From positions 62,001 to 126,000 of the forward strand of contig CALDSD010000068.1 in the NCBI GenBank assembly GCA_937911325.1: a DNA stretch of 64,000 bases, written 5' to 3'. Below, one piece after another: positions 1 to 64,000 of the stretch. Within the stretch, counting starts at the first letter, position 1; each line of letters begins with the position of its first letter. The translations under genes were made by a program, and so were the position numbers. This DNA comes from an uncultured Neomegalonema sp. (lineage in GTDB: Bacteria; Pseudomonadota; Alphaproteobacteria; Rhodobacterales; Rhodobacteraceae). The notes under the pieces are model-generated. The model was given only the letters and a program-made list of their open reading frames with translations. It ran no database searches and was not told the origin of the DNA.

Positions 1-654
1 ATCGAGAAACTCTTTGCGTTGCCGCCCTTCAAACGCCTGGATGAACGATGTCCCGCTCAGGCTTTCGACGTCTTCGTTCAGCAGGCGCGCAGTCGCCGAA
101 TTGGCGCTCAAAATCCGGCCTGTGCTGGCGTCGACGATCGCGACTGCGTCGGTCATCGCTTCCATCAACACGCGGTAGCGCGTTTCAAAGTCGCGGGACC
201 GCTCGTAGTCCTTTTCAAGCGCCATCTGAGCTTTGACGAGCTGCTGCTGCACCTCAGCTATTGGGCGCAGGTCGCGTCCCAAAAGAATGAGAGCGCCTTG
301 ATCATTAGCCGGATGCGCTGTGTAGCGAATGGGAAACTCCCAGTTCGCGTTGTCGACGTGATTGATCTCGAAGGGCTTGGATCCCCGTTCGTCGCCTTTC
401 TTGAGCGCTGTCAGCCGCGACTTCAGCTTGGGCCGGCTTTCGACAGTCAAGAACTCCTCGAGCGCCCGTCCCTCCCAGTGATCGAGGCAGCCGAGGCTGC
501 GGTTCTCGGGATTCACGGAAATGCTGGCGACCACGCCGACTGCGTCGACGACGATCGCAAGGTCGCAACTAGAGGCGAGGATCGCACCGAACTTGTCGGG
601 CGAGACCGCAGGGCGCTGATCTTTGCCCTTGAATTGCGTCTCGTGTCTCGTCAC
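1..654 (-). CDS. ppsR: PpsR/CrtJ photosynthesis gene repressor, 3' end cut by window edge
   Basis: This is the master redox-responsive repressor of bacteriochlorophyll, carotenoid and light-harvesting genes. Only the first 218 residues are visible; the later PAS region and the C-terminal Fis-type helix-turn-helix lie outside the window. The visible part reads as an N-terminal PAS-like domain (SPDKFGAILASSCDLAIVVD near the start), a glutamine-containing linker (AEVQQQLVKAQMALEKDYER) and the start of a second PAS domain (YRVLMEAMTDAVAIVDASTG). A GTG at 652-654 is the best start, because the ppaA stop lies 17 codons upstream in the same frame and no ATG comes between. It follows ppaA by 48 bases on the same strand, the usual alphaproteobacterial order. 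Its product is expected to bind TGT-N12-ACA boxes such as those at 1650 and 1789. Confidence 0.9.
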   Translation of the reverse strand, partial: MTRHETQFKGKDQRPAVSPDKFGAILASSCDLAIVVDAVGVVASISVNPENRSLGCLDHWEGRALEEFLTVESRPKLKSRLTALKKGDERGSKPFEINHVDNANWEFPIRYTAHPANDQGALILLGRDLRPIAEVQQQLVKAQMALEKDYERSRDFETRYRVLMEAMTDAVAIVDASTGRILSANSATARLLNEDVESLSGTSFIQAFEGRQRKEFLD

Positions 655-702
655 TGCCGCCGTCTCTCGTACGTTTTGTTCGTCGTATGACGCGCTGCGC
701 CC

Positions 703-1503
703 TTAAGAAACCAGCCGCGCTGGCGAGAGGGAAGTCTGCTGGGCGTTGAGGCCGCAGAAATCAAGAACTTCCCGCGTATTTGTGGAAACCAAATCTGCGC
801 CAGTTGCGCTCTGGACGTCAATATCTAGCTGTGTCACAGCGCCGCCAACCACTAATGGCGCCTGCGGTGCGTCGCACGCCCGGATCTCGTCGATGAGATC
901 GCGCACATAGGGGAGCGAGCGTTCGCTCGAAGCAGAGATGCCGACCATCGAAAAGCTATGCGCTCGAAGCGTCTCGACGATTTCGGTGTTCGACATGTCC
1001 AACGCCATATGAACCCACAGACCGTGTCTCCGGAAATTGCTCGCAGCGATGAACGCGCCAAACGTGTGCTGTTCTGATTGCGGGACGACTATCAGGGCGG
1101 TGTGGCCGAGCGGGATCGTCTTGCCGCCGCTTTCATAGCGGGCGCTCAGGCCGCGGGCGAGATTCTGCAGGCGCGAGGCGCCGACGCTGACCTGCGCGAA
1201 GGACAGCTCGTCGTCCACCCAGCGTTGGCCGAGCATCCGCGCCGCCTGGGGCAGATAGCATTCGTAGATCTCGTCGGAACTCACGCCGAAGGCGATCAGG
1301 CGAGCGATCACGTTGTGCCGACGGGCCTCGTCGACGTCGACCAGCGCGTCGCAAAGTTCATTGTATCGAGCGCGCCGAAGATCCAGGGCGTCTGTCTGCG
1401 CATGAGACGCCACGACCGCAAGGGCGCGTTTGGCCAGGGCGGCAACCTCCCCTGTGGACAGATTGCTGGCTGTCGGCGATGTTTTTCTGCGGCGGTCTGG
1501 CAT
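703..1503 (-). CDS. ppaA: PpaA/AerR cobalamin-binding antirepressor of PpsR
   Basis: Partner of PpsR/CrtJ that binds B12 through a SCHIC-type domain and adjusts repression of photosynthesis genes by light and oxygen. From the ATG at 1503 the protein has 266 residues: a helical N-terminal half (to about residue 125) and a C-terminal B12-binding Rossmann-like domain. PQSEQHTFG at about 141-149 contains His146, the likely cobalt-coordinating histidine by analogy with AerR. The ATG has a GAGG ribosome-binding site 8 bases upstream. A GTG at 1545 gives a form 14 residues longer. Long and short AerR isoforms from alternative starts are known in Rhodobacter capsulatus, so both starts may be used. 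It is divergent from bchF and probably shares PpsR control. Confidence 0.9.
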   Translation of the reverse strand: MPDRRRKTSPTASNLSTGEVAALAKRALAVVASHAQTDALDLRRARYNELCDALVDVDEARRHNVIARLIAFGVSSDEIYECYLPQAARMLGQRWVDDELSFAQVSVGASRLQNLARGLSARYESGGKTIPLGHTALIVVPQSEQHTFGAFIAASNFRRHGLWVHMALDMSNTEIVETLRAHSFSMVGISASSERSLPYVRDLIDEIRACDAPQAPLVVGGAVTQLDIDVQSATGADLVSTNTREVLDFCGLNAQQTSLSPARLVS

Positions 1504-1626
1504 GGCGCCACCTCTGCCCCGAAAGTCGCGGGACGCTCCGCTCACGCCTCAAGATGAGAACCTGCCGGTTGAACTTAGGTCTGAGAACTTAAGTTCGCGA
1601 ATCCGGTCGGGCTGCGAGCACACGAC

Positions 1627-1655
1627 ATCATGTCGCAGCCGGCGGCGGATGTCAA
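1627..1655 (-). promoter_or_regulatory. Predicted sigma70-type promoter of ppaA
   Basis: Read on the minus strand, TTGACA (1655-1650) is followed after 17 bases by CATGAT (1632-1627), a 4 of 6 match to TATAAT. The -35 hexamer is also the left half of the PpsR box at 1650-1667, so repressor binding would exclude RNA polymerase. This is a sequence-pattern prediction only. Confidence 0.5.
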
Positions 1656-1667
1656 AGGCGTCAGACA
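1650..1667. promoter_or_regulatory. PpsR/CrtJ operator, TGT-N12-ACA
   Basis: An exact TGT-N12-ACA palindrome (TGTCAAAGGCGTCAGACA), the consensus bound by PpsR/CrtJ. It lies between divergent ppaA and bchF and covers the predicted -35 of ppaA. It is 139 bases from the second box; paired distant boxes are typical of CrtJ-regulated promoters. Confidence 0.7.
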
Positions 1668-1788
1668 CATCCGTCCACCTTCAAAACTAATTCAGCGCGT
1701 TGGATCGATGTGGAGCGTTTTTTGTCAACAGAAACGCCGAATTCGCGGCGCTGTGCCCCGAGTCCATAGCAAACTGTCAATTTCAAAG

Positions 1789-1806
1789 TGTAAATTAGCA
1801 TTGACA
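1789..1806. promoter_or_regulatory. PpsR/CrtJ operator, TGT-N12-ACA
   Basis: An exact TGT-N12-ACA palindrome (TGTAAATTAGCATTGACA). Its right half forms the TTGACA -35 hexamer of the predicted bchF promoter. A TGTCAA at 1775-1780 also mirrors the TTGACA at 1801-1806, giving a wider nested inverted repeat. Confidence 0.75.
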
Positions 1807-1830
1807 CTTTTTTGACCCAGGCGCTAGCTT
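1801..1830 (+). promoter_or_regulatory. Predicted sigma70-type promoter of the bchF operon
   Basis: TTGACA at 1801-1806 is followed after 18 bases by TAGCTT at 1825-1830, a weak -10. The start codon of bchF lies about 30 bases further on. The overlap of the -35 with the PpsR box predicts direct repression of the whole bchF-to-hemA run. Confidence 0.5.
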
Positions 1831-1862
1831 TCTGGATGAACGCGAGGCGAAGGAGTCACGTG

Positions 1863-5248
<3,386 letters not shown>

Positions 5249-5259
<11 letters not shown>

Positions 5260-8200
5260 CCGCGGCATAACAGGCGCTTCGGGACCAGCGCCGTATCGCA
5301 TCGCGATCGTAACCCTGGACGCGCATGCGGCAGGGCCCGCGGCGCGCGCCGAGGCGCGGCTGGCGAAGATGTTCCCAGGCTTGCAGTTGAGCGTGCACGC
5401 AGCGGCGGGGTGGGCCGAAAATCCCGAGACGCTGGTCGAGGCGAAGCGAGCGGTGGCGAAAGCCGACATCGTGATCGCCAACCTGTTGTTCCTCGAAGAA
5501 CACATCCGCGCGATCCTTCCTGATCTTAAGGCGCGCCGCGACGACTGTGACGCGATGATCGGCCTGATCGCCGCAAGCGAGATCGTCTCGCTGACGAGAA
5601 TGCGCGGGCTCGACATGAGCAAACCTGCGAGCGGCGTTATGGCGCTGCTCAAGAAGTTGCGCGGATCGAGAAAGAAAGACGCGTCCGCTTCGAGCGGCGA
5701 GAAGCAGATGAAGATGCTGCGGCGTCTGCCGCGCATCCTGCGGTTCATCCCCGGCAAGGCGCAGGACCTGCGCGCGTACTTCCTGACGATGCAGTACTGG
5801 CTTGGCGGCTCGGACGACAACGTTCAGGCGATGATCCAGTACCTGGTTTCGCGCTATTCGGAGCGCGACGGCTTTGCGAGCGTCGAAGCGCCCGCGCCGG
5901 TCGAATATCCCGAGACCGGTTTGTATCATCCAGGACTTGCGAGCCGGATGACAACGGACCTCGCCGAGTTGCCCGCGCCGGCCGAGCCTGTCGCAACGAT
6001 CGGCGTGCTGCTGATGCGGTCGTATGTGCTGGCCAGCGACACCGCGCATTACGATGCGGTGATCGAGGCGTTGGAGGCGCGAGGCCTGCGGGTGATCCCG
6101 GCCTTCGCCGCTGGTCTGGACGGGCGTCCGGCGATCGAAGCGTTCTTCGAAAAAAATGGTCGCTCGAACATCGACGCGCTGGTGTCCTTGACTGGTTTCA
6201 GCCTGGTCGGCGGCCCGGCCTATCACGACAGCGGCGCCGCGGAAGAAGTCTTGGCGCGGCTCGACGTGTCCTATGTCGCAGCTCACGCGCTGGAGTTTCA
6301 AACCCTGGCGCAGTGGAGCGCGAGCTCCGGCGGGTTAGGTCCTGTTGAAACGACGATGCTTGTGGCGTTGCCGGAAATTGACGGCGCCACCAATCCGATC
6401 GTGTTTGGCGGGCGGCTCGACTCGCAAACCTGCGACGGCTGTGCGCGGAGATGCGCTGCGACTTCGGCCGCTCGCGAAATGTCGGCGTGCCCCGAGCGCG
6501 TGGAGCGCCTAGTCGGCCGGGTTGAGAAACTCGCGCGGCTGCGCCGGTCGAAGGTCGCCGAACGCAAGGTCGCCGTCGTCCTTTACGGTTTTCCGCCGAA
6601 CGCGGGCGCCGCCGGCACGGCCGCTTATCTCGGCGTATTCGAAAGTCTGTGGAACACGCTCAACGCGATGAAGGCCGAGGGCTACTCTCTCGACGTGCCA
6701 GAGAGCGTCGACGCCTTGCGCGAGGCCGTGTTGCGCGGCGATGCGGAGCGGTTCGGGCAAGAAGCCAACGTGGCGGCTCGGGTGACGGCCGACGATATGG
6801 TCGCGCGCGAACGGCACCTGTCCGAGATCGAAGCGACCTGGGGTCCTGCGCCTGGCCGGCACCAGTCGGATGGCGGCGGGGTGTTCGTGCTCGGCAAGCA
6901 GTTCGGCAATGTCTTTGTCGGCCTGCAACCGGCTTTCGGTTACGAGGGCGACCCGATGCGGTTGCTGTTCGAGAAGAGCTTCGCGCCGACCCATGCCTTC
7001 AGCACCTTCTATCGCTGGATCCGCGAGGACTTCGGCGCCGATGCGGTTCTGCATTTCGGCATGCACGGCGCACTTGAATTCATGCCCGGCAAACATGCGG
7101 GTTTGAGCGGCGCGTGCTGGCCCGACCGACTGATTGGCGACGCGCCGAACGTCTATCTCTACGCCGCCAACAATCCGTCCGAAGGCACACTGGCCAAGCG
7201 GCGTTCGGGCGCTGTTTTGGTCAGCCATCTGACCCCGCCATTGGCGAAAGCGGGTCTCTACAAAGGCCTCCTGGAACTCAAGGACAGTGTGAGCCGCTGG
7301 CGGTCCGCCGGTCCTGAGGCGTCGGAGCGGGGCGAGCTCGAAGAGCTGATCCGCAGCCAGGCTGAGTCGGTGGATCTCGACCCGGATACGGCGCCCGACA
7401 CGCTCTGGTTGACGCTTCTTGAAAGTGAGAATGCACTGATCCCCGAGGGGCTGCATGTTGTCGGTCAGCCCCTTTCCGAAAGCGCTCGCGCGGGTCACAT
7501 CGAGGCGATGACGGAGGCCGGCGCCGATCCGGAGGCGGTCGCGCGCGCCGCGGAGGATCTGGAGCGCGACACCGAATTGCCGGCGCTGCTTCGGGCGCTC
7601 GATGGACGGTTTATTCGCCCGGCGCCGGGCGGCGACCTGATCCGGGCGCCGGAGATCCTGCCCACCGGGCGCAATCTGCATGCGTTCGATCCGTTCCGGA
7701 TGCCGACCGCTTATGCGCTTCAGGATGGCGCGCGCCAGGCCGAGAAGCTTCTGGAGAAGCACGCCGAACTGCCGCGCAGCGTCGCCCTCGTGCTCTGGGG
7801 GTCAGACAACATCAAATCCGACGGCGGCCCGATCGGGCAGGCGCTGGCGCTTCTGGGCGCGCGGCCGCGTTTTGACAGCTACGGACGGCTCTCGGGCGCG
7901 GATCTCATTCCGCTTGCGGAACTGAACCGGCCGCGGATCGACGTGGTCATCACGCTGTCCGGGATCTTCCGCGACCTGCTGCCGCTGCAGACCAAGCTGC
8001 TGGCCGAGGCGGCCTGGCTTGCGGCCAGCGCGGACGAACCCCTGGAGCAGAATTTCGTTCGCGCCCACGCGCTCGCCTATGCCGAAAAGATGTCCGTCGA
8101 TCTCGAGACGGCGGCCCTGCGCGTGTTCTCGAACGCTGAGGGCGCTTATGGCTCAAACGTGAACCAGCTGATCGACTCGGGCGCTTGGGGCGACGAAGAC

Positions 8201-8848
8201 GAGCTCGCCGACGCCTATGAGAAACGCAAGTGCTTCGCGTATGGCCGCGACGGCAAGTCGGCGCGGCAACCCCGGCTTTTGCAGACAGCGCTTCAGGACG
8301 TCGACCTCGCTTATCAGAACCTCGAGAGCGTGGAGTTGGGCGTCACCACGGTCGACCATTACTTCGACACGCTCGGGGGCATCAGCCGCGCCGTTCGCCG
8401 CGCCCGTGGGCAGGAAGCGCCCGTCTATATCGGCGACCAGACCCGCGGCGACGGCAAGGTCCGCACGCTCCGCGAGCAGGTGGCGCTCGAGACGCGCTCG
8501 CGCTCGCTGAACCCGAAATGGTTCGAGGGACTGCTGAAGCATGGCCACGAAGGCGTCCGCCAGATCGAGGCGCAGGTGACCAACACGCTCGGCTGGTCGG
8601 CCACCACAGGCCAGGTTGAGCCCTGGGTCTACGGCCGGCTGACCGAAACCTTCGTGCTGGATGATGAGATGCGGCGACGTCTCGCGGCGTTGAGCCCGGC
8701 TGCGAGCGCGCGGCTCGCGAACCGCCTGCTCGAAGCCCACGAACGCGACTACTGGCGCCCGGACGAAGAGACGCTCGAAGCGCTGCGCCGAGGCGCGATG
8801 GAGATTGAAGACGAACTGGAAGGCATCAGCAGCGTCGCTGCCGAATAA
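5249..8848 (+). CDS. bchH: Magnesium chelatase subunit H
   Basis: Porphyrin-binding catalytic subunit that inserts Mg2+ into protoporphyrin IX, working with BchI and BchD (not in this window). It has 1199 residues, typical for BchH and the related CobN family. Recognisable blocks are the N-terminal head ([14 protein letters not shown]), a central segment with [20 protein letters not shown], and a C-terminal block with [20 protein letters not shown] and [16 protein letters not shown]. The ATG at 5249 overlaps the end of bchB by 11 bases; the same frame continues upstream to 5051 inside bchB, which is not BchH-like. Confidence 0.97.
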
Positions 8849-9816
<968 letters not shown>

Positions 9817-9817
<1 letters not shown>

Positions 9818-10518
9818 TGAGTGAGACCTACGCGCATACGCGGGCTCGGCTCGAAACCTATTTCGACCGTACGGCGGCGGCGGCTTGGGCGCGTCTGACC
9901 TCTGACGCGCCGGTGTCGCGCATTCGTCAGACGGTGCGGGAGGGGCGCGACCAGATGCGCGCGACGCTGCTGAGCCGCTTGCCCGAAGATCTCACAGGCG
10001 CGCGCGTGCTCGACGCGGGCTGCGGCGCGGGGCAGATGGCGATCGAACTCGCCGAGCGCGGCGCCAAGGTCACCGCCGTCGACATCTCGCCAAAGCTGCT
10101 GGACGTGGCGCGGGAGCGGACGCCGGAGACGTTGCGGCCAGCGATCGACTTTGTCGCCGGCGACATGCTCGATCCGGCGCATGGGGGCTTCGACTACGTC
10201 GTCGCAATGGACAGCCTGATCCATTATCGACCTGCGGACATCGCCTCGGTGTTGGCGCGGCTCTCCGAACGTACGCAGCAATCGATCGTCTTCACGGTCG
10301 CGCCGCGCACGCCGTTGCTGACTGCGATGCACACAGCGGGCAAAGCATTTCCCCGCGGCGACCGGTCACCGGCGATTGCGCCGATCAGCACGGGCCGTTT
10401 GAGCCGAGAGCTGATCAAAACACGCGCCGTGGACTGGCGACTTTCGAACGTCCTGCGCGTTGCGCGCGGCTTCTACATCTCGCAGGCGATGGAGCTGAGC
10501 CGGGAGGTGCGCGGATGA
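9817..10518 (+). CDS. bchM: Magnesium-protoporphyrin IX O-methyltransferase
   Basis: SAM-dependent methyltransferase that esterifies the ring C propionate of Mg-protoporphyrin IX, giving the substrate of the AcsF cyclase. It has 233 residues with the class I SAM motif VLDAGCGAGQ at 64-73 and the acidic ribose-binding strand VTAVDIS after it. The ATG at 9817 overlaps the bchL stop (TGATG); a TTG one codon earlier is less likely. It overlaps lhaA by 4 bases. Confidence 0.95.
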
Positions 10519-11981
10519 TTTCGCCCGGCCCAGACTTTTTCCGGCAATTGGGACCGAAGATGCTGCCCTTCGCGGATGCGGCTTCGGACCAACTGCCGCT
10601 GGGCAAGTTGCTGCGATTGTCGCTGTTCCAGGTGTCTGTCGGGATGGCCACGGTCATGCTCTTGGGCACCTTGAACCGGGTGATGATCGTCGAACTGGGC
10701 GTGCCTGCCATCCTGGTGGCGGTCATGGTCGCGCTTCCGGTGTTGATCGCCCCGTTCCGGGCCCTTTTGGGGTTCCGGTCGGACAATCATCGTTCCGCCA
10801 TCGGCTGGAAGCGCGTTCCGTATCTGTGGTTCGGATCGCTCTGGCAGTTCGGCGGTTTGGCGGTGATGCCGTTCTCTCTGCTCGTGTTGTCAGGCGACCA
10901 GATGGTCGGGCCCGCCTGGGCCGGAGAGGCGCTGGCCGCGATCGCCTTTCTCATGACCGGGCTCGGGCTCCACATGACCCAGACAGCCGGTCTCGCGCTC
11001 GCCTCGGACCTCGCGACCGAAGAGACCCGCCCGCGCGTCGTCGCGCTGCTTTACGTGATGTTCCTTCTGGGCATGGCCGTCTCCGCCGTGGTCGTCGGCG
11101 CGCTGCTGGCCGATTTCTCGAGCTTGCGATTGATCCAGGTCGTGCAGGGGACGGCGGTCGTGACCTTGCTTTTGAACCTGATCGCGCTGTGGCGTCAGGA
11201 GAACGTGACGCCGATGACCAAAGCGGAGCGTGCGGCGCCGAAACCGAAGTTCTCCGAAGCGTGGGCGGACCTGATGAGCGGCGGCGGCGCAGGGCGTCTG
11301 CTGGCTGTCGTGGCGATCGGCGCGATGGCGTTTTCCATGCAGGACGTGCTGCTGGAGCCTTATGGCGGCGAGATCCTTGGTCTGAGCGTGGCTGCAACCA
11401 CACTGCTGACCGCAATGTGGGCCGGCGGCGCGCTGATCGGTTTTGCACTTGCGGCGCGCTGGTTGAGCCGAGGCCACGATCCGTACTGGATGACCGCGCG
11501 CGGGCTCGGCATTGGCGTCGTCGGTTTCTGCGCGGTGATCTTTGCGGAGCCGGTCCATCTCGAAGTCGGCTCGATCGTTCTGTTCTTCGCTGGGGCAGGG
11601 CTGATTGGTTTGGGCGGCGGGCTGTTCGGCGTCGCCACGCTGACCGCGGCGATGACTATGCCGACCTCAGGCGCCGCGGGCCGTGGGCTCGCGTTGGGAG
11701 CATGGGGCGCGGCGCAGGCGACCGCAGCGGGCGTTGGCGTCGCCTTGGGCGGCGGTTTGCGCGACTTCGTCAGTGGCGCGGCCGCCTCGGGCGCTCTTGG
11801 CCCCGGTCTGGCGAACCCGGCCACGGGCTACTCGTTTGTCTACCACCTGGAGATTGGACTGCTGTTTTTGACGCTCGTCGTGCTGGGGCCGCTGGCTCGC
11901 TGGCGGCCGCGGGCGCCAACTACGGAACCCAGGGAGCCGCAGAGCGAGACCAAGATCGGTCTTGCTGAATTTCCGACCTGA
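10515..11981 (+). CDS. lhaA: LhaA, PucC-family light-harvesting complex assembly protein
   Basis: Major-facilitator-fold membrane protein needed for assembly of the LH1 antenna around the reaction centre. It has 488 residues and about twelve hydrophobic segments. Family hallmarks are seen near the N-terminus (PFRALLGFRSDNHRSAIGWK), the loop LASDLATEETRPRVVALLY, and the glycine-rich GLIGLGGGLFGVATLTA segment. The position between bchM and puhA is the standard place for lhaA; PucC and the bch2 product are paralogues, but they sit elsewhere in photosynthesis clusters. Confidence 0.93.
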   Translation: MISPGPDFFRQLGPKMLPFADAASDQLPLGKLLRLSLFQVSVGMATVMLLGTLNRVMIVELGVPAILVAVMVALPVLIAPFRALLGFRSDNHRSAIGWKRVPYLWFGSLWQFGGLAVMPFSLLVLSGDQMVGPAWAGEALAAIAFLMTGLGLHMTQTAGLALASDLATEETRPRVVALLYVMFLLGMAVSAVVVGALLADFSSLRLIQVVQGTAVVTLLLNLIALWRQENVTPMTKAERAAPKPKFSEAWADLMSGGGAGRLLAVVAIGAMAFSMQDVLLEPYGGEILGLSVAATTLLTAMWAGGALIGFALAARWLSRGHDPYWMTARGLGIGVVGFCAVIFAEPVHLEVGSIVLFFAGAGLIGLGGGLFGVATLTAAMTMPTSGAAGRGLALGAWGAAQATAAGVGVALGGGLRDFVSGAAASGALGPGLANPATGYSFVYHLEIGLLFLTLVVLGPLARWRPRAPTTEPREPQSETKIGLAEFPT

Positions 11982-12005
11982 TTTGGACTATCGGAGGACC
12001 TGAAA

Positions 12006-12764
12006 ATGGAAGGTATTATCGTAGGAAGGATCGATCTGGCGCTGGTGTCGCTATATCTTTTCTGGCTGTTTTTCGCGGGGCTGGTGTACTGGCTGCAGCG
12101 CGAGAACATGCGTGAGGGCTATCCCCTCGAAGACGAGCAGGGCAACCCGGTCGGCGCTCAGGGGCTCTTCCCGCTGCCGGATCCGAAGACATTCAAGCTG
12201 CCTCATGGCCGCGGTCAAGTGAGCGCGCCCAACGGCAAAGGCGACAGCCGCGAGCTGGCGATGGAGCTGACCTCCCCGTCCGGCGGTTCACCGTTCACGC
12301 CGACTGGCGATCCGTTGGTCGACGGCATCGGACCCGCAGCCTGGGCCGAGCGTCGCGATCTGCCGGAGCTTGACGGCCACGGTCACCCGAAGATCGTGCC
12401 GATGCGCATGTCGGAGAACTTCCAGATCTCGGCTGGCCGCGACCCGCGGGGACTGCCGGTCGCCGCCTATGACGGCGATGTCGTCGGCAAGATCAACGAC
12501 CTTTGGATCGACGAGCCCGAGCAGCTCGTCCGGTATCTTGAGATCGAGTTGAACGACGGCACCGCCTGTCTTCTCCCGATGCCGCTCGCGCGCGTCCGCA
12601 AGTACGGCGTTCGCGTTCACTCGCTGCACGGCAGGCACTTCGCAAACATCCCGCGCACCCGCTCGCCGAACCAGGTGACGATGCTCGAGGAAGAGAAGAT
12701 CTGCGCCTATTACTGCGGCGGCAAGCTCTACGCCAATGAAGAGCGGTTAGAGCCGCAGGTCTAA
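12006..12764 (+). CDS. puhA: Photosynthetic reaction centre subunit H
   Basis: H subunit of the type II reaction centre. It caps the L-M core on the cytoplasmic side and lines the proton path to quinone B. It has 252 residues: a single transmembrane helix at about 12-31 (ALVSLYLFWLFFAGLVYWLQ), then the soluble PRC-barrel domain. Recognisable segments are REGYPLEDE, GDPLVDGIGPAAWAERRD, VGKINDLWIDEPEQLVRYLE and TLLEEEKI-like sequence. GGAGGACCTGAAA precedes the ATG. The L and M genes (pufLM) are not in the window. Confidence 0.97.
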   Translation: MEGIIVGRIDLALVSLYLFWLFFAGLVYWLQRENMREGYPLEDEQGNPVGAQGLFPLPDPKTFKLPHGRGQVSAPNGKGDSRELAMELTSPSGGSPFTPTGDPLVDGIGPAAWAERRDLPELDGHGHPKIVPMRMSENFQISAGRDPRGLPVAAYDGDVVGKINDLWIDEPEQLVRYLEIELNDGTACLLPMPLARVRKYGVRVHSLHGRHFANIPRTRSPNQVTMLEEEKICAYYCGGKLYANEERLEPQV

Positions 12765-12776
12765 GGGGAGGCGGTG

Positions 12777-13424
12777 ATGTCGCACGACGATTTCCAGATT
12801 GAACCGATCCGCGGTCTGCCGGAAGTTCCGCCGGAGGGTGAGAAAATCCTATGGCAGGGCGCGCCATCTTGGCGTGCGTTGGCGCGGGATGCGTTCAAGC
12901 TCTATTGGGTCGCCGGCTACTTCGTGGTCATGGCCGTGTGGCGGGCGGTGGACGTCGCTGCGGCGCGGACGGTGGCGGAGGGCGCGCAGAGCGCCATCCC
13001 GATGCTGGTTCTCGGCGCGATCGCCTGCGGGATCATCGCGTTGATCGCCTATGTGCAGGCGAAGACGACCGTCTACACGATCACCAATCGCCGCGTGGCG
13101 ATGCGGATCGGGGCCGCGCTGACGGTCACGTTGAACCTGCCCTACAAGTGGATCGGATCAGTTGATCTGACCAAGCGGCGCGACGGCACGGGCTCGATCG
13201 CCATGCAGCTGATGGGCTCGACGCGTCTGTCCTACCTTGTCTGCTGGCCGCATGTCCGTCCTTGGCGCATGTCAAAGACGGAGCCGACCCTTCGGTGTAT
13301 CCCGGATGCTGAGAAGATCGCCCATCTGCTGGCGGAATCGGCTCAAGCGCGACTGACCGAAATCGCGCTGAAGCCGGGCGAGGTAGAGGCGGCGGCGCCC
13401 GCCCATCCTGTGGCGGCGGGATAG
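12777..13424 (+). CDS. puhB: PuhB reaction-centre assembly protein
   Basis: Membrane protein of the puhA operon that assists reaction-centre and LH1 assembly. It has 215 residues, starting at the ATG at 12777 (a GTG one codon earlier is possible) behind AAGGGGAGGCGG. Two central hydrophobic segments at about 45-95 are followed by a PH-like domain with VYTITNRRVAMRIGAAL, the signature of bacterial PH (DUF304-type) domains. The soluble N-terminus carries EGEKILWQGAPSW, also typical of that family. It lies 12 bases after puhA. Confidence 0.92.
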   Translation: MSHDDFQIEPIRGLPEVPPEGEKILWQGAPSWRALARDAFKLYWVAGYFVVMAVWRAVDVAAARTVAEGAQSAIPMLVLGAIACGIIALIAYVQAKTTVYTITNRRVAMRIGAALTVTLNLPYKWIGSVDLTKRRDGTGSIAMQLMGSTRLSYLVCWPHVRPWRMSKTEPTLRCIPDAEKIAHLLAESAQARLTEIALKPGEVEAAAPAHPVAAG

Positions 13425-13436
13425 GGGACGACGACC

Positions 13437-13901
13437 ATGCAACGCCTGACCTCCATCCATCCGAAGCTTCCCGAAGATCGGGAGCAAGTGCCACGGATCC
13501 TGGTGCGCGCGGTCGGAGGGTTGATGTTGCTGAGCTTGGTGTTGACCACGTTCGCCGTGCTCAGCGACCGCCCGCTGGAGGCGCTGCCTCTGGACGGTCC
13601 GATCGCTGAGCAGCGCATCATTCACATCTACGCGCGCCAGGACGGCGCGGCGCGCGTGCTCGACCAGAACGGCGGCGTCGTCGCCGATCTGAGGCCTGAT
13701 GAAGGGGGCTTCATCAGCGGCGTGTCGAGAGCTCTCACGCGGGTGCGCGGCACCCATGGCGTGGCGGCGGACGAGCCGGTGCGGCTGATCCGATACCAGG
13801 ATGGCCGCCTCGCTCTGCGCGATGACCTGACAGGGTGGCGCGCGGAACTCATCGGCTTTGGAGCCGACAACACGGCCGCCTTCGCGCGGCTTTTGGACTA
13901 G
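13437..13901 (+). CDS. puhC: PuhC photosynthetic complex assembly protein
   Basis: Single-pass protein of the puhA operon that affects LH1 and reaction-centre organisation. It has 154 residues with one transmembrane segment at about 24-43 (VRAVGGLMLLSLVLTTFAVL) and a soluble, presumably periplasmic, C-terminal domain. It follows puhB by 12 bases. The identification rests on operon position, the topology and segments such as LDGPIAEQRIIHI and GVSRALTRVR, which are typical of the family. Confidence 0.85.
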   Translation: MQRLTSIHPKLPEDREQVPRILVRAVGGLMLLSLVLTTFAVLSDRPLEALPLDGPIAEQRIIHIYARQDGAARVLDQNGGVVADLRPDEGGFISGVSRALTRVRGTHGVAADEPVRLIRYQDGRLALRDDLTGWRAELIGFGADNTAAFARLLD

Positions 13902-13913
13902 AGGGAAGAAACG

Positions 13914-14213
13914 ATGGTGCTGTCGATTTTTAAGCGACGCGAACAAGCGCCGTGCACGGTGGAGGTCTCGCACACATTCGAGAGCCTGCACGCGCATGTG
14001 CGTTTCAACAATGGGGCGGTCATCTACCCGGGCGACGAGGTCTTGGTGCATGGCGAACCTGTTCTGGCCGCCTATGGCGAGGTGATCGCCGTGGATCGTC
14101 TCGCGACGATCACCCGGGCGACCTGGCTTGAGCGCGTCTGGACGCGGCTCACCGGCGATCTCGAATTCATGGAGCTCTGTGAGTTTTCCTTCTCAGAGGA
14201 GGCGCGGCTATGA
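13914..14213 (+). CDS. Small conserved photosynthesis-cluster protein of unknown function
   Basis: A 99-residue soluble protein between puhC and acsF, preceded by AGAGGGAAGAAACG. It has no signal peptide or membrane segment. The core ([45 protein letters not shown]) looks like a small beta domain followed by a helix. The last codon overlaps acsF by 4 bases, so the two are translationally coupled. I recognise it as a gene commonly found at this place in alphaproteobacterial clusters, but I do not know its role. A link to AcsF function or assembly is an inference from the coupling. Confidence 0.8.
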
Positions 14214-15313
14214 GAGACGCCCCGACATCTGGCGCGGAAGTCGCCGCCGAACTGGCCGCTGCGCATCCGCATATGAACGAAACCACGGAAATGGCGCTCG
14301 AGACGACGCTGCTCAATCCGCGGTTCTACACCACCGATTTCGACGAGATGGACCGGATCGACGTCACGCCCGTCCGGCAGGAATGGGACGCGCTGCTGGC
14401 GCAGATGAAGTCGGATCCGAACAAGCGCCACTTCAAAAAGAACGAGGAGTGGGATCAGATCGACTGGGACGGCATGGAGCCAGAGCTCAAGAAAGAGTTC
14501 ATCGACTTCCTCGTCAGCTCGCTGACGGCCGAGTTTTCCGGCTGCGTTCTCTACAAGGAGATGAAGCGCCGCGGGGCCAACCCGGATATCTGTGAGCTCT
14601 TTAGCTACATGTCCCGTGACGAGGCCCGGCACGCCGGCTTCATCAACGACGCGCTGCGCGAGGCGGGCATCGGCGTCAATCTCGGCTTTCTGACGAAAAC
14701 CAAGAAGTACACTTACTTCAAACCGAAGTTCATCTACTACGCGACCTACCTTTCAGAGAAGATCGGCTACGCTCGGTACATCACCATCTACCGGCATCTG
14801 GAGCGCAACCCTGACAAGCGGTTCCATCCGATCTTCAAGTGGTTCAAGGAGTGGTGCAACGACGAGTTCAGCCACGGCGAAGCCTTCGCCCTGCTGATGC
14901 GCACCGACCCGAAACTGACGAGCGGCTGGAACAAGCTGTGGATCCGTTTCTTCCTCGTGGCGGTTTTTGCGACCATGTATGTGCGCGATCATGCGCGACC
15001 GGCCTTCCATAAGGCGCTCGGCGTCGACATCGAATGGTATGACCGCGAGGTGTTGCGGATCACGTCAGAGATCTCGCGCCAGGTCTTCCCGATCGAGCTC
15101 GATCTCGACAACCCGCGCTGGCAAAAAGGTCTCGTCGCGATCGAGCGGGCGTTTGCGGATATGGACGCCGCCCAACGCCGCGGGGGCATCTCCGGCTTCT
15201 TCGGCAAGATGTGGGCCGGCGCGCGCGCGGGCGTCGCCTTCGCTGGGCTGTATCTGATCCCCGTGAAAGACAATGCGCCGCCGATGAGCAGCCGCCTCGA
15301 ACCGGCTTACTGA
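14210..15313 (+). CDS. acsF: Aerobic Mg-protoporphyrin IX monomethyl ester oxidative cyclase
   Basis: Di-iron monooxygenase-type enzyme that closes the isocyclic ring E using oxygen, making divinyl protochlorophyllide. It has 367 residues. The carboxylate and histidine di-iron ligands appear in [32 protein letters not shown] and [13 protein letters not shown]. The ATG at 14210 overlaps the previous gene by 4 bases; a second ATG at 14273 would remove only 21 N-terminal residues, which look unconserved. No bchE (anaerobic cyclase) is seen in the window. Confidence 0.96.
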
Positions 15314-15323
15314 GGGGCTCGAC

Positions 15324-16214
15324 GTGCTGACCAGCGATTGGGATATCCTGGCGAATGGATGGACGGCGGTTCTGATCGCCGTCTTCCTCTGGTGGTTCTC
15401 CACCGGCGTCATTCTGATCGTTGTGAAGCGAGCGGATCGGGCCGACGCCCGCAATCCCGATCGCAGCGCGCATCTGCGTGCGACGCTGTTCGGTCTGCCG
15501 CTGCTCGCCTTAGGGTGGTTCGGCTTTATCCAGACCCTCGACCAGCCAAGCCTGATGGGCGTGTATCTCGGATTTGTGTCCGCGCTGCTGATCTGGGGCT
15601 GGTTTGAACTCGCGTTTCTGTGCGGCGTCATCACCGGGCCAAACATGACCCCCTCGCCGCCGGACGTGCCCGCCTGGGAGCGGTTCGTGCGCGCTTGGGG
15701 CGCCATCGCCTATTCCGAGATGGCTTTGATCGCCACGATGATCGCAGTGATCGCGCTCGCCTGGGACGCGCCAAACGCATTCGGCATGTGGACTTTCGCC
15801 GTCCTGTTCTTTGCGCGGATCAGCGCGAAGTTGAACCTGTACCTCGGCGTGCCAAACGTGAATGTCGACTTTCTGCCAGAGCCGATGCGGCACCTTGAAA
15901 GTCACTTCAAGATTGCGCCGATGAACGCCTTTTTTCCGATCTCCGTCACAGCGTTGAGCTTTGCGGTCGGGTGTTGGATCGAACGCATGCTGGCGCAAGA
16001 TGCGGGCGCGCCGACCGAGATTGGCTTCGCATTGCTCGCCGCTTTGAGCGCGCTCGCGCTTTTGGAACACTGGCTGATGGTGCTGCCTTTGCCAGACGCC
16101 AAACTGTGGAGCTGGCTCTTACCCGCCAGCCGAGACGAGATTTCTCGAGAAGACGCGGATTATACCGCGCGCCTAGAGCACGCATACCTACGGGAGGAAC
16201 GCAATGAATTATGA
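15324..16214 (+). CDS. puhE: PuhE membrane protein of the photosynthesis cluster (DUF3623 family)
   Basis: Integral membrane protein between acsF and hemA, implicated in other species in control of bacteriochlorophyll supply to the reaction centre. It has 296 residues with about seven to eight hydrophobic segments, for example [20 protein letters not shown] and [20 protein letters not shown]. The conserved loop [17 protein letters not shown] is a family marker. The start is a GTG at 15324 behind GAGGGGC. It overlaps hemA by 11 bases. Confidence 0.9.
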
Positions 16215-17424
16215 TCAGCTTTTCGAGGCGCAGCTTGACCAGCTTCGCGACGAAGGCAACTACCGCGTCTTCGCCGACCTGGAGCGGCACTGCGGTTCTT
16301 TCCCGAAGGCGACAAACCGGCATGGGAGCGACGAGGCCGAGCGTCATGTGACGGTCTGGTGCTCGAATGACTATTTGGGCATGGGGCAACACCCGAAGGT
16401 ACTTGAGGCCATGCAGTCGGCTCTCGCCGAATGCGGCGCCGGCGCTGGCGGCACGCGCAACATCTCGGGCACGAACCGGCACCACGTGCTGCTCGAGCGG
16501 GAGTTGGCGGATCTTCATCGGAAGGAAGCCGCGCTGCTGTTCACGTCCGGCTACGTGTCGAACTGGGCGGCGCTGTCGACGCTCGGATCGCGTCTGAAAA
16601 ACTGCGTGATCCTCTCGGATGCGCTCAATCACGCCTCGATGATCGAAGGCATCCGACACTCCCGCGCGGACAAGAAAATCTGGGCGCATAACGACGTCGA
16701 AGACCTGCGGCGAAAGTTGGCGGACTGCGACCCCGACGCGCCGAAGGTGGTGGCGTTCGAGTCGGTGTATTCGATGGACGGCGATATCGCGCCGATCGCC
16801 GAGATATGTGACGTCGCAGACGAGTTCGGCGCAATGACGTATCTCGACGAAGTGCATGCGGTGGGCCTCTATGGACCACGCGGCGGCGGCGTTTCGGAAC
16901 GCGACGGCGTGGCCGACCGGGTGACCCTGATCGAAGGCACGCTCGGCAAGGCCTATGGCGTCATGGGCGGCTATATCACCGGCTCGGCGGCGCTGTGCGA
17001 TTTCATTCGCAGTTTCGCCAGCGGCTTCATCTTCACGACGGCTTTGCCGCCGGCGGTGGCGGCGGGGGCGGCGGCCTCGATCCGGCATCTCAAGGAAAGC
17101 CAGCTTGAGCGCGCCCGCCAACGGCGTCAGGTGGCGCGGCTGCGCGAGCGGCTGGACGCTGTCGGCATCCCACATCTGCCGAACCCCAGTCACATCGTGC
17201 CGGTCATGATCAAGGATCCGGTGAAGTGCAAGATGATCAGCGACATCCTGATGGACAACTTCGCGATCTATGTGCAGCCGATCAACTATCCGACGGTGCC
17301 AAAGGGAACCGAGAGACTGCGCCTGACCCCGTCGCCGTTGCATTCGGATGCTGAGATCGACCGCATGGTCGACGCGCTGAGCCAGCTATGGGCGCAATGC
17401 GCGCTGTCCCGCGCCGTCGCCTGA
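16204..17424 (+). CDS. hemA: 5-aminolevulinate synthase
   Basis: PLP enzyme that condenses glycine and succinyl-CoA, the first step of tetrapyrrole synthesis in alphaproteobacteria. It has 406 residues. The PLP lysine is in [14 protein letters not shown], the aspartate is in [12 protein letters not shown], and the glycine-rich substrate segment is [33 protein letters not shown] precedes the ATG and the gene overlaps puhE by 11 bases, so precursor supply is coupled to the cluster. This is the last gene of the rightward run. Confidence 0.97.
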
Positions 17425-17499
17425 GCCGAGAGACGCGAGACGCTTATCGCCCACCCTGCTCGGGAGCCCCCCGAAGCTGCCGCGCGACGGTACATGCTT

Positions 17500-18459
17500 A
17501 TGAAGATTGCGGTCTTGGACGACTATCAGGGCGTCTCAACCAGCTTGGCTGATTGGAGTACGCTCAATGCCGACGTCGCCGTTTTCCGGGAGACGATTTC
17601 GGGACCGCCTCTGATCGAGCGCCTCAGACCGTTCGACGTGATTTGCCTGATGCGCGAGCGCACGCCAATGCCGGCTGCGGCGCTGGACGCGCTGCCCAAC
17701 CTCAAGCTGTTGGTCACAACCGGGATGCGCAACCTTTCCATCGACGTCGCCGCGGCGCGCTCGCGAGGCGTGACCGTTTGTGGCACCAACGGTCGCGGGC
17801 CGTCGACGGCGCAGCTTGCGATGACCATGATCCTGGCGGCGATGCGCGGGCTCATCGCGGAGGCGGTTTCGATGAGAGGCGGCGGCTGGCAATTTGGGTT
17901 GGGCCGCGACCTGCATGGTCTGACCTTGGGCCTGATCGGTCTCGGCAAGCAGGGTGCGCAGATGGTCGAACTGGCCCAACCGTTTGGGATGAATGTGCTC
18001 GCCTGGAGCCAGAACCTGACCGATGCGCGGTGCGCTGAGGTCGGCGTGGAACGCGCGGCGAGCCTGGATGATCTTCTGACTCTTGCGGACGCTGTTTCGA
18101 TCCATCTCGTTTTGTCTGATCGTTCGAGGGGTCTTATCGGGCCCCAGCAGCTCGCGCGAATGAAGTCAGACGCGGTGCTGGTGAACACTTCGCGCGGCCC
18201 GATCGTGGATCAGGGCGCTGTATTGGAGGCGCTGAGGGCCGATCGCCTCGGGGCGGCGGCGATCGACGTCTTTGAAACCGAACCGGTCGCGCGCGATGAT
18301 CCCGTCCGCGACGCCGCGTTGATCGATGCAGGTAGACTGATCCTGACCCCCCACATCGGCTACGTGACGCGCCAGACATATGAGATCTTCTACCGCGAGA
18401 CGGTGGAAGCAATCGCGGCATGGCGCGCCGGCGCTCCGATCAGAGAGATAAGCTCGTAG
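17500..18459 (+). CDS. D-2-hydroxyacid dehydrogenase family protein
   Basis: NAD(P)-dependent oxidoreductase of the D-isomer 2-hydroxyacid dehydrogenase family; the substrate is unknown. From the ATG at 17500 it has 319 residues (an ATG two codons earlier is possible; neither has a clear ribosome-binding site). The nucleotide-binding motif is LGLIGLGKQGAQM. The catalytic triad can be placed: Arg in VNTSRGPIVD, Glu in DVFETEPV and His in TPHIGYVT. It begins 75 bases after hemA on the same strand and could be read from the same transcript, but it is not a known photosynthesis gene. Confidence 0.88.
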   Translation: MKIAVLDDYQGVSTSLADWSTLNADVAVFRETISGPPLIERLRPFDVICLMRERTPMPAAALDALPNLKLLVTTGMRNLSIDVAAARSRGVTVCGTNGRGPSTAQLAMTMILAAMRGLIAEAVSMRGGGWQFGLGRDLHGLTLGLIGLGKQGAQMVELAQPFGMNVLAWSQNLTDARCAEVGVERAASLDDLLTLADAVSIHLVLSDRSRGLIGPQQLARMKSDAVLVNTSRGPIVDQGAVLEALRADRLGAAAIDVFETEPVARDDPVRDAALIDAGRLILTPHIGYVTRQTYEIFYRETVEAIAAWRAGAPIREISS

Positions 18460-18482
18460 TCGCGACGGGCCTTTGCCTCAAT

Positions 18483-18974
18483 TCAGCTGGACGCGGGGCT
18501 GCGCAGGAAGAGCCGTGCGAAGAGACCGCGTTTTCGGGGGGAGCGAGTTTTGTCCGGCCCAAAGCCGACGATGACGCGGTTCTGTCCTGGCAGCCGGTCA
18601 TAGCGCCACTCGTCCGCGAGTTCCCTGATCAGAAAGAGCCCAAGACCTCCGATCTCACGATCCTCGAGCGTTGCGTCAACGTCAGGTTGCGGCGCGTCTT
18701 CGAACGGGTTGAAGCTCGGAGCGCCATCGGAAAAACTCAACAGCACCCTGCCATCGCCGGCGGGTCTGAGCGCAGCGCGGATCCATCCATTGGGATTGTT
18801 GCGGTAGCCGTGCCGAATGGCGTTGGTCGACAACTCCTCGACAGCTAGATGCACATGGTGACGGGTGACCGGGTCCAGATCATAAGCGTCTGCAAACCTA
18901 TCGACCAAGTCGACAAGCTTTTCGAACTCCGAGAGATCGCTTGAGAGCGTTAACGAGTGGTCACGTCTCAGCAT
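18483..18974 (-). CDS. RsbW/SpoIIAB-like serine kinase or anti-sigma factor
   Basis: GHKL-fold ATP-binding protein of 163 residues, the kinase arm of a partner-switching module. The N-box is HLAVEELSTNAIRHGY, the G1 box is SFSDGAPSFNP and the G2 box is GGLGLFLIREL, all intact, so ATP binding and phosphorylation of a STAS partner are expected. The C-terminal tail is basic (SPRKRGLFARLFLR), beyond the usual RsbW end. It is the last gene of a leftward operon after a STAS protein (26-base gap). No sigma factor gene is adjacent, so its output target is unknown. Confidence 0.88.
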   Translation of the reverse strand: MLRRDHSLTLSSDLSEFEKLVDLVDRFADAYDLDPVTRHHVHLAVEELSTNAIRHGYRNNPNGWIRAALRPAGDGRVLLSFSDGAPSFNPFEDAPQPDVDATLEDREIGGLGLFLIRELADEWRYDRLPGQNRVIVGFGPDKTRSPRKRGLFARLFLRSPASS

Positions 18975-19000
18975 GTCATCCCGTCTACTCTCCCCGTGTT

Positions 19001-19339
19001 CTAGCCGACCCCAAGAGCTTCATCCAACGTATCCGAGATTGCGATGATCTTTCCAAAACCGCTCACCACAAAGACGTTCTTGATCGTGTCGCTGAGGCCA
19101 AAGATCCCAAAGCTCTTGTCGTCGCCGCTCAATTGTTTTGCGGCTTTCAACATTACGCGTAATCCATAACTAGAAATGTAATCGATTTGATTAAAGTCGA
19201 TTAGGACGTCTTTGGCGCCTGAATCGATCCGGTCGAAAAGCGAGGTCTCAAATTCCTTCGCTGTAACCGTGTCCAGTCGGCCATTGGGCGCAAAAACCGT
19301 CCGTCCGGCTTCCTCCCGTTCCTCGACGGAAAAACTCAT
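19001..19339 (-). CDS. STAS-domain anti-sigma factor antagonist
   Basis: A 112-residue SpoIIAA/RsbV-like protein. The conserved switch segment IDYISSYGLRVMLKAA carries the phosphorylatable serine at the usual place (aspartate or asparagine followed by the DYISS loop). It lies between the PP2C phosphatase and the RsbW-like kinase, which are the expected dephosphorylating and phosphorylating enzymes. The last third (SGFGKIIAISDTLDEAL) matches the family's C-terminal helix. Confidence 0.9.
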   Translation of the reverse strand: MSFSVEEREEAGRTVFAPNGRLDTVTAKEFETSLFDRIDSGAKDVLIDFNQIDYISSYGLRVMLKAAKQLSGDDKSFGIFGLSDTIKNVFVVSGFGKIIAISDTLDEALGVG

Positions 19340-19467
19340 TCAGCCCCAACTCCCCTCATTGCGCGTCAAATGCGACAGCGATCGTCATACGCGCTTCGTC
19401 ACCTCAAGACTAGCAGGCTCTTCGCTGGAGAAAAGCCCGAGAAATCAGCATTTTTTACGCGCAGTGT

Positions 19468-21702
19468 TTAAGTCTTCGGGGGTGAATCGATTGCGAGGGT
19501 TAAGATCGTCACATCATCGCTTTGCGGCGCGCCGTTCACGAAAGCGTCCAGTCGACTTTTCACATGGGCGACGACGCTTGCGCCGTCTCCGTCGATGTCG
19601 CGTTCCTCGAGAACTTCTTGAATACGCTCTAAGCCGTAGAACTCGCCCTCTGGATTCAGCGCTTCGGAGACGCCGTCGGTGAACATCACCATCGTATCGC
19701 CCGGCTCGAGACTAAGGGTGATCACAGGATAGTCGATCTCTTCGAGCACGCCCATCGGCATGCTGCTCTCGCCCTCGATCTGGATCACCGATCCGTCCCG
19801 TCGGCGGAGATAAGGCAGATCGTGCCCCGCGCAGGAGAGCTTCACCTGCAGACTTCGCAGGTCGATCACGCCCGCGAGGCCGGTGAAGAACATCTGCTCG
19901 CGATTGTCGCGGGTGATCTCGTCGTTTGTCTGAACCTGGATCTTCTCGAGATCGCTGGGGTCGCGAAGCACGATGCTCTTCCACAGGCTTTTGGCGAGGG
20001 CCATGAAAAGGCTCGCGGGAACGCCCTTGTCAGAGACGTCGCCGATCGTGAAGAACAGGCGTTCATCCTCGACCAAAAAGTAGTCGTAAAAGTCGCCGCC
20101 AACTTGCAAGGCCGGCTCCATCAGCCCGTGAATGGCGACCCCGTGCTCGGCCGCGATCAGCGGCTCTTTGGGCACCATGCTCATCTGGATCACGCGGGCG
20201 GCGTTCAGTTCGCCTTCGAACCGGGCGCGGGTGACGCGCTCTTCGGCGAGCGCCGCTTCGGCGCGACGCCGTTCGCGGCTGGTTTCGATCAGCGACAAAC
20301 CGAGTGTCGGCAGCGCGTAGACGACAAGCGCAAGCGACGGCGTGGCCGCGTCGAGCAACAGCGCGCCATACCGGAAGAAGAGCAGCGCACCCCCCATCAT
20401 CACCAGCAACGCCGCCCCAAGAGCGATCAGGGAGCGGGTCGGTTTCTGCCGAGGTATGAACCACCCGAAGAGCACTGCGGCGACGATGAAGCCCACGGTC
20501 TCCATCCAGAAGAGGATCACAGGGCGATGCAGGAACGCGCCGGCCAACGCCGCCTCGACGACCTGCATATGCGCTTCGACCCCCGGCAAGGGGGCGGCCG
20601 CGATCGGAAAGGTCTTCCGATCCTCCAACGCCACCGCGGTGGCGCCGATGAAAACGACTTTGCCCGCGACGGCGTTTGGCGCCGCCTCGCCTGAGAGAAT
20701 GTCTGCCGCTGAAACATAGCGTGTGGGATCGTAACGTCCGAAGTAGGGCCAGAACGTCCCGTCTCGCTGCAACGGGATGACGATGCTGGCGCCCTCCGCA
20801 GACATCGAAAGCTGGCGAAATCCGCGCGCATCGACAGTGGCGTCCAACCAAGGGGCGTCGAGCGCGACGCGCAACGCCTCCAAGCTTAGAAACGGGTACA
20901 AAACACCGTCGATCCGTTGCACGGCGGGGGCGCGTCGCAGAACGGCGTCATGCGGCAACCGAACCGAGATCGCGCCATGCCCGGCGGCCGCCGCGTCCAG
21001 TTCCGGACGGTTTCGCAGCAGCTCTGGATAGGTGTCGGCTGGCGGGTCTTTCGTCACCACGTCGCCCTCTTGCGGGGGCGTCAAAAGGATAGGCGGCGCC
21101 TTCAAAGCAATCGGGTCGGTTTGCACCCCTTCGGTGCTGTTCGCGCCTGATACAGCCAAGATGCTGTAGCTGCGCCCCAGCGCTGCGGCGAGCGCCGCAT
21201 CGCTATCGGGCAATTGGCGCAGCGCTGCGGCCGTATCGGGGAACTGGCTCTCAAAGCGTTCCGCCAGATTGCGCGGCGAACTACGGTCCGGCTCGGCGAA
21301 GAGGACGTCGAAGGCGACCGAGGCCGCTCCCGCCTGAACGACCGCATCCAGCAGCCGAGCATGGACGTCTCGCGGCCACGGCCACTGTCCGACCTCTTCG
21401 AGGCTCTTGTCGTCGATGGCCACGATGACGGCCGGGACGGCCGACCGTTCTCGCGGAAAAAGATTGTGTTCGAAGTCGAACCACGCGCGACGCCAAGGCG
21501 GCTCTAACCCGCTTCCCATGAGAACCATCACAAGGGTCAACGCCGCGATCAGCCATGTTCCGCTGGGCGGGCCCTGACGGCGAACGGAGGCGATCGTCTC
21601 CCCCAAAGAGCGCCGCGTTTCGGCGATGAGCTCGCGAGCTTTGCTGCGGAATGCGGCGATGCCGGCCTGAACTGATCCGAGGTCGAAGCGGGGCGCTCGC
21701 AT
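19468..21702 (-). CDS. CHASE2 sensor and PP2C-type (SpoIIE) serine phosphatase
   Basis: Membrane sensor phosphatase that should dephosphorylate the neighbouring STAS proteins. With the ATG at 21702 it has 744 residues: cytoplasmic N-terminus, TM1 at about 48-64, periplasmic CHASE2 domain at about 70-390 (VIVAIDDKSLEEVGQWPWPR, ADILSGEAAP, VFIGATAVALEDRKTFP), three more TM segments at about 396-472, a short coiled coil at 475-505, and a PP2C domain at about 530-742. The metal-binding aspartates are present: Asp537 (GGDFYD), Asp555 (GDVSDKG), Asp676 (FTDGV) and Asp730 (SDDVTIL). A TTG start at 21783 would overlap the preceding STAS gene by 71 bases and is less likely. The ligand sensed is unknown. 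Confidence 0.9.
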   Translation of the reverse strand: MRAPRFDLGSVQAGIAAFRSKARELIAETRRSLGETIASVRRQGPPSGTWLIAALTLVMVLMGSGLEPPWRRAWFDFEHNLFPRERSAVPAVIVAIDDKSLEEVGQWPWPRDVHARLLDAVVQAGAASVAFDVLFAEPDRSSPRNLAERFESQFPDTAAALRQLPDSDAALAAALGRSYSILAVSGANSTEGVQTDPIALKAPPILLTPPQEGDVVTKDPPADTYPELLRNRPELDAAAAGHGAISVRLPHDAVLRRAPAVQRIDGVLYPFLSLEALRVALDAPWLDATVDARGFRQLSMSAEGASIVIPLQRDGTFWPYFGRYDPTRYVSAADILSGEAAPNAVAGKVVFIGATAVALEDRKTFPIAAAPLPGVEAHMQVVEAALAGAFLHRPVILFWMETVGFIVAAVLFGWFIPRQKPTRSLIALGAALLVMMGGALLFFRYGALLLDAATPSLALVVYALPTLGLSLIETSRERRRAEAALAEERVTRARFEGELNAARVIQMSMVPKEPLIAAEHGVAIHGLMEPALQVGGDFYDYFLVEDERLFFTIGDVSDKGVPASLFMALAKSLWKSIVLRDPSDLEKIQVQTNDEITRDNREQMFFTGLAGVIDLRSLQVKLSCAGHDLPYLRRRDGSVIQIEGESSMPMGVLEEIDYPVITLSLEPGDTMVMFTDGVSEALNPEGEFYGLERIQEVLEERDIDGDGASVVAHVKSRLDAFVNGAPQSDDVTILTLAIDSPPKT

Positions 21703-21712
21703 CCGTGCAACG

Positions 21713-22108
21713 CTATGTCGCCGCAGCGTCTCGCCGCGCGCTCGTATCGACAAGAGCGGCGACGGCGTCGCTGGTGTTTTCAAAGACGAGGAAAAGACCG
21801 CCTAGATTGCTGACGTCCAGCACCTCTTGCACCGCTCCTTGCGGCCTGATCAGACAAAGTCTCCCACCCGCTTCGAGCGCCGTTCTCCGAGCCGCAAGCA
21901 GCATTCTCAGCCCGGCGCTCGACATGAAACTGAGCTTTGTGAGATCGATGACGACGCCTTTGTAAAGCGGCGCGCCGCTGTTCAGCGCCTCGTCGATCGA
22001 AGTCTTGAAGGTGTCGACGGTCGTGTGATCCAAGCGCCCCACCAAGGTGATGACCGCGCATTGGCGGACCTCACCGACCGAGAGATCAAGCGCGTTTGAG
22101 GGTGCCAT
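21713..22108 (-). CDS. STAS-domain anti-sigma factor antagonist, first gene of the operon
   Basis: A 131-residue STAS protein with the switch segment LSFMSSAGLRMLLAARR containing the candidate phosphoserine. It opens the leftward operon and is followed after 10 bases by the CHASE2-PP2C phosphatase. The other STAS protein of the operon (19001-19339) is shorter and quite different in sequence, so the two probably serve different partners. Its start lies 243 bases from the divergent ABC-like gene. Confidence 0.88.
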   Translation of the reverse strand: MAPSNALDLSVGEVRQCAVITLVGRLDHTTVDTFKTSIDEALNSGAPLYKGVVIDLTKLSFMSSAGLRMLLAARRTALEAGGRLCLIRPQGAVQEVLDVSNLGGLFLVFENTSDAVAALVDTSARRDAAAT

Positions 22109-22351
22109 AACGTCGAAAATTCGCCCTTCATTCTGCCAGAACCCTAAGACTTTCAGGATGCGAAGCCAGCAGAAAATCGATGAAAAATCTGCGGCTTGGC
22201 GTTACTCAGAGTCGCACAGATCATTAGACCGCCGTGTGGCCGGCGTGGGTTTCATCCAGCGCGGCATGGGTTTAGCATATAACGCCGCTAACCTTCTGCC
22301 AATGTCCATTTGGTTGAAATTAATATCGTTTTCGCTCAAGGAGTGGGGTCT

Positions 22352-25027
22352 ATGGAGCGAAATTTCTTAAAGTTTGTTTGGGAGAGAACCAAGCCCAACC
22401 AGATCTGGGTCTGCGCGATTGTTTTCCTGTCGCTCCCCGTCTATTTCGTTTTGCTGGAAGTCACGAAGCTGATCGTCAACCGCCCGATACAGGGGATCGG
22501 TTACACGCCGGACACCAATCAAACGGTCACCTTCCGCTTTCCCGATCCCACGGGATTACTTGGGGGCGACATCTTTTCCGGAATTGTGACGACCCGAACG
22601 CAAGACCTGTTTCTTCTATGCGCGGCGTTTTTGGCGCTCACCATCGTGAACGGCGTCTTCAAATACTACATCAATACGTACAAAGGCCGCTTGGGCGAGC
22701 GCACGCTGCGCGAGTTTCGTTTGGAGTTGGTCACGCGCGTGCTGCGGTTCCCGCCGGATCGCATGGCGGGTGTGAAGCCTTCCGAGATCTCGACCATGAT
22801 CAAGGACGAGGTCGAGCCGATGGGCGGGATGATCGGCGATGCGTTTGTGCGGCCGATCCTCAGCGGCGGCCTCGCCTTGACGGGGATTTTCTTCATCCTG
22901 TCGCAAAATGTGGCGTTGGGCTGCGTCGCCATCGCGATCATCCTTGTCCAAACGGCTGTGATCCCACGTCTGCGCCGGCAGCTTGTGCGCCTGGCCCGCG
23001 CGCGCCAACTGGCGGCGCGTCGGCTCGCGGGTCGCGTCGGCGAGCTCGTCGAGGGCGCGCGCGAAATCGATGTGGAGAACACGGCGGTCTATGAACGCGC
23101 AGAGATCTCAAACCATCTCTTCAAGATCTTCGGCATCCGCTACGAGATTTACCGCAAGAAGTTTTTGATCAAGTTTCTCAACAACTTGCTGTCCCAGTTG
23201 ACGCCGCTCTTCTTTTACTCGATTGGCGGTTACTTTGCGATCCGAGGGCAGCTCGATGTCGGGCAACTTGTCGCTGTGATCGTCGCCTATCGCGAGATTC
23301 CGACACCGATCCGCGAGTTGATCAGTTGGGATCAGCAACGCGTCGACATCCAGTCGCGATACACTCAAGTCATCGAGCAGTTCGACATTCCGGACCTGAG
23401 ACCCGAAGAAGAGGCGATGGGCTTGGATCTGGGCGGCGGCGCGGCTTTGGAGGGCCCGGTGGTTCTCCGAAAGGCGACTTTAGACGGTCCGCATGGCCGA
23501 TCGCTCAACGCCGTCGATCTCACGGTTCACCCAGAAGAGCGGCTGTTGATCACCGGCGACGTCGAGGATGGCGGCGAGGCGCTTTCGGACTTGTTTACGC
23601 GTCGGCGAAAAGCCGTGGATGGAGAGGTGTTGATCGGCGACGCCCCGCTCAGCCGTGTTTCGCGCGGCGCCAGCAGCCAGTTCTTCGGCTACGCCGGCCC
23701 GCACACTGTCTTGCCCAATCGCTCGATCTTGGAGTGTCTGTTGTCGGGTCTGCGGCAGCCGCCGACGCTGTCGCAATACGGCGTTGAAGACAATCCGATC
23801 GTCGCGACCGAGGACGCGCCGATCGACCTCTCGGCGGATTGGGTCGACTACGCGCGGCTCGGACTTGAAGACGCAGCGGATCTCGAGCAATTCGCGCTGG
23901 AGATCCTCAGGGCGCTCAACTTCTATGACGACGCCTTGCAGTTGGGTTTGGGCGCCCGCATCGCGCCGGACGCGCGCCCAGACCTGGCGTTGGACGTTCT
24001 CCAAGCGCGCGCGCTCATGCGGTTTTGGCTGGAGGAAGAGCAATACTTGGATCTGATCGAGCCATTCGATCGCGATCACTACGCGCATGAAGCGTCAATC
24101 GGTGTGAACCTCACTTTTGGCGCGCCAAAGGAAAGCCGGACTGCGACGGCTCGCTTTATGATGAGGCGATCTATTCGCGAGGTTCTTAAGAGGCGAGGTC
24201 TCCTGCAGCCGCTGTTGGATCTGGGCTGGCGCTCGGCGCAGATCATGACGCGCCGTCTGGATAGCGACGCCTTCTCCAACGCGCCGAGTTCGCGGCTCTT
24301 TACCCAAGAGGATGCGAACACGTTCCGACCGCTCCTGGCCCGCAGTTCGCTCGGCCCGCCGCCGTCTCTCAGTTGGACGGATCAGGTCGACGTCCTCGAC
24401 ATCGCGCTGCGTTACATCGAACCAGAGCACAAGCTGGGGCTTCTGACCGACGACCTTCGCGAGAAGATCCTGGGCGTGCGGTTCAAGCTGGGGTGGGAGT
24501 TCACAGCGACGCTGAGAGAGCGTTTCGAGGCTTTTGATCTGGACAGCTACAATCAGCACGCGACGCTGAGCGAGAACGTTCTCTTTGGCAACATCCGCCA
24601 CGGCGCAGGCGTCGGTCAGGAAGCTGCGCAGGGAGCCAAGGAGGTTCGGGAGTTGATACTCGACACGCTCGAGCGGCTTGGCATGAACGATACGTTGGCG
24701 ATCGCCGGTTTGACGCGTCACGTCGGACCAGGGGGGCGGGCCCTAACGCCAGTGCAAAGGCAAAAACTTGCATTGGCCAAATCAGTCTTGCGCCGACCTC
24801 GGGTGCTTTTGGCTGACCGTGCGCTCGAGGCCCTGGACGTCACAGAGCAGCAGCAGATCTTCACGCAGCTCGACGAGCTGTGGACCGAACGTGGTCAGCG
24901 TCCAGCATTCGTCGTCGTGAGCCGTTCTCCGGATCTGGCCTCTAGCTTCGACCGGGTCATGGACTTGCGCGATCAGAAACTCGTCGCCGCGTCACGCCCA
25001 GCCGAGCGCCCTCAACGCGTCGAATAG
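22352..25027 (+). CDS. ABC-exporter-like protein with degenerate, split nucleotide-binding domain
   Basis: An 891-residue protein with an ABC exporter transmembrane domain (about 1-330; hydrophobic segments near 19-38, 85-100, 168-186, 190-204 and 280-296). The ABC portion is abnormal. The Walker A position (401-413) reads TGDVEDGGEALSD with no GxxGxGK lysine. The signature reads RALTPVQRQ in place of LSGGQ. Walker B is RVLLAD, followed by Arg823 where the catalytic glutamate should be. The H-loop has Ser857-Arg858 instead of histidine. Roughly 270 residues (about 467-733) with no recognised domain separate a first Q-loop-like block (FGYAGPHTVLPNRS) from a second (YNQHATLSENVLFG). The ATG at 22352 follows AAGGAG. 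It is divergent from the partner-switching operon. ATP-driven transport looks unlikely; a structural or regulatory role is an inference. Confidence 0.85.
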   Translation: MERNFLKFVWERTKPNQIWVCAIVFLSLPVYFVLLEVTKLIVNRPIQGIGYTPDTNQTVTFRFPDPTGLLGGDIFSGIVTTRTQDLFLLCAAFLALTIVNGVFKYYINTYKGRLGERTLREFRLELVTRVLRFPPDRMAGVKPSEISTMIKDEVEPMGGMIGDAFVRPILSGGLALTGIFFILSQNVALGCVAIAIILVQTAVIPRLRRQLVRLARARQLAARRLAGRVGELVEGAREIDVENTAVYERAEISNHLFKIFGIRYEIYRKKFLIKFLNNLLSQLTPLFFYSIGGYFAIRGQLDVGQLVAVIVAYREIPTPIRELISWDQQRVDIQSRYTQVIEQFDIPDLRPEEEAMGLDLGGGAALEGPVVLRKATLDGPHGRSLNAVDLTVHPEERLLITGDVEDGGEALSDLFTRRRKAVDGEVLIGDAPLSRVSRGASSQFFGYAGPHTVLPNRSILECLLSGLRQPPTLSQYGVEDNPIVATEDAPIDLSADWVDYARLGLEDAADLEQFALEILRALNFYDDALQLGLGARIAPDARPDLALDVLQARALMRFWLEEEQYLDLIEPFDRDHYAHEASIGVNLTFGAPKESRTATARFMMRRSIREVLKRRGLLQPLLDLGWRSAQIMTRRLDSDAFSNAPSSRLFTQEDANTFRPLLARSSLGPPPSLSWTDQVDVLDIALRYIEPEHKLGLLTDDLREKILGVRFKLGWEFTATLRERFEAFDLDSYNQHATLSENVLFGNIRHGAGVGQEAAQGAKEVRELILDTLERLGMNDTLAIAGLTRHVGPGGRALTPVQRQKLALAKSVLRRPRVLLADRALEALDVTEQQQIFTQLDELWTERGQRPAFVVVSRSPDLASSFDRVMDLRDQKLVAASRPAERPQRVE

Positions 25028-25125
25028 TCGTTTCAAACGATCCGACCGAAAATCGCGGCCGTCACCGTTTCCCACCTTGCGTCGTGGGAGCGCGAAACGG
25101 AGGGTTGATATCCACGGCTCTTCGT

Positions 25126-25139
25126 CTACCTTTAGGTAG
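25126..25139. promoter_or_regulatory. Inverted-repeat operator CTACC-N4-GGTAG, predicted TetR site
   Basis: CTACCTTTAGGTAG lies 56 bases before the preferred start of the cupin gene and overlaps a candidate -10 (a TTGATA -35 is at 25105-25110). The same inverted repeat occurs at 27605-27618 and a close variant at 27556-27569, either side of the tetR promoter. Confidence 0.65.
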
Positions 25140-25195
25140 ATAGGCGGCAAGGCCTTCTCATGGACCGGGCCAGCAGCAGGAAAGGGAGTAAGCTC

Positions 25196-25867
25196 GTGCG
25201 GGTGAATGCTGATTTTACGCAACGCGTCGTCGTGCGCTCGGAGACGGTCGACTGGGTTCCATCGCCGATGAAGGGCGTGGATCGAAAGATGCTCGATCGC
25301 ATCGGCGATGAAGTCGCGCGGGCCACCACAATTGTCCGATATGCTCCGGGAAGCGCTTTTTCTGCGCACACCCACGATGGCGGCGAAGAGTTCTTGGTGC
25401 TCGACGGAGTGTTTTCAGATGAGCATGGGGATTTTCCGGCCGGCAGCTATATTCGGAACCCTCCGACGTCGAGCCACACGCCCAGCTCGGTCGATGGGTG
25501 TACGATCCTGGTGAAATTGCATCAGTTTGACCCGAGTGACCGTACCCATGTTCGGATCGAAATGGGGAAAATGCGTGGCGTCGCCCCTTCGGATCGCGCG
25601 GGTGTGACGGTGACGCCGTTGTTCTCAGATGATCGCGAGGACGTGCGTGTCGAAGAGTGGGCGGCTCATTCGGACGTGACGCTCGACCTGCCCGGCGGCG
25701 GGGAAGTGTTTGTGCTGGAGGGGTCCTTCGAGGAGAGCGGCGACTCTCTGGGCGAACGCGATTGGTTGCGACTTCCGCCAGGCGGGACGCTCGCCGCGAC
25801 AGCAGGGGCGGCGGGCGCCAAGGTCTGGATCAAGAGCGGCCACCTGACCGACGCGGTGGGCGGTTAG
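25196..25867 (+). CDS. ChrR-like cupin protein
   Basis: A 223-residue protein of two cupin domains. The first (about 30-115) has the metal-binding pattern AHTHDGGEEFLVLDGVF and the second-motif segment PAGSYIRNPPTSSHTPSS, like ChrR cupins, with conserved His and Glu ligands. The second (about 135-220; GGGEVFVLEGSFEE) lacks the histidines and probably binds no metal. There is no ChrR-type zinc anti-sigma domain. The GTG at 25196 follows AAAGGGAG at good spacing and is preferred to the ATG at 25160, which lacks a clear site. It is followed after 5 bases by the flavin oxidase. A catalytic or protective role in oxidative stress is an inference. Confidence 0.8.
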   Translation: MRVNADFTQRVVVRSETVDWVPSPMKGVDRKMLDRIGDEVARATTIVRYAPGSAFSAHTHDGGEEFLVLDGVFSDEHGDFPAGSYIRNPPTSSHTPSSVDGCTILVKLHQFDPSDRTHVRIEMGKMRGVAPSDRAGVTVTPLFSDDREDVRVEEWAAHSDVTLDLPGGGEVFVLEGSFEESGDSLGERDWLRLPPGGTLAATAGAAGAKVWIKSGHLTDAVGG

Positions 25868-25872
25868 TCTTC

Positions 25873-26961
25873 ATGCGGACCGACGTTCTGATCATCGGGG
25901 CTGGACTTTCCGGTTTGGCCGCGGGCCGCCGCCTCCGAGACAATGGGTTCGACGTGGTGTTGGCTGAGGCGCGGGCGCGCCTCGGCGGCCGGATTCTGTC
26001 GACGGAGGCCGCGGGTCTCGACCTTGGCCCAGCCTGGTTCTGGCCCGGCCAAGATCGGATCGCCACCCTGGTTTCAGAATTGGGTTTGCGCGCGTTCAAA
26101 CAGTATTCACAGGGGGCGACCGTCTTCGAGGACCGGGGTGGAGCGGTTCGGAGGGATCTGACATTCGCGCTCAATGGCGACGCTCTGCGGGTCGAGGGGG
26201 GGCTTGGCCGCTTGATCGAAGGGCTTGCCGCCGCCGTTCCGAACGACAGCGTTCTTCTGCAAACGGTCGCGACGCGGATCGACGGTCTGGATAATGGCTG
26301 GCGCGTCGAACTGCAGCGCGGCGACGCGATGATCGAGGTCTTCGCTCAGGCGGTGGTGATCGCGACGCCACCGAGGGTGGCCGCGCGCGATATCCGTTTC
26401 ACGCCAGCTCTGCCGACCGACGCGTCGGCTGCGATCCAGCGCATTCCGACTTGGATGGCCGGGCATGCAAAGGCGCTCGCTGTATTTGCGCGACCATTCT
26501 GGCGCGACGCTGGCTTGTCTGGAGACGTGATCAGCCACCGTGGGCCGCTCGTGCAGATCCACGACGCGTCGCCTGCCGATGGGCGCGTCGGCGCTTTGTT
26601 CGGCTTCGTCGGCGTTGATCCATCGGATCGTTCCAGAATCGGGGAAGCCGCCTTGTCGGCTGGCGTGCGCCGGCAGCTCGCATCCCTATTTGGCGAAGAG
26701 GCCGCATCCCTTGCGGAGCTCAGGTTGATGGACTGGTCGCAGGAACGGTTTACGGCCACGGATAAGGACTTCACGCCGCTGAGCGGGCATCCGACTTACG
26801 GCATGCCGTCCTCGCTCGAGGGGCTCGCGCGAGACGGTCTGGTCTTCGCGTCCACCGAGGTCGACCGGGAACATGGTGGTTTGCTAGAGGGAGCCCTGGC
26901 CTCCGCCGAGCGCGGCGCAGATCTCGTCCTACAGCGGCTGAAGACCAGCGCGTCAGCCTAG
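25873..26961 (+). CDS. FAD-dependent amine oxidase family protein
   Basis: Flavoprotein of 362 residues in the monoamine oxidase/protoporphyrinogen oxidase-like family. The dinucleotide-binding motif is DVLIIGAGLSGLAAGRRL at about 4-21, followed by the family motif EARARLGGRI. The C-terminal FAD segment is LVFASTEVDREHGGLLEGAL. It forms a two-gene unit with the upstream cupin gene and ends 13 bases before the convergent tetR. The natural substrate cannot be read from the sequence. Confidence 0.85.
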   Translation: MRTDVLIIGAGLSGLAAGRRLRDNGFDVVLAEARARLGGRILSTEAAGLDLGPAWFWPGQDRIATLVSELGLRAFKQYSQGATVFEDRGGAVRRDLTFALNGDALRVEGGLGRLIEGLAAAVPNDSVLLQTVATRIDGLDNGWRVELQRGDAMIEVFAQAVVIATPPRVAARDIRFTPALPTDASAAIQRIPTWMAGHAKALAVFARPFWRDAGLSGDVISHRGPLVQIHDASPADGRVGALFGFVGVDPSDRSRIGEAALSAGVRRQLASLFGEEAASLAELRLMDWSQERFTATDKDFTPLSGHPTYGMPSSLEGLARDGLVFASTEVDREHGGLLEGALASAERGADLVLQRLKTSASA

Positions 26962-26974
26962 CAGCTCATAGCGC

Positions 26975-27514
26975 TTAATCGGCGACGGCGGCCAAAATCG
27001 CCTTCTCTGCATCGGCCAACAGCTTCGGTTGACCCCGCTCGACAGCGAGGATCATCGCCCCGATGAGCGACGATACGATCATCTCCGGCGTCATGGTCGA
27101 CTTGCCGCCTTTGAGCGCTGTCTTCGTCCACCCCAGAAGACGATCATAGAATGCGGAGATTTCCTTGCTGACCGGCTCGGGCAGCCCTTGGGTCATGGCC
27201 CCTAACACAGCACACAGACAAGCGTCGCCCTCTGGCGCCAACGCGTCGCGGTACGCTTGCGTCAGACGTTTGATCCGCTTTCGCGGGGCGGCGCCCGGTG
27301 CGTCAGGCGCGCCGAGCGCGGCGAACAGACGCTCGCCGTAACGCGACACGACCGCGCGCCCAAGGTCGCTCTTATGCGGAAAGTGGTAGTGCACCGAAGC
27401 GCTTTTGATGCCAATCGCCGCGGCAATGTCTCGGAAGCTCACGGCGTCAAACCCACCCTTGCGGATGCTCGCCTCGGCCACGTCAAGGATCTCATCGGTC
27501 CGGCTCGCGGACAT
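26975..27514 (-). CDS. TetR-family transcriptional regulator
   Basis: A 179-residue repressor. The N-terminal helix-turn-helix is at about 24-46 (VSFRDIAAAIGIKSASVHYH, then FPHKSDL), and the C-terminal part is the variable ligand-binding domain (GDACLCAVLGAMTQGLPEP). The ATG at 27514 has GGGAG 9 bases upstream; the longer frame to 27562 would overlap its own operator and promoter. It is convergent with the flavin oxidase. Three matching inverted repeats point to control of itself, the cupin-oxidase pair and the small gene at 27676. Confidence 0.9.
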   Translation of the reverse strand: MSASRTDEILDVAEASIRKGGFDAVSFRDIAAAIGIKSASVHYHFPHKSDLGRAVVSRYGERLFAALGAPDAPGAAPRKRIKRLTQAYRDALAPEGDACLCAVLGAMTQGLPEPVSKEISAFYDRLLGWTKTALKGGKSTMTPEMIVSSLIGAMILAVERGQPKLLADAEKAILAAVAD

Positions 27515-27555
27515 GGCTGTTCTCCCAATCGGATGTGCGGCAGCTTGTGCTGTAC

Positions 27556-27569
27556 CTATCACTAGATAG
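27556..27569. promoter_or_regulatory. Predicted TetR operator CTATC-N4-GATAG on the tetR promoter
   Basis: CTATCACTAGATAG has the same arm length and spacing as the two CTACC-N4-GGTAG sites. It overlaps the predicted -10 of tetR, which suggests autorepression. Confidence 0.6.
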
Positions 27570-27591
27570 TGAATGCACGCGGCTTATCCAA
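27563..27591 (-). promoter_or_regulatory. Predicted sigma70-type promoter of tetR
   Basis: On the minus strand TTGGAT (27591-27586) and TATCTA (27568-27563) are 17 bases apart, and the ATG of tetR lies about 50 bases downstream. Confidence 0.5.
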
Positions 27592-27604
27592 GGGGTCTTC
27601 TGAT

Positions 27605-27618
27605 CTACCGAATGGTAG
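27605..27618. promoter_or_regulatory. Inverted-repeat operator CTACC-N4-GGTAG, predicted TetR site
   Basis: CTACCGAATGGTAG, 57 bases before the ATG of the small gene at 27676 and 35 bases from the operator on the tetR promoter. Distance and orientation suit control of a rightward transcript of the small gene. Confidence 0.6.
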
Positions 27619-27675
27619 GTGAAAGGCGGCGTGGATCGCGATCCGCGACCGACACGCCAGAACGGAGAAAGTGCA

Positions 27676-27960
27676 ATGACTGCAACTGCAACTGCAAAGG
27701 CTGAACGTCCGCAGGGCGATGGGCTTGACTGGCGGGTCGTCGCTCCCGCCGACGCGGCGAGCGCCGGCGCAAGCTTGACGGTCGTTGAGTTTCCGACCCC
27801 AGCGCAAACGGTTGAACCCGCAAGCGATCAGCTCAGCCAGAGGGGGGCGTCCGAGACCGGCCAACCGCTTTGCGACGGAGCGCGCGGAAACCGGGGCGAG
27901 CCAACAGGATTGGGGCGGCTCAATCGTGCGCTCTGCCGCATAGAGCGCGGCTGGTTCTAG
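27676..27960 (+). CDS. Small hypothetical protein downstream of a TetR operator
   Basis: An open frame of 94 residues starting at the ATG at 27676 behind CGGAGAAAGTGCA. I do not recognise it. It begins with an alanine-threonine repeat (TATATAKA), has no membrane segment, and the second half is rich in Gly, Arg and Leu without clear fold signals. It may be the front of a gene truncated by deletion, since it ends 8 bases before the convergent cysNC. The operator at 27605 suggests it is, or was, part of the TetR regulon. Confidence 0.45.
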   Translation: MTATATAKAERPQGDGLDWRVVAPADAASAGASLTVVEFPTPAQTVEPASDQLSQRGASETGQPLCDGARGNRGEPTGLGRLNRALCRIERGWF

Positions 27961-27967
27961 GCGGCGC

Positions 27968-29872
27968 TCACCCGCTCAGAACGCCGAGTTCTCTCAGTTT
28001 AACGAGTATCTGTTCGGCGGCTTCCTCGGCGGATGTCTCGACCGTATTGACGCGGATTTCGGGGCTGTCGGGCTCTTCATACGGGCTGTCGATGCCGGTG
28101 AAGTTCTTCAGCTCGCCCGATCGCGCCTTGGCGTAAAGCCCTTTCACATCGCGCGCTTCTGCGACCTTCAGCGGCGTGTCGACGTGAACTTCCCAGAACT
28201 CGCCGTCGCCGACCATGCTTCGCGCCATCTCTCGCTCAGCCCGGAAGGGAGAGATGAACGACACCAGCACGATGAGCCCCGCATCGGCCATCAGTTTGGC
28301 CACCTCTCCCACGCGGCGAATGTTCTCCACCCGGTCGGCATCGGTGAAGCCGAGGTCCCGATTGAGCCCGTGCCTGACGTTGTCGCCATCGAGCGTGTAG
28401 GTGTGCTTGCCCAGTTTATGAAGGCGTTTCTCGACGATGTTCGCAATGGTCGACTTGCCGGAGCCGGACAGGCCAGTGAACCAAAGAACCAGTGGTTTGT
28501 GGCCCTTGAGCTGCGCCCGATCCGACTTGTCGATATCGAGCGCCTGGCGATGGATGTTTGTCGCCCGACGCAGGGCGAAGTCGATCAGTCCCAAACCGAC
28601 GGTCTCGTTGGTGAGACGATCGATCAGAATGAACCCGCCCAGCTCACGGTTCTGCGCATAGGGTTCAAAGGCGATTTCCCGATCGAGGGCGACGTTGCAC
28701 ACGCCGATTTCGTTGAGGTTGAGCGTCGCCGCGGCCATATGCTCGCCGGTGTTCACATTGATCTTGTACTTCGGCTCGGCCAGTTGAGCGAGGCCGGTCG
28801 CGGTTCCGAGTTTGAATGCGTAGGAGCGGCCAGGCAGCATCTCCTGTTCTGACATCCACAAAAGCGTGGTTTTGAACTGGTCGGAGGTTTCGACTGGCGC
28901 GCCCGCCTCGCAGATCACGTCGCCTCTCGAGATGTCGATCTCATCCGCGAGCGTCAGAGTGACCGATTGGCCCGCGACGGCGTCTTCGAGATCGCCCTCG
29001 AAGGTGACGATGCGATCTATCGTGCTCTCTTTGCCGGAGGGCAGCGCCTTTACCTTTGCCCCGGGCGCGATCGAGCCGCTCCCGATCCGGCCCGCGAAGC
29101 CTCGGAAATCCAGATTTGGGCGATTGACCAGTTGCACCGCCATTCGGAAGGGCGCCGCTTGCTCTTCTTCGTCGACGGACAGCGTCTCAAGATACGGCAT
29201 CAACACCGGACCGTCGTGCCATGGCGTCGCCTCGCTGCGCTCGGTGATGTTGTCTCCGCGCAGGGCGGAAACCGGGACGGCGGCGATGTCCTTGAAGCCC
29301 AGCGAAGCGGCGAACGACAGGTATTTGTTCTGGATCCGGTGAAAGACAGCTGGATCATAGTCGACCAAGTCCATCTTGTTCACGCACAGGACCACGTGCC
29401 GCACGCCAAGCATCGAGACAATCAAGCTGTGTCGGCGGGTCTGGGTCAGCACGCCTTTCCGAGCGTCGATCATCACAACAGCCAGATCCGCCGTCGATGC
29501 GCCCGTGGCCATATTGCGTGTGTATTGCTCATGGCCCGGCGTATCGGCGACGATGAACTTTCGTTTTTCGGTCGAGAAGAACCGATACGCGACGTCGATC
29601 GTGATCCCCTGTTCACGCTCTGCGGCAAGGCCGTCCACGAGCAGCGCAAAATCGATGTCTCCGCCTTGCGTTCCGACCCGTTTTGAGTCGGCTTGAAGGG
29701 CGGCGAGCTGGTCTTCGTAGATCAGCTTCGCCTCGAACAGCAGGCGTCCGATGAGTGTGGACTTACCGTCGTCGACTGAGCCGCAGGTAATGAAGCGGAG
29801 CATCGACTTTTGCTCCTGAGCGCGGAGGTAAGCTTCGATGTCCTGAGCGATGAGCGCATCCTGGTGAGCCAT
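27968..29872 (-). CDS. cysNC: Bifunctional sulfate adenylyltransferase subunit 1 / adenylylsulfate kinase
   Basis: Fusion of the GTPase subunit of ATP sulfurylase (CysN) with APS kinase (CysC), 634 residues. The GTPase motifs are G1 [16 protein letters not shown]3 [13 protein letters not shown] and G4 NKMDL in the first 220 residues, followed by EF-Tu-like beta domains. The APS kinase begins at about residue 455 with the P-loop [11 protein letters not shown] and contains [11 protein letters not shown]. It activates sulfate to APS and then PAPS. The start overlaps the cysD stop by one base (TGATG), so the two are coupled. Confidence 0.96.
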
Positions 29873-30774
29873 CAGAAATAGCCCTCCTGCTTCTTTTTCT
29901 CCATGGAGGCGGACTGATCGTGATCAATCACGCGGCCTTGTCGTTCCGATGAAGAGCTCAGCAAAGTCTCTTGGATAATCTTGGACAGCGTGTCCGCCTC
30001 CGACTCGATCGCGCCGGTGAGCGGGTAGCACCCGAGCGTTCGGAACCGGACTTTCTTCAGCATCGGCTCTTCGCCGTCGCGTAGCGGGATCCGGTCGTCA
30101 TCGACCATGATCAGTCCGCCATCCCGTTCCACGACGGGGCGCTCGGCGGCGAAGTAGAGGGGCACCATCTCGATCTTCTCAAGGTAGATGTACTGCCAGA
30201 TATCGAGTTCGGTCCAATTCGAGATCGGAAACGCGCGGATCGACTCCCCCTTGTGCTTACGGGTGTTGTAGAGGCTCCAGAGCTCGGGCCGCTGGTTTTT
30301 CGGGTCCCACCGATGCTGGGCCGTGCGAAAGGAGAAGATGCGCTCTTTCGCGCGACTTTTCTCCTCGTCGCGTCTCGCGCCGCCAAAGGCGACGTCGAAC
30401 TTGTACTTGTCCAGCGCCTGTTTGAGCGCCTCGGTCTTCATGATGTCGGTATGCGTCGCGGATCCATGGGTGAACGGCCCAACGCCCTGAGCGACGCCGT
30501 CCTGGTTGATGTGCACAAGAAGATCCAACCCGAGACGGGCGGCGAGCTGGTCCCGAAAGGTGATCATGTCCCGGAATTTCCAGGTCGTATCGACGTGAAG
30601 CAAAGGGAACGGCGGACGAGCAGGGTAGAACGCTTTCATCGCCAGGTGCAGCATGACCGAGCTGTCCTTCCCGATCGAATAAAGCATAACCGGGTTCTCG
30701 GCCTCGGCCGCGACCTCGCGAATGATATGGATGCTCTCCGCTTCAAGGCGTCGGAGATGGGTCAGCAAGGACAT
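29872..30774 (-). CDS. cysD: Sulfate adenylyltransferase subunit 2
   Basis: Catalytic PP-loop subunit of ATP sulfurylase, 300 residues from the ATG at 30774. The PP-loop is [18 protein letters not shown] and the family segments [20 protein letters not shown] and [15 protein letters not shown] are present. The frame is open to 30840, but [17 protein letters not shown] is the usual CysD N-terminus and has GAAAGAG upstream. It pairs with the CysN half of CysNC. Confidence 0.96.
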
Positions 30775-31178
30775 CTGGGCTGAGCCTCTTTCACTGTCTT
30801 TAAACGCGCCCCAATAGTGCGCCCCCAATTGCGCATCCATGGCGGCAAAGCGGCAGCGCAGTCAAAGCCTTCTTGCGCCTCGATGGCGGTTGACGGCATC
30901 GGAGGGGTCTTGTTCGACAAAGGGCGTTGCAAACGCGATGCCGTTGCTTGCGAGCTTACGGACAAGACCTTGCCGACAAGACGTCTGGGCGAGACGGGCG
31001 GCTGGAATTGGTCGAAAGCAAATCGTCGACGGAACCGCCTCACCGCGTGTCGAACTCCCCTCGAGCTTGGTTTTGCTTGCGGGGAGTGCGTCATGCCCAC
31101 TCTGCCGGGGTGGCCTTCCACTACCTTGATTGACGCACCTCATTTTGCTCATTACGGTTTCTCTAGAGGACGTCGACG
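30775..31178. other. Intergenic region between divergent cysD and lacI-type gene
   Basis: About 400 bases without a supported gene. Short open frames on both strands have no ribosome-binding sites or family signatures. It must hold the cysD promoter on the left and, on the right, the lacI-type promoter and operator at 31127-31158. I see no riboswitch-like structure ahead of cysD. Confidence 0.5.
31127..31142. promoter_or_regulatory. Predicted LacI-type operator on the regulator's own promoter
   Basis: TGATTG-ACGC-ACCTCA shares the ACGC centre and right arm with the perfect palindrome at 32337-32352. It overlaps TTGACG (31130-31135), which is 17 bases from TACGGT (31153-31158), a plausible promoter for the lacI-type gene. 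Autoregulation is inferred. Confidence 0.5.
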
Positions 31179-32204
31179 ATGAGCAGACCCACGGTTCACG
31201 ACATTGCGAAAGAGGCCGGGGTCAGCCTTGCAACCGTTGACCGGGTGCTGAATGCGCGACCCGGAGTGAGAGACAAAACGATCGCCAAGGTTCAGGCGGC
31301 GGTCGCCCGGCTCGGATACGTGAGGGATGCGTCCGCCGCCAATCTCGCCCGGCAGCGCCAATACAAGTTTGCGTTCGTGCTGCCCGACGGCCCCAGCCAG
31401 TTCACCGACACGCTCAAGGTTGCGCTCAGAGAGACCTATGCGTCGCAGATCGCCGACCGGGTCTCGGTGAAGGTGGTCGGCATCCCAACCCACGACGCTC
31501 ATGCGATCGTGAGGGCGTTGCTGTCCTTTGACCCGAAGCGCCTTGACGGCGTCGCGATCATGGTCCCCGAAACGCCCCAGGTCCGAGACGCCGTCCATCG
31601 CCTCAAAGACGCAGGGATGGCGGTCGTCACGCTTGCTTCGGACCTGCCCAACTCAGAGCGGGACTACTTCATTGGCATCAACAACGTGGCCGCGGGCAAG
31701 ACGGCGGGGCAGCTGATGGGGCGCTTCGTCGGGGCTCAAGGTGAGGTCTTGGTTGTCACTAACTCATTGAGATCAAGGGATAGTCTGGAGAGACGGCTTG
31801 GTTTTGACGAGGTGATGGCGGGCGACTTTCCGCGGGTGAGCGTTCTTCCGAGCGTCGAGTCCTACGACGACTCTCTGCGGATGGAAGAAATCGTGCTGGA
31901 GGTGATCATGCGCCGTCCACGCCTTGCGGGGGTCTATTCGATGGGGTTTGGAAACCGGTCGTTGCTCAACGCGCTGCGGCGGAGCGGCGCGCTCGATGAT
32001 TTGATTGTTATCGCGCACGAGATTACCCCCGTGACCAAGCAAGCTCTGGTGCAGAACGAGATCTCGGCCGTGATCACGCAGAATGTCGGTCACTTGGTGC
32101 GGAGCGCGTTGCGCGTCCTTCGCAGTCTTTGCGACGACATGCCGATCTTTGATGCGCAGGAGCGTATCCGCATCGACGTCGTTCTTCGCGAAAACCTCCC
32201 CTGA
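31179..32204 (+). CDS. LacI-family sugar-responsive repressor
   Basis: A 341-residue regulator with an N-terminal helix-turn-helix (RPTVHDIAKEAGVSLATVDR at 3-22), the hinge region near residue 50 and a periplasmic-binding-like sensor domain (GINNVAAGKTAGQLMGRFVG, TNSLRSRDSLERRLGFDEVM). The ATG follows AGAGGACGTCGACG. It is immediately upstream of a sugar-type ABC operon and three related palindromes support control of that operon and of itself. The inducer is unknown; the phosphorylated or free ketose handled by the linked kinase is a natural guess. Confidence 0.9.
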   Translation: MSRPTVHDIAKEAGVSLATVDRVLNARPGVRDKTIAKVQAAVARLGYVRDASAANLARQRQYKFAFVLPDGPSQFTDTLKVALRETYASQIADRVSVKVVGIPTHDAHAIVRALLSFDPKRLDGVAIMVPETPQVRDAVHRLKDAGMAVVTLASDLPNSERDYFIGINNVAAGKTAGQLMGRFVGAQGEVLVVTNSLRSRDSLERRLGFDEVMAGDFPRVSVLPSVESYDDSLRMEEIVLEVIMRRPRLAGVYSMGFGNRSLLNALRRSGALDDLIVIAHEITPVTKQALVQNEISAVITQNVGHLVRSALRVLRSLCDDMPIFDAQERIRIDVVLRENLP

Positions 32205-32336
32205 GTGAGCCGCTGAGGTCGTCGGCAGAGATGGTTTCCAGGGTGCAGAGAGCGTCGCTCTCGCCACAATTTGCGCATGCGCCTCGTTCGCGCGGGCGGC
32301 TGGCCAGGGGGTCGTTTGTCACCCAAAGCGCCGATA

Positions 32337-32352
32337 TGAGGTACGCACCTCA
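32337..32352. promoter_or_regulatory. LacI-type operator TGAGGT-N4-ACCTCA
   Basis: A perfect 6-base inverted repeat with centre ACGC, 112 bases before the binding-protein gene. It is the strongest of three related sites. Confidence 0.65.
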
Positions 32353-32366
32353 AAAATAGGTCGACA

Positions 32367-32382
32367 AGAGGTACGCCCCTCG
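32367..32382. promoter_or_regulatory. Second LacI-type operator, AGAGGT-ACGC-CCCTCG
   Basis: An imperfect copy of the site at 32337 with the same ACGC centre, exactly 30 bases away (about three helical turns), so the two could be bound cooperatively on one face of the DNA. Confidence 0.55.
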
Positions 32383-32463
32383 TCATTCTGGTCACTGTCG
32401 TTGAGATCGATTCCAATGACGCGGCGCGAGACTGCTCGCGCTTGAGAAGGGAGGAAATAATCA

Positions 32464-33786
32464 ATGAAGAAGACACAGCTTTTAGCAGCGGCGGCGTTCG
32501 CGGCGACCCTCGGGTTGAGTGCTGAGCGCGCTGCGGCCGACGACTTGACGCTGTGCTGGGCGGCGTGGGATCCGGCCAACGCATTGATCGAATTGTCGAA
32601 GGACTTCGAGGCCAAATCAGGCCACAACATGAGTTTTGAGTTCGTGCCTTGGCCGAACTTCGCGGACCGGATGCTCAACGAGCTCAACTCTGGCGGTCAG
32701 CTTTGCGATCTGATGATCGGCGACAGTCAGTGGATCGGTCTCGGCGCCGAGGCCGGGCACTACGTCAAGCTGAACGACTTCTTCGACGCCAACGGCATCT
32801 CGATGGGCGACTTCCTGCCAGCGACCGTGACAGGCTACGCCGAATGGCCGAAAGGAACGCCGAACTACTGGGCGTTGCCGGCATACGCGGACGTCGTCGG
32901 TTGGACCTATCGCAAGGACTGGTTCGAGCGTCCGGAGCTGCAGGCTGAATTCCAGGCGAAACATGGCCGCGCGCTGGCGGCGCCGACGACGCTCGAAGAG
33001 CTCAAGCAGATCGGCGAATTCTTCCAGGGTCGGGAAATCGACGGCAAAACCGTCTACGGCATGTCGATCTACACCGAGCGCGGCTCGGAAGGCATCACCA
33101 TGGGCGTGACCAACGCGCTCTACAACTACGGTTTCACCTACGGCACCGCGGACGAGCCCTACAAGCTCGACGGCGTCGTGAACTCGGCGGAGTCCATCGC
33201 GGGTCTCGAGTTCTACAAGTCGCTCTATGACTGCTGTACGCCTCCGGGTTCGTCGGACTGGTACATGTCCGAGAACATCGATGCGTATAAGTCGGGTCAG
33301 GTCGCAATGCAGATGAACTTCGCCTTCATCTGGCCGGGCGTCGAAGCCGATCCGAACGTCGGCGGCGGCAAGTCCGGATACTTCGCCAATCCGGCGGGCC
33401 CTGGCGGACACTTTGCTCAGCTCGGCGGTCAGGGGATATCGGTCGTGTCGTACTCGGACAGCCAGGACGCGGCGCTTGAGTACATTCAGTGGTTTGCTCA
33501 ACCAGAGATCCAGCAACGCTGGTGGGATGTCGGCGGAGCCTCTGCGATGCGCGCGGTCGTCGAAGCGCCGGGCTTCGCGTCGAGCCAACCTTTTGCGCAG
33601 ACCTTCCTAGACTCGATGGCGATCGTGAAGGACTTCTGGGCGGAGCCCGCCTACGCTTCCTTGCTCCTCGCCATGCAGGACCGCGTCCACAAGTACGTGA
33701 TTGCGGGCGAGGGGTCGGCTCAGGAAGCGCTGGATGGTCTTGTGGACGACTGGACAGAGGTCTTCGAGGACGAAGGCAAGCTCTGA
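32464..33786 (+). CDS. Extracellular sugar-binding protein of ABC transporter
   Basis: Family 1 solute-binding protein of 440 residues. It has a Sec signal peptide at 1-25 (MKKTQLLAAAAFAATLGLSA, then AERAAAD with likely cleavage after AAA). The mature part has the binding-protein blocks WPNFADRMLNELNSGGQLCD, LPAYADVVGWTYRKDWFE and AMQMNFAFIWPG. GAAGGGAGGAAATAATC precedes the ATG. It opens a seven-gene transport operon. The ligand is unknown, but the linked dihydroxyacetone-type kinase suggests a short-chain ketose or polyol. Confidence 0.92.
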   Translation: MKKTQLLAAAAFAATLGLSAERAAADDLTLCWAAWDPANALIELSKDFEAKSGHNMSFEFVPWPNFADRMLNELNSGGQLCDLMIGDSQWIGLGAEAGHYVKLNDFFDANGISMGDFLPATVTGYAEWPKGTPNYWALPAYADVVGWTYRKDWFERPELQAEFQAKHGRALAAPTTLEELKQIGEFFQGREIDGKTVYGMSIYTERGSEGITMGVTNALYNYGFTYGTADEPYKLDGVVNSAESIAGLEFYKSLYDCCTPPGSSDWYMSENIDAYKSGQVAMQMNFAFIWPGVEADPNVGGGKSGYFANPAGPGGHFAQLGGQGISVVSYSDSQDAALEYIQWFAQPEIQQRWWDVGGASAMRAVVEAPGFASSQPFAQTFLDSMAIVKDFWAEPAYASLLLAMQDRVHKYVIAGEGSAQEALDGLVDDWTEVFEDEGKL

Positions 33787-33899
33787 TCCAGCAGCTGCAA
33801 AGCTCTCGCCTCTAGCGCGAAAGCGTATCAAACTGCGGGGCCAAACGGATGGCGCGTGGCCCCGCGCATTCAGGGAAAGAACTCCGGGAAGGATGTCTC

Positions 33900-34847
33900 A
33901 TGTCTGAGGCAGCGATGGAGCGTGCCGCACGGGCGACGCCGGCGGGCGTTGCGAGAAAGATCAAAGGGCTATCGGATCGAGCCATCGCTTGGATCTTCAT
34001 TGCCCCGACAGTCTTTCTGCTCTTGGCGGTGAATATCTTCCCTCTGATCTGGACGATCCAGCTCAGCTTCACGAACTACCGCGCAAACCGGCCGAACGCC
34101 GAAGTGAAGTGGATCGGGACGCGCAACTACGAACGCATCCTGACCGATGGCGACATTTGGCTGACGATGCAGGCGACGGCGCATTTCCTGTTCTGGACGC
34201 TGCTTCTGCAGGTGCTGATCGGCTTTGCGCTCGCGTGGCTGATCAATCGCAAGTTCAAGGGCAACGATCTTTGGACGACCATCATTGTGCTGCCGATGAT
34301 GCTGTCGCCCGCGGTGGTCGGGAACTTCTGGACGTTCCTTTACCAGCCGCAGATCGGCCTCTTTAATTACGCCGTCGCGTTCTTCACCGGCGCGGACGTC
34401 ACCAGTTTCTCGATGATCGGAGACAAGGCGCTGGCGCCTTGGGCGATCATCATTGTCGACACGTGGATGTGGACGCCCTTCGTGATGTTGATCTGCCTTG
34501 CCGGGCTCCGATCCATCCCAGATTCGATCTACGAGGCCGCGGAATGCGATCGGGCGTCCAAGTGGCGACAATTCTGGACGATAACGGTTCCGATGGTGCT
34601 GCCGTTCCTGATGCTCGCGGTTCTCTTTCGGGGCATCGAGAACTTCAAGATGTTCGATCTGGTGGTGCAGCTCACCGGCGGAGGGCCGGGCAACACGACG
34701 ACATTGACCTCGATCGACCTCAAGCGCGAGGCGTTCGAGAAGTGGCGAACCGGCTACTCCTCCGCCTATGCGATCATTCTATTCGTCACGGTCTTCGGGC
34801 TGGCCTCGATCTACGTGAAGGCTCTGAACAAGGTGAAAGAGCGATGA
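33900..34847 (+). CDS. Sugar ABC transporter permease, MalF/UgpA type
   Basis: Inner-membrane permease of 315 residues with six predicted helices, starting with IAWIFIAPTVFLLLAVNIFP at about 30-50. The EAA loop that docks on the ATPase reads SIYEAAECDRASKWRQFW. The ATG at 33900 has GGGAAGGA upstream; the frame is open from 33849, but that part is less probable. It overlaps the next permease by 4 bases. Confidence 0.93.
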   Translation: MSEAAMERAARATPAGVARKIKGLSDRAIAWIFIAPTVFLLLAVNIFPLIWTIQLSFTNYRANRPNAEVKWIGTRNYERILTDGDIWLTMQATAHFLFWTLLLQVLIGFALAWLINRKFKGNDLWTTIIVLPMMLSPAVVGNFWTFLYQPQIGLFNYAVAFFTGADVTSFSMIGDKALAPWAIIIVDTWMWTPFVMLICLAGLRSIPDSIYEAAECDRASKWRQFWTITVPMVLPFLMLAVLFRGIENFKMFDLVVQLTGGGPGNTTTLTSIDLKREAFEKWRTGYSSAYAIILFVTVFGLASIYVKALNKVKER

Positions 34848-35782
34848 GCAGTTACTCCATCACCGAGCCTTCGCGCCGACAGAAATGGATCGCCGCAATC
34901 TTGGTCGTCACCTATGCGGTGATCACCATGCTGCCGCTGCTTTGGATCATATCCACCGGCTTCAAGTCGTCTTCCGATGCGATCGCGTACCCGCCGAAGG
35001 TGGCGTTCCAACCCTCGCTCGAGGGGTATGTGAACCTGTTCACGACCCAGACTCTGCAGACGCCGGAGCAGGCCGAGGCGCCCCCCCCGGACACATGGTA
35101 TGGCAAGCTTGTTCATGAGAAGGGCCTCGCGATCGTCGGACCGTCGCGCTTCGGCGAACGCTTCACCAACTCGGTGATCATCGGCTTCGGCTCGACTTTC
35201 CTGTCGGTCTTTCTGGGAACTTTGGCGGCCTATGCGTTCTCGCGCTACAGGGTTCCGCTCAAGGACGACCTGTTGTTCTTTATCCTGTCGACGCGGATGA
35301 TGCCGCCCATCGCGGTGGCGATCCCGATCTTCCTGATGTTCCGATCCCTGGGACTGTCGGACACGCATCTGGGCATGATCCTGCTTTATACGGCGGTGAA
35401 CCTGTCGCTCTCGGTCTGGCTACTGAAGGGCTTCATGGACGAGATCCCGCGCGAGTATGAGGAGGCCGCGCTGATCGACGGGTACACTCGGTTCCAGGCG
35501 TTCACGAAGGTGGTGTTGCCCCAGGCCGCGACCGGCATCGCCGCGACGGCGATCTTCTGCCTGATCTTCGCGTGGAACGAATACGCCTTCGCCGTACTGT
35601 TGACCTCTGGCGCGGCGCAGACAGCTCCGCCTTTCATCCCGACGATCATCGGCGTCGCGGGGCAGGACTGGCCTGCGGTTGCGGCCGGCGCGACCTTGTT
35701 CCTGATGCCGGTGATGGTTTTCACGATCCTTCTGCGCAAGCACCTGCTACGCGGCATCACCTTCGGAGCGGTTCGGAAATGA
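34844..35782 (+). CDS. Sugar ABC transporter permease, MalG/UgpE type
   Basis: Second permease, 312 residues with six predicted helices. The EAA loop is PREYEEAALIDGYTRFQAF. An unusual periplasmic stretch of about 60 residues follows the first helix (YVNLFTTQTLQTPEQAEAPP onward). It starts in an ATGA overlap with the first permease and ends in an ATGA overlap with the small membrane protein, so the block is translationally coupled. Confidence 0.93.
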   Translation: MSSYSITEPSRRQKWIAAILVVTYAVITMLPLLWIISTGFKSSSDAIAYPPKVAFQPSLEGYVNLFTTQTLQTPEQAEAPPPDTWYGKLVHEKGLAIVGPSRFGERFTNSVIIGFGSTFLSVFLGTLAAYAFSRYRVPLKDDLLFFILSTRMMPPIAVAIPIFLMFRSLGLSDTHLGMILLYTAVNLSLSVWLLKGFMDEIPREYEEAALIDGYTRFQAFTKVVLPQAATGIAATAIFCLIFAWNEYAFAVLLTSGAAQTAPPFIPTIIGVAGQDWPAVAAGATLFLMPVMVFTILLRKHLLRGITFGAVRK

Positions 35783-35967
35783 GCGAGTTCTTCAACGCGT
35801 TGCTGCGGTTCCGCCGAGGGCCGTGGGAAATGGTCGCTTCGGTTCTCATTGCGATCGGCGTGATCATGTTGATGCAGCCCTATGCGCTTTGGGCCTTCAC
35901 CTATTCCTTTGTCGTCACCTTGGTGGGCACCGTGATGTTCATCATCGTCAGCCATTTTCCGGAGTAG
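35779..35967 (+). CDS. Small two-helix membrane protein in the ABC operon
   Basis: A 62-residue protein with two hydrophobic segments (ASVLIAIGVIMLMQPYALWA and FTYSFVVTLVGTVMFIIV) after a basic N-terminus. It overlaps the second permease by 4 bases and is followed by the first ATPase 3 bases later. The rhizobial glycerol ABC operon also carries a small membrane protein (GlpU) in this setting, but the sequence here does not look like GlpU. It may be an accessory subunit of the permease complex; the function is unknown. Confidence 0.8.
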   Translation: MSEFFNALLRFRRGPWEMVASVLIAIGVIMLMQPYALWAFTYSFVVTLVGTVMFIIVSHFPE

Positions 35968-35970
35968 AGG

Positions 35971-37068
35971 ATGGCCGAGATCGAGGTTCGTCAGCTGTGT
36001 AAGGAGTTCGGAGACTTCACCGCCGTGCAGTCTTCAACATTCAAGATCGAGGACGGCGAGTTCTTCATGCTGCTCGGTCCTTCAGGCTGCGGCAAGACGA
36101 CGACCCTGCGGATGATCGCGGGGCTCGAGCTGCCGACTTCCGGCGAGGTGCTGATCGACGGCGAGGAGGTCAGTCAGAAGCCGGCCTCGCAGCGGGACAT
36201 CGCCTTCGTCTTCCAAATGTTCGCGCTCTATCCGCACATGAACGTTCGCAGAAACATCAGCTACCCGTTGGTCAGCCAAGGCATGCCTTCGCATCAGGTG
36301 CGCGAGAAAGTGGCGGAGGTCGCCCGAATTCTAGGGATCTCGGATATTCTCGACCGGCCCGTCAGCGGGCTTTCCGGAGGCGACCGTCAGCGTGTGGCCC
36401 TCGGGCGGGCGATCGTGCGGGACCCGAAGTGCTTCCTTATGGATGAACCCCTGGGCGCGCTCGATGCGGAGTTCCGAGAGCACATGGCCGAGGAGCTGCG
36501 CAGCCTGCACGACCGAATGGGCGCCACCACCGTCTACGTGACCCATGATCAGCTCGAAGCGATGCAGATGGGCGACAAGATCGTCGTGATGAACCACGGC
36601 GTGGTCGAGCAGTTCGGCGCGCCACAGGACATCTACGACAAGCCGGCGACGCTGTTCGTCGCCAGTTTCATCGGCTCGCCTTCCATGAATTTCCTCAAGT
36701 TCCATGGGCGCGTCGCCGCCGGGAGCACGAGCGTTGAGATGCATTATCAAAGCCTAGAGGTGCCAGAGGCGCGGGCGCCGTTTGAGGGCGACATGATCTA
36801 CGGCGTGCGTCCTGAGCACGTGCAGTTGAACGACGCCGGCGGCTATCGCGGCGAGATCATCGCGACCGAGTATCTCGGCACAACCCAGATCGTGACGCTG
36901 CGCACCCACAACGGCGAGGTAAAGGCTCGCGTTCCCTCCGATCGGCGCGCCAGCGTCGGCGAGACGGTCGGCCTCTCCTTCAACGGTGCGACTGTCACGC
37001 TCTTTGACACCCAGTCCGGAAAAGCGATCCGCTCGGCGCTCAATGAGGGGGTCTTGTCGCATGGCTGA
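35971..37068 (+). CDS. Sugar ABC transporter ATP-binding protein, first copy
   Basis: MalK/UgpC-type ATPase of 365 residues. Walker A is GPSGCGKTTTLRM (about 33-45), the signature is LSGGDRQRVALG (an LSGGD variant), Walker B is FLMDEPLGALDA and the H-loop is VTHDQLEAM. The C-terminal TOBE regulatory domain includes YGVRPEHVQLND. It overlaps the second ATPase gene by 8 bases. Having two different ATPases suggests a heterodimeric motor, as in glycerol-type ABC systems. Confidence 0.95.
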   Translation: MAEIEVRQLCKEFGDFTAVQSSTFKIEDGEFFMLLGPSGCGKTTTLRMIAGLELPTSGEVLIDGEEVSQKPASQRDIAFVFQMFALYPHMNVRRNISYPLVSQGMPSHQVREKVAEVARILGISDILDRPVSGLSGGDRQRVALGRAIVRDPKCFLMDEPLGALDAEFREHMAEELRSLHDRMGATTVYVTHDQLEAMQMGDKIVVMNHGVVEQFGAPQDIYDKPATLFVASFIGSPSMNFLKFHGRVAAGSTSVEMHYQSLEVPEARAPFEGDMIYGVRPEHVQLNDAGGYRGEIIATEYLGTTQIVTLRTHNGEVKARVPSDRRASVGETVGLSFNGATVTLFDTQSGKAIRSALNEGVLSHG

Positions 37069-39703
37069 CGTCACCCTGTCCGGAGTAAGCAAGGCGTTCG
37101 GGTCCACCGTGGCGGTCGATGATATGAGCCTGCAGATCCCCGACGGCGCGTTCTTCGTGCTTCTGGGTCCGACCGGCGCCGGCAAGACGACCACATTGCG
37201 TCTGATCGCCGGGTTGGAGACGCCCGAGAGCGGCGACATCCGCATCGGGGACCGCTCGGTTCTGAAGGAGACGCCGGCGCAGCGCAACGTCGCGAGGGTG
37301 TTCCAGCAATACTCCCTCTTCCCGCATATGACAGTGCGCGAGAATCTGGCGTTCCCGCTGCGCTCGCCGATGCTGCAGACGCCGGAAGACGAGATCGAAA
37401 GGAAAACCACCGAGGTCGCCGAAGTCCTTCGCATTCCGCACAAACTCGACAACAAGGCGACGGCGCTGTCGGGCGGCGAGATGCAGCGCGTTTCGATCGG
37501 TCGCGCGCTGGTGCGCCGTCCGGACATCTACCTGATGGACGAACCTTTGAGCTCGCTCGACGCTGCGCTGCGCGCCGAACTCCGAGTGGAACTCAAGCGT
37601 ATCCAGGCGGATCTCGGCGCGACGATGCTGTACGTCACGCATGACCAGATCGAAGCGATGACGATGGCGACCCATGTCGGGGTGCTCGACAGCGGAAAGC
37701 TGGTTCAGGTCGGCAGCCCGCGAGAGATCTATGAGGACCCCGTCAGCCTTTACGTCGCCGGGCGTCTGGGTTTGCCGCGCATCAACACCTTGCCGGCGGA
37801 CCTGTTCGGAGGGGCGCCGTCCGGCGCGGCGACGATTGGTCTGCGGCCTGAGCATATCGTGCAGGGCGACGGCAAACCGGCCGCAGTCGTCCGGGTCGAG
37901 CATCTCGGCGATCAGACGCGACTGCATCTCAGCCTGGAAGGGTGCGACCTCGTCACTCTGACGGACGTGCATACACCCCTTGAGCCCGGCGACACCGTCG
38001 CCATTCACCCTCGCAACCCGCTTTATTTCGACGCCGACGGCCAAAGGATCCGGCAAGGAGGAACCATGAAGCAGTTCATCAACACCAAGGAGACCCTGGT
38101 CACCGAGGCGATCGACGGCACGCTGCGCACCTCTGGTGGGCGGCTGGCGCGACTGGATGGCTATCCGCATATCAAGGTCGTCGTCCGAACCGACTGGGAC
38201 AAGTCGAAGGTCGCGCTCGTGTCCGGAGGCGGTTCAGGTCATGAGCCAAGCCATGCCGGTTTTGTTGGACAGGGCATGTTGACGGCGGCGGTCTGCGGCG
38301 AGGTCTTCGCCTCGCCGTCAGTCGACGCGGTGCTCGCAGGCATCCTGGCGGTGACGGGAAAAGCTGGCTGCTTGCTCATCGTGAAGAACTACACGGGCGA
38401 TCGTCTGAACTTTGGTCTTGCTGCTGAGCGGGCCCGGGCCCAGGGACTGAAAGTCGCGATGGTCATCGTCGACGACGACATCGCATTGCCCGACCTGCCG
38501 CAGGCGCGTGGGGTGGCGGGCACGCTCTTTGTGCACAAGATCGCAGGCGCTCTCGCCGAACAGGGAGCCGATCTCGACACGGTCGCCGACGCGGCGGAAC
38601 GGGTCGTGAAGGGCGTGGTGTCGATCGGAATGTCGCTCGACACCTGCACGATCCCGGGATCGCCCAAGGAAGACCGGATCGCGGCAGGCAAGGCCGAACT
38701 CGGATTGGGGATCCATGGCGAACCCGGGATCGAGCAGGTGAGCTTCTCGAACGCCAAGACGGCGATGGAGATGGTTGTCGATCGCCTTGCGCCCAATCTG
38801 GGCTCCGGCCCGCACACAGCCCTGTTGAACAACCTTGGGGGCTCGACGCCTCTGGAGATGGCGGTTCTCGCGGAAGAGCTGATGCGGTCCCGGATTGGTG
38901 GGCGGATCCGCGCCATCGTTGGACCTGCGGCGATGATGACATCCCTTGATATGCAAGGCTTCTCGGTCTCGCTGCTTCCGACCGCGAAGGCCGAAGACGA
39001 CGCGCTGCGGGCGCCCGTCGCCCCGTCCGCGTGGCCAGGGTGTGTTCCCGTCAGCGACGTGGCCACCCAGCCATTGCCGGATGGTTTGACGCCCATTCAG
39101 CCAATCGCTTCGAAGAATGACGGGACGCGCGCATTCATCGAACGCTGTTGCAACATTCTGATTGAGGCCGAAGCCGATCTGAACGCGCTTGACGCAAAGT
39201 CGGGGGACGGGGACACCGGCAGCACGCTCGCGACGGCTGCTCGCGCTTTGATCGGTGCGCTGGATCGATTGCCGCTCGCGGATCAGACCCAGTTGTACCG
39301 AGCGATCGGCCAGGAGCTGAGCCAAACCATGGGCGGATCCTCAGGCGTTCTGCTGGCGATCTTCTTCGCCGCGGCGGGCGATGCGTCTGCAAGCGGGAAA
39401 GACGTCATCGGCGCGCTGAAAGCCGGATTGGATCGCGTGCAGCAAGTCGGAGGCGCCAGGCCAGGCGATCGCACGATGATCGATGCGCTGTTCCCGGCGC
39501 TCGAAGCGCTGCACAACGGGGTGCAGGCTGCCGCGCGGGCAGCGCGAGAAGGAGCGGATGCGACGGCGAAGATCACGCGTGCTCGGGCGGGACGGGCGAG
39601 TTACATCGCCGCGGAAAGCCTTGCCGGACATAATGATCCAGGGGCGGAAGCTGTGGCTCGGCTGTTTGAGAAACTCTCGGACGTTCAGCAAGCAGCGGTG
39701 TGA
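37061..39703 (+). CDS. Second ABC ATPase reading without a stop into dihydroxyacetone kinase (DhaKL)
   Basis: An uninterrupted frame of 880 residues. Residues 1-335 are a complete MalK/UgpC-type ATPase: Walker A GPTGAGKTTTLRL, signature LSGGEMQRVSIG, Walker B YLMDEPLSSLD, H-loop VTHDQIEAM, and a TOBE domain ending near PLYFDADGQRIRQGG. Residues 336-880 are a complete DhaKL kinase. The family ATPase normally ends about where the junction lies, and no linker domain is present. An AAGGAGG at 38055-38061, 4 bases before ATG 38066, gives the kinase its own start. The natural product may therefore be a fused protein, a separate kinase, or both. One base change (codon CAA at 38054-38056 to TAA) would separate the genes, so a recently lost stop or a sequencing error is also possible. 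Confidence 0.8.
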   Translation: MADVTLSGVSKAFGSTVAVDDMSLQIPDGAFFVLLGPTGAGKTTTLRLIAGLETPESGDIRIGDRSVLKETPAQRNVARVFQQYSLFPHMTVRENLAFPLRSPMLQTPEDEIERKTTEVAEVLRIPHKLDNKATALSGGEMQRVSIGRALVRRPDIYLMDEPLSSLDAALRAELRVELKRIQADLGATMLYVTHDQIEAMTMATHVGVLDSGKLVQVGSPREIYEDPVSLYVAGRLGLPRINTLPADLFGGAPSGAATIGLRPEHIVQGDGKPAAVVRVEHLGDQTRLHLSLEGCDLVTLTDVHTPLEPGDTVAIHPRNPLYFDADGQRIRQGGTMKQFINTKETLVTEAIDGTLRTSGGRLARLDGYPHIKVVVRTDWDKSKVALVSGGGSGHEPSHAGFVGQGMLTAAVCGEVFASPSVDAVLAGILAVTGKAGCLLIVKNYTGDRLNFGLAAERARAQGLKVAMVIVDDDIALPDLPQARGVAGTLFVHKIAGALAEQGADLDTVADAAERVVKGVVSIGMSLDTCTIPGSPKEDRIAAGKAELGLGIHGEPGIEQVSFSNAKTAMEMVVDRLAPNLGSGPHTALLNNLGGSTPLEMAVLAEELMRSRIGGRIRAIVGPAAMMTSLDMQGFSVSLLPTAKAEDDALRAPVAPSAWPGCVPVSDVATQPLPDGLTPIQPIASKNDGTRAFIERCCNILIEAEADLNALDAKSGDGDTGSTLATAARALIGALDRLPLADQTQLYRAIGQELSQTMGGSSGVLLAIFFAAAGDASASGKDVIGALKAGLDRVQQVGGARPGDRTMIDALFPALEALHNGVQAAARAAREGADATAKITRARAGRASYIAAESLAGHNDPGAEAVARLFEKLSDVQQAAV
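38066..39703 (+). CDS. ATP-dependent dihydroxyacetone-type kinase, internal start
   Basis: DhaK-DhaL single-chain kinase of 545 residues, read from ATG 38066 behind AAGGAGG. The DhaK domain (about 1-330) has SGGGSGHEPSHAGFVGQGML and the substrate-binding histidine in GLGIHGEPGIEQ, which forms a hemiaminal with the ketose. The DhaL domain (about 345-545) has the ADP-Mg aspartates in AKSGDGDTGSTL, the GGSSGVLL loop and PGDRTMIDALFPALE. It phosphorylates dihydroxyacetone or a related short ketose such as erythrulose, presumably the sugar brought in by the linked transporter. The coding region is in frame with the upstream ATPase. Confidence 0.88.
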   Translation: MKQFINTKETLVTEAIDGTLRTSGGRLARLDGYPHIKVVVRTDWDKSKVALVSGGGSGHEPSHAGFVGQGMLTAAVCGEVFASPSVDAVLAGILAVTGKAGCLLIVKNYTGDRLNFGLAAERARAQGLKVAMVIVDDDIALPDLPQARGVAGTLFVHKIAGALAEQGADLDTVADAAERVVKGVVSIGMSLDTCTIPGSPKEDRIAAGKAELGLGIHGEPGIEQVSFSNAKTAMEMVVDRLAPNLGSGPHTALLNNLGGSTPLEMAVLAEELMRSRIGGRIRAIVGPAAMMTSLDMQGFSVSLLPTAKAEDDALRAPVAPSAWPGCVPVSDVATQPLPDGLTPIQPIASKNDGTRAFIERCCNILIEAEADLNALDAKSGDGDTGSTLATAARALIGALDRLPLADQTQLYRAIGQELSQTMGGSSGVLLAIFFAAAGDASASGKDVIGALKAGLDRVQQVGGARPGDRTMIDALFPALEALHNGVQAAARAAREGADATAKITRARAGRASYIAAESLAGHNDPGAEAVARLFEKLSDVQQAAV

Positions 39704-39979
39704 GCAACGGCTCTGGGCGGGCAGTCCGGGCGTCATCCTTGCGCGAGACAGCGTTGCGAAGCCTTCGCGACGCCAGAGGCGCTGCACGCCTGTCCACCTT
39801 GTGGGAAGACGCTGCGTTTGGCGTCGCTAGCCGATCTCGACGCGCCGCTTCGACTACGGCGCCTTGCGATAAAGCATGCACGGTGATCCCAGACAGGTCT
39901 CCAGCAGCGCGCCCGACGACTGCGGTTGCAAGCCGCCTGGTGGCGTGGGCGCAACCAACCCCACCGAAAAGATCATGGC

Positions 39980-40489
39980 ATGACGGTTTTCCGCCAGTAC
40001 GAGAGCAGCGACTTGGCCCACGTTAGAGATCTGTGGGAACGCATAAACCGCGACCTCGCGCCGGAGCATCTCAAAGACAGGTTTGAAACGTATATCCGAA
40101 CCGCCTTGAAAGCGGAGCTCGATACGATCGAAGAGGCGTTCGACCCCAAGACGCGAAACAGGTTTTGGGTCGTCGCCACACCGGAGATCATTGGAACTTT
40201 TGGGATCCAGAACCGCGGCGACGACACCTGCGAGTTGCGGCGCATGTATCTGTCAAAAGAGCACCGCGGACGCGGACTGGCGTCTCGCATGCTCGCCTAT
40301 GCCGAAGAGCAGGCGCGCGCGCTGAGATTTCAGACGATGCTGCTCAGCACGGCGGAAATCCAGACAAATGCGATCCGTCTCTACCAACGGACTGGCTATG
40401 TCCTCACGAAACGAGAGACGGCCAACGAAATGAGCACGAAAACCATCGGCGGGGGCCTCGAGCGACTGCACTTCGCAAAGGCCCTGTGA
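39980..40489 (+). CDS. GNAT-family N-acetyltransferase
   Basis: A 169-residue acetyl-CoA-dependent acetyltransferase. The acetyl-CoA pyrophosphate loop is LSKEHRGRGLASRMLAYAEE (motif RGRGLA) and the following strands are LRFQTMLLSTAE and AIRLYQRTGYV. The ATG at 39980 is chosen because the frame upstream has no family sequence. The 276 bases before it hold no recognisable gene. The substrate is unknown. Confidence 0.85.
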   Translation: MTVFRQYESSDLAHVRDLWERINRDLAPEHLKDRFETYIRTALKAELDTIEEAFDPKTRNRFWVVATPEIIGTFGIQNRGDDTCELRRMYLSKEHRGRGLASRMLAYAEEQARALRFQTMLLSTAEIQTNAIRLYQRTGYVLTKRETANEMSTKTIGGGLERLHFAKAL

Positions 40490-40599
40490 GCGTCTGAAAC
40501 GCGTTTCTTGCGGCGCCAGCGCCTTGGCCTCAGGCGCCCGTGCATGGCGGAGGTCAGACCGACCCTCGCGCCGGCCTGCACATCCCTTCAGCATCTTCC

Positions 40600-41742
40600 T
40601 CAGGCGGCTGCAATGGTCTTCTTGGGATCGAAAAACGGACGCTCCACGATCGCGCCTCGAACGGAGCCTGCGCTGGTGGCGACCTCGAACTCGTTGCCGA
40701 TGACAGCGTGCTCGGCCGCGATCATCGCCAGCGCGATGTTCTGTTCGAGCCGTGGCGAGTAAACTGCGGAGGTGACCTTTCCAACGACCGCGCGATCCTT
40801 GGCGATGGTCCAGAAGGTTGTGTTCGGGCCTGTCAAACGAGGTCCGTCCAACACCAGTCCAACCTGCTTGCGGCGCACGCCTTCGTGCTTGATGCGACGC
40901 AAAGCGGCTTTGCCGATGAACGCCGCATCCATCTCGAGATCCACGAGCCGATCCAGCCCCAGTTCGAAAGGGTTGGTGCTGATATCAGCATCGGCGTGAT
41001 ACGATAACATGCCGCCTTCGATCCGGCGGATCGAGGACGTGTGGCCGGGTTTGAGACCAAACGGCTCGCCCGCAGCCATGATTTTCTCCCAGAGTTCACC
41101 GCCTCGGGATCCGTCGCGAAGGTAGAGCTCGTAGCCCAGTTCGCTAGACCATCCCGTGCGCGACACGACGAGCGGGATGCCGTCTAAGTCGAGTTCGCGC
41201 AGCCAATAGTATCGGAGATCGGTTATGCTCTCGCCGAAGAGCGACTTCATCACTTCGCCAGACTTCGGTCCCTGTAGCTGGAGCGGAGAGACGTCGGGCT
41301 CGCGGATTGCGACATCCATTCCCGAATGCACCGCGACGCCTTGCGCCCAGAGCAAGACGTCGCTGTCCGCCAAGGAGATCCAGAAGTGGTTCTCCGCCAA
41401 CCGCAACAAGATCGGGTCGTTCAGAATGCCGCCTTCGGCGTTCGTGACAAGAATGTACTTGCACTGTCCGACGGCCATCTTCGAAAGGTTGCGCGGCGTC
41501 AGCATCTGGACGAAGTCCGCGGCGTCCGGCCCGGTGATCTCGACCTGCCGTTCGACCGCCACATCGCACAGGATCGCGTCGTTCACGAGGTTCCAGAAGT
41601 TCTGTTCCGGGTCGCCGAAGTCCCTCGGGATGTACATGTGGTTATAGACGGAGAACGCTTTCGCGCCCCAGCGGACCGTCGCGTCAAAGTAGGGGGATTT
41701 GCGGATCTGGGTTCCAAACCCGAAGTCGTCTGACTGCGTCAT
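40600..41742 (-). CDS. GcvT/DmdA-like tetrahydrofolate-dependent aminomethyltransferase
   Basis: A 380-residue protein of the glycine-cleavage T-protein family. Blocks such as VYNHMYIPRDF, CDVAVERQVEITGPDAADF, QMLTPRNLSKMAVGQCKYIL, GGILNDPILLRLAENHFWIS and REPDVSPLQLQGPKSGEV resemble DMSP demethylase DmdA more than canonical GcvT. Many DmdA-like paralogues act on other methylated substrates, so DMSP demethylation is only a possibility. It lies downstream (252 bases) of a co-directional cluster of an M19 dipeptidase homologue, an unknown protein and a DUF3726 protein, and is convergent with the GNAT gene. Confidence 0.82.
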   Translation of the reverse strand: MTQSDDFGFGTQIRKSPYFDATVRWGAKAFSVYNHMYIPRDFGDPEQNFWNLVNDAILCDVAVERQVEITGPDAADFVQMLTPRNLSKMAVGQCKYILVTNAEGGILNDPILLRLAENHFWISLADSDVLLWAQGVAVHSGMDVAIREPDVSPLQLQGPKSGEVMKSLFGESITDLRYYWLRELDLDGIPLVVSRTGWSSELGYELYLRDGSRGGELWEKIMAAGEPFGLKPGHTSSIRRIEGGMLSYHADADISTNPFELGLDRLVDLEMDAAFIGKAALRRIKHEGVRRKQVGLVLDGPRLTGPNTTFWTIAKDRAVVGKVTSAVYSPRLEQNIALAMIAAEHAVIGNEFEVATSAGSVRGAIVERPFFDPKKTIAAA

Positions 41743-41994
41743 AGGTTTCGCCTTATCGCTCTGAGGGTCCTGCGCAAGGCAGATCCGCCGTAATGGAAAT
41801 GGTCCGACTTTCTCAGAGGCTTATTGTGGGTCGAGAAAGAGATTTAGAAAGACCCAGGCGTTCTTCCCGACGCCGTCCTTTTTCGACTGCGCGCGAGCGG
41901 GCAGGTGAGCGTTTCGAAAGCTCGACAACCGTCGCTTCCCCGATTTTGCGCCACGCGGGGCGACGTGCGACGACGCGGTTTGGCCCCGTGTCGA

Positions 41995-42654
41995 CTAGTC
42001 GTTGTCTGCCAGTCCTGCGCCAGCCCCGGCGATCCGGTTCGCCGCGTTGCTCGGGACATAGGTCCGTTGTGCGAGATCCTGCAGAATGCGCCACGCTTCT
42101 TGTTCGACGTCGCAGGCTTTGTCTTCGGCTGTTCGGGTCGCCGACGCTGATGTTGCGGCCGTCGCCGCGCACCCCACATCGCCGGCTCTGGCGGCTGCGA
42201 CGCCGCCGCCGCGATCTAGGTGGAGGCCGGCTTCGAGACAGATTGCTTCGAATTCCGGCCATTCGATCCGAACAGGTTGCTTCAGCGCCGTCGCCGCCTG
42301 ACCAGCGAAGGCGAGAACGATCAGTGGATAGGCGATATCGGCGCCCGCTATCGTCTCCCCCTTCGCCAGCATCTCGGCGCGATCATTCAACTCTGCGCCA
42401 AAGGCGATCGGACAGTGCGGCGGGGCGGGCGACGGCGAATGGCTCTCGGCGCAGCAGCATCTCCGACGGGTCGACAGAAACCGGGCCATGGCCTCGGGTC
42501 CCGGCAGGCCATGGGCGGCCAACCATCGGGCGGCTTTTCCAGCCTCTTCCGCCATCCCCCAAGGACAGCCAATTCCGCGCGCCGCCTTCCTGCACTCAGC
42601 CTCCAACTCCGAGAGCGTCACGCGCTGCATTTTCGCCGCGCAGTCGTCAGACAT
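41995..42654 (-). CDS. DUF3726-family protein
   Basis: A 219-residue protein of unknown function. The N-terminal block (TLSELEAECRKAARGIGCPW, followed by GMAEEAGKAARWLAAHGL) matches what I know of DUF3726. A cysteine cluster (RRCCCAE) lies at about 80-88. The C-terminal half is alanine-rich with no membrane segment. The ATG at 42654 overlaps the stop of the 567-residue gene by 8 bases, so the two are translationally coupled. The role is unknown; the setting suggests metabolism of a methylated or amino compound. Confidence 0.72.
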   Translation of the reverse strand: MSDDCAAKMQRVTLSELEAECRKAARGIGCPWGMAEEAGKAARWLAAHGLPGPEAMARFLSTRRRCCCAESHSPSPAPPHCPIAFGAELNDRAEMLAKGETIAGADIAYPLIVLAFAGQAATALKQPVRIEWPEFEAICLEAGLHLDRGGGVAAARAGDVGCAATAATSASATRTAEDKACDVEQEAWRILQDLAQRTYVPSNAANRIAGAGAGLADND

Positions 42655-44350
42655 CGGCGGCTTCAATCGGCGGATAAGCCCATTCGTCTGGATCTTCGGC
42701 GGCGAGTTCCGCTGGGAAGGGCGCGCCCTGATACATGCAGATCCGAACCCAGCGGTCGGACCTGGGGTCAAAACGGGTCGCGCCGAACATCGAGAGCTTG
42801 GCGCGCAGCAGATCCACAGGAAGCACGGACGCGTCGATGAGATTGTCCTGGATCTCTGCGTAGGGGCGGTCGGCGGCGATCTGAGCGCGCCGAACCACAT
42901 GGCGATGCTGCGGATGCTTTCTCAGGAACTCCGCGACCGAGGCCAGATCGTCCCACTCCGCGAGCGTGTCATTCAACAGTCTCGCATCTCGCGCTATGGC
43001 CAGCGGTTGCTCGCGTTCCGCCCCTGGCTCTTCAAAGCGCTGGCCGAGCCGCGGCTCCAGTTTCTCCTCAGACACGTACCAAAAGCGGGCGCGCGGGTCC
43101 CGCTCCGAAAAATCAATGCCCAGCGCCCATCCGAAACGTCGCGTCAGCACGGAACGCAGCGCGGCGACCGTCATCGCGCCGTCGATGCGGAACACCGCCT
43201 GCTCGTCGGCTCCCATCGCATCGGCCAGACCGTCGACGAGGTCGCCATAGGGCTCGAGAATGAGCGCGGCGCATTGCTCCTGCCCCTCGGTGCTCAGATT
43301 GTCCGTCGCCCACAGCATGAGGCGATCCCATACGCGCGGCCCGTCGAGCCCGTGCGCTTCAACGTGAGCTGAAAGAGCCTCCAGATCAGCCCTCAGCGCC
43401 GAGAGTTTGGCGATCTGTATCGAACTGTCGGAACGCCAGCGCGCGGCGTTGATCCGCGCACGCGCCAGACGGTCACGGAAGATGGCCTGCTCCGCTGGGC
43501 TCGCCTCCTCGATCGATCGGACCCGAGCGACAGCGGTTTCACGCGCAAGGAACCACGCATTTATCAGCGCAGGGTGGTTCACCAGAAACGGCGCCATGCC
43601 CAACCCGGTCGAATTGCCGACGCCCAGCCGGCGGCGCAGCTTTGGCTCAAGGGTTGCGGCGCGATCGCCGGATCGAGCGCGGCCAAGATGTTCGACCAGG
43701 TCGATCGTGAAACTCCGGATCAACCAAACAGCGAGCATCTCGGCGTGGAAGGGCCGCGACATCAGCCCGCGTCCCGCCAGCAACGCATGGTCGGCGGCGC
43801 CGAACTTCCCTGCGCCGTAAACCGCGGTTGTGCGCATGAGATAGCCGACACCGTCGATCTGCTCGACGTCCGGTTGCACCCCTGCGGCGAGGCTTTCGAC
43901 GACATGCGACCAAAGCCGCACCGACCGATTGGCGCGCGACAGCGAAAGTTCGCGGTCTGAAATCCGCCCGGCTTCCTGCAACGGCACGTTGCGCGCCAGC
44001 CTGTCGAGATCGGCTGCATCGGGTTCGCCGTCCACGAGCGCGAAGGTCGCATCCCAAGCGGTCGCGATCACCCGATCTGAGCGTTGCGCGTCAGGCAGGT
44101 CGTGCGCAAACGCGACGAGAGAGTAGGTGTGTTCCGGCCCGATCGCCCGATAAACCGCCCTCCCGACGCCCGTCGCATCAATATCCCAGAGCGGGCGGTC
44201 AAATCGCCACCCCTCGGCATGCAGGCCGCGCAGCAAGGAGCGTATGAACGACAGGCGCGTCGGGTGCATCGACCCCAGCCGCGCCAACCGCATGACCTCT
44301 TCAGGTGGGCGAAGCGTGTCGTTTTCCGGACCCGAAGCCTCGTCTCTCAT
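42647..44350 (-). CDS. Conserved-looking protein of unknown function, 567 residues
   Basis: A long soluble protein coupled at both ends: its ATG at 44350 overlaps the stop of the M19 dipeptidase gene and its stop overlaps DUF3726. I do not recognise a family. Notable segments are GPEHTYSLVAFAHDLPDAQR (71-90), RVIATAWDATFALVDGEP, LMSRPFHAEMLAVWLIRSF (196-214) and the striking GNSTGLGMAPFLVNHP (245-260). No signal peptide or clear transmembrane helix is seen. Open frame extends upstream to 44581, but that part is antisense-like dipeptidase sequence. Its steady coupling to its neighbours suggests a shared pathway. Confidence 0.75.
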   Translation of the reverse strand: MRDEASGPENDTLRPPEEVMRLARLGSMHPTRLSFIRSLLRGLHAEGWRFDRPLWDIDATGVGRAVYRAIGPEHTYSLVAFAHDLPDAQRSDRVIATAWDATFALVDGEPDAADLDRLARNVPLQEAGRISDRELSLSRANRSVRLWSHVVESLAAGVQPDVEQIDGVGYLMRTTAVYGAGKFGAADHALLAGRGLMSRPFHAEMLAVWLIRSFTIDLVEHLGRARSGDRAATLEPKLRRRLGVGNSTGLGMAPFLVNHPALINAWFLARETAVARVRSIEEASPAEQAIFRDRLARARINAARWRSDSSIQIAKLSALRADLEALSAHVEAHGLDGPRVWDRLMLWATDNLSTEGQEQCAALILEPYGDLVDGLADAMGADEQAVFRIDGAMTVAALRSVLTRRFGWALGIDFSERDPRARFWYVSEEKLEPRLGQRFEEPGAEREQPLAIARDARLLNDTLAEWDDLASVAEFLRKHPQHRHVVRRAQIAADRPYAEIQDNLIDASVLPVDLLRAKLSMFGATRFDPRSDRWVRICMYQGAPFPAELAAEDPDEWAYPPIEAADV

Positions 44351-45357
44351 GGCGCCGGGTCCTGGATTGGTCCGAAACTCTCGTCGAAAAAGCGCAGCCA
44401 GTTCTCGCCCAGGATCCCGTTCACCTCCGTCGCGGAGAAGCCCACGGCGCGCAAACCGGTCTCGATATTTGGCCAGTCGCGGTTGTCCTGGAACCATTTG
44501 GGCATCGGTGGAAAACCGGGCGCGGACGCGGAGCCTTCGCCATAGTCGATCCGTTTGGTCCAACGACCGGTGCGCATCCACTCGACGACGCTGTCAGGCT
44601 GGTCCTGACAAAGATCCGATCCGACGCCGATCTTGTCGGGACCCATAAGTTCGGCCGTGCGCGCGACCATCTCGCAAAAGCTCGAAAGCGTGCATTCTGA
44701 GCCGTCCTGGAGATGATGCGGATAGAGTGAGAAGCCCAGGATCCCGCGGCTTTGTCCCAGCGCTTGCAGCACGTCGTCCGATTTGTTGCGCAGAGCCGGT
44801 CGCCAGAAAGACGGATTGGCGTGTGTGATCGCGATGGGGCGCGCGGAATGCTCGATCGCCTCCAGCGTTGAGCGCTCCGCTGAATGGCTCATATCGACGA
44901 CCAGACCAACGCGGTTCATCTCGGCGATCACCTCGCGCCCCATTCTGGTCAGCCCCGGGTCCTCAGCCTCATAGCAGCCCGTCGCAAGCAGGGACTGGTT
45001 ATTGTAACTGAGCTGCATGAAGCGCGCGCCGAGCGTGTGGCAGATCTCCACGAGGCCGATATCGTCCTCGATCGGCGACGGGTTCTGAAAACCGAAGAAA
45101 ATCGCCGTTCGGCCCAGCTCTCGCGCGCGACGGACGTCGGCCCCGGAGCGGCCCGGCATGATCAAGTCTGAATGCGTCTCGAACCAACGGTTCCAGCGCT
45201 CCAGGTTCAGGACCATCTCCCGGAACGTCTCGTGATAGGCGATCGTGACATGGACGGCGTCGAGGCCGCCTTCGCGCATCTGCCGGAAAATAGTCTCTGA
45301 CCACGCTGCGTATTGCAGACCGTCGATCCGATGACAGAGATGCGTTTCAGCCGCCAT
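44347..45357 (-). CDS. M19 (membrane dipeptidase) family protein lacking the N-terminal HxD pair
   Basis: A 336-residue TIM-barrel protein of the renal dipeptidase family. Conserved blocks include GARFMQLSYNNQS, VGLVVDMSHSAERSTLEAIE, PIAITHANPSFW and IGVGSDLCQDQ, containing the two later histidine ligands and the active-site aspartate. At the N-terminus the usual HxD metal pair is replaced by CHRIDGLQYAAW, leaving only the aspartate. Either the metal site is altered or the substrate differs from dipeptides. It is the first gene of the leftward cluster. No signal peptide is seen, so it is probably cytoplasmic. Confidence 0.85.
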   Translation of the reverse strand: MAAETHLCHRIDGLQYAAWSETIFRQMREGGLDAVHVTIAYHETFREMVLNLERWNRWFETHSDLIMPGRSGADVRRARELGRTAIFFGFQNPSPIEDDIGLVEICHTLGARFMQLSYNNQSLLATGCYEAEDPGLTRMGREVIAEMNRVGLVVDMSHSAERSTLEAIEHSARPIAITHANPSFWRPALRNKSDDVLQALGQSRGILGFSLYPHHLQDGSECTLSSFCEMVARTAELMGPDKIGVGSDLCQDQPDSVVEWMRTGRWTKRIDYGEGSASAPGFPPMPKWFQDNRDWPNIETGLRAVGFSATEVNGILGENWLRFFDESFGPIQDPAP

Positions 45358-45762
45358 GACGGGCGTCGCTCCGTTTGCCTCACGCGGTTTCTGGTCCGAC
45401 GAGATCAGAAACGACGCGGCTGTTCTTCGTTACATTCGCGTTCCGGTTCGCCCAGAAGCTTACGGATCCAAAAGCTTTGTTCGCCCTGACGTCGCATTGG
45501 ACGGGTGGAAGTGTCAGACAGTTTATGCAAGCGCGCAAGTTCGGCCTGATCGGCCAAACCAGCGGCAGGAGTGTTTGGAGTGCAAAATCTCGGCTGAGGA
45601 TCACATCTGGTCCTGGAAGAGCGCTCGGTCGGCCGCGACGCTCTTGCTTATCCCGTGCCGCCGCGTCGCCCGCCAGGTTTACTTGCTGGTCCGACGCCTC
45701 CGAAAACAGAGAATGGTCTCCTGAAAGGAGTTCAGGAAAATCAGCTGTTTGTGGGGCGGCGA
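45358..45762. other. Intergenic region with no supported gene
   Basis: About 400 bases upstream of the dipeptidase cluster and downstream of tRNA-Ser. Open frames here have no ribosome-binding sites and no recognisable protein family. I see no transposase remnant, tRNA or terminator with a clear U-tract. It should hold the promoter of the leftward cluster. Confidence 0.45.
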
Positions 45763-45852
45763 TGGCGGAGAGACAGGGATTCGAACCCTGGGTGCGCTTG
45801 CACGCACAACGGTTTTCGAGACCGCCCCGTTCGACCACTCCGGCACCTCTCC
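45763..45852 (-). tRNA. tRNA-Ser (anticodon CGA)
   Basis: A 90-base class II tRNA including the encoded CCA. Read on the minus strand, the acceptor stem starts GGAGAGG, the anticodon loop is TCTCGAAAAC with anticodon CGA (codon UCG), a long variable arm (TGTGCGTGCAAGCGCACC) follows, the T arm has GGTTCGAATCC, and the end is CTCTCC-G-CCA with serine-type discriminator G73. Confidence 0.95.
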
Positions 45853-46135
45853 ACGGGGTGTCGCGACGGCGCGTTGAGACGCTGCGCAGCGACGAGCGCG
45901 GAACCTAGTCGGCTCGTCGCGCGCTTGCAAGCGTCTCGGCGGCTCTTTCTTGACTTTTGAGACGTTCCCGAAGATAAGCGCGTCTTCGGCGGCGCGCGAG
46001 CGCCGTCTTTGTATTTGCGCGAGGGGATATCCTCGCGACGATGAGACGAAATCGCAGTCCGAGGCGCGCGAACTCCGCGCGAAAGAGCATCTCATGGGAT
46101 GCCGCCGCAGGGCGCGGAACAAGAAGGAATACGCG

Positions 46136-46774
46136 ATGTTCGCGGTCATCAAGACGGGCGGCAAACAGTACAAAGTCGCCAAAGACGACGAAATCACCAT
46201 CGAAAAGCTGACGGCGGAGCCTGGCGAAGCCGTGCGCTTTGACGAAGTGCTGATGCTTGGCAAAGGCGAGGGCGACATTACGGTCGGCCAACCGCTGATC
46301 ACGGACGCGGCGGTTCAGGGCGAGGTCCTTGATCAGATCCGCGGCGAAAAGGTCTACACCTTTCACAAGCGTCGCCGGAAACACTCCTCCAAGCGCCTCA
46401 AGGGCCACCGTCAGTCGCTCACGGTCGTGAAGATCACCGAGATCCTGGCGTCGGGCGCCTCGGCCCCAGCGAAAAAGGCGAAGAAGGCTGAACCGAAGCC
46501 GGAAGAAGCCCCAGCGGTCGAGGGCGCAAAGCCGTCAAACCTGTTGGACGCGGCTCAGGGCGAGGCGGACGATCTGACGAAGATCTCAGGCGTTGGTCCC
46601 GGATTGTCTAAGAAGCTGAACGATAACGGCGTTTTCCACTTCTGGCAGATCGCCGAGTGGGGTCCGTCCGAAGTGGCGTTTATGGACGACCAGCTCTCGT
46701 TCAAAGGTCGGATCGACCGCGATAACTGGATTGAACAGGCCAAGGGCCTCGCAGAAGAAGCTAAGAACGACTAA
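46136..46774 (+). CDS. rplU: Large ribosomal subunit protein L21 with C-terminal helix-hairpin-helix extension
   Basis: L21 (bL21) occupies residues 1-103 (MFAVIKTGGKQYKVAKDDEI, then YTFHKRRRKHSSKRLKGHRQ). After a charged Ala-Lys-Pro linker, residues about 140-212 form an extra domain with ADDLTKISGVGPGLSKKLND, a helix-hairpin-helix signature, and FKGRIDRDNWIEQAKGLAEE. The total of 212 residues is about twice the length of ordinary L21. Such extensions are familiar in Rhodobacterales and relatives. The ATG at 46136 follows AAGGAATACGCG; the open frame upstream to 45950 is not L21. Confidence 0.95.
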   Translation: MFAVIKTGGKQYKVAKDDEITIEKLTAEPGEAVRFDEVLMLGKGEGDITVGQPLITDAAVQGEVLDQIRGEKVYTFHKRRRKHSSKRLKGHRQSLTVVKITEILASGASAPAKKAKKAEPKPEEAPAVEGAKPSNLLDAAQGEADDLTKISGVGPGLSKKLNDNGVFHFWQIAEWGPSEVAFMDDQLSFKGRIDRDNWIEQAKGLAEEAKND

Positions 46775-46805
46775 TTAGTCGGTCAGACACACAGGAGCGC
46801 GACTC

Positions 46806-47072
46806 ATGGCTCATAAAAAAGCAGGCGGCTCGTCTAGGAACGGCCGCGACTCCGCTGGCCGGCGGCTCGGCGTCAAGAAGTTCGGCGGCGAACACGTGAT
46901 CCCGGGCAATATTCTGGTGCGCCAGCGCGGCACCCAGTACTGGCCGGGCGAGAATGTCGGCATGGGCAAGGATCACACGATCTTCGCGACGAGCGAAGGG
47001 CACGTGGAGTTCAAGAAAGGTCTCAAAGGCCGATTGTTCATCTCGGTTTTGCCGGCAGGGGCCGCCGAATAG
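46806..47072 (+). CDS. rpmA: Large ribosomal subunit protein L27
   Basis: bL27 of 88 residues, starting [20 protein letters not shown], whose N-terminal tail reaches the peptidyl transferase centre. ACAGGAGCGACTC precedes the ATG. It follows rplU by 31 bases in the usual order and is followed by an intrinsic terminator before obgE. Confidence 0.98.
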
Positions 47073-49381
<2,309 letters not shown>

Positions 49382-49404
49382 CTTAGAATAAGAGGGTCTC
49401 CCGC

Positions 49405-50679
49405 ATGCTCGATCAAACCGCTGACATTCCCGCGCTGATGCGCGAGATCGGAGAGAGCGCGAAAGTTGCGGCGGCGGAGCTTGCGAGCGCCTCGTCCCAA
49501 AGCAAGCGCGCCGCGTTGCTGGCGGCTGCGGATGCGCTTTGGGAGCGCCGAGCGCAGATCGTCGACGCGAATGCGAAAGACATGGCGTTCGCCCAGGAGA
49601 AGGGGCTTTCCCCGGCGATGTTGGACCGGCTTCGGCTCGACGAGACTCGCGTCCGCGCAATGGTCGAAGCGGTCCAGGCGATCGCGGAGCAGGAAGACCC
49701 GGTCGGCCAAGTGATCGACGAGTGGGAGCGTCCGAGCGGCTTGACGATCCGACGCGTCCGCACGCCGCTGGGCGTGATCGGGGTCATTTACGAGAGCCGT
49801 CCGAACGTGACCGCCGACGCCGGCGCGCTGTGTCTGAAGTCGGGCAACGCGTCCATCCTGCGGGGAGGGTCTGAGAGTTTTCACAGTTCCGGCGCGATCC
49901 ACGCTTGCTTGGTGGAAGGACTCAAGGCGGCCGGTTTGCCAGAGGCTGCGATCCAGCGCGTGCCGACCCGCGATCGGGCGGCTGTGGGCGAGATGCTCTC
50001 GAACATGACGCAATACATCGACGTCATCGTGCCGCGCGGCGGGAAGGGGCTTGTCGGCCGTGTCCAGTCCGAGGCGCGCGCGCCCGTTTTCGCCCATCTC
50101 GAGGGCATCTGCCATGTCTACATTCACGCGGCCGCGGATCTGGAGAAAGCGCGGAAGGTCGTCGTCAACGCCAAAATGCGGCGCACGGGCATCTGCGGCG
50201 CAGCGGAGTGTGTCCTGTTCGATCGCGCCGTGGTCCAGACGCATCTGCGCCCGATCATCGAAGATCTGGTCGCCGCCGGATGCGAGGTGAGGGGGGATGC
50301 GAACGTGGCCGCGCTGAATGATCGCGTGGTTGCAGCGAGCGACGCCGACTGGGGGACAGAATTCCTCGATACGATCATTGCGGCGCGCGTCGTTGCCGGC
50401 GTCGCCGCGGCGATCGCACACATTCGCCGCGACGGAGCAGGGCACACGGATGCGATCCTGACCGAAGACGATGGCGCCGCCGCCGAGTTCTTCGCGCGCC
50501 TCGACAGCGCGATCTTGATGCGGAACGCCTCGACGCAGTTTGCGGATGGCGGCGAGTTTGGCATGGGAGCAGAGATCGGCATCGCGACGGGGAAGATGCA
50601 CGCGCGGGGCCCCGTCGGCGCTATGCAGCTGACTTCGTTCAAGTATCTCGTCGAGGGCGACGGGACCACACGGCCCTAA
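49405..50679 (+). CDS. proA: Glutamate-5-semialdehyde dehydrogenase
   Basis: Second enzyme of proline synthesis, reducing gamma-glutamyl phosphate with NADPH. It has 424 residues in the aldehyde dehydrogenase fold. The catalytic cysteine is in [15 protein letters not shown]; other blocks are [29 protein letters not shown] and [20 protein letters not shown]. It forms an operon with proB. Confidence 0.97.
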
Positions 50680-50681
50680 AC

Positions 50682-50714
50682 AAAAAAAGAGCGCACGTTG
50701 CAGTGTGCGCTCTT
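50682..50714. terminator. Terminator hairpin between convergent proA and DUF882 gene
   Basis: A 10-base-pair perfect stem (50687-50696 with 50705-50714, loop of 8). On the minus strand it is followed by seven Us (from the A-run at 50682-50688), so it is a strong terminator for the leftward DUF882 gene. On the plus strand the U-tract is poor (CTGAATTT), so it may work only weakly for proA. Confidence 0.75.
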
Positions 50715-50737
50715 CTGAATTTGGCGTGCCGTGACGA

Positions 50738-51364
50738 CTAGCGACCCCAGGTCCGGTTCGGTCCGCAATCTACGTGGACGAAATGATTGCGCGTATACCG
50801 GCCGACGCCGCCTGCGCGGCATGCGCTTGCCGCGCGGTACATCTGGGCGACGGAGCGCGACTGAAGAGACAAGTCGAGCGCCATGCCGCGGGTGTGGAAG
50901 GAATTCTTCGCAACGCCGCGCCCCTTTGTGCGCAGCATATTGTTCGTCGTCGGGCTGCGGTAACCTGAGACGACCTGCAACGGCTCCGACGTATCGAGCT
51001 TCTTGTACATGGCCGCAGCGAAATTCAACGTGCGGCTGTCGAGCGGCATGATCTCGTTCTGCCGCCAGTCGCGCATCAGGTAATTCACCTCATCCAGCGC
51101 TTCGGCGATGTACTCGCCATCTGCGTAGTAGATGATGTTCAGGCGCTCGCCCGTGCGGTGATTGACGAGATTCAGACGCCGGAAGTCACCGAGACCGCGC
51201 AGATAAGACGGCGTTGCTTGCGCCCCGCCGCCGCGGCTTACGACCGCTGCAGCCGCTGCGCCAGCGCCGACCGCTGCGTAGCCGAGAACTTCGCGACGAG
51301 AAACTGTGGTGTCGACAGACTTCAGGAGCGCGCCACCACGGAACCGACGATTATTTTTCCACAC
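50738..51364 (-). CDS. DUF882 family exported peptidase-like protein, twin-arginine signal
   Basis: A 208-residue protein with a Tat-type signal (TTVSRREVLGYAAVGAG with consecutive arginines, followed by an alanine-rich hydrophobic core and GAQAT as a likely cleavage region). The mature domain has the M15-like metallopeptidase pattern: SGYRSPTTNNML, SFHTRGMALDLSL and NHFVHVDCGP, giving the His, Asp and His zinc ligands. A role in trimming peptidoglycan in the periplasm is inferred. The start is a GTG at 51364 with GAGGG upstream. It is divergent from the L,D-transpeptidase. Confidence 0.88.
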   Translation of the reverse strand: MWKNNRRFRGGALLKSVDTTVSRREVLGYAAVGAGAAAAAVVSRGGGAQATPSYLRGLGDFRRLNLVNHRTGERLNIIYYADGEYIAEALDEVNYLMRDWRQNEIMPLDSRTLNFAAAMYKKLDTSEPLQVVSGYRSPTTNNMLRTKGRGVAKNSFHTRGMALDLSLQSRSVAQMYRAASACRAGGVGRYTRNHFVHVDCGPNRTWGR

Positions 51365-51756
51365 AACTACTACCCTCTGGTTCGACCGCTCATGAAAAAA
51401 CCTCCACGACCCGCAGGGTCAGACAGAAGCAGTTAGGCGATCGTTCACCATTTCCCACGACATGGTTTGTATGCCGCAACCAGCCGTTTTTGGAAAGGGG
51501 CATTCGCCCATTGACAGTGAATTTGTGAGTTGATTTTCGACCAAGTGGCGACCTGTCGAGTGTCGCGTGCCGCTCAAAATGGCGCCGCGGCTGCATTCCG
51601 CTCAGAGTGTGAGCAGGCCAGCGCAGCTTTCAGTTGCGAGAGCTGGCTTTCGTGTCCGATGATAGGATTCATCGGTATGGGGAAGGCGATGTTCGATTCG
51701 GCTCATAAACGAACCGCCTAAGGTGCTGCGACGTCGTTCGCATTGGGGGTGAACAG
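51365..51756. other. Intergenic region between divergent cell-wall genes
   Basis: About 390 bases with no supported gene. It separates the leftward DUF882 gene from the rightward L,D-transpeptidase and must hold both promoters. Short open frames lack ribosome-binding sites. No strong hairpin or clear repeat was seen. Confidence 0.45.
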
Positions 51757-53511
51757 ATGTGCTCGGAGTTCAAAGTCATCGGACTGAGGCGAACCATCGC
51801 TCGCATCGCCACGGTCGCGGCTGTCGGCGCAGCGTCCGTCGGCGGGGCCTTGGCGCAGACAGCGAGCCTCGCGCCCGACGTCGTCGCCGCAACGGCGACG
51901 GTCCGGGTCAGCGGCTACTTCACCGCCTTTGCCGCGGCGCTCCAGGACGAGCTGCGCGGCAACTCCAACGCTGAGCTGCGAGAAGCTTACGGACGGCGCG
52001 GCTTTCGTCCGATCTGGGCGCATGAAGACGACCAGGGCGTCGTCACGTTCCCGGAAGCGACGGCATTGCTGGACGTGCTGGACCTGGCCGGTCGGCATGC
52101 GTTGCCGGTTCAGCGCTACCGATCCAGCGCGCTGCGAGGGCGCGTGCAGGCTTTTGTCGACGCAAATGGCGGCGTCAGACCTTCGCGCGATCGTCTCGAA
52201 CGCGCCGCCGAGCTAGAGCGAGACCTTTCCCGGGTCTTCGCCGCGTATGTCCGCGACGTCTCAAGCGGCGCGATCGAACCGCGGCGCGCGGACAAAGACA
52301 TCAAGGTGCGGCCGCGCCGGCCGGAGATGGCCGGTCTGATTGTGGAGATCGGCGCCGCTGTCGATAAACCCCGCAAGCTCAGAAGCTTCGCGCCCCAATC
52401 GGCGGACTATCAACGATTGCTCGAAGAGTATGCGGCGGCGCAGGTCGAGGCCGAGCGCGCTGCGTCGGCTGAGCCGCTTCGAACCCGCAAGACCCTCAAA
52501 CCGGGGCAGAATCGTCCTCAGATCGCACGCCTGCGTGTTCGCCTCGCTGCGATCGGAGCTCTTCCGCGGGAGGCTCTGGCCCGAGCGCGCGAAGAAGGCC
52601 GTTTGACCGAGTTCGACGACGAGCTGGTTGACGCGGTTCGTGATTTTCAGCGGCGGAACGGGCTGGCTGTCGACGGTGTCGTGGGACCGCAAACGCGACG
52701 GGCTCTCAACGCCCCGAAGACCGAAAAAGTCGAAAAAATCGCCGTGAACCTCGAACGGATCCGCTGGCTTAACTATGACCGAGGCCAGCGGCATATCCGT
52801 GTGAACATCGCGGATTTCACGATGGCGCTCGTTCAGGACGGCGCGCCGGTCTTCACGTCCGATGTCGTTGTCGGGAAGGCGAAGGACCACGAGACCCCTG
52901 AATTCAACGATGAGATGACTCACATCGTGTTCAACCCGGTCTGGCATGTGCCCTACAGCATCGCGACTGAGGAGATATTGCCCGCGGTGCAGGCTGACAT
53001 GTCCTATCTCGACCGGAAAAACATGTGGGTGAGCGGCCCTGGAGGCGGTTACGAAGATCCCTGGTATATCGACTGGAGTTCGCTTTCGACCGAGTTCTTT
53101 CCCTACCGGATCAAACAGCGCTCGGGCCCTGGAAATGCGCTGGGCGAGGTGAAGTTCATCTTCCCCAACCAGTATTCGATCTATCTGCACGATACGCCGG
53201 CCAAAAAGCTGTTTCGGCGCAGCTATCGCGCGTTCAGCCATGGCTGTGTTCGGGTGGCGCAACCGCGCGCGCTGGCCGAAGCGCTGCTGGCCGTCGAGAA
53301 GGCCGACCCGTCAAAGGCGTACAAGCGCGCCGTGCGCGGCGACCGGGAGCGCTATTATGAGTTGAAAGCGCCGGTTCCTGTGTACCTGACTTACCGCACG
53401 GCGTGGGTGGACGACGCCGGGGAGCTGCAACAGCGTCAAGACATCTATCGTCGGGACCGCTCGGTCGCGCGGGCGCTGCGGAAGGCCGGGGTCGAGTTGC
53501 CTTCAAGCTAA
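51757..53511 (+). CDS. YcbB-type L,D-transpeptidase
   Basis: Periplasmic enzyme making 3-3 cross-links in peptidoglycan, 584 residues. It has an N-terminal signal (about 1-34, IARIATVAAVGAASVGGALA then Q), a helical scaffold domain, a peptidoglycan-binding domain at about 290-315 (DAVRDFQRRNGLAVDGVVGP, then QTRRALN), and a YkuD catalytic domain. The catalytic motif is YRAFSHGCVRVAQPRALAEA with active-site Cys. The ATG at 51757 follows TGGGGGTGAACAG. Confidence 0.93.
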   Translation: MCSEFKVIGLRRTIARIATVAAVGAASVGGALAQTASLAPDVVAATATVRVSGYFTAFAAALQDELRGNSNAELREAYGRRGFRPIWAHEDDQGVVTFPEATALLDVLDLAGRHALPVQRYRSSALRGRVQAFVDANGGVRPSRDRLERAAELERDLSRVFAAYVRDVSSGAIEPRRADKDIKVRPRRPEMAGLIVEIGAAVDKPRKLRSFAPQSADYQRLLEEYAAAQVEAERAASAEPLRTRKTLKPGQNRPQIARLRVRLAAIGALPREALARAREEGRLTEFDDELVDAVRDFQRRNGLAVDGVVGPQTRRALNAPKTEKVEKIAVNLERIRWLNYDRGQRHIRVNIADFTMALVQDGAPVFTSDVVVGKAKDHETPEFNDEMTHIVFNPVWHVPYSIATEEILPAVQADMSYLDRKNMWVSGPGGGYEDPWYIDWSSLSTEFFPYRIKQRSGPGNALGEVKFIFPNQYSIYLHDTPAKKLFRRSYRAFSHGCVRVAQPRALAEALLAVEKADPSKAYKRAVRGDRERYYELKAPVPVYLTYRTAWVDDAGELQQRQDIYRRDRSVARALRKAGVELPSS

Positions 53512-53677
53512 GCGCCCGGCGATAGAAGCCGGTCTGCCATAGGATTAGAGACTGACCGCGCTTCGCCTTGACTTGGCGGGGCGTTCTGGGCGCATTGCGC
53601 TAAACAGACGGTCATGCATCGCCGACGCGGACACCTCGCTCCTCGGCTTGCGGGGACTGCTCACAAAAGGGGACGCT

Positions 53678-54757
53678 ATGCCAACCATCGCAGAGATCGC
53701 GCGATCGCTCGGCTTTAAGGCGGAGGGCGACGTTGAGATAGAGATCTTGCGCCCGGCGCATCCTTCGGAGGCGACGGCGGACGCTTTGGCCCTTGCGATG
53801 GATCCAAAATACCTGCCGCTATTGAACCAGGGAGCGGCGCGCGCCGCCATGATCCCAGAAGGCGCGGATTGGCGCGCCTTGGGGTTGGAGGCGGCGATCC
53901 TCACGGGAAGAGCCCGGTTCGCGATGGCGGGGGTCACCCAAATGTTCGCGCCTGTGCGAGACCCCGCCCCTGGGATCCACTCAAGCGCGATCGTTTCTGA
54001 GGACGCCGTTATCGGCGACGGCGTCGAGATCGGCCCGCTCTGTGTTCTCGAGACCGGCGTCCGCATCGGCGACGGGTGCCGCATTCTGGGGCAGGTCACC
54101 ATCGGCGCCGGCGCTCGGATCGGCCCGGGCGCGTTGATCCACCACGGCGCGCGCATCTGTGCGGGCGTCGAGATCGGCGCCCGCGTGATCATCCATCCAA
54201 ACGCCTGTATCGGCTCGGACGGTTTTTCGTTCGTCACACCGGAAAAAGGAGCGGTCGAAGCGGCGAAGGAGAGCGGCGGAGCAACGGTCGTCGCCGGCGC
54301 CGAGAACACGGTCTGGGCTCGGATCTACTCGCTCGGCCGCGTGCGGATCGGCGACGACGTCGAAATCGGAGCCGGCGCCACAATCGATCGAGGAACGGTC
54401 GCCGACACCGTGATCGGGTCCGGCTCCAAGCTCGATAATCAGGTTCAGGTGGGCCACAACGTTTCTATTGGCGAAAACTGTATCCTGTGCGGCCAAGTGG
54501 GCGTGGCCGGGAGCGCCGAGATTGGCGACCGGGTGGTGCTGGGCGGTCAGTCTGGCGTTGCAGATCACACCAAAATCGGAAACGACGTCTTGGTCATGGC
54601 GTCGTCGGGCGCGTCAGGGAACGTCAAATCTGGTTCGATCTACGGAGGCACGCCCGCATTGCCGCGCAACGAGTTGGGCAAAATGCTTATGGCGCAACGT
54701 CGACTGCCGCGTTTGGTCGAAGATATCGAAGCGCTCAAAAAACGCTTTTCAGACTGA
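53678..54757 (+). CDS. lpxD: UDP-3-O-(3-hydroxyacyl)glucosamine N-acyltransferase
   Basis: Third acyl-transfer enzyme of lipid A synthesis, 359 residues. The N-terminal uridine-binding domain (to about 100) is followed by hexapeptide repeats forming a left-handed beta helix ([60 protein letters not shown]). The catalytic His is in the QVGHN segment. AAAGGGGACGCT precedes ATG 53678; the longer frame from 53573 is not LpxD. It stands apart from lpxA and fabZ, but next to an acyl carrier protein and a ketosynthase gene. Confidence 0.94.
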
Positions 54758-55021
54758 GAGACGAACGGTTAAAGGGGCCAACTGTTTTCTGGTGGTAAGG
54801 CTGGGACGCCTTCGATAGAGCTGGCGCGGCTGGGCACGTCGGATTGTCTGACAGGTTGGCGCGCCGCGAGCGGGGCGGAATGAACCGCGAGTGGACTGAG
54901 AGCTTGTGAAGAGCTGAATTGGCCGCATACTGACGAGCTGCTGCGTGTTGTGCGATCAGCAGGCGGCGATTACCAATGGCGTCGGCGGCGACGAGACCTC
55001 GCCGAGCAAGGAATAGACGGA

Positions 55022-55312
55022 ATGACGGATCAGATCGCCACGGATGAAGAGATCGAGAAAAAGGTTCTCGAAATCGTCGCCGAGCAAACAATGGTCGGGA
55101 AGAGCGAGATCACACTCGCCTCGACGCCCGAAGAGCTTGGGATCGACTCGCTAGGACTTGTCGAAATCGTCTTTGCGATTGAGGAGGCTTTCAACGTTTC
55201 GGTGCCGTACAACGCGAATGATCCATCGACCTCGGACTTCGATCTTTCAACCGTCAAGGCGGTTGTCGACGCGGTGAAGCGTTTGATCGAAGAACAGAAA
55301 CAAACGACGTGA
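55022..55312 (+). CDS. Specialised acyl carrier protein
   Basis: A 96-residue acidic four-helix protein. The phosphopantetheine serine is in EELGIDSLGLVEIVFAIEEA, followed by FNVSVPYNANDPSTSDF. This differs from housekeeping AcpP, which has DSLD. It lies 264 bases after lpxD and 136 before a ketosynthase, so it likely serves a special fatty-acid pathway, possibly the very long chain fatty acid of lipid A (AcpXL-like). The ATG at 55022 follows AAGGAATAGACGGA. Confidence 0.88.
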   Translation: MTDQIATDEEIEKKVLEIVAEQTMVGKSEITLASTPEELGIDSLGLVEIVFAIEEAFNVSVPYNANDPSTSDFDLSTVKAVVDAVKRLIEEQKQTT

Positions 55313-55448
55313 TCCTCGTCAGGCGGGCAGAAGGCTATTTCGCCTCGTCCTTTCTCAAAGCCGTCGGCGCTGAATCGAGGCTCTTGAGGTTCCTTCATTT
55401 TCACCGACGCCTTCCTGGGCGCACTCTTATGGAAAGTCGGTTGGGCTT

Positions 55449-56669
55449 ATGACTCATCGAGTTGTCGTCACAGGTGTTGGCGTCGTCTCGGCCTTGGGCG
55501 TCGATGCGGCGACGCATATGCAAGGCTTGCGTGAAGGGCGTTTAGGTATCGGACCGCTCAGCATGATCGATGCTGAAGGGCTGTCGATTAAGATCGGCGC
55601 AGAGGCCAAAGAGTTCGACGGGGAAGCGCGTTTCTCGCGCAGCCAGCTGACCCTGTGGGACCGTGTGACACAAATGGCGATCGCGGCTGGCGAGGAGGCG
55701 GTCCAGTCCGCTGGACTGGAGCTCGGCGACGAGGAGAGCCTGCGCGCCGGCGCGGTCGTCGGCACCTCAATGGGCGGCATGCATACGCTGGATGAGAACT
55801 ACGATCTGATCTACCGGCAAGGCAAAAGCCGTATCCACCCCTTTACAGTGCCCAAGTTGATGCCAAACGCGCCGGCGAGCCATCTGAGCATGGCGTTCGG
55901 CGCACGAGGTCCGTCATGGGCTGTGACCACTGCATGCGCCTCCTCAAACCACGCGATGGGGCAGGCCTTCCAGATGGTGCGTTCGGGCGCTTTGGACGTC
56001 GCGATCACCGGAGGCTGCGAGTCGCAACTGACCTTTGGCGTTCTGAAAGCCTGGGAAGGCCTGCGCGGCATGGCGCGCGACGCTTGCCGGCCGTTCTCGA
56101 AGAACCGCACTGGGATGGTTCAGGGCGAAGGGGCGGCGATCATCATTTTCGAGAAGCTCGAACGCGCGATCGCACGCGGCGCGCCGATTTGGGCCGAGGT
56201 GGTTGGCTTTGGCGCAAGCTCCGATGCGAACGACATCGTGCAGCCGAACCAAGACGGCGCCTCCCGGGCGATGCGTGCGGCGTTGCAAGACGCTGGTTTG
56301 GGCGCGGGCGAGATCGGATACATCAACGCGCACGGAACCGCGACAGCGGCGAATGATCGAACCGAATGCGCGGCGATCCGCCATGTCTTTGGCGAACACG
56401 CCGACGGGCTGATGGTGTCGTCGACCAAGTCAATGCACGGCCACTGCATCGGCGCGGCGGGCGCGCTTGAAATGGTGGCCACTTTGGGCGCGCTCAGAGA
56501 CGGCGTCATACCGCCAACGATCAATTATGACGAGCCCGACCCCGACTGTGATCTCGACGTGGTCCCTAACGAGGCTCGTGAGGTCGAGATCGAGGCGGCG
56601 CTGTCCAACTCATTTGCTTTTGGCGGCCTGAACGCGGTCGTCGCCATGCGGAAATGGCGCGGCGCCTGA
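55449..56669 (+). CDS. Beta-ketoacyl-ACP synthase, FabF type
   Basis: Condensing enzyme of 406 residues. The catalytic triad is complete: Cys in VTTACASSNHAMGQAF, His in YINAHGTATAANDRTEC and His in STKSMHGHCIGAAGALE, where GHCIGAAG departs from the usual GHLLGAAG. It is paired with the upstream special acyl carrier protein, and likely extends a fatty acid bound to that carrier. The lpxD neighbour suggests a lipid A acyl chain, but no dehydratase, adh-XL or lpxXL gene is next to it. Confidence 0.92.
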   Translation: MTHRVVVTGVGVVSALGVDAATHMQGLREGRLGIGPLSMIDAEGLSIKIGAEAKEFDGEARFSRSQLTLWDRVTQMAIAAGEEAVQSAGLELGDEESLRAGAVVGTSMGGMHTLDENYDLIYRQGKSRIHPFTVPKLMPNAPASHLSMAFGARGPSWAVTTACASSNHAMGQAFQMVRSGALDVAITGGCESQLTFGVLKAWEGLRGMARDACRPFSKNRTGMVQGEGAAIIIFEKLERAIARGAPIWAEVVGFGASSDANDIVQPNQDGASRAMRAALQDAGLGAGEIGYINAHGTATAANDRTECAAIRHVFGEHADGLMVSSTKSMHGHCIGAAGALEMVATLGALRDGVIPPTINYDEPDPDCDLDVVPNEAREVEIEAALSNSFAFGGLNAVVAMRKWRGA

Positions 56670-56704
56670 TCCGGCCACGCCATCTCTCAATCTGGAAAAT
56701 CGTC

Positions 56705-57238
56705 CTAGAGCGAGTCGATCGCCGCCGTGAAACCCGACAGGGAGATCGGCGCCAGAACAGGCCCGTCCTGCGGGTCTTGAAACAGGACGAACGTCGCTTC
56801 GCCGCCCGACTTCATCGCGTCGATGAGCTGATTTGTCAGAGGCGGCCGCGCGACACAGCCGATCGGACGACACCGAACAAAGACGGCGGTCTGGATTGGG
56901 CCGTCGTCGATCCGGAGGCCGACGCCGTTTGGCAGGAACACGTCAAGCGGGGTGATGATGTCCGCACGCGCGATGACTTGGGCGCCCTGACCATCGTCAA
57001 GCGGCTGCGCCAGTTTCGCGATGCGGACGCGCAGCAGCGGGTTTCCGTCTTCGTTCACGGCCTGCTGAAAGATATAGCACCGTCCGTCTTCAGCGCAGCG
57101 CTGCTCCCAATCCCCGAAGGTCTCTTTAACCGGCGCCTCGCCGGTCACGTCGCCGTCTTGCGCCGCCACGGGGCTGATCGCCGACCAACTTGCCGCCATC
57201 GCCATCGCGGCGATCGCAAGGAAAAACTTTTTCGTCAC
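56705..57238 (-). CDS. IalB-family (invasion-associated locus B) exported protein
   Basis: A 177-residue periplasmic or outer-surface protein. It has an N-terminal signal peptide (MTKKFFLAIAAMAMAASWSA, cleavage near VAAQ). The IalB core follows: FGDWEQRCAEDGRCYIFQQA, LDVFLPNGVGLRIDDG and CRPIGCVARPPLTNQLIDAM. Paired cysteines suggest disulfides. It is convergent with the ketosynthase gene. These proteins are common in free-living alphaproteobacteria, so the name does not imply virulence. Confidence 0.9.
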   Translation of the reverse strand: MTKKFFLAIAAMAMAASWSAISPVAAQDGDVTGEAPVKETFGDWEQRCAEDGRCYIFQQAVNEDGNPLLRVRIAKLAQPLDDGQGAQVIARADIITPLDVFLPNGVGLRIDDGPIQTAVFVRCRPIGCVARPPLTNQLIDAMKSGGEATFVLFQDPQDGPVLAPISLSGFTAAIDSL

Positions 57239-57434
57239 AGATGAGCCCCTTCTCTCTCACGAAAACAGTCGCCGGCCCAAAGAGCCGCCAACTGCGGAAC
57301 GGCACGGGGATAGCTGTGAAACAGGCGAAAGGCAATAACCGGCTCGTCACAGGAGATGTGACGAATCCATCAAACGCACGGCGCGTCCCGCCCGACGCAG
57401 GCGTCTCTGTGACAAGAAGAACTTATCAACAATA

Positions 57435-57839
57435 TCAAGCTGTTGCAGGGCCTTTCGCGACTCGCATCGTGCGTTCGGCGAGATGGTCGAGGCGCGCGCG
57501 CAACTCGCGCAGCTCAGGTGCTTCGACATGCTGATCGAGCGCGCCAGGGGTCGCCGTCTCGAGCAATAGAATCTCGGGCATGGCCGCTCTGCCGGCTTGT
57601 GCGTCGCGCGCGCAGATCAGCCAACCCGCCAGGCGCGACAAACGAGCGCTGAGACGCAAAATCTCTCCACGCCGCGACAGCGCGACAGGTCGGTTCGGAT
57701 CGACGGCGGCGATGCTCTCGTTGGCGTCCATCAGCGCATTCATCAGCCGTTCGGCCTCGGCGACGAGCGAGTCCAGCACACGAGGCAGGACCGTGTCTGC
57801 GGAAGAAGGGGCGGTGGGCGCCAAATGATCAAGAGGCAT
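57435..57839 (-). CDS. rcdA: RcdA-type protein (DUF1465), regulator of CtrA degradation
   Basis: A 134-residue protein of the DUF1465 family, whose best-known member is Caulobacter RcdA, an adaptor in ClpXP-dependent degradation of CtrA. Recognisable segments are VAEAERLMNALMDANESI and LRLSARLSRLAGWLICARDA. It is shorter than Caulobacter RcdA and lacks its extended C-terminus, so function in CtrA control is assumed by family only. The ATG at 57839 begins MPLDHLAP; a longer frame to 57911 has no better start. A terminator-like hairpin lies 70 bases upstream. Confidence 0.8.
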   Translation of the reverse strand: MPLDHLAPTAPSSADTVLPRVLDSLVAEAERLMNALMDANESIAAVDPNRPVALSRRGEILRLSARLSRLAGWLICARDAQAGRAAMPEILLLETATPGALDQHVEAPELRELRARLDHLAERTMRVAKGPATA

Positions 57840-57909
57840 GGTTTGCGGTCCGTCTCGGCGATGTCGAACGATCATCCTAGCCGAGCGGGTCCTAAGAAAT
57901 TGCAAGCGC

Positions 57910-58006
57910 AAAAAAATGGCCGCCAGCGGCGGCCAGTAAAAGGGAGGCTCAATGAAGGGACTTAATCCCTTTCATGGTTATCGCTCATAAACCTCAATGC
58001 GAGGTT
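57910..58006 (-). ncRNA. Candidate small RNA with three hairpins and intrinsic terminator
   Basis: Read on the minus strand, three hairpins follow each other: arms AACCTC/GAGGTT (58006-57990), arms of about nine pairs built on ATGAAAGGGA (57975-57952), and arms TGGCCGCC/GGCGGCCA (57935-57917) followed by seven Us (57916-57910). Between the last two lies CCTCCC, complementary to a Shine-Dalgarno sequence. This is the architecture of a trans-acting small RNA or a leader attenuator of rcdA. Its 5' end is not defined. Confidence 0.4.
57952..57990 (+). CDS. Possible 12-residue micro-ORF
   Basis: ATG at 57952 preceded at 4 bases by AAAGGGAGG, reading MKGLNPFHGYRS and stop. The ribosome-binding site is near perfect for so short a frame. 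It lies inside the hairpin described for the minus-strand small RNA candidate, so either the peptide or the RNA is the real feature, or the two overlap. No family is known to me. Confidence 0.3.
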   Translation: MKGLNPFHGYRS

Positions 58007-58127
58007 AACGCGTCTCGGACGGCTGGATTTAAGCGGCGTTCTTCGCTAACCGGATGCGTTAACGGCGTGCGAAGGCGCGGAGGAAGCCAGGCGCGTCGGG
58101 GCCAACGAAGAGCGCGAGGAGAGCAGC

Positions 58128-59660
58128 GTGAGCAATGGAGATGGGGCGTCGATCGCCATAAACGCCGGGTTTGACGACCGACTGTTTCTTGGCGGCGGTG
58201 GTCCGACGCAAGACGAGGCGCAGGCGCTGCTGCTGAAATACGGCAATCGGCACGGCTTGATCTCCGGCGCGACGGGCACAGGCAAGACGGTCACCTTGCA
58301 AGTGCTGGCCGAAGGGTTCTCAAACGCCGGCGTTCCCGTCTTTCTCTCTGATATCAAAGGCGACCTGTCGGGGCTCTGCCAGTCGGGATCGGCCGATCAC
58401 AAGTTGCATGACAAACTGATCTCCCGAGCGGAGACGATCGGCTTTCACGACTACGGGTATGACGCGTTTCCGGTCGTTTTCTGGGATCTCTTTGGCGAAC
58501 AAGGCCATCCTGTGCGGGCGACCGTCTCCGAAATGGGGCCCCTGTTGCTTGCGCGCATGCTCGATCTGAACGAGACGCAGGAAGGTGTGCTCAACATTGC
58601 GTTCCGCGTCGCCGACGAAGACGGGCTGCTCCTGCTCGATTTCAAAGACCTTCGCGCAATTCTGGTCGAGGTCGGCGAGCGTGCGAGCGAGCTCTCGACG
58701 ACCTTCGGCTTCGTTTCGAAAGCGACGGTGGGCGCGATTCAACGGCGGCTTCTGGTGTTGGAGAACCAGGGCGCGGCGCAGTTCTTTGGCGAGCCTGCTC
58801 TGCGGTTGTCCGACATGATCCGCTCTAACGGACCTCGCGGACAGGTGAACATCCTGGCGGCGCATCTACTCATGCAGTGCCCACGGCGCTACGCGACGTT
58901 CCTGCTGTGGCTGCTGTCGGAACTTTTCGAGGAGTTGCCGGAGGTCGGCGATCCCGACAAACCGGTTATGGCCTTCTTCTTTGACGAAGCGCATCTTCTG
59001 TTTGACGACGCGCCCAAGCCGTTGCTGGAAAAGGTCGAACAAGTCGCCCGATTGATCCGGTCGAAGGGCGTCGGCGTCTACTTCATCACACAGAACCCGG
59101 CGGATGTGCCCGACAACATTCTTGGCCAGTTGGGCAACAGGGTGCAGCATGCGCTGCGCGCTTACACGCCGCGGGACCAGCGCGCGATCCGGGCTGCATC
59201 CGACACGTTTCGTCCGAACCCCGAGTTCCAGACCATCGACGTCATCACTCAGCTGGGCGTCGGGGAAGCTCTGGTGTCGACGCTCGAGGCCAAAGGCGTG
59301 CCTTCCGTGGTGGAGCGCACGTTGATCCGTCCGCCGGCGTCCCGGCTTGGCCCGGCGGACGACGCCGCCCGCCGCCAGGTGATGAACGCGTCTCCGCTGA
59401 AAGGGATTTACGACGAAGCGATTGACCGGGAATCGGCGTTTGAGATCCTCAAGCGCCAGGCAGAAGACGCGGCGGAACAGGCCGATCGAGACGCTGAACT
59501 TGAAGAGAAAGCCAAAGCGAAACGGACGTCGTCCGGAAGAAGCTCCCGTCGCCAGAGCGCGTCGGAAGCGTTCTTTAAGTCGGCGATGCGATCCGCGGGT
59601 TCTCGCCTCGGACGGTCGCTTATTCGCGGCGTTCTAGGGTCGCTCTTCAAGGGGCGTTAG
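58128..59660 (+). CDS. HerA/YjgR-type ATPase (DUF853)
   Basis: AAA+-like ATPase of 510 residues in the HerA-FtsK superfamily. Walker A is [15 protein letters not shown] (Lys53), Walker B is [15 protein letters not shown], and the sensor region [20 protein letters not shown] follows. The C-terminus is a charged coiled coil ([20 protein letters not shown]) ending in a basic tail. The function in bacteria is uncertain. The start is a GTG at 58128 with GAGGAGAGC upstream. Its last 27 bases overlap the convergent flavin-fold gene. Confidence 0.87.
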
Positions 59661-60284
59661 TTCGTCCGATCTCGTATCGAGCTTGTGTTTCAGCTTCGCG
59701 TTCTCGGCGCGAAGCTGTTCCAGTTCGGCGCGCACTGGGGCGATCGTCTCTTCCAGTTCGTCGAGCGTCAGACGCTGAGGAATGTGTTGCGGGCAGTTCC
59801 AGTCCATCGCTTCGATGGTGATGATGACCGCGCGCTCTGGCAGACCACGGTACCCGTCCTGACGCAGTTTCGCGATCACTTCAGGGTCCTCGCTGATCTT
59901 CGCGCGGCCCCAGATCTTCAGCCGGCGGCGATTTGGGTAATCCATCAGAATGAGCGAGACGCGGTCATTCTCGCCGAGGTTCCCGACGCTCACGTATTGT
60001 CGGTTTCCACGAAAGTCCGCGTAGGCGATCGTCTGTTCGTCCAGAACCTTGAGGAAACCGCGCGGGCCACCGCGAAACTGAACGTAAGGCCAGCCGGTTT
60101 CCGACACGGTCGCCTGATAAAAGCCGTCGCGTTTGCTGATGAAGACGGCCTCTGCCGGGCCGATACGGTCCGCGCGGTCGGCTTCCGGAGCGCGAAACTT
60201 CGCGTAGAGGTCCTCTGTCCCCTGACGATGTTGTTCCGCCAAGACTGACGGAGTGAAAGCGATCTCGGTGAAGGCGCGAGCCAT
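59634..60284 (-). CDS. PNPOx-like flavin-fold protein with C-terminal coiled coil
   Basis: A 216-residue protein of the pyridoxamine 5'-phosphate oxidase-like split-barrel family. The barrel is at about 20-175 ([55 protein letters not shown]) and probably binds FMN. The C-terminal 45 residues form a heptad-like helix ([20 protein letters not shown]). It is distinct from the true PdxH at 63036. It is divergent from the LysR regulator, which may control it, and its 3' end overlaps the HerA-like gene. Confidence 0.85.
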
Positions 60285-60320
60285 GACTGTCTCCTAGCTT
60301 TGATGTTCGCCGCCAACGGC

Positions 60321-60335
60321 GTCTCTGCTGGAGAC
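60321..60335. promoter_or_regulatory. Short inverted repeat in the LysR divergent promoter region
   Basis: GTCTC-TGCTG-GAGAC, between the flavin-fold gene and the LysR gene. It could be a regulator site or a small hairpin in the leader of the leftward gene. Confidence 0.3.
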
Positions 60336-60358
60336 TATGTTTGCTTTCATCCAGCACA

Positions 60359-60389
60359 GGAATAAGCTCAGATCGAAAGACTTTATTCC
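60359..60389. promoter_or_regulatory. Inverted repeat GGAATAA-N17-TTATTCC, candidate LysR site
   Basis: Seven-base perfect arms (60359-60365 and 60383-60389) ending 13 bases before the lysR start. Position over the gene's own start region and divergent arrangement suit autoregulation by a LysR protein. Confidence 0.4.
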
Positions 60390-60402
60390 GCGAGGTGGAA
60401 TT

Positions 60403-61308
60403 ATGGATCGCTTCCGGGAGATTGAGGCCTTCGTCACGGTGGCGCAGGAGGGCGCGTTCAGCGCCGCCGCCCGCAAGATCGGGCTGTCGCCGGCGAGCCT
60501 TACGCGTCTGATCAGCGGCCTCGAAGAACGTTTGGGCGTGCGACTGTTCAATCGGACGACGCGGCGCGTGTCCCTGACGGATGACGGTCGGAGGTTATTC
60601 GGGGACGCAGAACACGTCCTGCAGGCGCTGAACGCGGCGGAGGCGGCGGCGTCCGGGTCGAGCGATGCGCCGACGGGGCTTTTGCGGGTCACCGCGCCAA
60701 CGATTTTCGGTCAACGCCATCTCGCGCCGATCCTGCGCGATTTCCTGGATGCGCATCCCCAGGTTCGGGCCGAACTGCTGTTGCTCGATCGGGCGGTCGA
60801 CTTGATCGAGGAAGGCATCGACGTCGCCCTGCGGATCGGCGAGTTGCCGGACTCTTCTCTGATCGCAAAGCGGATCGGAGCCGTTCGGCGGGTCGTCGTC
60901 GCCGCGCCTTCCTATCTTGATGCTGTTGGAGAACCTAAGGAGCCCTCAGACCTTCGTGCGCATCAGATCGTCCATTTCAGCGGCGGCGCCGCGACGCTGG
61001 ACTGGGAATTCGTCGCTGCAGGGAGGCGAACGGTGGTGCGCATCAACCCGCGCCTCGTCACCAATACGCTGCCGGCGGCGCTCGACGCGGCTCGTGACGG
61101 ATGGGGCGTGGCGCGAAGCCTGTCCTATCAGGTGAGGGACGACATCGCTTCGGGACGGCTGGTGCAGGTTCTCAGGCCGTTCGACGATCGGGCGATGCCG
61201 ATTCACTTTCTGCACGCGGAAGGGCGGCAGGCCTCGCCGCGAACACGGCGGTTTATCGATCTCGCCGCGCCAAGGCTGCGATCGGCGGCGGATGCCGACG
61301 CGCTGTAA
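60403..61308 (+). CDS. LysR-family transcriptional regulator
   Basis: A 301-residue regulator. The N-terminal winged helix-turn-helix is at about 1-60 (MDRFREIEAFVTVAQEGAFS, then KIGLSPASLTRLISGLEERL). The substrate-binding domain follows (LLLDRAVDLIEEGIDVALRI, SLIAKRIGAVRRVVVAAPSY). It is of the type that often regulates a divergent oxidoreductase gene. The ATG at 60403 follows GAGGTGGAATT. The stop abuts the fabI stop. Confidence 0.92.
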   Translation: MDRFREIEAFVTVAQEGAFSAAARKIGLSPASLTRLISGLEERLGVRLFNRTTRRVSLTDDGRRLFGDAEHVLQALNAAEAAASGSSDAPTGLLRVTAPTIFGQRHLAPILRDFLDAHPQVRAELLLLDRAVDLIEEGIDVALRIGELPDSSLIAKRIGAVRRVVVAAPSYLDAVGEPKEPSDLRAHQIVHFSGGAATLDWEFVAAGRRTVVRINPRLVTNTLPAALDAARDGWGVARSLSYQVRDDIASGRLVQVLRPFDDRAMPIHFLHAEGRQASPRTRRFIDLAAPRLRSAADADAL

Positions 61309-62124
61309 TCAGGGGGTGTTCACGGAGATGTCTGGCGCGTCTTCGGCCTTCATTCCGACGACATGGTATCCGCAATCCACGTGATGCGTTTCACCGGTGA
61401 CGCCTGATGAAAGGTCGCTGAGAAGGTACAATCCGGAACGTCCGACATCGTCCTGGCTGACGTTTCGGCGCAGGGGCGAGTTGTATTCGTTCCATTTGAG
61501 GATGTAGCGGAAATCGCCGATCCCAGCGGCCGCGAGCGTTTTCATGGGGCCCGCGGAGAGTGAGTTGACGCGAATGTTCTTTGGACCCAGGTCCATCGCC
61601 ATGTACCGCACGCTGGCCTCAAGCGCCGCTTTTGCGACGCCCATGACGTTGTAGTGCGGCATGACGCGTTCAGCGCCGTAATAGGTCAAGGTCAGCAGCG
61701 AACCGCCGTTCGTCATCAGCTTTTCCGCCCGTTGCGCCACAGCGGTGAAGGAGTAGCAGCTGATATTCATCGTCATCGCGAAGTTCTCGGCGCTGGTGTC
61801 GACATAGCGCCCGCGCAGCTCGTCCTTGTCGGAAAACGCGATGGCATGGAGGACAAAGTCGAGCGACCCCCAAGTCGATGAAAGCTGTTCGAAAACAGCG
61901 TCGAGCGAGGCGGTGTTCGTAACGTCGCAGGGCATCACGAGGTCCGAGCCGACGCTTTCGGCAAGGGGGCGGACGCGCCGTTCGAGCGCTTCGCCTTGAT
62001 AGGTGAAAGCGAGCTCGGCCCCAGCGTCCCGGCACTGCCGCGCGATGGCCCAGCCAATGGACTTATCGTTCGCGACGCCCATCACCAAACCGCGTTTGCC
62101 GGTCATAATGCCGTTTGTGTTCAT
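61309..62124 (-). CDS. fabI: Enoyl-ACP reductase
   Basis: NADH-dependent enoyl-ACP reductase, the last reduction step of fatty acid elongation. It has 271 residues. The SDR cofactor segment is RGLVMGVANDKSIGWAIARQ. The FabI active-site pattern Tyr-x6-Lys is in MPHYNVMGVAKAALEASVRY. The ATG at 62124 gives MNTNGIMTGKRG; a TTG further upstream is unlikely. It is the target of triclosan-type inhibitors in other bacteria. Confidence 0.94.
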   Translation of the reverse strand: MNTNGIMTGKRGLVMGVANDKSIGWAIARQCRDAGAELAFTYQGEALERRVRPLAESVGSDLVMPCDVTNTASLDAVFEQLSSTWGSLDFVLHAIAFSDKDELRGRYVDTSAENFAMTMNISCYSFTAVAQRAEKLMTNGGSLLTLTYYGAERVMPHYNVMGVAKAALEASVRYMAMDLGPKNIRVNSLSAGPMKTLAAAGIGDFRYILKWNEYNSPLRRNVSQDDVGRSGLYLLSDLSSGVTGETHHVDCGYHVVGMKAEDAPDISVNTP

Positions 62125-62344
62125 GTCGTTTCTCGCGCCGCCCAATCAATGTGAACATCGGATCGTGGTGTCGCCGCGACTTGAGTGGCGTCCGCTTGTA
62201 AGCGGCGCAGGCGGCTGGCGGCATCGTACACATTGGCCGAACTTGGTCAACGCGCGCTAACGCAGCGGAAGCAAGCGGTCAAATCTGTTTATAAACAATA
62301 GGTTGAAGCTCCGGCCGGCGTCTGGCGGCCGGGGTCTCGCACGA

Positions 62345-62845
62345 TCAGCTGCTGACGGTGCGCCAGGTGCCGTCCGGGTTGCGGCACGCGACGCCGACGG
62401 CGGTTTCTTGCTGGCCGTCGACTGTGATCGTCTGCTCGTACTCGCGGCAGATCTCGCCCGAGCTGTTCTTGTATGCGGGCTGCGGAGTAACCGCCCCGCC
62501 GTAGCCGGTGTCCGGGTTCGACCAGGTCGCCGTCTGACCCGAGGGGCCGCCTTCAAGCGTCTGCTGAGTCGTGCGCTCGGCGGTCAAACGGTCGTTCTCA
62601 TCCATCTGGCGACCCAGTTCGTTGCCCAGCAAGCCGCCGATCAGCGCGCCGCCGATGATGGCTACGGTCTTGCCGCCGCCTTCGCCGAAGATGCTGCCGA
62701 TGGCGCCGCCGGCGACGGCGCCGACGCCGGTGCCGATCGTCTGCTTGTTAATGCCGCCGCCCTGGCCTTGCGCGCAGCCGGCGACCGCAGTGGCCAAGCT
62801 CAGCGCTGCGACTGTCGCGACGATCGGGGAACGCATCGCTTTCAT
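62345..62845 (-). CDS. Glycine-zipper 17 kDa surface antigen-type lipoprotein
   Basis: A 166-residue outer-membrane lipoprotein. The signal ends in a lipobox AVAGC. The next region is a glycine zipper (TGVGAVAGGAIGSIFGEGGG and AIIGGALIGGLLGNELGRQM). The C-terminal domain has SSGEICREYEQTITVDGQQE and ACRNPDGTWRTVS, a conserved 17 kDa antigen motif. ATG 62845 has AAAGGAGAG upstream. Found next to fabI and divergent from pdxH. Confidence 0.9.
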   Translation of the reverse strand: MKAMRSPIVATVAALSLATAVAGCAQGQGGGINKQTIGTGVGAVAGGAIGSIFGEGGGKTVAIIGGALIGGLLGNELGRQMDENDRLTAERTTQQTLEGGPSGQTATWSNPDTGYGGAVTPQPAYKNSSGEICREYEQTITVDGQQETAVGVACRNPDGTWRTVSS

Positions 62846-63035
62846 TAGCGTCTCTCCTTTAGACAATTAGAACCCGTTCAATTCTCGGTCGGTAATCGGG
62901 GTTTGCGACGGTTTTACGGCCATAACGTCCCATTCCGTCGACAGTATTTTTCTGGCGGGTCCTTCCGGCCGAACTATGACGTAGTCATTGAAAGTGGAAA
63001 GCAGGCCGCATGCCGCAAGCCGCAGGAGAGCGCAG

Positions 63036-63653
63036 ATGAGCGACAGGTCCGACGATTTTGCGGGGGAGGACCCTTTTGGAATTGCGAGACGTTGGCTAGC
63101 GGAAGCTGAAAAGACCGAACCGAACGATCCCAATGCGATCGCGCTGGCGACCGTGGACGCCGACGGCCTGCCGAATGTTCGAATGGTTCTGCTCAAGGAC
63201 ATCGAGGGCGACGGCGACGGTCGCGGCTCGTTTGTCTTCTACACGAACTATGAGAGCGCCAAGGGGACGGAGCTTTCCGCCAATCCCAAAGCGGCTTTGG
63301 TGCTGCATTGGAAGAGCTTGCAGCGGCAAATTCGGGTGCGTGGAGACGTCGTGCGCACCTCCGCCGAGGAGAGTGACGAGTACTTCGCCTCCCGATCCTA
63401 TCGAAGCCGATTGGGCGCGTGGGCCTCGGCGCAGTCGCGCCCACTGTCGAGCCGCACCGCGCTCATGGCCGAAGCGGCGGTTTTTGCAGCTCGGTATCCG
63501 CTGAACCCTCCGCGGCCCGAGCACTGGGGCGGCTTCCGCATCGTTCCGAGCGAGATCGAGTTCTGGAAAGACGGCGATTTTCGGCTGCATGACCGGTTTC
63601 GCTGGAGCAGAGACAGCGCCGGCGCATGGAAGGCGCAACGTCTCAACCCGTGA
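63036..63653 (+). CDS. pdxH: Pyridoxamine 5'-phosphate oxidase
   Basis: FMN enzyme that makes pyridoxal phosphate, the cofactor used by HemA among others. It has 205 residues. Family blocks are [78 protein letters not shown] and [19 protein letters not shown], with the C-terminal RLNP. ATG 63036 follows GCAGGAGAGCGCAG. Confidence 0.95.
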
Positions 63654-63797
63654 GGCGCGTTCCGACCTCACGTGAAGATGACCAGCCGAGAACCTTTTCG
63701 CTTTCGGCGACTCGCGAGGTGCGGTAGTTCGCCTGCATTCCATTGGCTGGAGATGACGATGCATCGCGACAGGGCGATGTGGAAAGCGTGAGTCACC

Positions 63798-64000
63798 ATG
63801 ACGACATCAGAATCGACCGATCGAAAAACCTTGCTGCTCACCGGCGCAAGCCGCGGGATTGGCCACGCGACCGTCAAACGCTTCTCTTCAGAAGGGTGGC
63901 GCGTGATCACCTGCTCGCGTCAACCTTTCCCCGAGAACTGCCCTTGGGAAGCCGGACCCGAGGACCACATCCAGGTCGACCTGTCCGATCCGAACAACAC
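63798..64000 (+). CDS. SDR-family oxidoreductase, truncated at window end
   Basis: The first 67 residues of a short-chain dehydrogenase. The cofactor motif is LLLTGASRGIGHATVKRF (TGxxxGxG pattern), followed by RVITCSRQPFPENCPW and a conserved VDLSDP acidic loop. The rest, with the catalytic Tyr-x3-Lys, is beyond the window. The start is ATG 63798; a GGAAAG lies 13 bases upstream. The substrate is unknown. Confidence 0.82.
   Translation, partial: MTTSESTDRKTLLLTGASRGIGHATVKRFSSEGWRVITCSRQPFPENCPWEAGPEDHIQVDLSDPNN

Follow-up and report, generated by a model that had tools for sequence, protein, structure and literature searches.

The window, the whole stretch of 64,000 nucleotides that was analysed, carries on its forward strand an open reading frame of 891 codons plus a stop (22352..25027, +), delimited by translation and by full-length homologues. 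A Shine-Dalgarno-like AAGGAG (22338..22343, +), read directly from the letters, lies 8 nt 5' of the ATG at 22352, which is also the start shared by the family (alignment consensus MExxLFRYIWRHS). The frame contains no internal stop, and an earlier, sequence-only reading of this DNA was right to describe it as intact with a good start. The product, referred to below as the window protein, is 31–40% identical to 63 other aligned members and colinear with them over its full length, duplicated helical block included. The closest full-length relative found shares ~40% identity; a higher value of 49% was obtained for L187, but this is merely a piece of the transmembrane domain (TMD) at a contig end.

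The divergent neighbour encodes a STAS-domain anti-sigma antagonist (21713..22108, −; PF01740 66.9 bits, TIGR00377 above cut-off), and a CHASE2-SpoIIE PP2C phosphatase (19468..21783, −) and an RsbW-like histidine-kinase-type ATPase (18483..18974, −) are also neighbours. STAS matches occur near 1 of 126 non-redundant family loci, namely the window itself, and by this count the STAS gene probably does not belong to the family module.

Predicted fold and degenerate ATPase motifs

Residues 1–345 (22352..23386, +) match PF00664 (41.1 bits) and are modelled as a TMD of the type IV exporter fold. The first part of a nucleotide-binding domain (NBD) core, located by motifs and structural match, occupies residues 365–446 (23444..23689, +). 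The AF2 model of the protein has a mean pLDDT of 86.0 and a pTM of 0.84. In structural comparison with VIA, TmrAB chain B matched model residues 2–891 with a Z score of 27.4, and 3qf4 chain A was also among the best matches (Z 26.7). According to this model the protein is a type IV ABC exporter in fold, an exporter TMD followed by an NBD. The best NBD match was the ComA NBD (3vx4), with 231 residues aligned across model residues 364–891; the NBD fold is present, and ~300 of the 528 residues of the NBD region were left unaligned, which bears out the earlier claim that an insertion splits the NBD. The charged TMD residues E116, R120, R123, E145, E153, R218, R223 and R263 are invariant in 126 of 126 members.

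The Walker A motif is degenerate (residues 402–409, GDVEDGGE; 23555..23578, +), with Gly at the Lys position (G408) and Glu at the Ser/Thr position (E409). The signature is degenerate as well (residues 798–802, LTPVQ; 24743..24757, +), the Walker B region (residues 817–823; 24800..24820, +) has R823 at the catalytic Glu position, and the H-loop position is occupied by R858 (24923..24925, +), not His. Every ATPase motif had been called lost. This holds for the Walker A Lys, the catalytic Glu, the H-loop His and a normal signature, and the Ser/Thr of a working NBD is likewise missing, but the statement goes slightly too far: Walker A retains two of its glycines and the signature its Gln, and the Asp of Walker B (D822) and that of the D-loop (D829) are still present.

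Of the 385 genomes sampled from the window organism's class, 128 (about a third) contain homologues, and rhizobia also carry members. The sole annotated relative encountered bears just the name "ABC transporter ATP-binding protein", and the family was not found described in the open-access literature searched (CC-licensed full texts). A role as a defence system was rejected, the PADLOC matches being generic ABC and cNMP-domain similarity. Orthologues with intact motifs were looked for, and all five canonical residues (K, S/T, D, E, H) are kept in 0 of 126 non-redundant members and none of the five in 70; therefore the loss is conserved across the family, in favour of the earlier idea of a pseudo-ABC protein. 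Since the window protein is one divergent member of this large family, the earlier suggestion that it might constitute a new class by itself is not supported. Walker A Lys and Ser/Thr occur together in 2 of 126 members, and catalytic Glu and H-loop His together in 12. Among the 110 members not fused to a cyclic-nucleotide-binding (CNB) domain, Walker A position 8 carries an acidic residue (Glu or Asp) in 98, and in 89 the Walker B Asp has become Asn; the Walker B Asp itself, D822 in the window protein, is found in 8. Some relatives have no NBD at all, and the window organism's own genome also holds such relatives.

Some members may still bind nucleotide, judging from the Walker A Lys in 31 of the 110 non-fused members and the 12 with both Glu and His. 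It is conceivable, and in our estimation quite improbable, that the family is an unusual working nucleotide switch in which members with a GKE or GKD Walker A bind nucleotide and the window protein represents a late loss. The retained Lys would fit, as would L047 and L051, in which Ser/Thr is the only one of the five residues replaced, K, D, E and H being retained; yet 70 of the 126 members have none of the five, although nearly all members of the family keep the same CNB partner. The window protein could also be the degenerate half of a heterodimer whose catalytically competent half-exporter is encoded at another locus, in agreement with the presence of heterodimeric exporters (TmrAB chain B, 3qf4 chain A) among the best structural matches. 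Degenerate subunits of heterodimeric exporters usually keep Walker A, whereas Lys plus Ser/Thr is so rarely retained here, and the existence of NBD-less relatives also argues against a heterodimer, which we consider improbable. No canonical half-exporter ORF was detected by a motif scan of 142 neighbourhoods, the lone regex match being in non-exporter order.

Repeat origin of the NBD insert

The second Q-loop-like block recognized in the sequence-only reading is correct but understated, as three related blocks are supported by hhalign: U1, the first Q-loop/helical block (residues 441–566; 23672..24049, +); U2, the bulk of the insert (residues 567–722; 24050..24517, +); and U3, the last Q-loop/helical block up to the signature (residues 723–816; 24518..24799, +). 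Profile-profile comparison gave 91.8% for U1–U2, 98.1% for U2–U3 and 93.0% for U1–U3, and 98.8% for the C-terminal parts U1c–U2c. Shuffled controls (60 column shuffles per pair) never exceeded 3.6%, and when 13 other blocks from these proteins were compared with U2 and U3 the highest value was 1.1%. The insert is, by these profiles, duplicated NBD material, consisting of tandem copies of the Q-loop/helical-subdomain block; that it is a new segment is not supported, and a foreign insertion was rejected in view of the repeat origin. Homology of the end helices of U1 and U2 to the signature helix found no support (11.2% and 1.5%, with shuffles reaching 11.1% and 4.8%).

The insert alone gave no Foldseek match to a known fold at E <= 0.001. 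Among the 18 VIA matches listed for it, all weak (Z 2.0–3.9, best 3.9), 7 bear the names of ATPase chains of ABC transporters (TmrAB, CydDC, FtsE three times, YbbA and FbpC), and the ATPase Clo1313_2554, which we take to be such a chain too, would be the eighth. The CydDC match is poor (rmsd 13.3), and the other seven ABC ATPase matches align in one narrow stretch. The structural matches of the insert, U2 included, to ABC helical subdomains are accordingly weak.

Conserved partners and the outlying window copy

Of 125 non-redundant loci with enough room, 122 have a CNB domain encoded downstream or fused: in 106 it follows on the same strand within 700 bp, and in 16 it is fused. Before redundancy filtering, the figures were 120 downstream and 16 fused among 139 loci. 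The separate CNB copies examined keep the Glu in 104 of 108 cases and the Arg in 108 of 108; the fused CNBs have the Glu in just 7 of 16. Cyclase-like genes, detected with a rough family profile, lie near 44 of 126 non-redundant loci, and two NBD-less relatives adjoin a class III cyclase.

The family also co-occurs with a GT28-type glycosyltransferase. Across the 385 genomes, which are not phylogenetically independent, both genes were present in 122, the ABC protein only in 6, the glycosyltransferase only in 4 and neither in 253; the same caveat applies to the 198 genomes of the window organism's own family (both 39, ABC only 1, glycosyltransferase only 5, neither 153). Of these 39 pairs, 2 lie within 10 kb and 9 at 10–50 kb; the other 28 are separated by more than that or sit on different contigs. 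The CHASE2-PP2C neighbour, present in 4 of the 198 genomes, was too rare to serve as a co-occurrence control. Of the non-redundant loci, 80 of the 110 non-fused ones have GT28-type genes nearby, and 0 of the 16 fused ones. This gene co-occurrence points to an envelope-glycan pathway.

The relative on Sinorhizobium meliloti pSymB is adjoined by GT28, GT4, CNB, FkbM and LacI genes. In excerpts of PMC10128002, smb21252–smb21271 is described as a surface-polysaccharide region of S. meliloti, nine genes of which are required for the phazolicin-protecting polysaccharide (PPP), and the PPP pathway is linked to antimicrobial resistance. The related locus probably lies within this region, its tags being assigned from gene order, which fits that of the PPP cluster; SM_b21272 is a LacI-type regulator. 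The ABC protein and its motif loss are not described in those excerpts, and the smb21252–smb21271 tags do not appear in the excerpted text of PMC7268258 and PMC5498481.

The window copy departs from this arrangement. No CNB gene was detected in 13.9 kb downstream, the window being one of the 2 loci among 125 non-redundant loci with room that have no CNB, and no glycosyltransferase genes lie beside it; the glycosyltransferase operon of this genome is on another contig. With neither partner beside it, the window copy may play an altered role; the genome also holds a fused paralogue. When 68 members are ranked from the bottom by identity to the family, the NBD blocks of the window copy stand at 0, 1, 0, 4 and 2, while its TMD is unremarkable (18 of 68 members lower). 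Among 83 terminal branches, that of the window is the longest for the NBD and the second longest in a TMD-only tree, lengths that are partly due to the sampling of no close relative and were not used alone as evidence of rate; the TMD may nevertheless be less ordinary than its identity ranks suggest. The earlier view that the gene shows no sign of decay is not supported, given its NBD ranks, ordinary TMD and missing partner. It is possible, though on balance unlikely, that the window copy alone is an orphan paralogue decaying after loss of its partner, a reading that does not conflict with the one we prefer for the family as a whole. The missing CNB, the NBD ranks and branches, and the fused paralogue and NBD-less relatives in the same genome favour it, whereas the intact 891-codon frame, the good ribosome site, the ordinary TMD identity and the family-conserved columns still kept (68 of 75 in the TMD, 29 of 43 in the NBD plus insert) speak against it.

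Proposed role and comparison with known systems

The reading we prefer, with a probability of roughly 0.5, is that the members of this pseudo-ABC family act as a flippase or gate in an envelope-glycan pathway, with cyclic nucleotide in control in place of ATP hydrolysis of their own. Two copies of the exporter-fold TMD, presumably as a dimer, would probably form the flippase or gate, and its substrate would be an envelope glycan or a lipid-linked intermediate made by the conserved glycosyltransferase set. The NBD, without the residues for ATP hydrolysis and apparently rebuilt by duplication of the Q-loop/helical-subdomain block, would most likely serve as a cytoplasmic platform for docking of the cNMP-binding protein, through which cyclic nucleotide could gate the TMD. 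Any energy needed might come from the substrate or from a proton gradient, as in SbmA. Points that speak against this reading are the window copy with neither partner beside it, the members that keep the Walker A Lys or both Glu and His, the fused loci with few CNB Glu residues and no GT28-type gene nearby, and the weak structural matches of the insert. In the window copy, the CNB partner would have been lost and the NBD would be drifting, with the TMD better held.

The family could instead be a regulatory scaffold or receptor that moves nothing, in line with the membrane scaffold or sensor of the earlier reading, and would then be a membrane anchor sensing a lipid or glycan and signalling to the CNB protein, the cyclase or the glycosyltransferases. 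The family-wide residue loss, the CNB adjacency and the cyclase-like genes, including those beside the two NBD-less relatives, would suit such a sensor. The full exporter fold of the TMD with its many invariant residues is more easily explained with a substrate, and a biosynthetic glycosyltransferase as co-occurrence partner suits a substrate that is moved; neither point is decisive, and we hold the scaffold to be rather unlikely. If the flippase or gate reading is correct, the family supplies a candidate moving or gating part for a conserved envelope-glycan pathway.

Compared with the type IV ABC exporters (MsbA, TmrAB, TM287/288, ComA/PCAT1), the window protein has the same TMD and NBD fold (Z ~26–27) but lacks a consensus Walker A and signature as well as the catalytic Glu and the H-loop His, and differs further in its duplicated helical subdomain. 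It falls below the cut-offs of the 25 NCBIfam models listed (for MsbA, 95.1 vs 602 bits), the NHLM ABC models among them (65.5–68.5 bits vs cut-offs of 709–853). TIGR03896 (cyc_nuc_ocin) is linked to NHLM exporters and likewise combines a cNMP-binding protein with an ABC exporter. One CNB of the family matches TIGR03896, but at 51.1 bits against a cut-off of 161.05, and the pseudo-ABC family differs from NHLM-type systems in having glycosyltransferases as partners.

SbmA, as described in excerpts of PMC13316013, has an exporter-like TMD without an ATP motor and is driven by the proton gradient. The SbmA/BacA (SLiPT) proteins are paralleled by the NBD-less relatives of the family, whereas the window protein belongs to PF00664, possesses a full NBD fold and scores 11.3 bits against PF06472 (cut-off 24.4). 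If cyclic nucleotides, not ATP, run transport or gating, the family offers a natural test of the exporter fold without its motor. More tentatively, and with less confidence than in the flippase or gate itself, we suggest that glycan flippases gated by cyclic nucleotide arose from ABC exporters and form a widespread class. The ATP motor would have been disarmed throughout the family, and three copies of its helical subdomain would make up a platform for docking of, and gating by, a cNMP-binding protein; in some branches the motor would have been dropped altogether, leaving a bare exporter TMD at work beside a class III cyclase. Such a class would represent a second, independent route from an ABC transporter to a membrane device without ATP, besides that of SbmA/BacA.

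Fold and motif loss of the pseudo-ABC protein

The gene at window 22352-25027 (+) has an open frame of 891 residues, uninterrupted by stops. Its ATG at 22352 is the start used by homologues in the family alignment and is preceded by AAGGAG 8 nt upstream. An exporter transmembrane domain (TMD) was identified by Pfam (PF00664, 41.1 bits, over the cut-off), and the nucleotide-binding domain (NBD) scored below threshold (PF00005, 22.9 bits versus a cut-off of 25). The AlphaFold2 model, built with 64 aligned sequences, has a mean pLDDT of 86.0 and a pTM of 0.84. Structural alignment placed it on TmrAB chain B with Z 27.4 over 451 residues (rmsd 6.6), and its NBD on the ComA NBD with Z 27.4 over 231 residues (rmsd 1.9); on the basis of these two alignments, the predicted fold is that of one entire half of a type IV ABC exporter, with ~300 extra residues within the NBD.

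The sequence-only reading held that every ATPase motif was lost. Walker A indeed contains Gly408 in place of Lys and Glu409 in place of the next Ser/Thr, the signature is LTPVQ, the catalytic Glu is Arg823 and the H-loop His is Arg858, but the Walker B aspartate, D822, survives. The finding is real and merits follow-up.

Of 385 genomes sampled from the window's class, judged from named relatives to be Alphaproteobacteria, 128 had a homologue at E <= 1e-60, a count that includes some partial matches or matches at contig ends. E <= 1e-99 was reached in 10 of 295 genomes of the window's own taxonomic family, its own genome counted. A scan of named genomes, using patterns taken from the protein family and thus biased to close members, gave at least 80 loci, mostly from Rhizobiales, with other Alphaproteobacteria and, among those listed, one gammaproteobacterium (Plasticicumulans). 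Analysis proceeded on 142 loci: 80 from the scan of named genomes, 50 selected stretches, another 11 stretches and the window. In 140 the protein is 800 residues or longer, and a 95% identity filter reduced these to 126. The Plasticicumulans lactativorans member (L101), possibly acquired through horizontal transfer, has a cyclic-nucleotide-binding domain (CNB) and cyclase-like genes as neighbours.

All five canonical ATPase residues (Lys, Ser/Thr, Asp, Glu and His) are present together in none of the 126 non-redundant members, and 70 have none of them. Walker A Lys occurs with Ser/Thr in two members and Glu with His in 12. In the 110 members that carry no fused CNB, an acidic residue (Glu or Asp) fills Walker A position 8 in 98; 31 retain the Walker A Lys, 89 have Asn for the Walker B Asp, and at the catalytic position 52 have Arg and 28 Glu. 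Motif loss is conserved over the family; it is not uniform, since loci L047 (K, D, E, H) and L051 each retain four of the five residues. This family-wide loss is among the new points of the analysis, together with the duplicated helical block, the CNB link, the relatives without an NBD and the largely unlinked glycosyltransferase co-occurrence.

A duplicated block within the NBD

Family alignment A2 was split into blocks U1 (441-566), U2 (567-722) and U3 (723-816). Comparison by hhalign gave 91.8% for U1-U2, 98.1% for U2-U3 and 93.0% for U1-U3. Each block reached 0.1-0.3% against one TMD block, 60 column shuffles per pair gave a maximum of 3.6%, and 13 other blocks from the same proteins reached at most 1.1% against U2 and U3. 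The ends of U1 and U2 matched at 98.8% (40 shuffles, <= 3.6%). The insert is a duplication and, because U3 is the block running into the signature, what has been repeated is the NBD's Q-loop/helical-subdomain block. Homology of the U1 or U2 end to the signature helix was not supported, the match being no better than chance.

Folded alone, the insert gave a pLDDT of 84.9 and no Foldseek matches at E <= 0.001. VIA returned 18 weak rows (Z 2.0-3.9), seven of which are ABC-transporter ATPase chains by name, with an eighth probably another; seven of these eight align within one narrow stretch, e.g. FtsE residues 85-156. These model-based matches may back the duplicated helical block, in a supportive role only.

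Cyclic-nucleotide-binding partners and divergent relatives

A CNB is fused at the C-terminus at 16 of 142 loci, follows on the same strand no more than 700 bp downstream at 120 and is farther away at one; three loci reach a contig edge and two (L047 and the window) have none. The corresponding non-redundant counts are 16, 106, 1, 1 and 2 of 126. L047 (genome G248), the sole CNB-less locus besides the window, shares with L051 the highest number of canonical ATPase residues in the family. The phosphate-binding Glu and the Arg of the CNB were taken to be cNMP-binding residues. A stricter gene-start rule left 108 separate CNBs instead of 120, of which 104 kept Glu and all 108 Arg; the fused CNBs kept Arg in 16/16 and Glu in merely 7/16. 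The fetched stretches, of unequal length, were scanned with rough family profiles. Of the 110 non-fused non-redundant loci, 80 had a GT28-type glycosyltransferase gene, 89 a GT4-type one and 41 a cyclase-like gene; among the 16 fused loci, three had a cyclase-like gene and none had either glycosyltransferase type. No canonical half-exporter partner turned up when the 142 loci were scanned by motif.

Seven TMD-only relatives with open frames of 331-499 residues were identified in genomes G004 (two), G000 (two), G542, G520 and G415, and another NBD-less relative (413 aa) in G003. Within the EVEPxGGF stretch, all nine aligned NBD-less ORFs keep the first Glu. Two such relatives (G000, G004) adjoin a class III cyclase; no cyclase was found near the others in the stretches examined. 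The window's own genome contains a 418-aa NBD-less ORF on contig C68 (L191:7347-8603) with a class III cyclase directly downstream (L191:9036-10070), whose N-terminal part has weak PAS and HNOBA matches; this pair recurs in G004 (L194). Contig C93 of the window's own genome holds a second relative lacking the NBD, 331 aa long (L193:1670-2665).

A set of 68 further members, made non-redundant at 70%, served as reference for the window copy. In TMD identity the window copy is unremarkable (18 of the 68 score lower), but its five NBD blocks rank 0, 1, 0, 4 and 2 from the bottom; of the conserved columns, it keeps 68 of 75 in the TMD and 29 of 43 in the NBD and insert. Its terminal branch, lengthened partly by the absence of close relatives from the sample, is the longest of 83 in the NBD tree and the second longest in the TMD tree. 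Our reading of these sequence comparisons is that the TMD is better held and the NBD under less constraint; a rival reading is slow decay of the whole gene. The less constrained NBD may perhaps reflect loss of the CNB. The window copy neighbours STAS, CHASE2-SpoIIE and RsbW-like genes. Those at window 18483-22108 (RsbW-like kinase, CHASE2-SpoIIE phosphatase, STAS) form a partner-switching-like set. The CHASE2 protein was matched in 4 of 198 genomes of the window's taxonomic family (E <= 1e-60), all four with a pseudo-ABC relative; this is too rare for it to serve as a control gene for the glycosyltransferase co-occurrence. ORFs at window 14210-17424 resemble acsF and hemA, presumably encoding the oxygen-dependent cyclase and 5-aminolevulinate synthase, which suggests a phototrophic source organism.

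Glycosyltransferase co-occurrence and putative function

The GT28-type glycosyltransferase of locus L041 was searched for in the 385 genomes sampled from the class and occurs in 126: 122 had both genes, 6 the ABC gene only, 4 the glycosyltransferase only and 253 neither. Because relatedness inflates such counts, the comparison was repeated within the window's own taxonomic family using 198 genomes, each from a different genus, with 39, 1, 5 and 153 in the same order. The ABC search here was queried with an NBD-less relative, so its 40 positives include NBD-less and fused forms. Of the 39 pairs, two are separated by no more than 10 kb and nine by 10-50 kb; in the other 28 the genes are more distant or sit on separate contigs, so the link mostly does not arise from one shared operon. 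The window's own genome fits this co-occurrence, with a glycosyltransferase operon on contig C94 (52% identity) that adjoins neither a pseudo-ABC protein nor a CNB. The operon (L192:5443-14442) reads GT28-GT4-GT4-histidine phosphatase-GT28-PDA, and an MscS-type channel occupies the divergent slot that holds the pseudo-ABC gene in relatives.

The Sinorhizobium meliloti relative adjoins GT28, GT4, CNB, FkbM and LacI genes. SM_b21272 is a LacI-family regulator (PMC11387232), which fits a place for this locus at the end of the smb21252-smb21271 region. Nine genes in that region are reported to be needed for the phazolicin-protecting polysaccharide (PPP), a surface polysaccharide; the adenylate cyclase gene cyaA was likewise depleted in the screen, the cyaA mutant itself being little changed (PMC10128002). 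Myxococcus attack raises seven of the nine PPP genes (PMC10315480). We infer that the S. meliloti pseudo-ABC gene is one of the nine. In strain 1021 the relative is divided between two overlapping frames on pSymB (L189:13962-16713), and in RCAM1750 (L190) one annotated gene spans the match.

The best-supported reading, to which we give about even odds, is a putative cyclic-nucleotide-controlled glycan flippase or gate, in which we infer both the transport and the gating. A known system for comparison is SbmA, whose exporter-like TMD can work without ATP (PMC13316013).
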